Shown: positions 1 through 35,752 of the stretch, one piece after another
Layout of the letters: every line of letters starts with the position of its first letter
How positions within the stretch are numbered: the stretch's first letter is position 1
Assembly (NCBI GenBank): GCA_016842085.1
Contig: JAEVEX010000050.1
Coordinates: 1 to 35,752 of the forward strand
Reading direction: 5' to 3'
Source: Candidatus Thermoflexus tengchongensis
GTDB taxonomy: Bacteria; Chloroflexota; Anaerolineae; Thermoflexales; Thermoflexaceae
DNA: 35,752 bases
The notes under the pieces: generated by a model
Database searches by the model: none
Seen by the model: only the letters and a program-made list of their open reading frames with translations
Told to the model about the DNA's origin: nothing
Made by a program: the position numbers and the translations under genes

Positions 1-2
1 CG

Positions 3-122
3 TGGCTGAACCGCTTCCGGCGGCTGTTGATCCGCTGGGAAAAGAAGATCGAGAACTACTTGGCTATGCTCCATTTCGCTTGTGCCTGGATTGCCTTCCG
101 TGCTGCTGGACTTTTCGGATAG
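3..122 (+). pseudogene. IS5-like transposase, C-terminal tail (partial at window edge)
   Basis: The first 120 bases are open from the window edge to a TAG and encode 39 residues including RWEKKIENYLAMLHFACAW, which resembles the extreme C-terminus of IS5/IS4-type DDE transposases. The catalytic DDE domain would lie outside the window, so whether the element is intact cannot be judged here. No terminal inverted repeat was recognised just downstream. It is marked as partial rather than proven broken. Confidence 0.6.
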
Positions 123-368
123 GCACTTAAGAAAACGGGCGTAACCGGATGCCCATTCCCCCTGTCAATCCTCATCTCTTTCCCCTGTCAGAAAACACTA
201 TCCCGCATTCATAAAATAGGGAAAACTAAAACTGGATGGGATGAGCGAATTCTGCCGCTTCGAAGCGGAAAGCGATTTCCCGCCCTTTGCAGCCTTTCCG
301 CCGCCGGGAAGAGGGGCAAGCCCTGAAGGAGAAACATCAACCCCATCGTCAGGTTCAGGGGGGCAGAG
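123..368. other. Intergenic region with a 14-bp perfect palindrome
   Basis: No gene is seen in these 246 bases. They hold two near-identical CCCCTGTCA motifs (about 164 and 182), an AT-rich stretch around 205-230, and the perfect palindrome CCGCTTCGAAGCGG at 255-268. A GGGGGG tract just before 369 serves as ribosome binding site for the next gene. No convincing -35/-10 pair was found. Confidence 0.4.
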
Positions 369-635
369 ATGAAGATCTATATTAATCGAGATCTATGTTC
401 GGGGAGCCTCCCCTTCTGTGTCCGGTGCTTTGCTTTCCTCGCCGAACATCCCCTGGGTGTCGATCGCCCTTGCATCACCCAGATCCTCCCCAACAACGGG
501 GAGACGGTTACCTTCGTGATCCGGACGGAAGGGGAGACCGTGACCCTGACGCTGGACCCCGAGACGCGGGAGCGCGTCATCACGGAGGGATGGGACGCGC
601 TGGTCTCCTTCGTCCCCTCCTTCTTCCGCGCCTGA
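369..635 (+). CDS. Small cysteine-bearing protein of unknown function
   Basis: This 88-residue protein matches no family I recognise. The ATG at 369 follows a purine-rich GGGGGGCAGAG ribosome binding site at proper spacing. Four cysteines sit at residues 10, 17, 20 and 35 (C-X6-C-X2-C-X14-C), a spacing that could bind a metal or an Fe-S cluster, though that is inference. The C-terminal half (about residues 40-75) looks like a small beta-rich domain with charged strands. No signal peptide or membrane segment is visible. It converges with the efflux operon, whose last gene ends at 705, and seems to be a single-gene unit. Confidence 0.6.
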   Translation: MKIYINRDLCSGSLPFCVRCFAFLAEHPLGVDRPCITQILPNNGETVTFVIRTEGETVTLTLDPETRERVITEGWDALVSFVPSFFRA

Positions 636-669
636 TCCTCCCGCTTCCCGGATGGCTTTCCGGAGAACG

Positions 670-698
670 AGGGGAAGGGTTTCGCAAGGGGTTCCCCT
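670..698. terminator. Possible shared hairpin between convergent genes
   Basis: AGGGGAA at 670-676 pairs with TTCCCCT at 692-698 around a 15-nt loop. It lies between the convergent ends of the small plus-strand gene (635) and the adaptor gene (705). There is no clear T tract, so a terminator role is only suggested by position. Confidence 0.25.
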
Positions 699-704
699 CC
701 CCCT

Positions 705-1940
705 TCAAGGTAGAATTTGCACATCGGCCGGCATCCCTGCTTTGAGACGTCCCTCCGGATTGGGAACCCGCGCCGTCACCGCGAAGACCAGGGTCTGGCG
801 TTCCTCGCGGGTCTGGATATTCCGCGGGGTGAAGGTGGCCTCGGGAGCGATCCGGGCGATCACCCCCGGAAATCGTTCCCCCGGGAACGCATCGACCTGG
901 ATAAGCACGGGTTGCCCCACCCGCAAACGGCCCAGAAGGCTCACGGGCACATAAATGGTCACCTCCAGGGGATCGACCGTGCTCAGGCTGAGCACGGGTT
1001 GCCCGGCGCGAACCGTCTCCCCCTCGTGGGCCAGGCGTTCGGAGACCGTCGCCGTGAAGGGTGCAGTCAGACGAAGCCGTTCCATCTGCAACCGCAACAG
1101 ATCCCGCCGGGCCTCCGCCAGGGCGACGGCTGCCCGCGCCTGATCCCGTTCCCACCGCGTCGGCCCGTTCCGGGCGCGATCCAGCCGGGCCTGGGCCGCG
1201 CGAAGGGCCGCCTCGGCCGCCCGGACCTGCGCTTCCGCGGCGTGAACCCGCGCCTGCAGGGAGAGCGGTCGCTCCCGCATGGCCAGCAGGCCCTCCAGAC
1301 GGGCCCGGGCCGCATCCCGCTCGGCCTCTGCCGCCCGCAGGGCCGCCTCCGCGGCCGCCACCTGCCGGTCGGCGATCTCCCGCTGGTCGAACGGCAGGCG
1401 GTCCCGATCCGCTCGCGCCTTCTCCAGATCCGCCCGGGCGCGCTCCACGCCCTGTTCGGCCATCGCCAGCGCGGTTCGCGCCTCGAGGATCTGGCGCTCC
1501 AGATCCTGGGGCTCCCGAAGCTGACGCAACAGCGCCTGCCAGAGGCGCTCCGCCGCCTCGCGCTCCGCCTCGGCCTGCCGCACCTGGGCGATCAGCACGG
1601 CCTCCTGCTCCGGTGAGACCCCGGCCTCCAGCGCAGCCGCCTCGGCCCGGGCCGCGGCCAGGGCCGCCTCCGCCTCCAGCAGTTGCTGAGACAGGACCGG
1701 ATCTTCCAGCTCGGCCACCGCTTCCCCCAGCCTCACCGTTGCCCCTTCATCCGCCAGCCATCGCACCCTCCCGCTCACCTCCACCGAGAGCTGGACGCTC
1801 CGCCCGACCAGCGTGCCCGAGAACACCGGGCTTCCCCCGGATCCGCCCGATGCGGGACGGGAGAACCACCAGGCGCCAGCCAGGCCCATGATCCCTCCGA
1901 TGATGAGGATCGAAATCCCTGTCCGAAGCCGTTTGCGCAT
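705..1940 (-). CDS. HlyD-family efflux adaptor (second copy)
   Basis: This is a membrane fusion (adaptor) subunit that would link the ABC efflux pump to the outside, 411 residues long. One N-terminal membrane anchor (about residues 8-26) is followed by a short biotinyl-lipoyl-like segment, a long Ala/Glu/Arg-rich coiled-coil hairpin (about 80-270), and the returning lipoyl and beta-barrel part with the motifs LTAPFTATVSE and NPEGRLKAGMPADV. The ATG at 1940 has GGAGG 7 nt upstream; an in-frame TTG six bases earlier is less likely. Its C-terminal third closely resembles that of the adaptor encoded upstream at 2091-3344, so the two look like tandem paralogues. It is the last gene of the operon. 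Confidence 0.9.
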   Translation of the reverse strand: MRKRLRTGISILIIGGIMGLAGAWWFSRPASGGSGGSPVFSGTLVGRSVQLSVEVSGRVRWLADEGATVRLGEAVAELEDPVLSQQLLEAEAALAAARAEAAALEAGVSPEQEAVLIAQVRQAEAEREAAERLWQALLRQLREPQDLERQILEARTALAMAEQGVERARADLEKARADRDRLPFDQREIADRQVAAAEAALRAAEAERDAARARLEGLLAMRERPLSLQARVHAAEAQVRAAEAALRAAQARLDRARNGPTRWERDQARAAVALAEARRDLLRLQMERLRLTAPFTATVSERLAHEGETVRAGQPVLSLSTVDPLEVTIYVPVSLLGRLRVGQPVLIQVDAFPGERFPGVIARIAPEATFTPRNIQTREERQTLVFAVTARVPNPEGRLKAGMPADVQILP

Positions 1941-2090
1941 GGACAAACCTCCACGGAATATTCCCGGAGGAGCTTTAGATGCCGCGCGGATCCCTGAAGG
2001 CGGCCTGCCCCGCCCCTGAACGTCCTTTTCCGCTCTCCGCTGACGCCGGGAAGCCGGAACGGAACCGCGCCCCCGGATCGCTGGGCGGCG

Positions 2091-3344
2091 TTACGGCACC
2101 TCCACATCGGCCGGCATGCCGGGCTTCAGACGGCCCTCCGGGTTCTCCAGCCGGATGCGGACGGCAAACGTCAGATGGACGCGCTCCTCCTGGGTCTGGA
2201 CATTGCGAGGGGTAAACGAGGCCTCCTCGGCGACATGGGTGATCAGGCCCTCAAAACGCTCGCCGGGAAATCCTTCCACCGTCACCGGGACACGCATGCC
2301 CGGGCGAACCCGACCCAGAGCGGTTTCTGGAACATAAACGGTCAGCGTGAGGGTTCGCAGGTCCATCAGCTGCATCACCCGCGTCCCCGGGGCGACCAGC
2401 TCGCCCGGCTCCGCCGCCCGTAAAGCCACGATCCCATCCTGAGGGGCCTGCAGGACATACCGTCCCCGCCGGGCTTTGAGGGCTTCCAGGGACGCTTCCG
2501 CCTGGCGCAGGCGGGCACGGGCCGCCTCCCGCTGTTCCGGCGTCGCCCCTGCCCGAAGGGCCGTTAGCCGGGCCTGGGCCGCTTCGAGGGCGGCCTCCGC
2601 GGCCCGGTAACGGCCCTCGGCCTCCACCACCTGCGTCCGCAGCGTCAGCGGATCCCTCACCACCGCGTCCAGGTAATCCCGCAGAGCGCGGCTGCCGTCA
2701 TAGGCAGCCCCCGCCCGATTGACCTCGGCCCACGCGGCCCAGTAGGCGTAAGGGGCGTCCAGCACTTCAACCGGCAATGGGGGGCGCAGATTCGGAGGGA
2801 GCTGCTCCCAGTTCCGAATCATCGCCTCCGCGCGGTTCTTCAGGAGCTCCGCGATATCCTTCATGGCCACCGCCTGCTCCAGCCGGGCCTGGGCCGCGCG
2901 CGCCTGGGCGGCCGCCACAGCCTGCTGGATCTGCAGCTCCTGGGGCTCCCGCAGCATGGCCAGCGCATCCCGCCAGGCCTGATACGCGCCATCCCGTAAG
3001 GCCCGGGCCTGATCCACCAGCGCCATCGCCTCCCGCACATCCTCCTCCCGAGGACCGGCCTCCAGGGCTTCCAGGGCGGCCCGGGCCTGGGCGACCTGGG
3101 CCTCCGCCATCCGGATCTGCGCCTCCAGAAAGGCCGGATCCAGCTCCATCAGGCGCTGGCCGGCCTGCACCGCCTCGCCTTCCTCCACCCACACCTGAAG
3201 CACGCGGCCGCCTTCCACGGCGATCACATCGATCGTCTGGGCCTCCAGATAGCCGGAGGCTCGCAAAGGCCGTTCCACCGCCGGCCTGCATGCGCTGGCG
3301 AGTCCCAGAAAGCCGATGAGGAACAGACGGAGCATCCTCTTCAT
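2091..3344 (-). CDS. HlyD-family efflux adaptor, lipoprotein (first copy)
   Basis: This 417-residue adaptor protein has a lipoprotein signal peptide ending in LASAC, so it is probably lipid-anchored outside the membrane. A lipoyl-like segment (ASGYLEAQTIDV) precedes a long coiled coil (about residues 65-290). The beta-barrel region then carries TLTVYVPETALG and FTPRNVQTQEERV, and the end carries NPEGRLKPGMPADV. The ATG at 3344 follows GGAGG; a TTG 21 bases upstream would disturb the signal peptide. Its tail is near-parallel to that of the adaptor at 705-1940. The intergenic space to that gene is about 150 bp, and a long hairpin precedes this gene (3381-3426). It probably works with the ATPases and permease encoded upstream. 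Confidence 0.9.
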   Translation of the reverse strand: MKRMLRLFLIGFLGLASACRPAVERPLRASGYLEAQTIDVIAVEGGRVLQVWVEEGEAVQAGQRLMELDPAFLEAQIRMAEAQVAQARAALEALEAGPREEDVREAMALVDQARALRDGAYQAWRDALAMLREPQELQIQQAVAAAQARAAQARLEQAVAMKDIAELLKNRAEAMIRNWEQLPPNLRPPLPVEVLDAPYAYWAAWAEVNRAGAAYDGSRALRDYLDAVVRDPLTLRTQVVEAEGRYRAAEAALEAAQARLTALRAGATPEQREAARARLRQAEASLEALKARRGRYVLQAPQDGIVALRAAEPGELVAPGTRVMQLMDLRTLTLTVYVPETALGRVRPGMRVPVTVEGFPGERFEGLITHVAEEASFTPRNVQTQEERVHLTFAVRIRLENPEGRLKPGMPADVEVP

Positions 3345-3380
3345 AGCGCCTCGCCTCCGGTTCAAAGCCTGACGCGCCTT

Positions 3381-3426
3381 TTAGGGGGCTGGGCGGGGCA
3401 CCGAGGGCACCCCACCTGCCCCCTAA
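3381..3426 (-). repeat. Long intergenic hairpin inside the efflux operon
   Basis: TTAGGGGGC at 3381-3389 is perfectly complementary to GCCCCCTAA at 3418-3426, with further GG/CC and GGGG/CCCC pairing inside. It lies between the end of the second ATPase (3544) and the first adaptor (3344). On the transcribed strand it is followed by only a short A run, not a T tract. It could be an attenuator, a processing site or an mRNA-stability element. Confidence 0.45.
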
Positions 3427-3543
3427 CATCCCCCAGGAGGAGCGCCCCATCCCGAATCCCTGATGGTCGACATCGCTCGTCTCCCCTGAGGGCTTTGTAT
3501 CTTTGTTTCCCTTTCCCGAGGCCCAAAAGGTCCTGGGAGAGGG

Positions 3544-4524
3544 TCATCCCGCTCCTCCGGATTCAGCCCCAGCGGCATCCGTCGGATCCTGGCTGGATCG
3601 CTCCCGCTCGATCACCCACAGGAAGATGTCCTCCAGCGAGGGAACCACAGGCTCCACCGATACGGACTCCAGACCCGCCGCCTCCAGGCGCCTCCGGATT
3701 TCCTCAATGGGGACTTCGGACGCGTGGAGGTAAGCATGGATGCGGGCGCCATGGAGCGTCACATGCTGGAAGATCGACCATTCCCGAAGCAAGGCCAGCG
3801 CGCGATCCAGCGGTGCTGCTGTGATCTCCAGCACGCCTCCCAGATCCATCGCCGCCTTCAATTCGGTCGGCGCCCCCTGCAGGATCAGGCGGCCGTTGTG
3901 GATGAGGGCCAGACGGGAGCATTGCTCCGCCTCATCCATGTAGTGCGTGGTGACGAACACCGTGATCCCCTGCTCCGTTAGCCGATACAGCAGCGACCAG
4001 ATCGCCCGCCGCGCCAGCGGATCCATCCCGGCCGTCGGCTCGTCCAGGAACACGATCTCCGGCTCGTGAAGCAGCGCGACCGCCAGGGCCACCCGCTGCC
4101 GCCAGCCCCCCGCCAGATGGCGAACCAGACGCCGCTCCTGCCCGGTCAGATCCAGGAGCTCCAGCAGGGCGGGGATCCGATCCGCCAGGCGGGGGAGGGA
4201 CAGCCCGTATGCCGCCCCGTAAAACCGCAGCGTCTCCTCCACCGAGAGGTCCGGATACAGGCTGAAGCGCTGGCTGACATAGCCGATCCGCGGGCGGATC
4301 CGCGCCGTCTCCCGGGTCGCATCGTGCCCCAGCACCCAGGCGCGCCCCTCCGTCGGCTCCAGCAGCCCCAGCAACATCCGGATCGTCGTCGTCTTCCCGG
4401 CCCCGTTCGGGCCCAGAAACCCGAAGATCTCCCCCCGGCGGACCTCGAAGGAGACATGATCCACCGCGGTGAACGCCCCGAAACGGCGGGTCAGCCCTTC
4501 GGCGCGGACCACCACCTCATCCAT
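3544..4524 (-). CDS. ABC transporter ATP-binding protein (second ATPase)
   Basis: This 326-residue nucleotide-binding subunit of an ABC-2 type exporter carries Walker A GPNGAGKTT, Q-loop YVSQRFSLY, Walker B IVFLDEPTAGMDP and an H-loop (VTTHYMDE). The signature is LAGGWRQR instead of the usual LSGGxxQR. After about residue 225 there is a roughly 90-residue C-terminal extension typical of multidrug/antibiotic ABC-2 ATPases. The ATG at 4524 overlaps the stop of the preceding ATPase by 8 bases, implying translational coupling. The two ATPases resemble the two halves of YbhF, here as separate polypeptides, so they may pair as a heterodimer (inference). Confidence 0.92.
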   Translation of the reverse strand: MDEVVVRAEGLTRRFGAFTAVDHVSFEVRRGEIFGFLGPNGAGKTTTIRMLLGLLEPTEGRAWVLGHDATRETARIRPRIGYVSQRFSLYPDLSVEETLRFYGAAYGLSLPRLADRIPALLELLDLTGQERRLVRHLAGGWRQRVALAVALLHEPEIVFLDEPTAGMDPLARRAIWSLLYRLTEQGITVFVTTHYMDEAEQCSRLALIHNGRLILQGAPTELKAAMDLGGVLEITAAPLDRALALLREWSIFQHVTLHGARIHAYLHASEVPIEEIRRRLEAAGLESVSVEPVVPSLEDIFLWVIERERSSQDPTDAAGAESGGAG

Positions 4525-5446
4525 CCGCCGCCTCCCGGCGCATGAGATGGGCGAAGACTTCCTCCAGACGGGGCGCTGCCCACCGCGCCTCCTGAACCAC
4601 GGCGCCGGGGATCGTCCGCGCCACGCTTTCCACATCCGCCGGGGAAAGGCTTCCCTCCCGCACCACCAGCCGGATGCGATCGCCCAGGATCACCGCCTCC
4701 AGAACCCCGGGATGATCCGTCAGCGCGGCATGGACCCGCATGATCGGCCGGGCGATGATCTCAATGACGGGGTGGCCCAGCGAAGCGCGAAGCGAATCCG
4801 GGGCATCGATCGCCAGCATCCGCCCGCGATGCATCAGCCCCACCCGCGTGCAACGCTCCGCCTCGTCCAGATAGGGCGTGGTCACCAGGATCGTGACCCC
4901 CTGAAGATGAAACTCGCTGAGCAGATCCCACAGCTCCCGCCGCGATACCGGATCCACACCGGTGGTGGGCTCGTCCAGGAGCAGGAGGCGAGGCCGATGG
5001 ATCATCGCTCCGATCAGGGCCAGTTTCTTCTGCATCCCCCCGGAAAGCTGGGCCGCCCGGCGATCCAGGAACCGCTCCAGGCGAGCGAAGTGAAGCAGGC
5101 GTTCCATCCATACCGGATCGGGCGTTCCATACATCGTGGAAAAGAAAAGCAGGTTCTCCCGCACCGTGAGGTCGCCATACAGACTGAAGTTCTGGGGCAT
5201 GTAGCCGAGAAGGGGTCGAACCCGCTCCAGTTCCCGAAGCAGATCCCGGTCGAAAATCCGCAGGGAGCCCGCATCGGGCCGCAGGACCCCGGCGAGGATC
5301 CGCAACAGGGTGGTCTTCCCCGCCCCATCCGGCCCGATGATCCCAAAGATCTCCCCCTCGTCCACCGCGAACGACACATCCGCCAGGGCCCGGACGGGGC
5401 CAAACCGCTTCTCCAGATGGTCCGCCCTCAGGATGATCCGGTTCAT
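4517..5446 (-). CDS. ABC transporter ATP-binding protein (first ATPase)
   Basis: This 309-residue ATPase has Walker A GPDGAGKTT, Q-loop YMPQNFSLY, signature LSGGMQKKLALIGA, Walker B LLLLDEPTTGVDP and a switch region VTTPYLDE, where the usual switch His is a Pro. The C-terminal part (about 220-309) is a small regulatory domain. The GPDGAGKTT variant and this switch resemble the N-terminal half of YbhF-like double ATPases. GGAGG lies 5-6 bases before the ATG. The gene starts 82 bases after the permease stop and overlaps the next ATPase by 8 bases. A Pro in place of the switch His suggests that one of the two ATP sites may be weak, which is inference. Confidence 0.92.
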   Translation of the reverse strand: MNRIILRADHLEKRFGPVRALADVSFAVDEGEIFGIIGPDGAGKTTLLRILAGVLRPDAGSLRIFDRDLLRELERVRPLLGYMPQNFSLYGDLTVRENLLFFSTMYGTPDPVWMERLLHFARLERFLDRRAAQLSGGMQKKLALIGAMIHRPRLLLLDEPTTGVDPVSRRELWDLLSEFHLQGVTILVTTPYLDEAERCTRVGLMHRGRMLAIDAPDSLRASLGHPVIEIIARPIMRVHAALTDHPGVLEAVILGDRIRLVVREGSLSPADVESVARTIPGAVVQEARWAAPRLEEVFAHLMRREAADG

Positions 5447-5527
5447 CCTACCTCCTGCCGTCCTGCGATGAAAGCGTGGAGCGGTGGTTCTCTCGTGGGG
5501 GAAGCATTCCTCGAAAGAACACCTCGC

Positions 5528-6649
5528 TTACTCCAGACGCTTCCGGAAGCGGCGGGCCGCCAGGCCCATCACAGCGAGCCCGAAGAGCGTCAGCGCCAGC
5601 GCCTCATCCCACAGAGGCTCAATCCCCACCCCCTTCACGATGATCCCCCGCAGGATCACCAGCATGTAGCGCAGGGGGATCAGATAGCTGATCCATTGAA
5701 GCACCTGGGGCATCGCCTGGATCGGGAACAGGAACCCGGCCAGGAAGATCGACGGCAGCAGGAGGAAATACGTCAGCAACATCGCCTCCCGCTGGGTGGA
5801 GGCCACGGTGGAGATCAGCAACCCGAAGCCGAGGGAGGAAAGCAGGAAAAGGCCCGAGAGGGCCAGGAGCAGCGCCAGGTTGCCCCGGATCGGGACGCGG
5901 AACCAGAGGGCCCCCAGCGTCAGGATGAGGCCGAAATCGATGAAGGCGATCAGCACATAAGGGACCACCTTTCCGATCACCAGCTCGGCCGGACGGATCG
6001 GGGTGACGATCAGCTGCTCCATGGTCCCCTGTTCCCGCTCCCGGACGATCGCCTGAGCTGTGAGCAGCATCGTGAGGAACTGGAGGATCGCGCCGATGAG
6101 CCCCGGGATCATATAGTTCGCGCTGCGGAGCTCCGGGTTATACCAGACCCGCGGCCGGGGATCCAGCCCGGGCATCCGCCGGGGATCCAGCTGGAGGATC
6201 CGACGGAGGATCCGGGTGGAATGATTCTGGGCGATCGAGAGCGCGGCCGCGTAAGCATTGTTGGCGACCGTGGGATCGCTGCCGTCGATCACCAGGCCGA
6301 TGGTCGCCGGGCGGCCGGCCAGGATATCCGCCCCGTATCCTTTCGGGATCAGCAACGCCACCTGCGCCGTCCCGGCGTCCAGCAAGCGAGCGAGGTCCTC
6401 CTGCCGCTCCACATAGCCGATAATCCGGAACGTGTCCACGGCGCGGTAAGCATCCACCAGCTCCTGGCTCTGCGGCGTCCGATCCCCGTCCAGGACCACC
6501 ATGGGCACGTATTTGACATCCGTCGTCGCCGCGTAGCCCAGCAGGAACAGCTGGACCACGGGGATCAGGAACATCACCGCCAGCGTCCGGGGGTCCCGCA
6601 GGATATGCAGCACCTCTTTATAGATCACCGCCCCGACACGGCGAAGCAT
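5528..6649 (-). CDS. ABC-2 type transporter permease (YbhS/YbhR/YhhJ-like)
   Basis: This is the membrane subunit of the efflux pump. The N-terminus reads KEVLHILRDPRTLAVMFLIP, a hallmark of this permease group, followed by the first membrane helix, a large extracytoplasmic domain (about residues 40-170) and five further membrane helices, including the EREQGTMEQLIVTPI segment. I chose the ATG at 6649 (373 residues, the usual family length) because GGGGG lies 6 bases upstream. A GTG at 6715 in the same frame would add 22 residues and overlap the tetR stop. Only one permease gene is present where relatives have two, so it may form a homodimer. Confidence 0.88.
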   Translation of the reverse strand: MLRRVGAVIYKEVLHILRDPRTLAVMFLIPVVQLFLLGYAATTDVKYVPMVVLDGDRTPQSQELVDAYRAVDTFRIIGYVERQEDLARLLDAGTAQVALLIPKGYGADILAGRPATIGLVIDGSDPTVANNAYAAALSIAQNHSTRILRRILQLDPRRMPGLDPRPRVWYNPELRSANYMIPGLIGAILQFLTMLLTAQAIVREREQGTMEQLIVTPIRPAELVIGKVVPYVLIAFIDFGLILTLGALWFRVPIRGNLALLLALSGLFLLSSLGFGLLISTVASTQREAMLLTYFLLLPSIFLAGFLFPIQAMPQVLQWISYLIPLRYMLVILRGIIVKGVGIEPLWDEALALTLFGLAVMGLAARRFRKRLE

Positions 6650-6698
6650 CGAAGCCCCCTGCATGGTTTTCGAGATGGAAGCCTGCTCATCCCTCGAC

Positions 6699-7352
6699 CT
6701 ATCCAGATCGGTCACCGGCGCTTTCTGCAGCCCCCGGGGTCAGGACCCCGTGCAGATACACCTCGAGCGCCTCGGTGAGCAGCCGGGCGATCGATGCCGG
6801 AGAGCGGATCCGCAGCAGGCGGCTCAGCAGGATCTGGGAGAGCAGAAGGCCTATCCACAGCTGCGCCCCGATCGCAGGATCCAGAGGTCGCAGAAGGCCT
6901 TTGGCCTGCTGAGCGGCCAGATACCCGGCCACCGCCCGGAGCCCCGGGCGGATCGCCCGGGTGACAAACACCCGGCGGACCCGCTCATTGCGGATGGCCT
7001 CCGGGAGAAGCAACCGCATGGCCGCGATCATCGCCGGATCCTGAGCCAGGGCTGTTCCCAGCTCCACGATCCGCGACAGGAACTCCCGGGGAGGGGCATC
7101 CCGCATCGCTTGAGCCATCTGCTGGAGCGGGAAGGCGAAGGACTTCGCCTCCACCACAGCCTGGAACAGCTCCTCCTTGTTGCGGAAATACCAGTAGATC
7201 AGGCCGGGGGAGATCCCCGCCTCCCGCGCGATTTCCCGGTTGGAAGTCCCCTTGAAACCCTTGCGGACGAACACCCGAAAGGCCGCCTCCATGATGCGCT
7301 GGCGGGTTTCCTCTCGCTGTTGCTTTCGAAGGATCGGACGCCCTTTTCCCAT
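6699..7352 (-). CDS. TetR/AcrR-family transcriptional regulator
   Basis: This 217-residue repressor has an N-terminal helix-turn-helix (about residues 15-60: FKGTSNREIAREAGISPG then LIYWYFRNKEELF) and an all-helical ligand-binding C-terminal domain. The ATG at 7352 follows GGGGAGGG at good spacing. It is the first gene of the efflux operon and lies about 50 bases ahead of the permease start. A promoter and a palindromic operator lie 134-181 bases upstream, so autoregulation of the pump operon is likely, as in CecR and AcrR systems. The inducing ligand cannot be told from the sequence. Confidence 0.92.
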   Translation of the reverse strand: MGKGRPILRKQQREETRQRIMEAAFRVFVRKGFKGTSNREIAREAGISPGLIYWYFRNKEELFQAVVEAKSFAFPLQQMAQAMRDAPPREFLSRIVELGTALAQDPAMIAAMRLLLPEAIRNERVRRVFVTRAIRPGLRAVAGYLAAQQAKGLLRPLDPAIGAQLWIGLLLSQILLSRLLRIRSPASIARLLTEALEVYLHGVLTPGAAESAGDRSG

Positions 7353-7485
7353 GCGAGCAGCCCTCCCCTTAAGGGATATTTCCTCCCTCCCCCTGATGGC
7401 CCCTGAACATCGCTGGTTCAAGAATCGGTGGAGAGCCGGGCATCCTTTCGCCTGGCCCTCCAGAAGGCTGGAGTCGAATTTAAAA

Positions 7486-7505
7486 TTGATTGATCGACCA
7501 ATCAA
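7486..7505. promoter_or_regulatory. TetR-type operator palindrome
   Basis: TTGATTG at 7486-7492 and CAATCAA at 7499-7505 are perfect 7-bp inverted arms with a 6-nt centre that itself contains TCGA; 18 of 20 positions are symmetrical. The size and symmetry suit a TetR-family dimer. It sits immediately downstream of the -10 box of the minus-strand promoter, covering the expected transcription start, so binding should block initiation. Confidence 0.75.
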
Positions 7506-7533
7506 ATTATAAACTGATGTCTACATACGTCAA
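7506..7533 (-). promoter_or_regulatory. Sigma-70-type promoter of the efflux operon
   Basis: On the minus strand, TTGACG (7533-7528) and a perfect TATAAT (7511-7506) are separated by 16 bases. Transcription would start around 7499-7500 inside the TTGATTG/CAATCAA palindrome and give a leader of roughly 150 bases before the tetR ATG. The rest of the 346-base gap between tetR and the GMC gene shows no gene. Confidence 0.75.
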
Positions 7534-7698
7534 ATGGCTCTCTCCTCACGCCCGTTCAGCTCCCATCCATAAGGTGAGACAGCCACAGGACGAGGAAGGA
7601 ATCCCTATCCCCAAAAGACGCCCGGACAGCAGATTGCGTTATCATAAACCTGAAAGGCGCTGGATGGACGGGCCTGGAACGGTTCAGGAGGCGAGGCC

Positions 7699-9009
7699 AT
7701 GGCGAACCTTTCGCTGGAAGCAGAAGTCATTGTGGTGGGCACGGGTCCGGGTGGGGCCACCGTGGCGCGGGAACTAACACGCGCCGGGCGACGCGTGCTG
7801 CTCCTGGAACGCGGCCGTCCGGAGCGCCACCATCCCTTATACGGGACCCATCTGGGGGCGCTTCGCTACGCTGAGCGCGGAGGGCTCTTCTTCACCCCCG
7901 AGGGGATCCAGGTGGTGGTCCCCTCGATGGTCGGGGGGGCGACCGGGATGTTCGCCGGGTGCGCGGCGCCGCCGCCCCCATGGCTTCGGGAGAAATATGG
8001 GATCGATCTCCGCAGCGAGGTCGCGGAAACGATGGAGGAGCTGGGGATCGCGCCCCTGCCGCCGGAGCAACGGGGCGCGGCCTCGACTCGCCTGGCGGAA
8101 GCAGCCCGCGCCCTGGGCTATGCCGTCTACCCGCAACCCAAGTTCATCCGCCCCGAACGGTCCGCGCGGTTCCATTGCGGCGCCCACTGCCTCCTGGGAT
8201 GCCGGTGCGGGGCGAAGTGGAGCGCTGCCGAGTTCGTGGAGGAAGCGGTGCGGGCCGGCGCGCGCCTTCTGACTCGGGCCCGGGTGGAGCGGGTTCTGAT
8301 GGAGGACGGCCACACGGCCGGCGTCGCCGGCCGCCTCGCCGGCCGGCCCTTCATCGCCCGGGCGGAGCGCGTGGTGCTGGCGGCGGGGGGCTTGGGCACG
8401 CCCCGGATCCTCCAGGCCTCGGGCCTGCGGGGGGCCGGAGAGCGGATGGCCATGGATCTCACCCTGATCGTTTACGGCCTCACGCGGGAAGCCGGCAACG
8501 CCCAGGATCCTCCGATGACCTGGTCATGGGATGACCCGGAGCTGGGGGTGATGTTCAGCACGCTGGTGGATCCCTGGCTGCTCTACCCCGTGATGGCCGG
8601 GATGCGGAGCCTGCGCCATGTGCTCACCTGGCCGCGCTGGAAACACCTGCTGGGAGTGATGATTAAACTGAAAGACAACCTCTCCGGACGCCTTCTCCCG
8701 GATGGGAGCCTCTCCAAGCCGCTTCTTCCGGAGGACCGGGATCGCCTGCGGGAGGCGGAGCGGGCCGCGCGACGCATTCTGATCGAAGCGGGGGCAGATC
8801 CCGATTCCATTTTCTCCTCTCCCTTACGGGGAACCCATCCCAGCGCCACGGTCCGCATCGGGGAACTGGTCGATACGAACCTGCAGACGGAGATCCCGGG
8901 CCTCTACGTTTGCGACGCCAGTGTGTTCCCGGAAGCCCTGGGCCGGCCCACGGTGCTGACGATCATCGCGCTGGGCAAACGCCTGGCCCGTCAGGTGCTG
9001 AGGACGTAG
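7699..9009 (+). CDS. GMC-family FAD-dependent oxidoreductase
   Basis: This 436-residue flavoprotein is likely to oxidise an alcohol or sugar-like substrate; the substrate is unknown. The N-terminus holds the FAD-binding Rossmann motif VVGTGPGGATVA (about residues 12-23) ending with LLLERG. The middle has the GMC signature-like LAAGGLGTPRILQASGL. The C-terminal GMC domain has GTHPSATVRIG and ends in YVCDASVFPEALGRPTVLTI. A cluster of Cys and His near residue 160 (HCGAHCLLGCRCG) is seen in several prokaryotic GMC relatives. The ATG follows AGGAGGCGAGG. It is transcribed away from the tetR operon and looks monocistronic or weakly linked to the next gene 88 bases on. Confidence 0.88.
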   Translation: MANLSLEAEVIVVGTGPGGATVARELTRAGRRVLLLERGRPERHHPLYGTHLGALRYAERGGLFFTPEGIQVVVPSMVGGATGMFAGCAAPPPPWLREKYGIDLRSEVAETMEELGIAPLPPEQRGAASTRLAEAARALGYAVYPQPKFIRPERSARFHCGAHCLLGCRCGAKWSAAEFVEEAVRAGARLLTRARVERVLMEDGHTAGVAGRLAGRPFIARAERVVLAAGGLGTPRILQASGLRGAGERMAMDLTLIVYGLTREAGNAQDPPMTWSWDDPELGVMFSTLVDPWLLYPVMAGMRSLRHVLTWPRWKHLLGVMIKLKDNLSGRLLPDGSLSKPLLPEDRDRLREAERAARRILIEAGADPDSIFSSPLRGTHPSATVRIGELVDTNLQTEIPGLYVCDASVFPEALGRPTVLTIIALGKRLARQVLRT

Positions 9010-9097
9010 CGTTCACGCGACCAGCCCTTCCCGGGGGGACGGCTCTCCACCGCCCTAGCATCCGGGGCTTCGTCCGCTACGGAAAGGAGTTCCCACG

Positions 9098-10105
9098 ATG
9101 GAAGCCCATGAGCTCGCTCAACGTCTGGAGGCGATCCCGCGCGTTCCACTGGTGAACGAGCCCACGCCGCTGGAGTTCCTCCCCCGCCTCAGCGCAGCGC
9201 TCGGCCGTCCGATTTATCTGAAGCGGGATGATGGCATCGGCCCGGCTATGGGGGGAAACAAAGCCCGCAAGCTGGAGTATCTGCTGGCCGACGCCCTGCG
9301 CCGGGGCCATCGGCGGGTGGTTACCTACGGGGGGCTTCAATCCAACCATGCGCGGATCACAGCGGCCGCCGCCCGCCGCCTGGGCCTGGAACCCCATCTG
9401 TTCTACTTCGCTCCCCGTCCCTCGCGTCTGAGGGGCAATCTCCTCTTGAACGATCTCCTGGGAGCCCCCATGCACTTTCTGCCTTTTGGAGACAGCGGCC
9501 GACCCCGCTCCCTCGCATGGACGGACTTCCTGGTTCACCTCCTGGCCTGGGTGTGGGTCGGCCGGCACTATTTCATCCCGGTGGGCGGGCGATCGGTTCT
9601 GGGCGGGCTGGGCTATGTGCGGGCCGCCCTGGAACTCCATCGGCAGGCGCAGGCGGAAGGCCTGGAGAACGCATGGGTGGTGCTGGCGGTCGGCACCGGC
9701 GGGACACTGGCGGGGTTATGGGCCGGGTTTACGTTGCTGCGATCGCCGCTGCGTCTGGTGGGCATCGACATCGGAGGGCTGTGGAAAAATTTCCCGGCCA
9801 CCATCGCCCGTCTGGCCGGACAGATCTGCGCTCGCCTGGGGGAGCCCCATCGCTTTTCCGCCCATGAAGTTCCCCTGATCGAACGGACCTACGCCGGCCC
9901 CGGCTATGGGATGCCTTCTCCTCAGGGGAACGAGGCGCTGCGACGGCTGGCCCGAACCGAGGGCATCCTGCTGGATCCGATTTACACGGCCAAGGCCTTC
10001 GCCGGGATGCTGGAACGGATCGAGAGGGGCCAGCTGGGGGAAAGGGAGCCGGTGATCTTCCTCCATACAGGGGGACTGCCGGCGTTGTTTGCGTTCGAGG
10101 AATGA
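9098..10105 (+). CDS. PLP-dependent D-cysteine desulfhydrase / ACC deaminase family protein
   Basis: This 335-residue fold-type II PLP enzyme may convert D-cysteine to pyruvate, H2S and ammonia, or act on a related amino acid. The N-terminus has PTPLEFLPRLSAALG and IYLKRDDG, and the PLP lysine is K55 in GGNKARK. GGLQSNHARITAAAA is the usual substrate-contact segment, and the GTGGTLAG loop (about residues 195-202) binds the phosphate. Residues 150-165 (GGRSVLGGLGY) resemble the D-cysteine desulfhydrase group. The ATG is preceded by GGAAAGGAG. Family assignment is firm; the exact substrate is not. Confidence 0.88.
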   Translation: MEAHELAQRLEAIPRVPLVNEPTPLEFLPRLSAALGRPIYLKRDDGIGPAMGGNKARKLEYLLADALRRGHRRVVTYGGLQSNHARITAAAARRLGLEPHLFYFAPRPSRLRGNLLLNDLLGAPMHFLPFGDSGRPRSLAWTDFLVHLLAWVWVGRHYFIPVGGRSVLGGLGYVRAALELHRQAQAEGLENAWVVLAVGTGGTLAGLWAGFTLLRSPLRLVGIDIGGLWKNFPATIARLAGQICARLGEPHRFSAHEVPLIERTYAGPGYGMPSPQGNEALRRLARTEGILLDPIYTAKAFAGMLERIERGQLGEREPVIFLHTGGLPALFAFEE

Positions 10106-10183
10106 GGAACAGTTCGTTATGAAGTCTTAATCTCGACGCAATCGCCGGATAACGATGCCCGGGTAAGCTCATCCGTGGAATGC

Positions 10184-10206
10184 GGGGAAGGGATCTTCCC
10201 TTCCCC
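10184..10206 (+). repeat. Perfect 10-bp stem-loop in the leader of the secreted-protein gene
   Basis: GGGGAAGGGA (10184-10193) and TCCCTTCCCC (10197-10206) form a perfect stem with a TCT loop. It lies between the PLP enzyme stop (10105) and the ATG at 10232. Without a following T tract it may be an mRNA leader structure or a weak terminator of the upstream gene. Confidence 0.4.
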
Positions 10207-10231
10207 CTGATCCTGAACGGAGGTGTGGGCG

Positions 10232-10783
10232 ATGCGTCGAGGATGGCTGTTCGTTCCCCTTCTCCTTCTCGCTTTGCTGGCCGGCGCGTTCGGCCTGGGC
10301 GCCCTGGGACGGGCGCAGGCCGCCACGGCCGCGACACCCCTCGGAGGCTTCCTGGGTCACCACGGATGGGGGTTCGGCCGGGGGCTTTGCGGCCAGGCCG
10401 GGCTGGAGGCGGCTGCCAAGGCGCTCAACATGACCCCCGAGGAACTTTCCACCCAGCTGTGGGGCGGCCGCACTCTGGCGGAACTCGCGGACAAGGCCGG
10501 CGTGGACCTCCAGAAGGTCCGCGATGCGGTGAACCAGGCCTGCGTTCAGGCGATCAAGGATGCCATTGAACAGGCGGTTCAGGACGGCCGGCTGACCCGT
10601 GAGCAGGCGGACTGGTTGCTTCAGGGGCTGGACCGCGGTTACTGGGGGCCGGGAGCGGGATGGTGGGGCTTCCGGGGCTTCTGGGGCCGCGGATGGTGGG
10701 CTCCAAAGGCACCGGCCACTCCTGCGCCCGGCGGCACGAGCTTCTCGCGTCCCCGGTTCTTCCTGCCGGGCCGCTCCGCATAA
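10232..10783 (+). CDS. Small secreted helical protein of unknown function
   Basis: This 183-residue protein begins with a clear signal peptide (residues 1-30, ending ALGRAQA). A compact helical region (about 56-133: AAKALNMTPEELSTQLWGGRTLAELADKAGV, two segments joined, then DGRLTREQADWLLQGL) resembles Chloroflexota and Actinobacteria exported helical proteins with the pattern TPEELxxxLxxGxTLAELA. Two cysteines, C53 and C104, could form a disulfide. The last 50 residues are rich in Gly, Trp, Arg and Pro. GGAGG lies 8 bases before the ATG at 10232; an upstream GTG at 10223 overlaps that site. A strong terminator follows, so it is probably expressed alone. Confidence 0.7.
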   Translation: MRRGWLFVPLLLLALLAGAFGLGALGRAQAATAATPLGGFLGHHGWGFGRGLCGQAGLEAAAKALNMTPEELSTQLWGGRTLAELADKAGVDLQKVRDAVNQACVQAIKDAIEQAVQDGRLTREQADWLLQGLDRGYWGPGAGWWGFRGFWGRGWWAPKAPATPAPGGTSFSRPRFFLPGRSA

Positions 10784-10807
10784 GCCTTCACCGCCCTCCA
10801 TCGGAGC

Positions 10808-10842
10808 AGATGGGGCAGCGGCTTCGCTGCCCCATCTTCTTT
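10808..10842 (+). terminator. Intrinsic terminator after the secreted-protein gene
   Basis: AGATGGGGCAGCG at 10808-10820 and CGCTGCCCCATCT at 10825-10837 form a perfect 13-bp stem with a GCTT loop, followed by TCTTT. It is 24 bases after the stop at 10783 and 107 bases before the protease gene, isolating the two transcripts. Confidence 0.85.
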
Positions 10843-10943
10843 AAACCGGAAGTTCACTGGAAAGCCTGCTGGGGTGCAGGAGGTGGATTCCCACCACCTC
10901 CCTGCTCCCGGGAGCCGATCCACATCCTGGAATGGAGGATGGG

Positions 10944-12119
10944 ATGAACATCCCACGATGGATCCGGGAAACAGGCCTGGGGTTTCTGATCCTGCTCACC
11001 GCCTGTCAGGCGATTCGGGCCCCTGCCTCCCAGCCGTTCGCCGCGACGCCTTCCCGGGAGGCTCCGCCATCGGCTTCCGTCTCCGGGCTCCCGATGCCGA
11101 TCCAGATCGCCGCTTCGGAAGCGGGCGGCCCGGTGGAAGCGCTGGAACGACAACTCCAGACGATCTATGAGCAGGTGAATCCTTCCGTGGTGCACATCCG
11201 CGTCCGCAGCGGCCGGGGCGTGTTCCAGCAGGAAAGCACCGGATCGGGGTTTGTCTACGATTCCCAGGGCCATATTGTCACCAACCATCACGTGGTGGAA
11301 GGAGCCAGCGCGATCGTCGTCACCTTCGCCGATGGCACCGAGAGCCCCGCCCAGATCGTGGGCGTGGACCCGGATAGCGATCTCGCGGTCATCCGGGTGG
11401 ACGTGCCGGCTGCCCAGCTGCATCCGGCAACCCTGGGGGATTCCGGGAGCGTGCGGCCGGGACAGCTGGCCATCGCTATCGGCAACCCCTTCGGGCTGGA
11501 GGGGACCATGACCATGGGGATCATCAGCGCGGTCGGCCGGGTGATCCGGTCGGGCTCCCGACCGTTCAGCATCCCCAACATGATCCAGACGGATGCCCCG
11601 ATCAACCCGGGGAACTCGGGGGGCCCGCTGCTGGACAGTCAGGGGCGCGTGATCGGGGTGAACACGCTGATCTTCTCCCAGAGCGGGGTCTCCTCCGGGG
11701 TCGGGTTCGCCATTCCCATCAACACGGTGAAGCGGGTGGTGCCTGAACTCATTGCGCATGGCCGCTATGATCATCCCTGGCTGGGGATCTCCGGATTCTC
11801 CGTGACGCCCCTGGCGGCGAAGGCGCTCGGGTTGCCCGCGGAGCGCGGTGCCCTGATCCTGGAGGTGGATCCCCGGGGCCCAGCGGCTCAGGCCGGTTTA
11901 CGCGGCGGCACGCAGCCCGGCAGCTACGAGGGGGAAACGATCGCCCTGGGGGGTGATCTCATCGTGGCCATCGACGGCCAGCCGGTCCGCAGCATGGAAG
12001 ATCTCATCGCCTATCTGGAGGAGAAGCGCAAGCCCGGGGATGAGGTGGTGCTCTCCATCCTGCGGGACGGGAAGGCCCAGGAGGTTCGGGTGCGCCTCGC
12101 CCCCCGCCCCTCGACCTGA
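10944..12119 (+). CDS. HtrA/DegP-like trypsin-type serine protease with PDZ domain, lipoprotein
   Basis: This 391-residue extracytoplasmic protease or chaperone acts in envelope quality control. The signal ends in the lipobox LTAC, so it is probably lipid-anchored. The S1C catalytic triad is visible as H116 (TNHHVV), D146 (SDLAVI) and S225 (PGNSGGPLL). A PDZ domain spans about residues 275-385 (LGISGF, then VDPRGPAAQAGL, then GGDLIVAIDGQPV). The ATG at 10944 has GGAGG 5 bases upstream; the ATG at 10932 lies before that site. A single PDZ domain makes it DegS/HhoA-like rather than DegP-like in architecture. Confidence 0.93.
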   Translation: MNIPRWIRETGLGFLILLTACQAIRAPASQPFAATPSREAPPSASVSGLPMPIQIAASEAGGPVEALERQLQTIYEQVNPSVVHIRVRSGRGVFQQESTGSGFVYDSQGHIVTNHHVVEGASAIVVTFADGTESPAQIVGVDPDSDLAVIRVDVPAAQLHPATLGDSGSVRPGQLAIAIGNPFGLEGTMTMGIISAVGRVIRSGSRPFSIPNMIQTDAPINPGNSGGPLLDSQGRVIGVNTLIFSQSGVSSGVGFAIPINTVKRVVPELIAHGRYDHPWLGISGFSVTPLAAKALGLPAERGALILEVDPRGPAAQAGLRGGTQPGSYEGETIALGGDLIVAIDGQPVRSMEDLIAYLEEKRKPGDEVVLSILRDGKAQEVRVRLAPRPST

Positions 12120-12239
12120 TCCTGACCCGGATGGGCTCAGGACCTCCGCTGTGCGGGGTGCTGAAGACCCCCTACACCGCTCCAAAAGCCCTATGGGGAA
12201 ACTCAGCGAGTCATCCTCTCATCATTTGAAAGCGGAGTC

Positions 12240-12380
12240 TTCCCCACCGACCGCTGCTTCACCGGCTGGCGGTGGGAAGCGTCGCCGGGCCTCTACGACT
12301 ACCGGGCATGGTTCTGTGACCCGGCGCTGGGCCGCTTCCTCCAGCCGGACCCCCTCGTCCCGGAGCTGGACAACCCCCGG
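12240..12380 (+). pseudogene. RHS/YD-repeat core remnant
   Basis: Read in the frame starting at 12240, the DNA encodes FTGWRWEASPGLYDYRAWF followed by DPALGRFLQPDPLVPEL, an unmistakable RHS-repeat-associated core motif. It has no start, no YD repeats ahead and no toxin tip after it, and the frame is lost beyond about 12380. This is the debris of a large RHS-family gene or of a displaced RHS tip cassette. The rest of the 331-base gap (12120-12450) holds only the hairpin at 12394-12435. Confidence 0.65.
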
Positions 12381-12393
12381 TCGAAACTCGCCG

Positions 12394-12435
12394 ATAGGGT
12401 CGGCGGGGATCACCGACCTTCCCCGCCGACCCTAT
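12394..12435. repeat. 15-bp perfect inverted repeat
   Basis: ATAGGGTCGGCGGGG (12394-12408) and CCCCGCCGACCCTAT (12421-12435) are perfect complements around a 12-nt loop. The hairpin stands between the RHS remnant and the end of the DUF4282 gene (12451, minus strand). It could end transcription from either side, although no T tract is present on either strand, or be a mobile-element scar. Confidence 0.6.
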
Positions 12436-12450
12436 GGCATGGATCTCCGA

Positions 12451-12771
12451 CTATGCGCCCGTCTGACGCTGGCGCTCCAGCAGCTCCCGGATGTCGGTCA
12501 GGGTCTCGCTGATCCGGAACGTCACGATCAGGAGTTCCGCGTAGATTCTCGAAACCAGGATCCCCAGGATCACGACCAGCGGGCTGAGACAGAGGGCCCC
12601 CAGAATCGCTCCCGCGCCGTCGCGTCGCCCCGCGACTCCCACCCCCGTAATGCCGCCGAATAAAATGGCACAGCCGGCCAGGACGCTCAGGGCGACCCCG
12701 ATCCAGAAAAGCACCTGGATGAGATACGGGGTGATCATGCGGCGGAACGTGAGGAAGTCTTCCCAGTTCAT
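12451..12771 (-). CDS. DUF4282 domain-containing membrane protein
   Basis: This 106-residue protein matches the pattern of DUF4282: it starts NWEDFLTFRRMITPYLIQVLF, has two membrane helices (about residues 15-38 and 52-75), and then VSRIYAELLIVTFRISETL before a charged helical tail. GGGAGG lies before the ATG at 12771. Function is unknown for this family; it is a small inner-membrane protein. It is transcribed in the same direction as the toxin-antitoxin pair upstream but is separated from the toxin frame by 57 bases. Confidence 0.85.
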   Translation of the reverse strand: MNWEDFLTFRRMITPYLIQVLFWIGVALSVLAGCAILFGGITGVGVAGRRDGAGAILGALCLSPLVVILGILVSRIYAELLIVTFRISETLTDIRELLERQRQTGA

Positions 12772-12828
12772 AGTGGCCTCCCAAACGAGGATATTCTGCG
12801 CATCCGGTTTAGGATCCACCCGGCTCTG

Positions 12829-13257
12829 TTAACGTCCTTGAGCTGTCGCCCCAAACGGAGGCCAGACCGCGGGAGGAGGCCCAGGGGGGCCGAAGTCGGT
12901 CTGGTGCGCTTGGCCCAGGTGGCCCTTATCCTGGACCAGCATGCCCGGCATCTCGCAATATCCGAGAATATAAGCGGAGCTTTCTCGAGCCAGAACAATG
13001 GCTTCGGATTCCCCCGGCCCAAGGTGAGCCTGAAGGAGCGTGGCTGCCCATGCATCTTGAATGGCCCGGCATTCAAGCCAGCCTGCGTCTGCTGCCGCCT
13101 CACATTCGGCACTGCCCGGCCTATCGGTGCCCTGAGCGACAACCTCTTGCCAGACGGCCATGGGGATGAGAATGTGATCAAACAGGTCATGGAGCAGTGC
13201 GAACTGACCAATGCGGGCGAGGGCAATGAGGGGGCTGGCATTGGAAACAGCGCTCAT
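12829..13257 (-). pseudogene. PIN-domain (DUF3368-like) toxin, C-terminal part apparently frameshifted
   Basis: The first ~90 residues look like a DUF3368/VapC-like PIN nuclease: SNASPLIALARIGQ with the first acidic-site region, VWQEVVAQG, and GPGESEAIVLARE. After that the expected segment with the conserved acidic pair (LxxDDxxARxxA) is missing and the tail becomes Gly/Pro-rich. Fragments resembling the lost part appear in the other minus-strand frames (for example SGLRLGRQLKDV around 12830-12860). This points to two or more frameshifts. The start overlaps the antitoxin stop by 4 bases (ATGA). It is probably inactive as a nuclease, unless sequencing error explains the shifts. Confidence 0.6.
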
Positions 13258-13547
13258 TCCCGCTGCTCCCGACGGCGGCGTCCCAGTTCTCGCGCCTCAC
13301 GCAATTCCCGCTCCAGTTCCTCATCCGTGTAGTCCGTCCAGACCACACCCTGTTCCCGGGTGAATTCCATGAAGTCGGCCAGGGACATATGGGCCAGTTG
13401 AGCGGCTTTGCCTGCGGAGATGCGTCGGGATTTGAAGAGGGCCAGGGCCAGCCAGCGCCCAGCTTCGGTTTCCAAATCCCGGCGGGACGCACGCAGGATC
13501 GAGAGCAAATCCTCAGGAACTTCGATCTCGAGCTTAACACCGGCCAT
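13254..13547 (-). CDS. UPF0175 family antitoxin
   Basis: This 97-residue protein is of the UPF0175 (COG2886) type, known as VapB-like antitoxins paired with DUF3368 PIN toxins. The N-terminus KLEIEVPEDLL is a beta strand and start of the dimer domain. The core SRRISAGKAAQLAHMSLADFMEFT is the family's helix-turn-helix-like signature, and the C-terminal charged helix would bind the toxin. The ATG at 13547 follows GGAGA. It overlaps the toxin start by 4 bases. The antitoxin reads intact while the toxin seems decayed. Confidence 0.85.
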   Translation of the reverse strand: MAGVKLEIEVPEDLLSILRASRRDLETEAGRWLALALFKSRRISAGKAAQLAHMSLADFMEFTREQGVVWTDYTDEELERELREARELGRRRREQRE

Positions 13548-13559
13548 GACATTCTCCTT

Positions 13560-13895
13560 ATGCTTGCTCAAGCGACAGCGAAAGTATCGCATGAATCCCC
13601 GTGGACGTCAAACATGCTTCCCGCCGGCCGATGGACGGGAGGGCCTGAGCGTAGTGCTCGGATGCTGCCGTCATTGGCCAAAGGCGTTTTTCGGCCGATG
13701 CTCTTCCCCGCCACCGTGTCTGGCGGCCTCGCCGGAGGCCGCGTGAGGTTGCAATCCCGTGCGATCTCGACCAATCCCTCCCCGATCCGGAGAGAGGCAA
13801 GGAGCGGCTTCAACCGATTCACCTCAAAAGCGCGCCAGCGGGAATGGGGGGGTCGGGATCCAGGCCACCTGGATCCTTGAGAAAGGGGATATGGC
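13560..13895. other. Gene-free region with two hairpins
   Basis: No convincing gene is found in the 413 bases between the antitoxin start and the DUF4190 gene; open frames on both strands lack ribosome binding sites and family character. The stretch holds a perfect 8-bp hairpin, GCGGCCTC/GAGGCCGC (13723-13742), and a perfect 9-bp one, GGATCCAGG/CCTGGATCC (13856-13876), just ahead of a promoter. It could be a decayed gene or a dispersed intergenic repeat; no second copy is in this window. Confidence 0.35.
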
Positions 13896-13906
13896 CCCAA
13901 TACAAT
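13877..13906 (+). promoter_or_regulatory. Promoter of the DUF4190 gene
   Basis: TTGAGA at 13877-13882 and TACAAT at 13901-13906 are spaced by 18 bases, a good sigma-70-type match, with transcription expected near 13913 and the ATG at 13962. The 9-bp inverted repeat at 13856-13876 touches the -35 box and could be an operator. Confidence 0.6.
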
Positions 13907-13961
13907 AGAGAAAATGAATGCTCCTTGAGCTACAGGACCGAGAATTCCCGGAGGCGGAACG

Positions 13962-14306
13962 ATGGCAGAAACTCCCTTCCCTCCTTCTCCTGCAAGAACC
14001 AGCGGCAAAGCGATCGCCAGCCTCGTGTTGAGCATCCTCGGCCTGGTCGGCGTCCTCCCCATCATCGGCCCGATCCTCGGAATCATTCTGGGCAACCAGG
14101 CCAAAGGGGAGATCGCCCGGAGCGGCGGCGCCTTCACCGGAGAAGACCTGGCCCAGGCGGGAGTGATTCTGGGATGGGTGGCTCTGGCGCTCTCAGCGCT
14201 GGGGATCCTCTGCGCCATGCTAACGTTTGGAGGCATCCTGGGCCTGGGAATCTGCTCAGCGCTTCAGCTCATCCCTCAGGTATGGAGTGTTTTAAGATCG
14301 CTGTAA
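13962..14306 (+). CDS. DUF4190 domain-containing membrane protein
   Basis: This 114-residue protein starts with a short Pro-rich cytoplasmic stretch, then SGKAIASLVLSILGLVGVLP, the typical opening of DUF4190, and has two to three membrane helices with GPILGIILGNQAKGEIARSGG between them. Function is unknown; such proteins are small membrane components often near secretion or stress genes. GGAGG lies before the ATG. It has its own promoter and converges with the MFS gene, whose stop is only 10 bases away. Confidence 0.8.
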   Translation: MAETPFPPSPARTSGKAIASLVLSILGLVGVLPIIGPILGIILGNQAKGEIARSGGAFTGEDLAQAGVILGWVALALSALGILCAMLTFGGILGLGICSALQLIPQVWSVLRSL

Positions 14307-14316
14307 CCCGAATGCC

Positions 14317-15633
14317 TTAAGGCAACCGGCGGATCCCGGGATAGCGCTGATGGGCCCAGATCATATAGCTCAGGCTGACGACGGCACCCAGAGCGACGGT
14401 AGCCGGTGCGCCCAGCCAGCCGGCCATCAGACCCGCCTGCAGCCCCCCGAGGCGCATCATCGCCTGAAACGAAAGGGTGTAGACCCCCATCACCCGCCCC
14501 CGCACGGAATCCTCCACATGGGTCTGGATCAGCGTGTTCGCCAGGGCGTTCTGCCATACGAACGCGATCCCGGTGAGGACGAGAAAGCCCAGGGCGATGA
14601 AGAAGGAACGGGTGAGGGAAAACCCCAGCAGCGCCACCGGAAAGCCCAGATTCCCCCACGTCAGCATGCGCCCCCGCTGGCCCGCATCCCCATACGCCGC
14701 CGCCAGCAGCGCCCCGGCCACCGCACCGACCCCGACCGCCCCCATCATGAGGCCATAGGCAACCGCTTCCGGCTGGACACACGAGAGGAGCGCTCCGCCC
14801 AGACGGCTCGCCGATGCTGCCCGGCAGAGGGCCTCCACTACCGGCGCCGCGCTCTCCCGAAGGGTGGTCCGGGCGAAAACCGGAAGAAGCGTGGTGTAGG
14901 GCATCGATAGAAAAGCGGAAACCCCCACCATGCTCACCAGGCCCTGCAGGATGGCATCGGATCGGATCCGCGCCAGCCCGGCCAGGGGATCCCCGGAAGC
15001 TCCGGACAGGCGTCGTCGAGTGGTCGAGGCCGGCAGCCGCATGGCCAGGAGACCCGCGATCACCGCCAGAAAGGAGAGGCCGTTCAGGAAGAACGCCATG
15101 GCCTCCCCCAAGGTCGCCACCACCAGACCGGCCAGGGAGGGACCGATGATCCGCGCGAAGTTGAAGAGGGAGGAATTCAGGGCGATGGCGTTCCCCAGAT
15201 CTTCCTCGCCCACCATCTCCACCACAAAGGCCTGGCGGGCAGGCACATCCAGCATCTGAAAGGCGGCCAGGAGCATCGCCATAGCCCAGACGTGCCAGAC
15301 CTGGATCCGCCCGCTCCAGGTCAGCCAGGCCAGGAGGAAGGCCTGACCCATCATGAGGGACTGCGTGATCACGATCAACCAGCGCCGGGGGAAGCGATCC
15401 GCCAGGCTCCCACCGAAGAGGGCCAGGGGCAAAAGCGGCAGGACGGAGAGACCGTTCATGACGCCCAGGCTGACCGGCGACCCGCTGAGCCGATAGACCA
15501 GCCAGTTCTGGGCGATCGTTTGCATCCAGGTCCCACTGAGGGAGATCAGCTGGCCAATGAAATACAGGCGGTAATTCCAGTGGCGAAGCGCCCGGAACGG
15601 GTGATGCGCGCGATGGGTCGACATGGCAGGCAT
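14317..15633 (-). CDS. MFS transporter (EntS-like / MFS_3 group)
   Basis: This 438-residue major-facilitator exporter has about twelve membrane helices. The N-terminal FRALRHWNYRLYFIGQLISL and WMQTIAQNWLVYRLSGSP are characteristic of the EntS/transmembrane-secretion group, as is the loop motif GGSLADRFPRR after helix 2. The substrate is unknown. A Cys/Ser-rich insert (LCRAASASRLGGALLSC) sits in the central loop. I chose the ATG at 15633 because GAGG lies just upstream; an ATG 9 bases later is possible. It shares direction with galK upstream, 65 bases away, so the two may be co-transcribed. Confidence 0.9.
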   Translation of the reverse strand: MPAMSTHRAHHPFRALRHWNYRLYFIGQLISLSGTWMQTIAQNWLVYRLSGSPVSLGVMNGLSVLPLLPLALFGGSLADRFPRRWLIVITQSLMMGQAFLLAWLTWSGRIQVWHVWAMAMLLAAFQMLDVPARQAFVVEMVGEEDLGNAIALNSSLFNFARIIGPSLAGLVVATLGEAMAFFLNGLSFLAVIAGLLAMRLPASTTRRRLSGASGDPLAGLARIRSDAILQGLVSMVGVSAFLSMPYTTLLPVFARTTLRESAAPVVEALCRAASASRLGGALLSCVQPEAVAYGLMMGAVGVGAVAGALLAAAYGDAGQRGRMLTWGNLGFPVALLGFSLTRSFFIALGFLVLTGIAFVWQNALANTLIQTHVEDSVRGRVMGVYTLSFQAMMRLGGLQAGLMAGWLGAPATVALGAVVSLSYMIWAHQRYPGIRRLP

Positions 15634-15698
15634 TCATCCTCAGCGATGGATCGGGAGGCGGGGCTGCCTCGGACAACCCCGCCCGGGCTCCCCACGTC

Positions 15699-16862
15699 CT
15701 ACTCGAAATGCACGGTGGCCCCCTCATCCGGCTCCACCACGAACAGGGCCGGCCGCCGGCCGAAGCGTGTTTCATAATAATGGGCGATGGCCGCGCTCGC
15801 CGCCTGAACCGCCTCTCGTTGAGCGACCGCCAGGATGCTGCCTCCGAAGCCGGCTCCCGTCAGCCGGGCTCCGTATACGCCGGGGACGGAACGGGCCGCC
15901 TCCACCAGGGTATCCAGCTCGGGGGCGCTCACTTCATAATCGCTCCGCAGGCTTTCATGAGAGGCGTTGAGCTGTTCCCCAAAGGCCGAGAGATCCCCGC
16001 GCGCCAGCGCCGCCACGGCATGCAGAACCCGTTCGTTCTCCGTCACCACATGCCGGGCCCGCCGGTAGATCCGATCGGGAAGCTCCCCGCGGGCGGCCTC
16101 CAGCTGCGTTCGGGACACATCCCGCAGCGCGCGGATCCCGGGATATCGCCCCTGGAGCCGCCGCACCGCTTCCTCGCACTGGGCCCGGCGCACATTGTAT
16201 TCGGAGGCCGCCAGCTCCCGGCGCACCCCGCTATCGGCCACCAGGACCACCATCTCCTCCGGGATCGGGATAGGACGGGTTTCCAGGGATCGGCAATCGA
16301 TCAGCAGGGCATGGCCGCGCCGGCCGAAGAGGGCCGCCATCTGGTCCATGATCCCACATCGCACGCCCACGAACTCGTTCTCCGCCCGCTGGCATAGCCG
16401 GGCCAGCTCCAGCCGGGGCACCTCATGGCCGCCCAGGGCGGCCCACGCCGTGGCGAAGGCCACCTCCAGCGCGGCGGAGGAGCTCAACCCGCTGCCGATC
16501 GGCACGTCCCCGGCCACCACCGCGTCCATCCCCGGCAGGCGGAGGCCTGCCTGCTCCAGCGCCCAGGCCACCCCGGCCGGATAGGCCGCCCACCCCCGTA
16601 AACCTCCCGGCTGCAGTTCGTCCAGGGAGAACGCCGCCTCTTCCCCGAAATCCGCAGCGATGAGGTGGACCCGGCGATCCCGACGGGGACGGGCGGCCAC
16701 CCAGATGGCCCGGTTGATGGCGATCGGGAGGACGAAGCCATCATTGTAGTCCGTATGCTCCCCGATCAGGTTCACCCGGCCGGGGGCCCGGGCCCGCAGG
16801 CGTGGGAGCTCCCCAAACCGTTCCTGAAACCCACGAACCGCACGCGCCTCCGCATGGGTCAT
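15699..16862 (-). CDS. galK: Galactokinase
   Basis: This cytoplasmic GHMP-family kinase phosphorylates galactose to galactose-1-phosphate in the Leloir pathway. It has 387 residues, the usual length. All key motifs are present: the galactokinase signature GRVNLIGEHTDYNDG (about residues 28-42), the ATP-binding GSGLSSSAALE, CGIMDQMAA around the catalytic Asp, and the C-terminal GAGFGGS. The ATG at 16862 has GGAGG 8 bases upstream; the frame stays open far upstream but without family content. No other gal genes are in the window; the neighbour downstream is an MFS transporter, which might move a sugar (inference). Confidence 0.95.
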   Translation of the reverse strand: MTHAEARAVRGFQERFGELPRLRARAPGRVNLIGEHTDYNDGFVLPIAINRAIWVAARPRRDRRVHLIAADFGEEAAFSLDELQPGGLRGWAAYPAGVAWALEQAGLRLPGMDAVVAGDVPIGSGLSSSAALEVAFATAWAALGGHEVPRLELARLCQRAENEFVGVRCGIMDQMAALFGRRGHALLIDCRSLETRPIPIPEEMVVLVADSGVRRELAASEYNVRRAQCEEAVRRLQGRYPGIRALRDVSRTQLEAARGELPDRIYRRARHVVTENERVLHAVAALARGDLSAFGEQLNASHESLRSDYEVSAPELDTLVEAARSVPGVYGARLTGAGFGGSILAVAQREAVQAASAAIAHYYETRFGRRPALFVVEPDEGATVHFE

Positions 16863-17154
16863 CTGGATCGCCTCCGATCCCGGAAATTCCCCGGTGGCAC
16901 CGCCCGGAGAAGACAGGCCGGAGCCTCCGGTGTCCGGCCTGCCCCCCATTTCCCCAGCGGCACGACTCTTTATAGTGAAATGGGAATCCCACAATGGCAA
17001 GGGAACCTGCCCGGGCAGCAGAGCCTCTCCACGCTCCGGGTGCAACCATGGCAAACCGAAGACGCGCCGCGCAGCCCCCATCGAAAAACCCTGTCCGGGC
17101 CGGTCTCCTCCCCGGGCGCCCCGGGCTATACTTGGATATGGAGGGATATCCGTC
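16863..17154. other. Divergent intergenic region between galK and hypA
   Basis: These 292 bases hold no supported gene. A minus-strand TATAAA (16974-16969) could be the -10 of galK but lacks a good -35. For hypA, TATACT at 17127-17132 is well placed (about 23 bases before the ATG) but has no -35 match, which would suit an activator-dependent promoter. No CRP/FNR-type palindrome like that at 25131 was seen here. Confidence 0.35.
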
Positions 17155-17559
17155 ATGCATGAACTGGCGATCACCCAGGGGATCCTCTCCGTGGTTCTGG
17201 AGACGGCCGAGGCCGCAGGGGCGCGACGGGTGCTCGCCATCGATCTCACGGTGGGCGCCCTCACCGGTTACGTGGATGATTCCATCCGTTTCTACTTCGA
17301 TCTGCTGAGCCGGGGGACATCCGCCGAGGGCGCGATCCTGCGGATCCGCCGGGAGCCCGGAGAGGGGCATTGCCAGACATGCGGGGCACGGTTCCCGGTG
17401 GAACCTCCCGTGCTGCCGACATGCCCCTTCTGCGGCAGCCCGCAGATCCGGATCACCGGTGGAACCCGCTGCATGGTCGAACGCATCGAGGTGGAGGATG
17501 GGGACGAGCATTCCGGTTGTGAAGGCGATCCTCCAGGCCAACCAGGCCGTGGCCTCTGA
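17155..17559 (+). CDS. hypA: Hydrogenase nickel incorporation protein HypA
   Basis: HypA delivers nickel to the large subunit of [NiFe] hydrogenase together with HypB. The N-terminal MHE motif with His2 is the nickel site. A zinc ribbon is formed by C73, C76, C90 and C93 (CQTCG and CPFCG). The family normally ends about where residue 114 lies (IEVED); here about 20 extra residues rich in Gly and Pro follow, encoded in the 62 bases that overlap the start of hypB. The ATG follows GGAGGG at 9 bases. It is the first gene of hypABFCD. Confidence 0.93.
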   Translation: MHELAITQGILSVVLETAEAAGARRVLAIDLTVGALTGYVDDSIRFYFDLLSRGTSAEGAILRIRREPGEGHCQTCGARFPVEPPVLPTCPFCGSPQIRITGGTRCMVERIEVEDGDEHSGCEGDPPGQPGRGL

Positions 17560-18172
17560 AAACCGGGCGGCCTTCGACCGCGTCGGCCTCCTGGCTGTGA
17601 ACCTCATGGCCGCCCCGGGGGCTGGCAAAACCAGCCTGATCCTCGCCGCCCTGGAGCATCTGCCCCCGGCCCTCCGGGTCGGCGTCATCGAGGGAGATAT
17701 CGCCTCCACGCTGGATGCGGAACGGATCGCCGCCCGCGGGATCCCGGTGGTGCAGATCAACACGGGTGGCGCCTGCCATCTGGATGCCCCGATGATCCGT
17801 TCCGCCCTTTCCCATCTGCCTCTGGAAAACCTCGATCTGCTGTTCATTGAAAACGTGGGGAACCTGATTTGCCCGGCGGAGTTCGACCTCGGCGCTCACC
17901 TGAACATCGTGATCGCCAGCGTCCCGGAGGGCCACGACAAGCCCTATAAATACCCCGGGATGTTCCAGAAAGCCGATGGGGTCGTGCTGAACAAGGCGGA
18001 CCTCCTGGGGTTCCTGGACTTCGATCTGGAAGCTTTCCGGCATGGCCTGAGGATCCTTCGACCGGACGTGCCGCTCTTCATTGTCTCCTGCCGAACCGGC
18101 CAGGGCATGGAGGCCTGGGTGGAATGGCTGCTGGAGCACCGTCGACAGCAGCGAGAACGCCATGGGCCATGA
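17498..18172 (+). CDS. hypB: Hydrogenase nickel incorporation GTPase HypB
   Basis: This SIMIBI-class GTPase powers nickel insertion with HypA. It has 224 residues: Walker A at residues 41-46 (GAGKTS), the metal-binding C94-H95 in GGACHLD, C126 in NLICPAEF, and the guanine-specificity motif NKAD at 166-169. The N-terminus lacks the CxxGC high-affinity nickel motif and the His-rich stretch found in some relatives, so nickel storage is not expected. The start at 17498 lies inside hypA (62-base overlap), directly after a GAGGTGGAGG tract. Its stop overlaps hypF by 11 bases. Confidence 0.93.
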   Translation: MGTSIPVVKAILQANQAVASENRAAFDRVGLLAVNLMAAPGAGKTSLILAALEHLPPALRVGVIEGDIASTLDAERIAARGIPVVQINTGGACHLDAPMIRSALSHLPLENLDLLFIENVGNLICPAEFDLGAHLNIVIASVPEGHDKPYKYPGMFQKADGVVLNKADLLGFLDFDLEAFRHGLRILRPDVPLFIVSCRTGQGMEAWVEWLLEHRRQQRERHGP

Positions 18173-20549
18173 GATCCGACGGGTTCGCGTGGAGATCCAG
18201 GGCGCCGTGCAGGGGGTGGGATTCCGCCCCTATGTCTACCGGCTGGCCGCCGAACTCGGCCTCACCGGATGGGTCCTGAATGACTCCCGCGGGGTCTTCA
18301 TCGAGGCGGAAGGCCCCGTATCCCGGCTGGAACGCTTCCTGGAACGCCTCCCCCGCGAAACCCCTCCCCGGGCGCGTATCCTCTCCATTCAGGTGGACTG
18401 GCTGGACCCTGTCGGGTATTCCGGTTTTGAGATCCGCCACAGCGAAAGGGAGGGGGAGAAAACCGCCCTGGTTCTCCCCGACATCGCCACATGCGCCCGA
18501 TGCCTGGCGGAAATCCTGGATCCTGGGAACCGTCGATATCGCTATCCCTTCACGAACTGCACGGATTGCGGTCCTCGTTTCACCATCGTGGAGGCCCTCC
18601 CCTACGATCGGCCCAACACCACCATGCGCCGTTTCCGGATGTGCCCGGCATGCCAGGCCGAATACGAAAACCCGATGGATCGACGCTTCCACGCCCAGCC
18701 CAACGCGTGCCCGCAATGCGGCCCAACCCTGGCCTTCTACACCCGCGCATCCGCCCTGGCGGAGGAGGCTGGGGACCATCCGGATTTCCCGCAGCGTATC
18801 GGGGATTACTGGCGAACCGCGATGGGGGAGCGCGCGCTGCAGGAGGCGGCGAGGGCCCTGCGCGCGGGCCAGATCGTGGCGGTGAAAGGATTGGGCGGCT
18901 TCCACCTGATGGTGGACGCCCGGAATGAAGAAGCCATCGCCCGGCTGCGGGCGCGCAAACCCCGCCGGGATAAGCCCTTCGCCCTGATGGCCCGGGATCT
19001 CGACCAGATCCGCACCCTGTGCCACGTCCCCCCGGAAGCGGAAACCCTGCTCATCGGGCCGGAGGCACCCATCGTGCTCCTCCCCCGTCGGGCAGGCGCC
19101 CCGGTTGCATCGAATGTAGCACCCGATAATCCCTATCTGGGGGTGATGCTGCCCTATACGCCGCTTCACCATCTGCTGTTGCGGGAACTGGACTTCCCGG
19201 TGGTGGCCACCAGCGGGAACCTCACCGATGAACCGATCTGCACCGATGAGAACGAGGCCGCCCACCGGCTGGCCCGCGTGGCGGATGCCCTCCTGATCCA
19301 CAACCGGCCGATCGCCCGCCACGCGGATGACAGCGTGATGATCCTCATGGACGGCGAACCCCGCCTGCTGCGACGGGCCCGGGGCTTCGCGCCGCTGCCC
19401 ATCCTGGTGAACCGAAGGCTCCCCACCATCCTGGCCGTGGGGGGCCACCTGAAGAACACCATCGCCCTCAGCGTCGGGCGCCAGGTCTTCCTGAGCCAGC
19501 ACATCGGGGATCTGGATACGGCGGAGGCGCTGGCCGCCTTCGAGCGCGTGATCATGGATTTCCTCCGGCTATACGAGGCGGAGCCGGTGGCCATCGCCCA
19601 CGACCTGCATCCGGATTACGCCTCCACCATCTGGGCCCAGCGGGCGGCGGCCGGGGATCTTCCCCAGCCGCTGAGCGCGCGAACGCCCCTCCCCCTGATC
19701 CCGGTCCAGCATCACCACGCCCACCTGGTCGCGTGCCTGACGGATCATCACGTGGAAGGGCCTGCGCTGGGGGTCACCTGGGACGGCACGGGTTACGGCC
19801 TGGATGGGACGATCTGGGGTGGCGAGTTCCTGCTGGGGGATGCCAGTGGGTTCCAGCGGGTGGCCACCCTTCGGCCGTCTCGCCTGCCGGGAGGGGACGC
19901 GGCCGTCCACGCGCCATCCCGTGTGGCGTTCGCGCTGCTATGGGAGCTGGAGGGCCACACGATCATCGAATGGGAACACCTGGCCCCCATACGGGCCCTG
20001 CGGCCCATCGAGCGGCAGGCGCTGGCTCGCATGGTCGCGCGGGGGGTGAACGCGCCGCTCACCTCCAGCATGGGCCGGCTGTTCGACGCGGTCGCAGCGC
20101 TCCTGGATCTCCGCCAGGAGATCACCTTTGAGGGCCAGGCGGCCATGGCCCTGGAGTTCGCCGCTGATCCGTCGGAGACATACGCTTACCCATTCCCCCT
20201 CTGCGGAAATCCGAGGGCGGAAGGGCCTGCCTGGGTTCTGGATTGGGAGCCTCTCCTGAGGGCGATCCTGGAGGATCTGCGCCGTGGCGTCGCGCGGGAG
20301 AAGATCGCGGCCCGTTTCCACAACGCCCTGGTTCAGGCCATCGTTCGGGTGGCGCGGGAGATCGGGGAAAGCCAGGTTGCCCTCAGCGGCGGTTGCTTCC
20401 AGAACCGCCTGCTGACCGAGCGGGCCGCCCGGTCCCTGCGGGAAGCGGGCTTCACCGTCCTGATCCACCGCCAGATCCCCCCCAACGATGGGGGGATCAG
20501 CCTGGGCCAGATCCGGATCGCCGCCGCCCGTCTCGAGCGCGCTTCCTGA
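18162..20549 (+). CDS. hypF: Carbamoyltransferase HypF
   Basis: HypF moves a carbamoyl group from carbamoyl phosphate, through an adenylate, to the C-terminal cysteine of HypE as the source of the cyanide ligands. The 795-residue protein shows the full domain order: acylphosphatase (GAVQGVGFRP, about 14-23), paired zinc fingers (about 110-187: CARC, CTDCGPRFT, CPAC, CPQCG), a YrdC/Sua5-like domain (about 225-406) and a Kae1-like carbamoyltransferase domain (from about 423, with HHHAHLVACL near 517 and GVTWDGTGYG). It is slightly longer than typical (~750-770) through an insert after the zinc fingers. Translation is coupled to hypB. Confidence 0.95.
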   Translation: MGHEIRRVRVEIQGAVQGVGFRPYVYRLAAELGLTGWVLNDSRGVFIEAEGPVSRLERFLERLPRETPPRARILSIQVDWLDPVGYSGFEIRHSEREGEKTALVLPDIATCARCLAEILDPGNRRYRYPFTNCTDCGPRFTIVEALPYDRPNTTMRRFRMCPACQAEYENPMDRRFHAQPNACPQCGPTLAFYTRASALAEEAGDHPDFPQRIGDYWRTAMGERALQEAARALRAGQIVAVKGLGGFHLMVDARNEEAIARLRARKPRRDKPFALMARDLDQIRTLCHVPPEAETLLIGPEAPIVLLPRRAGAPVASNVAPDNPYLGVMLPYTPLHHLLLRELDFPVVATSGNLTDEPICTDENEAAHRLARVADALLIHNRPIARHADDSVMILMDGEPRLLRRARGFAPLPILVNRRLPTILAVGGHLKNTIALSVGRQVFLSQHIGDLDTAEALAAFERVIMDFLRLYEAEPVAIAHDLHPDYASTIWAQRAAAGDLPQPLSARTPLPLIPVQHHHAHLVACLTDHHVEGPALGVTWDGTGYGLDGTIWGGEFLLGDASGFQRVATLRPSRLPGGDAAVHAPSRVAFALLWELEGHTIIEWEHLAPIRALRPIERQALARMVARGVNAPLTSSMGRLFDAVAALLDLRQEITFEGQAAMALEFAADPSETYAYPFPLCGNPRAEGPAWVLDWEPLLRAILEDLRRGVAREKIAARFHNALVQAIVRVAREIGESQVALSGGCFQNRLLTERAARSLREAGFTVLIHRQIPPNDGGISLGQIRIAAARLERAS

Positions 20550-20569
20550 GATCGTTCAGGCATATAAAG

Positions 20570-20611
20570 GGCGAACGGATCGGTTGCATGTTATAAATGA
20601 GGCGGTTCGCC
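20570..20611. promoter_or_regulatory. Inverted repeat around an AT-rich box before hypC
   Basis: GGCGAAC (20570-20576) and GTTCGCC (20605-20611) flank a loop with TTATAAAT. The 101-base hypF-hypC gap is the only sizeable one within hypABFCD, so an internal promoter or RNA structure is possible. No -35 match was found. Confidence 0.25.
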
Positions 20612-20650
20612 TTCTCTGTTGAAAAGCCTGACTCAAGCAGGAGGCCCCAT

Positions 20651-20932
20651 ATGTGCCTCGGCGTTCCGGGGAAAGTGGTGGAAGTGAACGACATGACCGC
20701 CCTGGTGGACTTCTGGGGGGTCCGCAAGCCGGTGATGCTCCACACGGTCGACGAGCCGGTGGCCCCGGGGGATTACGTGCTGGTCCACGTGGGCTTCGCC
20801 ATCCGGCGCATTCCTCCCGAGGAAGTTGAGGAAACCCTGGCTTTCTACGAAGCCCTTCTGCGGGCAGCGGAAGAGGATCTGATGGCCGCGGAGGTGCAGA
20901 GTGAGATCCGCTCCCCGGAGGAGGCCCCATGA
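20651..20932 (+). CDS. hypC: Hydrogenase assembly chaperone HypC
   Basis: This 93-residue HypC/HupF-family chaperone carries the Fe(CN)2CO unit between HypD and the large subunit. The start motif MCLGVPGKV with essential Cys2 is present, as are the OB-fold-like strands and the segment APGDYVLVHVGFAI. The C-terminal helix is acidic and about ten residues longer than in small relatives. AGGAGG lies 8 bases before the ATG. Its stop overlaps the hypD start by 4 bases (ATGA). Confidence 0.95.
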   Translation: MCLGVPGKVVEVNDMTALVDFWGVRKPVMLHTVDEPVAPGDYVLVHVGFAIRRIPPEEVEETLAFYEALLRAAEEDLMAAEVQSEIRSPEEAP

Positions 20933-22092
20933 TCCCGGCGCGAACCCCCAAGCCTTCGGAGCGTCTGGAGTTCCGGGATCCGGAGCGGGTGCAGGCCTTC
21001 CGGCGCGCCCTGGAGCGGCTCTGCGCAGACCTCCAGCGGCCGATCTCCGTGATGCACGTCTGCGGCACCCATGAGCAGAGCATCGCCCGTTTCGGGCTGC
21101 GGAGCCTCCTGCCACCGAACCTCCAGGTCATTATGGGGCCGGGATGCCCGGTATGCGTGACCGACATGCCCGAAGTGGATGAGGCGGTTTATCTGGCCGA
21201 ACAGGGCGTGATCATCGCCACCTTCGGGGATATGTTCCGGGTCCCGGGGACCCTCAAATCGCTGGCGGAGGCCAAAGCGGAGGGCGCGGACGTGCGGGTG
21301 ATCTACAGCCCGTGGGAGGCCCTTCAGATCGCCCGGGAAACCGATCGAGAGGTGGTCTTCTTCGCCACCGGCTTCGAGACCACCGCGGTGGCCACGGCGG
21401 CCGTGATCCTCTCCAGACCGCCGAAAAATTTCTCGGTGCTATCCGCCCACAAGTATATCCCTCCCGTGATGGAAATCGTGGCCGAGATGCCCCGGACCCG
21501 GGTGCAGGGGTTCCTGGCCGCGGGCCACGCGGCGACCATCACCGGGTGGAAGGTCTTCGAGCGCTTCGTGGAACGCCATGGCATCCCGGTGGTGGTGGCG
21601 GGGTTCGAGCCCCTGGATATCCTGGGCGCCCTGGTGCAGCTCGTGGAATTGATCCGCCGGGGCGAGAAACGGGTGGTGAACGCCTATCCCCGCTGCGTGA
21701 CGCCGGAAGGCAACCGCAACGCCCAGCGGTTGCTGTGGGAGGTCTTTCAGACCGAAAGCGGGGTCTGGCGCGGCATCGCCTACGTTCCCAACGGGAACCT
21801 TCGCCTGCGCCCGAAATACCAGTGGGCAGACGCCCGGGCCCGTTTCGAGATCCGGCTTTCGGAATGGCTGCGGGATGCTCCGCCCCGCCTCACCCAGGAA
21901 TGCCTGTGCGGCAACATCATGGCCGGCATCGCCACCCCGTATGACTGCCGGCTCTTCGGCAAAGCGTGCACGCCGGAAACCCCGGTGGGCGCCTGTATGG
22001 TGAGCAGCGAGGGCGCGTGCCGGATCTGGTATGAATACGGGGGACATATCACAGGGCCTGAGGGGATGAAGGAGTTGGGGGGACAGGCTTGA
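20929..22092 (+). CDS. hypD: Hydrogenase maturation Fe-S protein HypD
   Basis: This 387-residue [4Fe-4S] scaffold is where the Fe(CN)2CO centre is assembled with HypC and HypE. Conserved residues include C45 in HVCGTHEQ, C73 and C76 in GPGCPVC, and the C-terminal cluster-binding cysteines in CLCGNIMAG, YDCRLFGKAC and GACMVSSEGAC. The length is normal. It follows hypC by a 4-base overlap. Immediately downstream the base composition changes and the cassette region begins, separating it from hypE by about 2 kb. Confidence 0.96.
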   Translation: MIPARTPKPSERLEFRDPERVQAFRRALERLCADLQRPISVMHVCGTHEQSIARFGLRSLLPPNLQVIMGPGCPVCVTDMPEVDEAVYLAEQGVIIATFGDMFRVPGTLKSLAEAKAEGADVRVIYSPWEALQIARETDREVVFFATGFETTAVATAAVILSRPPKNFSVLSAHKYIPPVMEIVAEMPRTRVQGFLAAGHAATITGWKVFERFVERHGIPVVVAGFEPLDILGALVQLVELIRRGEKRVVNAYPRCVTPEGNRNAQRLLWEVFQTESGVWRGIAYVPNGNLRLRPKYQWADARARFEIRLSEWLRDAPPRLTQECLCGNIMAGIATPYDCRLFGKACTPETPVGACMVSSEGACRIWYEYGGHITGPEGMKELGGQA

Positions 22093-22120
22093 CATGAGAG
22101 CTCTCCTCTGCTACAGTGCC

Positions 22121-22127
22121 GTTAGGT
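22121..22127 (+). other. attC core-like GTTAGGT (left border of the cassette region)
   Basis: GTTAGGT fits the integron core-site consensus GTTRRRY. It lies 28 bases after hypD and 36 bases before the TTG start of the truncated nucleotidyltransferase, the same spacing as between the next GTTAGGC (22294) and its gene. A 7-bp match alone is weak; the regular arrangement makes it worth noting. Confidence 0.4.
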
Positions 22128-22163
22128 TGCGCACATCCTGTGTGTTCCCCGCGAGGTGAAAGC

Positions 22164-22298
22164 TTGAACCGCGAGGAGAACATCACATTGCTTCGGAAAC
22201 ATTACGCCTATCTGGCTGCTGAGTATGGTGTCAAGAGGATAGGCCTTATAAGATTCCAGCTGGCTGGGAATTCCGGATTTCCCACAATCAATCGTTAG
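22164..22298 (+). pseudogene. Truncated nucleotidyltransferase (MNT-type) fragment
   Basis: The frame from the TTG at 22164 (GAGGTG upstream) encodes NREENITLLRKHYAYLAAEY followed by GVKRIGL, the opening of minimal nucleotidyltransferases, in which the family continues with FGSxARGE and the catalytic Asp pair. Here the frame switches to unrelated sequence and stops 44 codons in, with the TAG stop lying inside GTTAGGC at the border of the next cassette. So this is a beheaded antitoxin/nucleotidyltransferase (MNT/HEPN-type) remnant without its active site. The DNA is more AT-rich than the hyp genes. Confidence 0.55.
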
Positions 22299-22300
22299 GC
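22294..22300 (+). other. attC core-like GTTAGGC (cassette junction)
   Basis: GTTAGGC is a full match to the integron core site GTTRRRY. It marks the left boundary of the unit that contains the two small genes at 22337 and 22581 and ends in the attC-like hairpin at 22842-22909. The expected attC arm upstream of this junction is missing, consistent with the truncation of the preceding cassette. Confidence 0.5.
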
Positions 22301-22336
22301 AGCTATACTATATCCAGATATTGCTGGCAGTGATAG

Positions 22337-22567
22337 ATGAAAACGACAGCTTACTTCAGAACAAGTGTTATGGCTCGTCGGCCTTACCTTAAGATGGAAT
22401 GGATTGAGCACGTTCTAAAGAATCCTATTCGTACCGAAGTACAGCCCAACGGGCGCATCCGTTATTGGGGATATGTTGCCGAGATGGACAAGTATCTGCG
22501 GGTCGTGACGGAACCGGATGGGGAGACCGTGCATAACGCTTTTTTCGACCGTCGCTTTAAGCCTTGA
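22337..22567 (+). CDS. Small DUF4258-like protein, putative toxin partner of DUF2283
   Basis: This 76-residue basic protein (LKMEWIEHVLKNPIRTEVQ, then GRIRYWGYVAEMDKYLRVV, then AFFDRR) resembles the small proteins that sit before DUF2283 genes in cyanobacteria and Chloroflexota and are RelE/DUF4258-like in outline. The pairing suggests a toxin-antitoxin module, which is inference. The ATG at 22337 lacks a strong ribosome binding site; an ATG at 22370 is an alternative. The stop is 13 bases before the DUF2283 ATG. The codons are AT-richer than the neighbouring hyp genes, a sign of transfer. Confidence 0.75.
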   Translation: MKTTAYFRTSVMARRPYLKMEWIEHVLKNPIRTEVQPNGRIRYWGYVAEMDKYLRVVTEPDGETVHNAFFDRRFKP

Positions 22568-22580
22568 AGGGGAGAAGACA

Positions 22581-22817
22581 ATGGTTTTCGAATATCATCC
22601 TGAGACCGACATGTTGTATATCAAATTGATTGATGGAGTAAGTACTGAGTCGGAGGAGATCGCCCCAGGGATTGTGCTGGACTTTGATGAACACAATCGT
22701 GTTATAGGGATTGAGATTGAGGATGCCAGCAAGATCATTGATCTATCGAAATTGGAGTTGAGGGCTCTTCCCGTTGTTCATTTGATCCTGACGGAAAGGA
22801 CTTCTGTGAAGGCATGA
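22581..22817 (+). CDS. DUF2283 domain-containing protein, putative antitoxin partner
   Basis: This 78-residue protein begins VFEYHPETDMLYIKL and continues with EEIAPGIVLDFDEHNRVIGIE and IEDASKI, the DUF2283 pattern. GGGGAG stands 7 bases before the ATG at 22581. It is acidic while its upstream partner is basic, in keeping with a complex-forming pair. Both genes lie between a GTTAGGC core site and an attC-like hairpin 24 bases after this stop, as a two-gene integron cassette would. Confidence 0.85.
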   Translation: MVFEYHPETDMLYIKLIDGVSTESEEIAPGIVLDFDEHNRVIGIEIEDASKIIDLSKLELRALPVVHLILTERTSVKA

Positions 22818-22841
22818 AGCGCTGGATGTAACCTCCAGAGG

Positions 22842-22909
22842 CTGCCCAGCCCGCCGCTGCAGCCGACGCCGCCTTCGGCGGCGCGGCGGAGTTCGGGGGC
22901 ATTGGGCGG
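22842..22909 (+). repeat. attC-like recombination site (integron cassette end)
   Basis: An imperfect palindrome shows the nested attC architecture: outer arms GCCCAGC (22844-22850) and ATTGGGC (22901-22907), middle arms CCGCCGC (22851-22857) and GCGGCGG (22883-22889), and an inner hairpin. The inner part AGCCGACGCCGCC / GGCGGCGCGGC (22861-22887) is nearly identical to that of the aadA-type attC, including the unpaired A at 22866 that marks the recombinogenic strand. The right core is ATTGGGC rather than GTTRRRY, so it may be decayed. No integrase gene is in the window. Confidence 0.65.
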
Positions 22910-23206
22910 CACAATCGTACAACGGGGCTGAGGAACGATTCCACAGGTATCCCCGCTGCCCGGCATGGCTCTCCTGTAGTATCATCCCTTCCAGATCCGC
23001 AAGGGGATGGCCATGGGAACCCGGAAGGGACATGGCGCTCTACTCTCAGGGATCCCGGCGATCTGTATCCTTATGATGGAGCACGGATTTTGATCCCCAT
23101 GGGACCCTGCGGGCCATGGGAAGAGCGGAGAGATCCAGAACATCCGGAAGGTCCCCAGGAGGGAGCGTCCAGCCCTATCATTCCCGAAAAATCCGGAGAG
23201 CGCCCC
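22910..23206. other. Gap between the attC-like site and the crotonase gene
   Basis: About 300 bases hold no gene I can support. An open frame continues upstream from the crotonase (to 23090) but has no family character. Several ATG codons occur without ribosome binding sites. It may be residue of a lost cassette or of the original hypD-to-hypE spacer. Confidence 0.35.
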
Positions 23207-24061
23207 ATGGAACCCGTCATCATCGAACTCTATCACATTCGAATGCAGCGAAAAGAGGCGATCGGGATCATCCAGCTCGACCGGCCGGATCGCTTCAATG
23301 CCCTGGATGTCGCGATGGCTCGGGATCTCCGGAAGGCCGCCCTTCAATTCGCCCGCGACCCGGAGGTCCGCTGTGTGATCCTCACCGGAACCGACCGGGT
23401 TTTCTGCAGCGGGGCGGATCTGAAATATGTTCGAGAGCGGGAGCATCCAGAGGACTTCTCATATTTGCAGCCGGAGGCCCGCGAGATCGAGGGGGGCTAT
23501 GGGCGCAGCTTCAAGGAGATCCTGGAATACCTGCACAGCACGATCTCCGAGATCCGGCGCGCGCCCAAACCGTTCATCGCGGCGGTCAAGGGGGTGGCCG
23601 CCGCCGGGGGCCTGGGCCTGGCCATGGCCTGCGATCTGGTCTTCGCCTCCGATCGGGCCAGCTTCGAGTGGGCTTATTCCAAGACCAGCCTCACCGGGGC
23701 GGAGAGCACCACCTTCATCCTCCCCCGCCTTATCGGCCTGCGGCGGACCATGGAGCTGGTCTTTCTGAATCCGCGCCTCAGCGCCCAGCAGGCCCTGGAG
23801 TGGGGCCTCATCAACGGGATCTTTCCTTTCGAGACCTTCGATCAGGAGGTGGAGGCCATCGCCCACCGTCTGGCGCGCGGGCCCACCCGGGCGTGGGCGA
23901 TCACCAAGGCCCTTATCAACGAGGCGCTGGGGATCGATCGTCTGGATCCCCATATGGCGAAAGAGCTGCGGTGTCTCGTGGAGATCGCCGAGACGCCGGA
24001 TTTCGCAGAAGGCCTGGCCGCTTTCTTTGAAAAGCGGGAACCTCATTTCCGGGGAGCGTAA
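23207..24061 (+). CDS. Enoyl-CoA hydratase/isomerase (crotonase) family protein
   Basis: This 284-residue crotonase-fold protein has the CoA-binding and oxyanion-hole signature: VFCSGADLKYV and, about residue 130, AVKGVAAAGGLGLAMACDL. The later motif TTFILPRLIGLRRTMELVF and the C-terminal helices also fit. At the positions of the two catalytic glutamates of enoyl-CoA hydratase my alignment gives non-acidic residues; an E in TGAESTT lies close by. It may therefore act as an isomerase or another crotonase activity. The ATG at 23207 has GGAGAG 8 bases upstream. It ends 5 bases before hypE, so the two are co-translated, an unusual partner for a maturation gene. Confidence 0.88.
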   Translation: MEPVIIELYHIRMQRKEAIGIIQLDRPDRFNALDVAMARDLRKAALQFARDPEVRCVILTGTDRVFCSGADLKYVREREHPEDFSYLQPEAREIEGGYGRSFKEILEYLHSTISEIRRAPKPFIAAVKGVAAAGGLGLAMACDLVFASDRASFEWAYSKTSLTGAESTTFILPRLIGLRRTMELVFLNPRLSAQQALEWGLINGIFPFETFDQEVEAIAHRLARGPTRAWAITKALINEALGIDRLDPHMAKELRCLVEIAETPDFAEGLAAFFEKREPHFRGA

Positions 24062-24066
24062 AACCC

Positions 24067-25119
24067 ATGGCGACCACAGAGAGCCTGGGGGCCTGTCCCA
24101 TCCCGCCCCTTTCTTATCGCACCGTGCTGCTGGGGCACGGCAGCGGGGGACGGCTGATGCACGAGCTGATCGAGAAAGTGTTCCGCCCCCTCCTCCTGCC
24201 GCCCGAAACCCGGGTGTTGAACGACGCCGCCGTCCTGAACATAAACGGATTGCGCCTCGCCTTCACCACCGACGCCTTCGTGGTGGATCCCATTGTGTTC
24301 CCCGGTGGGGATATCGGCCGGCTGGCGGTGAACGGGACCATCAACGATCTGGCCGTCAGCGGGGCCCGACCGCTCTTCCTGAGCGCAGCTTTTATCCTGG
24401 AGGAAGGATTGCCGATCGATACGCTGTGCCAGATCGTGGACTCCATGCGCCGGGCCGCTGAGGAGGCAGGGGTTCCTATCGTCACCGGGGACACCAAGGT
24501 GGTGAATCGGGGGAAGGCGGACAAGATGTTCATCACCACCACGGGCATCGGGGTGGTGGAATACGAGGGGACGCTGTCGGCCGATCAGGCGCGGCCCGGG
24601 GATCTGGTGCTGCTGAACGGGCCGATCGCGGCCCACGGCATCGCGGTGATGCTGGCCCGCGAGCAGATCGAATTTGAGCAACCCGTTCGCTCCGATACCG
24701 CCCCGCTCCACACACTGGTAGCCGCCATGCTCCGGGCCAGCCCCCGCATCCGCTGCATGCGCGATGCGACCCGGGGCGGCCTGGCCAGCGCCTTGAACGA
24801 AATCGCGATGAGCTCCCGGGTGGGCATCCATCTTTATGAGGATCGCATCCCGATCCAGGATGAGGTAAAAGGCGCCTGCGAGATCCTGGGCCTGGATCCC
24901 CTCCACGTGGCCAACGAGGGGAAGCTCATCGCCATCGTCGCCCGGGAGGATGGGGAACGGGTGCTGGAGGCCATGCGCGCCCACCCCCTGGGCCAGGAGG
25001 CGGCCATCATCGGAGAGGTAGTCGAGGATCCCCGACACCTCGTCCTCCTCCGCACCCGGGTCGGCGGCTTCCGGGTGGTCAGTATGCTGGCCGGCGAACA
25101 GCTCCCCCGGATCTGCTGA
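24067..25119 (+). CDS. hypE: Hydrogenase maturation protein HypE
   Basis: HypE dehydrates the carbamoyl group placed by HypF on its C-terminal cysteine to make the thiocyanate from which HypD takes cyanide. The 350-residue protein ends in PRIC with that Cys as the very last residue. It has the PurM/AIR-synthase-like motifs GHGSGGRLM, VLNDAAVLN, NGTINDLAVSGARPLFLS, TGDTKVVNRG and RDATRGGLASALNE. It starts 5 bases after the crotonase stop, with GGGGAG inside the end of that gene as ribosome binding site. It is separated from hypABFCD by the cassette region. Confidence 0.96.
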   Translation: MATTESLGACPIPPLSYRTVLLGHGSGGRLMHELIEKVFRPLLLPPETRVLNDAAVLNINGLRLAFTTDAFVVDPIVFPGGDIGRLAVNGTINDLAVSGARPLFLSAAFILEEGLPIDTLCQIVDSMRRAAEEAGVPIVTGDTKVVNRGKADKMFITTTGIGVVEYEGTLSADQARPGDLVLLNGPIAAHGIAVMLAREQIEFEQPVRSDTAPLHTLVAAMLRASPRIRCMRDATRGGLASALNEIAMSSRVGIHLYEDRIPIQDEVKGACEILGLDPLHVANEGKLIAIVAREDGERVLEAMRAHPLGQEAAIIGEVVEDPRHLVLLRTRVGGFRVVSMLAGEQLPRIC

Positions 25120-25130
25120 GCCCGGACCGG

Positions 25131-25150
25131 ATTGTGAATAATATCACAAT
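25131..25150 (+). promoter_or_regulatory. CRP/FNR-family binding site upstream of the hydrogenase operon
   Basis: ATTGTGA (25131-25137) and TCACAAT (25144-25150) are perfect 7-bp arms around 6 bases, matching the TGTGA-N6-TCACA pattern of CRP-type regulators (an FNR site would favour TTGAT). It lies 11 bases after hypE and 122 bases before the hydrogenase beta subunit. A possible -10, CATAAT at 25194-25199, would place the centre about 65 bases upstream of the start, a position compatible with class I activation. Confidence 0.7.
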
Positions 25151-25271
25151 ATAGGATGCCCGACTCTCACTGGCATGGTTGCTTCGCATAAAACATAATG
25201 GAGAGTGAAACCGCTCGCCCGAGCGCGCTTCTGGAACGAGGCCCGGTTCCCCGCTGAAGGGAGGAAACGCG

Positions 25272-26423
25272 ATGGCCGATCCCGAGGTTCGGATCCCCGC
25301 CCCCGGCTCCCTCTGGCGAATGGAGAAGGCGCAGCTGCAGACCCTGCTGGAGGCCCTCGCGCAGCAGGGCTACACGATCATCGGCCCGCGGATCCAGGAG
25401 GGGGCCATTGTCTACGATGAAATCCGTCAGATCTCGGATCTCCCCATCGGATGGACGGACGAACAGGATGGGGGCTACTACCGTCTGAAACGCCGGGAGG
25501 ATGAGGCCTTCTTCGGGTATGCGGTGGGCCCGCATTCCTGGAAGCGATTCCTCCATCCCCCCGTGTTCTCCCTGGGCCAGGCCCGCCGCAACGGCCAGGG
25601 CTTCGAATGGATCCCGCCCGCGGATCCTCCGCCGCGCTATGCGTTTCTGGGCGTTCGGGCCTGCGAGCTCCACGCCATCGCCATCCTGGATCGGGTGTTC
25701 ATGGGTGGCCCGTATGTGGACCCGGTTTATCGGGCCCGCCGCGAGGCGCTCTTCCTGATCGCCGTCCAGTGCACCACCGCCGGCGGAACCTGCTTCTGCG
25801 CCTCTATGGGCACCGGCCCCAAAGCCCCGCCCGGCGCCGATCTGATCCTCACGGAGCTTCCAGATGCCTTTGTGGTCGAGATCGGGACCGAACGCGGAGC
25901 GGCTCTTATGGCGGGGGTTCCCTGCACGCCCGCCACGGAAGCCGATCGCGCGGCGGTCGAAGCCCGTCTGGAAGAGACGGCCCGCTCTATGGGTCGACAG
26001 CTGGACACCGCCGATCTCCCCGCCCTGCTCTACCGCAATCTGGAGCATCCCCGCTGGGAGGAGGTCGCCCAGCGCTGCCTGACCTGCGGAAACTGCACCA
26101 TGGTCTGCCCCACCTGTTTCTGCTTCACCATCGAGGATCTCAGCGATCTGGCCGGAACCCGGGCGGAGCGGGTGCGCCGCTGGGATTCCTGCTTCACCAC
26201 CGCCTTCACCTACACCGCCGGGCACCCGATCCGCCAGAGCGCGAAGGCCCGCTATCGCCAGTGGCTGACCCACAAGCTGGCCTCCTGGTGGGATCAATTC
26301 GGAACCTCCGGCTGCGTGGGTTGCGGGCGCTGCATTACGTGGTGCCCGGTGGGCATTGACCTGACGGAGGAAGTCCGGGCGATCCGGGAAACGGACGGAG
26401 CCATGGCCAGCGAGAGGAGGTGA
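25272..26423 (+). CDS. hydB: Group 3b [NiFe] hydrogenase beta subunit (4Fe-4S protein, HydB-like)
   Basis: This electron-transfer subunit links the hydrogenase module to the flavin subunit, as in the sulfhydrogenase HydBGDA. It has 383 residues. The N-terminal part includes [18 protein letters not shown] and [12 protein letters not shown], typical of the HydB/Asr beta family. Two ferredoxin-type clusters follow: [16 protein letters not shown] (about 269-284) and [16 protein letters not shown] (about 348-363). GGAGG lies 8 bases before the ATG. It is the first gene of the structural operon and is followed after 4 bases by the cyclic-nucleotide-binding gene. Confidence 0.92.
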
Positions 26424-26427
26424 GCCG

Positions 26428-26907
26428 ATGTCGAAAGCCGAGATCCTAAAAGCGCTTCGCCAGCATCCCTTCACCCACGATATGGAGGAGGCCTGGAAGG
26501 AAAGCCTGGCGGAGATCGCCCAGCTGCAGACCTACGCCCCGGATACGCTGCTCCTGCGGGAGGGCCGGGCGGCGGACGCCTTCTTCCTGATTGTAGATGG
26601 CCTGGTGGCCATCGAGATGTTCATCCCGGGGCAGGGCGCCATCCGCCTGCAGACCGTGAGCGCCGGAGAGATCGTGGGCTGGTCATGGGCCCTTCCCCCT
26701 TACCGATGGGAATTCGATGCCCGGGCCCTGGTGGAGACCACCGCCGTGGTCCTGGATGCCGCTCCGCTGCGGGCCCGGATGAGTCAGGACTGCGCCCTCG
26801 CCGCCTGGATCCTGAGCCGGCTGCTCGCGGTGGTCGCCGGGCGGCTCAAGGCCGCCCGCCTGCAACTCCTGGACCTCTACGCGCCGCCGGAGAGGAGGCC
26901 TGCATGA
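26428..26907 (+). CDS. Cyclic nucleotide-binding domain protein lacking a DNA-binding domain
   Basis: This 159-residue protein is little more than one cNMP-binding (CRP-like) domain: a helical start, then the beta roll with [20 protein letters not shown] and [20 protein letters not shown], and a long C-terminal dimer helix ([17 protein letters not shown]). CRP and FNR proteins go on with a helix-turn-helix for ~70 residues; here the protein ends, and its stop overlaps the gamma-subunit start by 4 bases. It is therefore probably not a transcription factor but a sensor or partner of the hydrogenase, possibly modulating its activity (inference). The phosphate-binding segment differs from the canonical RxA motif, so the ligand may not be cAMP. 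Confidence 0.85.
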
Positions 26908-27758
26908 TCCCCCAGGCCATATCCCGTGCTCCGGATCTCTTTCTCCCCCGCCCCTTTCAGATCACGGGCGTCCGTCGGGAGACGCCCGACACCGTCACAC
27001 TGCGCCTGCGCTCCCTTCAAGGGGATCCCTTCTCTTTTCAGCCCGGCCAGTTCAATATGCTCTATCTCTTCGGGGTCGGCGAGGTTCCCATCTCCATCAG
27101 CGGTGTTCATCCGAAGACCCGGGATCTGGAACACACGGTGCGGGCGGTGGGATCGGTCACCCGGGCGCTGGTGCGTCTTCGCAAGGGGCACATCGTGGGC
27201 CTGCGAGGGCCGTTCGGGCGCGGCTGGCCCCTTGAGGAGGCCCGCGGTCGTGACATCCTGATCCTGGCCGGAGGGATCGGGCTGGCCCCGCTGCGGCCCG
27301 TCCTGCAATCCCTGATGGCCCACCGCCGGGATTACGAGCAGATCGTTCTGCTGTATGGAGCGCGGACGCCGGCGGATCTCCTCTACCCGACGGAGCTGGA
27401 GCGCTGGCGCGGGCGTCTGGATCTCCAGGTTTTCATCACGGTGGATCGGGGCGATGAGGCCTGGCGCGGACATATCGGCGTGGTCACGACGCTGCTGCCC
27501 ATGGCCGAACGGTTCCTGGACCTGCGACAGGCCATCATCCTGATGTGCGGCCCGGAGGTGATGATGCGGGTGGCCGCCCGGGAGCTGGAAAACCGGGGGG
27601 CCTCGCCGGAACAGATTTTCCTTTCGCTGGAACGGAACATGAAGTGCGCGGTGGGCTTCTGTGGTCATTGTCAGTTCGGCCCTGCCTTCATTTGCCGGGA
27701 TGGCCCCGTGTTTCCCCTCTCGCAGGTCCGCTCGCTGCTGGAGGTGCGTGAGCTTTAG
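26904..27758 (+). CDS. hydG: Group 3b [NiFe] hydrogenase gamma subunit (FAD/NAD(P)-binding, HydG-like)
   Basis: This 284-residue flavoprotein exchanges electrons with NAD(P)H. It has the ferredoxin-reductase fold: the FAD-binding LRSLQGDPFSFQPGQFNMLY and VPISIS, the Rossmann region DILILAGGIGLAPLRPV, and the NAD(P) end MCGPEVMM. A C-terminal [2Fe-2S] site is formed by cysteines in NMKCAVGFCGHCQFGPAFIC. This is the same architecture as sulfhydrogenase gamma and dihydroorotate dehydrogenase electron-transfer subunits; the operon context makes it hydrogenase. The ATGA overlap couples it to the cyclic-nucleotide-binding protein. Confidence 0.93.
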   Translation: MIPQAISRAPDLFLPRPFQITGVRRETPDTVTLRLRSLQGDPFSFQPGQFNMLYLFGVGEVPISISGVHPKTRDLEHTVRAVGSVTRALVRLRKGHIVGLRGPFGRGWPLEEARGRDILILAGGIGLAPLRPVLQSLMAHRRDYEQIVLLYGARTPADLLYPTELERWRGRLDLQVFITVDRGDEAWRGHIGVVTTLLPMAERFLDLRQAIILMCGPEVMMRVAARELENRGASPEQIFLSLERNMKCAVGFCGHCQFGPAFICRDGPVFPLSQVRSLLEVREL

Positions 27759-27848
27759 AGGAGAGGATGGGACACAGGGCATAAGCCATGACGATAAACA
27801 GGGGGCGCACACAGCCCGTCACCGACCCGGGATCCGGAGGCACAACCG

Positions 27849-28652
27849 ATGGCACGACGTCGCAAACCCAAGCTGGCGGTCTGGAAGTTTGCCTCATGCG
27901 ATGGCTGTCAGCTCACCCTTCTGGATTGTGAGGAGGAGCTGCTGACCCTGGCCGGCGAGGTGGAGATCGCCTACTTCCTGGAGGCCTCGCGGGCAGTGGT
28001 GCGGGGGCCCTACGATCTCTCCCTGGTGGAGGGCAGCATCTCCACCCCGGAACAGGTGGATCAGATCCGGGAGATCCGACGGCAGAGCCGCTTCCTGGTC
28101 ACCATCGGGGCCTGCGCCACGGCCGGCGGGATCCAGGCCCTTCGGAACTTCGCGGATGTGCGCGGTTTCCTGGATCTGGTCTACGCCCGCCCGGAATATA
28201 TCAAGACGCTGGAGAAATCCCTGCCCGCCTCGGCCTATGTGCCGGTCGATTTCGAGCTTCGGGGCTGCCCCATCGGGAAGGGGCCCCTGCTGGAGCTGAT
28301 CAGCGCCTTCCTGAACGGTCGACGGCCCAACATCCCCAACCATAGCGTGTGCATCGAGTGCAAACGCCGCGGGATCGTATGTGTGATGGTCGCTCAGGGG
28401 ATCCCGTGTCTGGGGCCGGTCACCCAGGCGGGATGCGGCGCGCTGTGTCCCGCTTACCGGCGGGGCTGCTACGGTTGCTTCGGCCCGATGGAAACGCCCA
28501 ACCCGGCCAGCCTGGGGGACTGGTTGCTGGCCCATGGGATGACCTCCCCGGATCTGGTGCGGCTGTTCCGGACCTTCAACGCGTATGCCCCTGCTTTTCG
28601 GGAGGCAGGAGACCGCTATGCCGAAGCCGCGAACCCTGACCGTTCGAGTTGA
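27849..28652 (+). CDS. hydD: Group 3b [NiFe] hydrogenase small subunit (delta, HydD-like)
   Basis: This 267-residue small subunit carries the Fe-S chain from the active site to the beta subunit. The proximal cluster starts with C17 and C20 in [13 protein letters not shown], with further ligands in IGACATAGG and [10 protein letters not shown]. The C-terminal part adds cysteines for extra clusters ([32 protein letters not shown]). There is no twin-arginine signal, so the enzyme is cytoplasmic. GGAGG precedes the ATG; 90 bases separate it from hydG. Its end overlaps the large subunit by 35 bases. Confidence 0.94.
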
Positions 28653-29916
28653 GGCCCTGGCCCGGGTGGAAGGCGAGGGCGCCCTGCACGTCCGGGTGCG
28701 GAACGGGCAGGTGCACGAGCTCCGCCTGGAGATCTATGAGCCGCCCCGCTTTTTCGAGGCCTTTCTGCGGGGGCGGCGTTTCGAGGAAGCGCCGGATTTC
28801 ACCGCTCGCATCTGTGGCATCTGCCCGGTGGCCTATCAGATGAGCGCATGCAATGCCATCGAAAGCCTGTTCGGGCTTTCGGTGAAAGGCCCCCTCCGGG
28901 ATCTTCGCCTCTTGCTCTACTACGGCGAATGGATCGAAAGCCATGCGCTTCATATGTTCCTCCTGCACTTGCCGGATTTCCTCGGCTACGAGAGCGCGCT
29001 CCATATGGCCCGGGATCATCCAGAGTGGGTGCAAAAGGGACTGCAGATCAAAAAGGCCGGGAACGATCTGATGGCCCGGATTGGGGGGCGGGAGATCCAT
29101 CCGATCAACGTGCGGGTGGGCGGATTCTACTCCGTGCCCGCTCGTCGGGCGCTCCTGGAGCATCGGGACGGGCTGGCCCGCGCCCGCGATTTCATGATCG
29201 AGGCCCTGCGCTGGATGGCCGGGCTGGAGTTCCCGGATTTCGAGGAGGATTATGAATTCGTGGCCCTCCATCATCCGGAGGAATATGCCATCCTCGAGGG
29301 CCAGATTCATTCCAGCAAAGGCCTTCTCATCCCGGTCTCCGGATTCGAGGAGGTCTTCGAGGAACTCCAGGTGCCTTACAGCAACGCCCTGCATTCCATC
29401 ATCCGGGGGCGAGGCAGCTATATGGTCGGCCCGCTGGCCCGCTTCAACCTGAATTTCCACCAGCTCTCCCCGCTGGCCTGGGAGGTGGCCACCGCCATCG
29501 GTCTGACCCCCCCGGTGCGCAACCCCTTCCGCAGCCTCCTCGTCCGCGGGATCGAGGTGGTTCACGCCTGCGAGGAAGCCCTGCGCCTCATCGATCGCTA
29601 CGAGCCGCCAGACCATCCCTTCGAGCCCTTCGAGATCCGGGCAGGGATGGGGTTCGGAGCCAGCGAGGCCCCCCGGGGGATCCTGTATCATCGTTATCAG
29701 ATCAATACCGAAGGCCTGATCGAAGACGCGAAGATCGTTCCGCCCACCGCGCAGAACCAGCGGCGCATCGAGGACGATCTGCGGAAGCTGGTGCCGCACC
29801 TGCTGGCTCTGCCCAAAGATCAGATCACCTGGCGCTGTGAGCAGGCCATCCGGAACTACGATCCCTGCATCTCCTGCGCCACGCACTTCCTGCGCCTGGA
29901 GATCGAGAAGGAATGA
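28618..29916 (+). CDS. hydA: Group 3b [NiFe] hydrogenase large subunit (alpha, HydA-like)
   Basis: This is the catalytic subunit with the NiFe centre, 432 residues. The L1 motif RICGIC supplies C66 and C69, and the L2 motif DPCISCATH supplies C417 and C420. Nine residues (FLRLEIEKE) follow H423 and would be removed by the maturation protease encoded next. The RVEGEG start motif is also present. AGGAG lies 7 bases before the ATG at 28618. L1 and L2 as RICGIC and DPCxxCxTH, together with the HydB/G/D neighbours, support a bidirectional NAD(P)-linked group 3b enzyme. Confidence 0.95.
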
Positions 29917-30407
29917 GGCAGGCGCCGCGCTGGGTCCTTATCGGCCTGGGTCACCCGATGCGGCGGGACGACGGGGTGGGGTTGTGGGTGGCCGCCCAGC
30001 TCCAGGCCCGGAGCGGGCCCGGCGGCGCAGTCATTCCCCTGGGGGTTCCTGATCCGGTGGCGCTGGCCCGGGCGTGGGCAGGGGCGGAGATCGCCTGGAT
30101 CGTCGATGCGGTAGCCGCCAGCGCCCCTCCGGGAACGCTTCTCCGGATTCGTGGGGATCGCCTTTTGGAGGACCCTCGCCCCCGGCGCTACTCCATCCAT
30201 GGGCTCTCTCTGGGAGAGGCCCTCGCCCTCGCCCGAGCCCTGGGGCCGTTCCCCCCATGCCTGGTTCTTTACGGGATCGTCGGCGAGGATTTTGGATTTG
30301 GGGAGAGGCTCTCCCCGGCGGTGGAAGCCAGCGCCCGCCGCCTGGTCCGCCGGCTGGGGTGCATGATCGCCTGGCTGGAAAAACACAACGAATTCCATCC
30401 TGGATGA
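29913..30407 (+). CDS. Hydrogenase maturation protease
   Basis: This 164-residue endopeptidase of the HycI/HybD family trims the C-terminus of the large subunit after nickel insertion. The N-terminal [19 protein letters not shown] corresponds to the family's GxGNxxxxDDGxG motif, with His replacing the usual Asn. IVDAV holds the second metal ligand Asp and the [11 protein letters not shown] segment the His. It starts by an ATGA overlap with the large-subunit stop, so the substrate is almost certainly that subunit. It closes the hydrogenase operon; a methyltransferase gene begins 15 bases later. Confidence 0.92.
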
Positions 30408-30422
30408 GATCATCTCCCACAA

Positions 30423-31178
30423 ATGGAACGCCTGGATCATCTCTTCTTTCACCCCGAGCGCCTGGAACGCATCGCCCGGATGGAATCGGAGCACTTCTGG
30501 TTCGTCGGGCGTCGCTCCATCCTCCAGCGCTGGCTGAGGCGCATCGTCCTCCCAGCGGAGGACCTGATTCTGGATGCAGGCTGTGGAACCGGGTGGACGG
30601 TCCGCTGGCTGGCTGATCAGGGTTTCCACGTGATGGGCGTGGATTTGCTGCCGGATGGCATGAGAGATTTAAAGGCCCGGGCCCCTTCCCTGGCTCTGGT
30701 TCAGGGCGACGCCCGACGGCTGCCTCTTCGCGCGGGCAGTGTATCCGTGGTCCTGCTGCTGGACGTTCTGGAGCATCTTGAGGATCATGAGGCACTGTGG
30801 GAAGCGCGGCGCGTGTTGAAGTCCGGCGGATGGGTGCTCCTGTCCGTCCCTGCTTTCCCGTGGCTCTGGAGTGCCCGGGATCGGGAGGCCGGGCATCGCC
30901 GGCGTTATACGCCGGCGATGCTTCGAAACCGCCTGAGGGAAGCAGGGTTTCGTATCGTGGACATGCGGTTTTATATGTTCCTGCTCTTCCCGATGATTCT
31001 GGCAAGCCGATGGGTTGGGCGCTATCGCCCGGGATTTCAGAGGTTCGAGGAGCGCCCTTCCCTCTGGTTGAACCGCCTGTTGCTCCAGGTGATACGCCTG
31101 GAAGTCGCTCTGGGGCGCTGGATACGATGGCCCTGGGGCTCAACCCTGCTCGTGCTGGCGCGCAAGGAGCCTCTTTGA
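30423..31178 (+). CDS. Class I SAM-dependent methyltransferase
   Basis: This 251-residue enzyme has the SAM-binding motif LILDAGCGTGWTVRWLADQG (about residues 44-63), the acidic VMGVDLLP, VQGDARRLPL, and LLLDVLEHLEDHEAL, all typical of Methyltransf_11/25. The C-terminal part is hydrophobic and basic (FYMFLLFPMILASRW), a feature of methyltransferases in surface-polysaccharide clusters that act near the membrane. The substrate is unknown. It follows the hydrogenase protease by 15 bases without its own clear promoter and seems to start the glycan-type gene set. Confidence 0.88.
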   Translation: MERLDHLFFHPERLERIARMESEHFWFVGRRSILQRWLRRIVLPAEDLILDAGCGTGWTVRWLADQGFHVMGVDLLPDGMRDLKARAPSLALVQGDARRLPLRAGSVSVVLLLDVLEHLEDHEALWEARRVLKSGGWVLLSVPAFPWLWSARDREAGHRRRYTPAMLRNRLREAGFRIVDMRFYMFLLFPMILASRWVGRYRPGFQRFEERPSLWLNRLLLQVIRLEVALGRWIRWPWGSTLLVLARKEPL

Positions 31179-31266
31179 TGGAGCCGGAACACCGGTCGGG
31201 CAGGGCATCGAGTCAGGTGGATGAATCTGCAGGGCAACCCTGCCCCCCATCAAAGGCCGGCACACG

Positions 31267-32130
31267 ATGGATGGAATCGCACAGCCCATGGGGAGTTTCG
31301 ATCTTTTCCTGTTCTCCACCGATTCGGATCTGATCCGCCTGGCGGTGGCGGGTGGAGTAGCTGGCGTGGTGGTGGATTGGGAGCACATTGGCAAAGCGGA
31401 ACGCCAGGCCGGCTTCGACACCCAGATCAACCATGACACCCTGGAGGATCTGCGACGGGTTCGCGCCTGCACGACTGCCCGCGTCCTGTGCCGGATCAAC
31501 GCCTTTGGCCCGTGGACCCGAGAGGAGATCGAGGCCGCTGTGCAGGCCGGCACCGACGAGATCATGCTCCCCATGGTCCGCTCCGCAGTGGAGGTGGAGC
31601 ATGTCCTGGAATGGATCGGGGGACGATGTGGGCTCGGGATCCTGATCGAAACGCGAGAGGCCGTGAACCTGTGCGAGTGCCTGGCGAGACTTCCCCTCAC
31701 CCGGGTTTACCTCGGCCTGCATGATCTGGCTATTGAGCGGCGAACGCCCAACCCGTTCCGGGCCATCTCCGATGGGATCGTGGAGCGGGTCCGGTCTGCC
31801 TTCCAGATCCCCTTCGGCTTCGCAGGGCTGACCCTTCCCGATCGCGGCTTTCCCATCCCCTGCCGTCTGCTGATCGCGGAGATGGCCCGGCTGGGCTGTT
31901 CGTTCTCGTTCCTGCGGCGTTCCTTTCTCCGGGATATCGTGGGTCGGGATCCGCGGGTGGAGATCCCCCGGATCCTGGAAGCGCTGCGGGAGGCTTTCCA
32001 ACAACCGCCCCCTGTGTGGGAGGCTTCGCATCGAGAGCTCCTGCGCGCCATTGAGGAAGCGGATGCGTTCTTTTCAAACCGCAACCGGATCATGAGCTCA
32101 TGGCCGATCTCCAGGGCACGCCTATCCTGA
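31267..32130 (+). CDS. HpcH/HpaI aldolase family protein
   Basis: This 287-residue protein has the TIM-barrel signature of class II HpcH/HpaI aldolases: AGVVVDWEHIGK at the N-terminus, RVLCRINAFG, EIMLPMVRSAVEVEHVLEWI (the PMVR and metal-site region), LGILIETREAVN with the metal-ligand Glu, and YLGLHDLAI. Members cleave or form 2-oxo acids with aldehydes; the substrate cannot be predicted. The beginning is shorter and the end longer than usual, with about 40 extra residues. A start at ATG 31288 is possible; neither has a strong ribosome binding site. It overlaps the next gene by 31 bases. Confidence 0.78.
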   Translation: MDGIAQPMGSFDLFLFSTDSDLIRLAVAGGVAGVVVDWEHIGKAERQAGFDTQINHDTLEDLRRVRACTTARVLCRINAFGPWTREEIEAAVQAGTDEIMLPMVRSAVEVEHVLEWIGGRCGLGILIETREAVNLCECLARLPLTRVYLGLHDLAIERRTPNPFRAISDGIVERVRSAFQIPFGFAGLTLPDRGFPIPCRLLIAEMARLGCSFSFLRRSFLRDIVGRDPRVEIPRILEALREAFQQPPPVWEASHRELLRAIEEADAFFSNRNRIMSSWPISRARLS

Positions 32131-33050
32131 TCACCGGCGGGGCCGGCTTCATCGGCGCCGCCCTGACGCATCGCCTGCTGGAAGCCGGAGCGCGGATCCA
32201 CCTCATCATCCGACCGGGCACCGATCTCAGGCGCCTGGCCGGGGTGATGGATCGGGTTTCGATCCACCGCAACGACCTTCTGGATGCGGGGAAGGTGCGG
32301 GAGGTTGTAACGAACGTGCGCCCCCACTGGATTTTTCATCTCGCCGCCCGGCGCGGGCACCCGCGCACGCCGGAGGAACGCTTAGAGCTCCTGCGCTCCA
32401 GCTTCGTGACCACCGCGCACCTGCTGGAGGCGGCGCGGGATGTGGGGATCACTCGCTTTATCCACATGGGAAGCTCCCTGGAATACGGCCCGTATCCGCG
32501 GGCGATCCGCGAGCGGGATCCCTTGCGCCCGACAACCGACCGGGGGGTTGCGAAGGCCGTCGCCAGCTTGCTGGTGGCTTTTTACGCCCACGCCTTCAGC
32601 CTGCCCGCGATCATCCTTCGACCATTTTACGTCTATGGGCCCGGGGAGCCTCCAGAGCAGCTCATTCCCACACTGCTCCGCGCAGCTCTCACGGGAGAGG
32701 AGGTCCGCTTGACCACGCCGGGCTACCGGCATGATTTCGTCTTCGTGGAGGACGTGGTGGAGGCATGTCTGCGCGCCGCCACGCGATCGGTCCGGCCCGG
32801 GGAAGCGTTCAACATCGGCACCGGCATCCAGTGGGCCAACGAGGAGGTGGCCGCGCTGGTGGAATCCATCACCGGCCGACCGCTTCGCCTCCGGATCGGC
32901 ACGTATCCTCCCAGCCCGCCGGATACGTCCTGCTGGGTCGCCGATATCCGGAAGGCCCAGCGCCGGCTCCGGTGGTCACCCCGGTGGGATCTTCCCGCCG
33001 GCCTGCGAAGGACCCTGGAATGGATGCAGCGCCATGGAGATCCAGCCTGA
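32100..33050 (+). CDS. NAD-dependent epimerase/dehydratase family protein
   Basis: This 316-residue extended short-chain dehydrogenase has the Rossmann motif ITGGAGFIGAAL (about residues 11-22), the HLAARRG segment, the MGSSLEYG active-site serine stretch, and the nucleotide-sugar region LRPFYVYGPGEPPEQLIP. At the catalytic YxxxK the sequence reads RGVAK, so Arg stands in place of Tyr while Lys is kept. Either the Tyr is provided differently or the enzyme does not do normal SDR chemistry. It probably modifies a nucleotide sugar in the surface-glycan cluster. It overlaps both neighbours (31 and 17 bases). Confidence 0.85.
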   Translation: MADLQGTPILITGGAGFIGAALTHRLLEAGARIHLIIRPGTDLRRLAGVMDRVSIHRNDLLDAGKVREVVTNVRPHWIFHLAARRGHPRTPEERLELLRSSFVTTAHLLEAARDVGITRFIHMGSSLEYGPYPRAIRERDPLRPTTDRGVAKAVASLLVAFYAHAFSLPAIILRPFYVYGPGEPPEQLIPTLLRAALTGEEVRLTTPGYRHDFVFVEDVVEACLRAATRSVRPGEAFNIGTGIQWANEEVAALVESITGRPLRLRIGTYPPSPPDTSCWVADIRKAQRRLRWSPRWDLPAGLRRTLEWMQRHGDPA

Positions 33051-33825
33051 GATCAGCCTCGTCATTCCGGTCTTCCGAAACCGGGAAACCCTTCGCCCAC
33101 TGTATGCGCGCCTGCGATCGGTCCTGGATGGAGCGGGCTGGTCCTGGGAACTGATCGCTGTCCACGACGCCTGCCCCGAGGGCTCCCTAAATGTGCTGCG
33201 CGAGCTCGCCGCCCGGGATCCCCGGATCCGGATCCTGGACCTCCCCCGGAACGTCGGGCAGCACCGGGCCATCTGGATCGGCCTGCACGAGACCCGCGGG
33301 CGTTATGTGGTCGTGATGGATGCGGACCTGCAGGATCCGCCCGAGGCCATCCCGCTTCTTCGAAAGGCGCTGGAGGAAGCACAGGGCCGCGCCCTTGTCA
33401 TCTTCGCTGGACGGCGCGGGCGATATGAGCGGCTGGATCGGATGCTGACCTCGTGGCTCTTCAAGCGGGCCCTCCACTGGATCTGCGGGGCTCCGGTGGA
33501 TGCCGGAACCTTTTGCCTCATGGAAGGTCGGGTGGCGGAGGCCCTGCGACGCTGGGATGCTCCGGAGCCGCATCTGCCCACGCTGCTCGCCTGCGCGGGC
33601 TTCCCCGCCCGGGTGGTTCCTATTCATCGCTCTCCGCGCCCCGCCGGCCGTTCCGCGTATACCACCGGCATGCGCTGGCGGCTGGGCTGGCGCATCCTCC
33701 GCACCGCCTGGGCGCTGAAGCGCGATCCGGCCTCCTTCCTTCGCTCTTCCATAGCGGTTCCCGTTCCCAGTGATCGGAAGGACATCTTCGAAGAAGCGAG
33801 CGCCACCGATGTCAGAGAAGATTGA
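33034..33825 (+). CDS. GT2 family glycosyltransferase
   Basis: This 263-residue GT-A glycosyltransferase of the dolichol-phosphate-mannose/DPM1-like family starts ISLVIPVFRNRETLRPLYARL and has NVGQHRAIWIGL and the metal-binding MDADLQDPPE. The C-terminal part keeps the catalytic region with VDAGTFCLM and PRPAGRSAYT. No membrane helices follow, so it lacks the usual GtrB-type anchor. It likely transfers a sugar to a polyprenyl or lipid carrier, to be used by the membrane transferase downstream (inference). The ATG at 33034 lies inside the epimerase gene, with a 17-base overlap. Confidence 0.9.
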   Translation: MEIQPEISLVIPVFRNRETLRPLYARLRSVLDGAGWSWELIAVHDACPEGSLNVLRELAARDPRIRILDLPRNVGQHRAIWIGLHETRGRYVVVMDADLQDPPEAIPLLRKALEEAQGRALVIFAGRRGRYERLDRMLTSWLFKRALHWICGAPVDAGTFCLMEGRVAEALRRWDAPEPHLPTLLACAGFPARVVPIHRSPRPAGRSAYTTGMRWRLGWRILRTAWALKRDPASFLRSSIAVPVPSDRKDIFEEASATDVRED

Positions 33826-34531
33826 GGCTCACAATCGGCTGCAACAGGAATATTTCGGACGCCGCATCAAACGGACGATGTGGCCGGAGCGGACACCTTA
33901 CGTGATCCGCCAGGTGGAGGAGGTCATCCGCCTCGGCGATCTCCGCCCGGGGGAGCGGATCCTGGATGTGGGGTGTGGGATGGGCCGCCACGCCTTCCTG
34001 CTGGCCGAGCGCGGTTTCCAGGTGGAAGGACTGGAACTCTCCCCCTTCCTGATCGAGCGGATGCGGGAATTCGACGGCGGACGATACAATATCCCGGTTT
34101 ACTGCGCGGACATCCACCGCTGTCCCCCTGAGCTGCATGGGCGCTATGATGCGCTGGTGGGCTTCTTCGTCCTGCACCATCTCGCAGATCTGAACCAGGC
34201 CTTTTATTCCATGGCCCAGCTTCTGCGACCGGGAGGACGGGTGGTTTTCCTGGAGCCCAATCCCCTCAATCCTCTTTACTATCTTCAAATCCTGATCACG
34301 CCGGGGATGGGGTGGGCGGCGGAGCGGGGGATCCTGAACATGCGCCCTTCCGTGATTTCGAAAGCGATGCAGCAGGCCGGGATACGGCTGATCGCCATCG
34401 CCCGCTATGGCTTTTTCCCCCGATTCCTGTCGAACCACCCCTGGGGAGGTCGCCTGGAGCGAGCCCTGGAACAGGTGCCCCTCTGGCGATCGTTTCTGCC
34501 CTTCCAGCTGTTCCGCGGAGACCGGATATGA
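33809..34531 (+). CDS. Class I SAM-dependent methyltransferase
   Basis: This 240-residue methyltransferase has ILDVGCGMGRHAFLLAERGF (motif I), VEGLELSPFLIERM, YDALVGFFVLHHLADLNQAF and LRPGGRVVFLEPNPLNPLYY, as in methyltransferases acting on lipids or glycans. The frame opens further upstream, but the ATG at 33809 gives a normal family start (MSEKIEAHNRLQQEYFG). It overlaps the glycosyltransferase by 17 bases and ends in an ATGA overlap with the next gene, so all are translationally coupled. The substrate is unknown. Confidence 0.88.
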   Translation: MSEKIEAHNRLQQEYFGRRIKRTMWPERTPYVIRQVEEVIRLGDLRPGERILDVGCGMGRHAFLLAERGFQVEGLELSPFLIERMREFDGGRYNIPVYCADIHRCPPELHGRYDALVGFFVLHHLADLNQAFYSMAQLLRPGGRVVFLEPNPLNPLYYLQILITPGMGWAAERGILNMRPSVISKAMQQAGIRLIAIARYGFFPRFLSNHPWGGRLERALEQVPLWRSFLPFQLFRGDRI

Positions 34532-35752
34532 GGAAGGCGACTCTGGCGGCCGGGCTTTTCCTGATCAGCCTTTATCTGAACCTGGCGGCGGGGATCAATC
34601 GGGGGGATGAGGCATGGTTCCTGCAGGTGATGCGGCGGGTCCGTGAGGGAGAGGTGCTTTACCGGGACGTGTTCTACGGGGCTGGCCCCCTCGCCGTGGC
34701 TTTCACCGCGCCCCTGGTCTCCCTGATCGGCGTGGAGATCATCGCGGTGAAGGCTGTGGTGGCCGCCGGCTACACGGCCTCCCTGCTCTTCGGGATACGC
34801 ATCCTGGAGCGGATGGGCGCGGGCGCAGGATCCCGCATGCTGTTCCTTGGGGCGAACCTGTTGCTGGCTCCCCCGGCCCCCCACGCGCCCTATCAATCCC
34901 TGGCCAACGCCTTCCTGATGGCCGCTTTCGACGCGACCACCGCAGCGCAGGCGGTTGAGGATTCGCGGGCCCGCCGGCGTCTCCTCGCCTGGGCAGGGGC
35001 CGCGGCCGGGCTGAGTTTCACCGCCAAACAGAACATCGGCGTCTACGCGCTCCTGGCGATCCTGGGGGCTATCCTGGCCCGGCGCGAGGAAGAGCGCCTC
35101 TCCCTCCGCCAGCGGGCGATCGAGATCGGCACGCCCGGGATCGCCTTTCTGGGGACCCTCGCCCTGACCTTCCTGCCAATCTGGGCAAGCGGCGGCGGTC
35201 CGAAGTTTATGGATTACGGCGTGTTGAACAAGCCAACTTACCTGCGCCTCTCCGGGATCCCTTATACGGAGGGTCTTGTGGGGATCCTTCGCAGCCTGCA
35301 AGCCCTTTCCCCTCGTTCCACCCTGGAACAGGGGCTGTGGGCCCTGAGATCCTTTTCGTTCCTCCTGCCTTTCCTGGCTGGTTTCTTCTGGATCGGCGGC
35401 TTCTTTGTTCCGACCTCATCTGGACGCGCATCCTGGATCGCCTCCGGCCTCTTTGCGTCGGCGGCTTTCCTGGGCGTTTTCCCCCGGGCCGATTATGCGC
35501 ACATCATTTACGCCGTCCCGGCTTTGCTGACGGTAATGATCGGCGGATGGAGCGCGTGGCCGATCCGCCCGTGGAAAATCGTCCTCGAACGCGGGATCGG
35601 CGCGCTGCTCATCCTGGGCCTGATTGTGGCGCTGATGATCCCACCGTTGCGCCTCCTCCAGGGCCGTCTGACGATCTCTTCCCTTCCCCATTTCCGGGGT
35701 CCCCTGATCGCCCCCGCCCTGCAAGCCCAGATCCTGGAAGAGACCGCCCGAT
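34528..35752 (+). CDS. GT39-like membrane glycosyltransferase (partial, runs off the window)
   Basis: From the ATG at 34528 the frame is open to the window end (408 codons) without a stop. It encodes a multi-pass membrane protein with an N-terminal helix (LAAGLFLISLYLNLAAG), followed by the extracytoplasmic loop NRGDEAWFLQVMRRVREG, whose acidic residue (GDE) fits the DE motif of ArnT/PMT-type transferases, and VLYRDVFYGAGP. Many hydrophobic helices follow. Such enzymes transfer a sugar from a polyprenyl phosphate carrier outside the membrane, matching the GT2 protein encoded two genes earlier. The C-terminal end is not in the window. Confidence 0.8.
   Translation, partial: MRKATLAAGLFLISLYLNLAAGINRGDEAWFLQVMRRVREGEVLYRDVFYGAGPLAVAFTAPLVSLIGVEIIAVKAVVAAGYTASLLFGIRILERMGAGAGSRMLFLGANLLLAPPAPHAPYQSLANAFLMAAFDATTAAQAVEDSRARRRLLAWAGAAAGLSFTAKQNIGVYALLAILGAILARREEERLSLRQRAIEIGTPGIAFLGTLALTFLPIWASGGGPKFMDYGVLNKPTYLRLSGIPYTEGLVGILRSLQALSPRSTLEQGLWALRSFSFLLPFLAGFFWIGGFFVPTSSGRASWIASGLFASAAFLGVFPRADYAHIIYAVPALLTVMIGGWSAWPIRPWKIVLERGIGALLILGLIVALMIPPLRLLQGRLTISSLPHFRGPLIAPALQAQILEETAR

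Follow-up and report, generated by a model that had tools for sequence, protein, structure and literature searches.

Among described systems, the closest counterparts of the element examined here are cassettes with short attCs of the aadA type (class 1 integrons, e.g., aadA1 of plasmid R100), in which the gene is followed by an attC of 60 to 64 bp, the 5' core is of the GTTAGGC type, and the inner stem (CAGCCGAC...GCGGCT type) carries an extrahelical A. Integron integrases (IntI) also insert cassettes at secondary, non-attI sites, leaving one flanking site (PMC2426708); insertion at attG sites has been attributed to Loot et al. 2024 as cited in PMC12901181, and off-target activity of integron integrases is on record (PMC10127599). 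In CALINs such as those of Xanthomonas, which have at least two attCs, DNA with attCs occupies constant positions on the chromosome apart from intI and is shared between species (PMC12444791). With regard to cargo, DUF4258 (PF14076) is a toxin family of the RelE/ParE superfamily (BECR fold) whose target is unknown (PMC11980606).

We analyzed one contig of 35,752 nucleotides (hereafter the window; contig C31 of a 100-contig assembly) from Candidatus Thermoflexus tengchongensis (Chloroflexota, Anaerolineae). An insert downstream of hypD shares with aadA-type cassettes the attC length, the inner stem, the order of gene and attC, and the 5' core, but differs from them in that R'' and R' both deviate at a single conserved position, in that neither attI nor an array adjoins it, and in that its cargo is a probable toxin-antitoxin pair rather than a resistance gene. 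With attG or other secondary-site insertions (PMC12901181 citing Loot et al. 2024; PMC2426708) it shares a single chromosomal cassette with one attC outside attI; the attG work, as cited, is experimental, whereas the insert would be a case from nature, old and already decayed, in a genus of thermophilic Chloroflexota, in which the empty site was not seen. The first-pass annotation had called the insert a CALIN-type cluster in a phylum where cassettes are little described. The CALIN label was not supported: the locus has a lone attC where IntegronFinder 2 by default asks for at least two (PMC9024848). Integrons have been on record in Chloroflexi since 2008 (PMC2426708); our literature search returned no paper joining integron, CALIN, and Chloroflexi. 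Nor is this a complete integron with intI, attI, and attC, since the locus lacks intI and the array found elsewhere in the genome, on contig C15, has a frameshifted one.

The insert and its hairpin

The gene order is hypF, hypC, hypD, the insert, an enoyl-CoA hydratase family gene, and hypE (Table 1), so that the insert does lie in the hydrogenase maturation cluster as first annotated, but the hydratase gene separates it from hypE. The protein encoded by hypD is 97% identical to those of T. japonica HRbin22 and T. sinensis and 90 to 96% identical to those of other relatives, which places the genome in Thermoflexus. As had been noticed, the insert is richer in AT, with GC content falling from ~0.66 to 0.46 to 0.53 across 22000-22900. 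Neither a transposase nor flanking repeats were found in it. A second version of 20189-25583, 96% identical, is present on contig C24 (L031), which probably stems from another strain in the bin; it lacks 400 bp (22068-22467), a deletion that enters the end of hypD. Cassette excision was rejected as the origin of this difference because positions 22068 and 22467 do not lie on cores. Elsewhere in the window, two small genes at 12829-13592 on the minus strand resemble, by eye, a toxin-antitoxin pair of the UPF0175/DUF3368 type.

Table 1. Features of the hypD-hypE region, in window coordinates
Feature	Position	Strand	Basis or remark
hypD, upstream neighbor	20929..22092	+	TIGR00075, 443.8 bits
Sigma-70-like promoter (candidate), TTGACA-N17-TACAGT	22089..22117	+	Sequence; overlaps hypD stop; outside cassette
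GTTAGGT, chance core, no cassette boundary	22121..22127	+	GTCAGGT in relatives
Remnant ORF, outside cassette	22164..22298	+	No Pfam or PDB match; segment confined to Thermoflexus at hypD locus
GTTAGGC core, cassette 5' boundary, crossover G/TT between 22294 and 22295	22294..22300	+	Start of homology with G117 array copy
ORF2, 76 aa, DUF4258-like, predicted BECR (RelE/BrnT)-type toxin fold	22337..22567	+	Homologues, structure model
DUF2283 gene, putative ORF2 partner	22581..22817	+	PF10049, 66.1 bits; 3' of ORF2 in nearly all loci
Degenerate attC; R'' GCCCAGC 22844-22850, R' ATTGGGC 22901-22907	22844..22907	+	R1 37.6 bits; alignment
Noncassette spacer	22908..23192		Partly conserved in occupied relatives, missing in empty congeners
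Enoyl-CoA hydratase family gene, downstream neighbor	23207..24061	+	Annotation of locus
hypE	24067..25119	+	TIGR02124, 457.4 bits

The hairpin reported at the 3' end of the insert is real: the folding energy of its bottom strand is -26.1 kcal/mol (z -2.3), and it begins 24 nt past the DUF2283 stop codon (22815-22817). An Rfam search of 22000-23250 returned chance matches alone and no attC family, and we therefore built our own covariance model (R1) from 13 attCs, 5 of plasmid resistance integrons and 8 of Anaerolineae integrons, leaving the window and its orthologues out of the training set. The sole R1 match within the window coincides with the hairpin on the plus strand, 26 nt after the DUF2283 stop, in agreement with the proposed order of gene and attC. 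Genome-wide, it has an E-value of 3.3e-5, to be read as rough like all R1 E-values, and is one of twelve R1 matches. Orthologous sites score 36.8 bits in T. japonica and 29.7 bits in the C24 copy. When 100 related genomes were searched as a control at an E-value of 0.01, 47 gave no R1 match, and three of these belong to congeners.

Two alignments, one of them to R1, place paired L boxes and an extrahelical base in the window site, and the annotated resemblance of its inner stem to the aadA attC, with the single unpaired A, was confirmed. Over the inner 28 nt, the window site does not differ from an attC of another family (G050) whose contig also has an intact intI. Both R'' and R' have one mismatch to the consensus (RYYYAAC and GTTRRRY, respectively). 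R'' reads GCCCAAC, the exact consensus, in T. japonica and in the copy of G117 (below). Since R' has ATT in T. japonica and C24 as well as in the window, loss of the crossover triplet probably predates their split. Since we took an exact R''/R' consensus as the requirement for an active site, we class the window element among decayed rather than active cassettes; the hairpin is a degenerate attC.

A search for similar hairpins in the genome, which had been proposed as a check, returned two sites on C15 that are 80 to 84% like the window hairpin; the only near-identical copy is that of the second version of the locus on C24. A dispersed REP-like repeat was dropped from consideration because the similar hairpins sit in an array beside intI.

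Cassette limits and cargo

Two GTTRRRY cores, GTTAGGT at 22121 and GTTAGGC at 22294, had been taken as core sites, each 36 bases ahead of a small gene, the first of these genes being the ORF at 22164-22298. Both heptamers are present, but as the window has 24 GTTRRRY motifs on its two strands, cores alone carry little weight. Every relative outside the species that retains the stretch reads GTCAGG at 22121, making the GTTAGG of the window a substitution and not a conserved site, while the core at 22294 is conserved in three relatives' loci (L047, L128, and L129). A reading with two cassettes, beginning at 22121 and 22294, was accordingly rejected on the relatives' sequence at 22121 and on the absence of a second attC.

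The limits of the cassette are fixed by a copy in another family of Anaerolineae. ORF2 has homologues at 97% amino acid identity in two other families, and in one of them (G117, contig C140) ORF2 and DUF2283 are flanked by two attCs that score 55.1 and 58.1 bits. Homology between the G117 and window DNA covers 22292-22889 at 87% identity and ends inside the attC. Upstream of TCG/TTAGGC, identity drops to 11 of 57 positions, which is chance level. This limit is the position of IntI crossover and sets the cassette start at 22295, and the position of R' sets its end at 22901. There is thus a single cassette, about 22295-22901, and not two; it has two genes, with ORF2 and the DUF2283 gene as its members, but the ORF at 22164-22298 is excluded. 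Pfam and PDB searches with the latter gave no match; tentatively, it may possibly be the N-terminus of a nucleotidyltransferase-type protein. The promoter-like stretch at 22089-22117 is also kept in T. japonica and in L047, L128, and L129, and could drive the cassette from outside.

Further copies of the pair vary in their surroundings. In G024 it has an attC of 38.2 bits. What follows it in G171 is attC-like but weak (9.9 bits) and of another sequence, an indication that attCs of more than one type have been packaged with the pair. On plasmids of Rhodothermus marinus (L292 and L293), from another phylum, ORF2 is 87% identical and is adjoined by DUF2283 and nucleotidyltransferase genes, and no attC was detectable at these copies. 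These attC-less plasmid pairs, the mutated core triplets, a fold z-score of no more than -2.3, and the commonness of GC-rich hairpins in such genomes would fit a hairpin that is no attC but a terminator, a dispersed repeat, or a GC-rich palindrome due to chance, next to a gene pair gained by horizontal transfer. We nevertheless hold this to be extremely improbable, given that R1 matches the site although the window was absent from its training, that the site shares sequence identity with intI-linked attCs, that the boundary is sharp at the core, and that the G117 array contains the same cassette with intact attCs. The insert is integron-derived DNA, a true but decayed cassette.

ORF2 has an invariant W, a DGxTVHNAF motif, and a DR.F motif. 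Its structure model (pLDDT 96) comprises two helices and four strands. Matches by Foldseek alone were not significant, and in a second-look structural alignment the ten best neighbors were all toxins, including a Salmonella toxin-antitoxin complex (Z 7.9) and BrnT (Z 7.1), values that are modest in being below 8, as well as CdiA tRNases, colicin D, RelE, and YafQ. DUF4258 matches weakly in 6 of 26 ORF2 homologues, below the Pfam gathering score. A fold search with DUF2283 gave nothing significant. The pair resembles DUF4258/BECR toxin modules (PMC11980606) in its small two-gene layout, its predicted fold, and the best structural neighbors of ORF2; it differs from them in that ORF2 stays below the Pfam gathering score, its neighbor is a DUF2283 gene, and its toxicity is a prediction. 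ORF2 and DUF2283 likely form a toxin-antitoxin pair, putatively of type II.

Occupied and empty loci and the arrival of the cassette

Comparison of the hypD-hypE junction among relatives, likewise proposed as a check, showed that the insert is absent from several congeners and so is not conserved throughout. In T. sinensis, SKYG36, and G003, hypD and the hydratase gene are separated by a short spacer that lacks the insert. T. japonica has the cassette and its attC behind a different 5' segment; L047, L128, and L129 have the 5' segment, the GTTAGGC core, and the genes, and the attC is absent. In the hypD tree, occupied genomes do not form one clade and are interleaved with empty ones, making an old insertion with later losses, or recombinational exchange, likely. 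The exact empty site, with the flanks joined as CAATCG/TTGGGC, was not found in any genome compared, and upstream of 22294 there is no second attC (best score, 8.9 bits with filters off).

With one flanking attC alone and nothing above 9 bits upstream, the best fit is that the cassette entered at an attG-like site other than attI. We consider it likely that 22295-22901 is a single cassette put outside an array by an integron integrase in an ancestral Thermoflexus and since decayed and fixed. The folded bottom strand of the attC would have been cut by IntI at G/TT, and the circular cassette would have joined a chromosomal site that needs a GTT-like core only (attC x attG), here between hypD and the enoyl-CoA hydratase-hypE genes. 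Re-excision of such a product with a single attC would be inefficient. Decay would then have turned the GTT of R' into ATT, the state of every copy retaining the attC, and the AAC of R'' into AGC in the window lineage; with intI becoming a pseudogene here and being deleted in the T. japonica-like genome, the cassette would have become fixed, and its toxin-antitoxin-like nature would favor its retention. The cassette is probably immobile. Several points weigh against insertion by IntI: the empty site was not seen, the attC-less copies in L047, L128, and L129 diverge at R'', which is not an IntI-type break, an upstream attC may have been lost, the lack of clean clades of occupied and empty genomes requires losses or recombination, and the assembly has no intact IntI.

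Because the exact empty site was not found, erosion of something larger has to be weighed, namely of a longer cassette array or whole integron at the hypD-hydratase locus from which deletions left one cassette and one attC. The flanks 22059-22293 and 22908-23192 are missing from the empty congeners as well, deletions at the locus are frequent (C24 is an example), and at a locus on contig C67 the T. japonica-like genome has several attCs and the present genome one. We still regard this as unlikely, since the hypD locus has no trace of intI or of a second attC, the promoter directly abuts hypD, none of the occupied Thermoflexus genomes has more than one attC there, and Thermoflexus has its integron platform at another place (C15 in the present genome, G000; C4 in G008). 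That the pair was moved by homologous recombination or another mobile element, its cassette form being a relic of the donor array, would suit the interleaving in the hypD tree but finds neither transposase nor flanking repeats in the insert and leaves the coincidence of the homology limit with the IntI crossover point; this seems to us quite improbable. Insertion of a single cassette by IntI is our preferred reading.

Integron remnants in Thermoflexus and other Anaerolineae

The first-pass annotation saw no integrase, which is correct for the window but not for the genome, where a decayed intI and an array are found on C15. In this chromosomal integron, at C15:17556-21088 (L032), five attCs, two of them very similar to the window attC, lie beside an intI that matches TIGR02249 at 297 bits (cutoff, 265) and is frameshifted: the first frame stops after RSGVVRRHHCGSR, homology resumes in another frame, and a further shift follows. 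The stretch past FLYGSGLRL is presumably lost. No intact IntI was found in the assembly. Cassettes of this array include an SgcJ-like gene and a pair that we read as DUF433 and PIN-like. The same array is present on contig C4 of the T. japonica-like G008, with intI deleted. A further genome, G001, does not differ from the window at the hypD locus; it contains a fragment of intI along with other attC arrays.

Among 100 Anaerolineae relatives, 53 had attC-model matches but only 25 an intI above the cutoff, and it seems common in the class for attCs to occur where no intact intI does. The lone attCs on contigs C48 and C67 occupy sites that vary among congeners, and the C67 site is the one that is an array in G008, so that single insertion and array erosion may both operate in Thermoflexus. 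Because lone attCs are spread over many genomes that now lack intI, Anaerolineae may perhaps gain genes regularly, over the long term, by off-array insertion of single cassettes, with toxin-antitoxin cassettes outlasting the integron, a suggestion we offer tentatively and with some doubt.

What makes the locus of interest is the base-level evidence for the crossover, together with the broader occurrence of lone attCs across Anaerolineae. In a natural case, one cassette can be traced between two families, in an array in the first and at a fixed position within a core operon in the second. This suggests that counting intI alone, or clusters of at least two attCs, overlooks part of the effect of integrons on genomes. 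The sulfonamide resistance gene sul4, found in the company of integron integrases, is proposed to have had its first host among Chloroflexota (PMC12772301), and the cassette traffic of the phylum thus merits mapping.

The other R1 matches away from intI in the present genome are at C48:10149, C67:47521, C48:103279, C48:105593, C33:3833, and C12:46898; the attCs at C48:10149 and on C67 adjoin small toxin-antitoxin-like genes. Also on C67, the segment L207:1067-1196 contains a repeat of ~120 bp with more than 10 genomic copies, possibly a miniature mobile element.

Follow-up and report, generated by a model that had tools for sequence, protein, structure and literature searches.

The soluble [NiFe] hydrogenase of Cupriavidus necator, a group-3d enzyme of composition HoxFUYHI2, contains a dimer of HoxI, a protein with a cyclic-nucleotide-binding-type domain (CNBD) that has been called regulatory (PMC12809855, PMC12281615) and that is thought not to carry electrons, having no Fe-S cluster (PMC7363133, PMC12281615, PMC12809855). 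HoxFUYH is active without HoxI (PMC12281615), and the title of Burgdorf 2005, as cited in PMC3189943, refers to activation by NADPH. In group 3b, P. furiosus sulfhydrogenase 1 (SHI, PDB 9nez) and M. smegmatis Hyd3 have beta, gamma, delta and alpha subunits homologous to those considered here, and both have been described as four-subunit enzymes with no CNBD (PMC13332983; M. smegmatis operon, PMC2799521). A CNBD gene is listed in the 3b clusters of Methylocystis 'acidophilus' 29, where it is named HoxI, and of Rhodococcus equi 103S (PMC12319191, PMC13332983). These listings have the same gene content as the locus described below, and where they list the gene the two papers neither define a family nor describe its distribution, motif or mechanism. 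No further account of a CNBD gene in 3b clusters was found in the open-access literature, subscription papers lying largely outside that search.

The hydrogenase locus

The window, by which we mean the whole 35,752-nucleotide stretch of Candidatus Thermoflexus tengchongensis DNA that was analysed, carries the following features.

17459..18172, plus strand: HypB-like nickel-insertion GTPase (PF02492)
18081..20549, plus strand: HypF maturation protein (PF07503/PF22521/PF17788)
20929..22092, plus strand: HypD maturation protein (PF01924, E=3.6e-135)
24067..25119, plus strand: HypE maturation protein, directly upstream of beta (AIRS domains PF00586/PF02769)
25272..26423, plus strand: beta subunit, HydB-like, 4Fe-4S (PF17179, Fer4_22; P. 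furiosus sulfhydrogenase 1 beta, 9nez_B, E=2.6e-44)
26428..26907, plus strand: HTH-less cNMP-binding-type (CNBD) protein of 159 aa, proposed accessory subunit (PF00027, relatives, AlphaFold2)
26665..26730, plus strand: family signature in the phosphate-binding cassette, residues 80-101 (conservation in the best 80 relatives)
26791..26880, plus strand: long, conserved C-terminal helix, residues 122-151, likely a dimer or docking helix
26904..27758, plus strand: gamma subunit, FAD/NAD(P)-binding reductase, HydG/ShyC-like, FNR-like (profile matches)
27849..28652, plus strand: delta (small) [NiFe] hydrogenase subunit (PF01058; NF040836/NF040831, 159 bits)
28585..29916, plus strand: alpha (large) catalytic subunit, group 3b-like (NF040828, 250 bits)
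29913..30407, plus strand: hydrogenase maturation protease (TIGR00072, PF01750)

The large subunit scores 250/237 bits with the ShyA/HydA profiles against 123 bits with VhuA, it ranks group 3b above a group-3d HoxH-type structure, and it matches the alpha subunit of P. furiosus SHI (9nez) at E=1e-64. Together with a Fer4_22 beta and an FNR-like gamma subunit, this 3b-nearest large subunit identifies the operon, as judged from sequence, as that of a group-3b (sulfhydrogenase-like) [NiFe] hydrogenase. The CNBD gene is packed tightly into it: beta ends at 26423, four nucleotides before the CNBD ATG at 26428, and at its other end the gamma ATG, which starts at 26904, shares bases with the CNBD stop codon (26905-26907) in an ATGA, exactly the spacing, frame and coordinates given in the first-pass annotation.

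Two further details of the locus were noted. The alpha frame as listed overlaps delta by 68 nt (28585-28652), and the conserved start is probably an internal ATG near 28618. An enoyl-CoA hydratase/crotonase gene at 23090-24061 lies between hypD and hypE and is kept in four genus-level loci (L035-L038). The maturase HypX has a crotonase-like domain, and a link of this gene to maturation is possible; no formyltransferase half was found among the proteins searched.

Fold and phosphate-binding cassette of the CNBD protein

The sole Pfam domain of the CNBD protein is PF00027 (residues 34-120, E=1.2e-9), at about 38.5-39.6 bits and thus above the curated cut-off of 27.5 bits; no Pfam HTH family matched, and no NCBIfam model reached its own cut-off. 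It is the weakest of the six PF00027 proteins of the genome (about 39.6 bits against 65-86), and in a direct protein search of the genome at E 0.001 no other protein matched it. The AlphaFold2 model, of high confidence (pLDDT 93.7, pTM 0.86), is a full CNBD and contains no second domain; its C-terminal helix spans residues 122-150 (29 residues) and stops where the HTH would begin in CRP. The beta-roll fold is recovered with a Z score of 20.5 (rmsd 1.5 over 132 residues) against the best structural match, PDB 3mdp, an HTH-less CNBD protein of Geobacter metallireducens (Gmet_1532) whose title says putative cyclic nucleotide-binding protein and nothing more. The 3mdp cassette, GVSSLIKPYHYTSSARA, resembles that of the family, and the full W-S-W/PPYRW motif described below is absent from it. 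Against CRPs the model scores Z about 16-17.5, so that the protein resembles CRP/FNR transcription factors in its CNBD fold and C-helix; unlike them, it lacks the HTH and the cAMP-contact residues and is fixed in an operon. The earlier description of a lone CRP-like domain without HTH, encoded between the 4Fe-4S and flavin subunits, therefore stands. A hidden or frameshifted HTH was considered and can be ruled out, since the DNA that follows the CNBD gene is the gamma gene and all relatives measured are too short to contain one (152-169 aa in the best 80).

Conservation among these 80, the best of at least 523 relatives, peaks in the cassette and in the C-terminal helix. The cassette motif is GWSWxxPPYRWxFDA. 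G58, G84, S86, W87, P91 and W94 are invariant in 80/80, and W85, Y92, F96, D97, A98, A100 and R115 are conserved in at least 90%, as are R139, L140, R144, L147, D149 and Y151 in the helix. In CRP, E72 and R82 are the residues that hold cAMP. In a sequence-based alignment with E. coli CRP these two positions correspond to W85 and W94, and position 85 is W in 72 of the 80 relatives, A in 8 and Glu in none. The cassette Glu and Arg of cAMP- or cGMP-responsive CNBDs are thus missing from the protein and its relatives alike, and because the cAMP-holding positions are now tryptophans, gating by a cyclic nucleotide, which had been raised when the gene was first annotated and for which the cassette had been singled out for inspection, is unlikely. 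The family forms a clade in which the phosphate cassette has been remade.

Distribution and gene order

To find relatives, some 85,000 genomes of prokaryote species were scanned once with alignment A1 and the peptide pattern [WA]SWx[FLV][PA]P[YSF][RQE]W. At least 590 stretches matched, and 523 were confirmed as CNBD relatives among the matches listed. Around the 80 best of the at least 523 relatives, which belong to at least 16 named phyla, the usual order is beta-CNBD-gamma-delta-alpha, and both beta and gamma lie within 3.5 kb of the CNBD gene in 76 of them, a sample that by its selection is biased toward the same arrangement. The borders of the CNBD gene overlap its neighbours in 46/72 and 51/73 cases on the two sides, with a median of -4 nt on each, some start codons having been set by rule. 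A protein search of 301 Chloroflexota genomes gave a CNBD match in 58; among the 30 best loci, 29 adjoin a beta homologue and one adjoins HoxH. The usual gene order also occurs on betaproteobacterial and rhodococcal plasmids. A gene private to this genome, the case that the first-pass annotation had set against its own proposal, is ruled out by the at least 523 relatives; the survey of hydrogenase operons that it had called for finds the gene kept next to those of hydrogenases in at least 16 phyla.

Several loci depart from the usual arrangement. At L115-L120 and L126 the operon begins with CNBD and beta, and about 0.9 kb then separates beta from delta-alpha. No homologue of gamma was found at these loci, and the interval may encode another reductase. 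Two paralogous CNBD genes stand in a row at L052, two CNBD genes or two CNBDs in one frame occur at a single locus in L073, and one open frame, G495:C6:29091-29915, encodes two CNBDs. Such pairs would fit a heterodimer or a fused dimer, hinting that the protein is dimeric. A fusion of beta with CNBD, of the Rosetta-stone kind, was looked for as well; the sole candidate, L057, has its beta split over several frames and looks like a frameshifted record.

Inheritance with the enzyme

For Chloroflexota we collected 45 alpha genes of 3b type, each scoring above 320 bits. A CNBD gene lies within 6 kb of 34 of them; for six others it is found elsewhere in the genome, in several cases on another contig, and five are without it. 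In Chloroflexota G030, G039, G186 and others (family f18) the match to the large subunit is interrupted by a single in-frame stop, for which a separately encoded C-terminus would be one possible cause. In Actinomycetota, where the 15 best candidates per genome were scored, a CNBD gene stands beside alpha in 14 of the 26 genomes with an alpha of at least 448 bits. Nine Actinomycetota loci without a CNBD match were read directly and contain no CNBD gene, and no fused CNBD was found in the Actinomycetota operons that lack the gene. On the alpha tree, which over-samples carriers in that the CNBD had led to most of its rows, presence of the gene is clustered (5 changes against a shuffled mean of 13). 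Three CNBD-less Actinomycetota loci branch within groups of carriers, a position suggestive of loss, and the gene has probably been lost in some lineages.

Where it is present, the gene evolves with the enzyme. In a comparison of 60 loci, the correlation of CNBD distances with those of alpha is r=0.74 (permutation maximum 0.16), and with those of delta, gamma and beta 0.68, 0.64 and 0.55 (all permutation maxima below 0.19); the alpha-CNBD value is at the level of the subunits themselves, for which alpha-beta is 0.72 and alpha-gamma 0.74. Within the genus, CNBD has a dN/dS of 0.08-0.13, comparable to the values of its neighbours, a ratio that indicates purifying selection. By these measures it behaves like a component of the hydrogenase operon and not like a passenger.

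Some members of the family stand apart from hydrogenases. The orphan members L096, L107 and L113 of Micromonospora carry the SW..PPY motif, and no match to a 3b hydrogenase was found in their genomes. The neighbours of L096 include a pyruvate formate-lyase and an adjoining radical-SAM protein, an FMN reductase and a luciferase-like monooxygenase. This suggests a hydrogenase-independent role for the orphans.

Relation to HoxI

The protein resembles C. necator HoxI in anatomy: both are HTH-less CNBD proteins of similar length encoded in the operon of a bidirectional [NiFe] hydrogenase. HoxI of pHG1 (L031) follows a hoxW-type protease gene, and in group-3d hox operons of Anaerolineae a member of the CNBD family occupies the same hoxI slot after hoxW. 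The order at L124 and L129 is hoxF-U-Y-H-W-CNBD-hypA-B-F-D-E, and at L128 the gene occurs with hoxU-Y-H-W in the stretch examined. Since the 3d members L128 and L129 nest in the tree with 3b members of the same class (support 99/96), the family appears to have moved between hydrogenase classes, with an apparent transfer of the CNBD module into some 3d operons. In sequence, HoxI of C. necator differs from the family: it is 21% identical to the CNBD protein over 78 residues (pair E=0.002), it scores 44.7 bits with the family profile where other CNBD proteins score 36-61, it retains the cassette GE, and it belongs to a 3d and not a 3b enzyme. In the tree it falls outside the family clade (100/100) on a long branch. 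An AU test, however, does not reject kinship (p=0.09), and no close HoxI relatives that could break this branch were found on plasmids.

Discussion

The gene comparisons presented here show a widespread accessory gene of group-3b hydrogenases with a signature of its own, a regulatory CNBD subunit being already known in group 3d as HoxI. With that precedent in C. necator (PMC12809855, PMC12281615), the remark made at first annotation that a ligand-gated hydrogenase would be unusual was too strong. The same annotation tied the gene to the hydrogenase rather than to transcription, and here it is borne out by the length of the relatives, too short for an HTH in 80/80, by the overlapping-gene position in at least 16 phyla and by co-evolution with the large subunit.

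On balance we lean towards a small, dimeric CNBD accessory subunit of the group-3b enzyme that would tune its activity in response to a small ligand or to redox state; complex membership, dimer, ligand and regulation are what we infer from the gene. Translational coupling would have the CNBD protein made in step with beta and gamma. Probably as a dimer, it would then bind the assembled hydrogenase and adjust its activity or its direction, H2 evolution versus NADP+ reduction. The trigger would be a small ligand or redox state, cAMP and cGMP being unlikely. The leading candidate for the ligand is NADP(H), by analogy with HoxI of C. necator, because group-3b enzymes are NAD(P)H-linked and because of the NADPH activation named in the title of Burgdorf 2005. 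Contact with delta/alpha is a reasonable guess, since the small and large subunits are what the CNBD-carrying 3b and 3d enzymes share most clearly. A more far-reaching version, which we put forward tentatively, is that of a large five-subunit class of bacterial 3b enzymes in at least 16 phyla. In these, the tryptophan-rich pocket of a repurposed CNBD would set the direction of the enzyme by sensing a ligand that is not cyclic, be it NADP(H) or a different nucleotide, and the module would be portable between 3b and 3d.

Several observations count against reading the protein as such a subunit: HoxFUYH is active without HoxI, known 3b enzymes work without a CNBD, those from P. furiosus and M. smegmatis having four subunits by published account, nine Actinomycetota loci have no CNBD gene, and no 3b hydrogenase match was found in the genomes of the Micromonospora orphans. 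The main rival, a purely structural role, keeps the protein in the complex and supposes that ligand binding was lost and that the CNBD stabilises, assembles or oligomerises the hydrogenase, its cassette serving as a protein-protein interface. Replacement of the E72 and R82 equivalents would agree with this, as would the translational coupling beside beta and gamma and the concentration of conservation in cassette and helix, where an interface would be expected. However, the motif persists in orphans that lack the hydrogenase, and the family occurs with two classes of hydrogenase whose diaphorase modules differ, which speaks for something beyond a single fixed interface; we consider a purely structural role rather unlikely.

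Another reading is a signalling protein, free in the cytosol, that shares its expression with the hydrogenase without being part of it, for example a CRP/FNR heterodimer partner or a relay. Members apart from hydrogenase genes would suit it, as would the C-helix, through which CRP-type proteins dimerise. Such a protein is hard to reconcile with the beta-CNBD-gamma order and overlapping frames in at least 16 phyla, or with CNBD distances that track alpha as closely as those of the other subunits do, and we think it improbable. A classical cAMP or cGMP sensor gating the hydrogenase would suit the PF00027 fold, and cAMP-bound CRPs are among the close structural matches, yet tryptophans stand where E72 and R82 should be, with no Glu at position 85 in any of the 80 relatives and W94 in all, and it is very improbable indeed.

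Whichever role applies, group-3b hydrogenases are widespread and reversible, and it is not settled how the cell chooses between H2 production and H2 consumption. A conserved subunit that had been overlooked and that has the fold of a sensor, such as the accessory subunit that we favour, would be a natural control point, and as the model 3b enzymes in the literature cited here are without a CNBD, their biochemistry would not have revealed it. Close relatives differ in whether they carry the CNBD gene, which makes the question directly testable.
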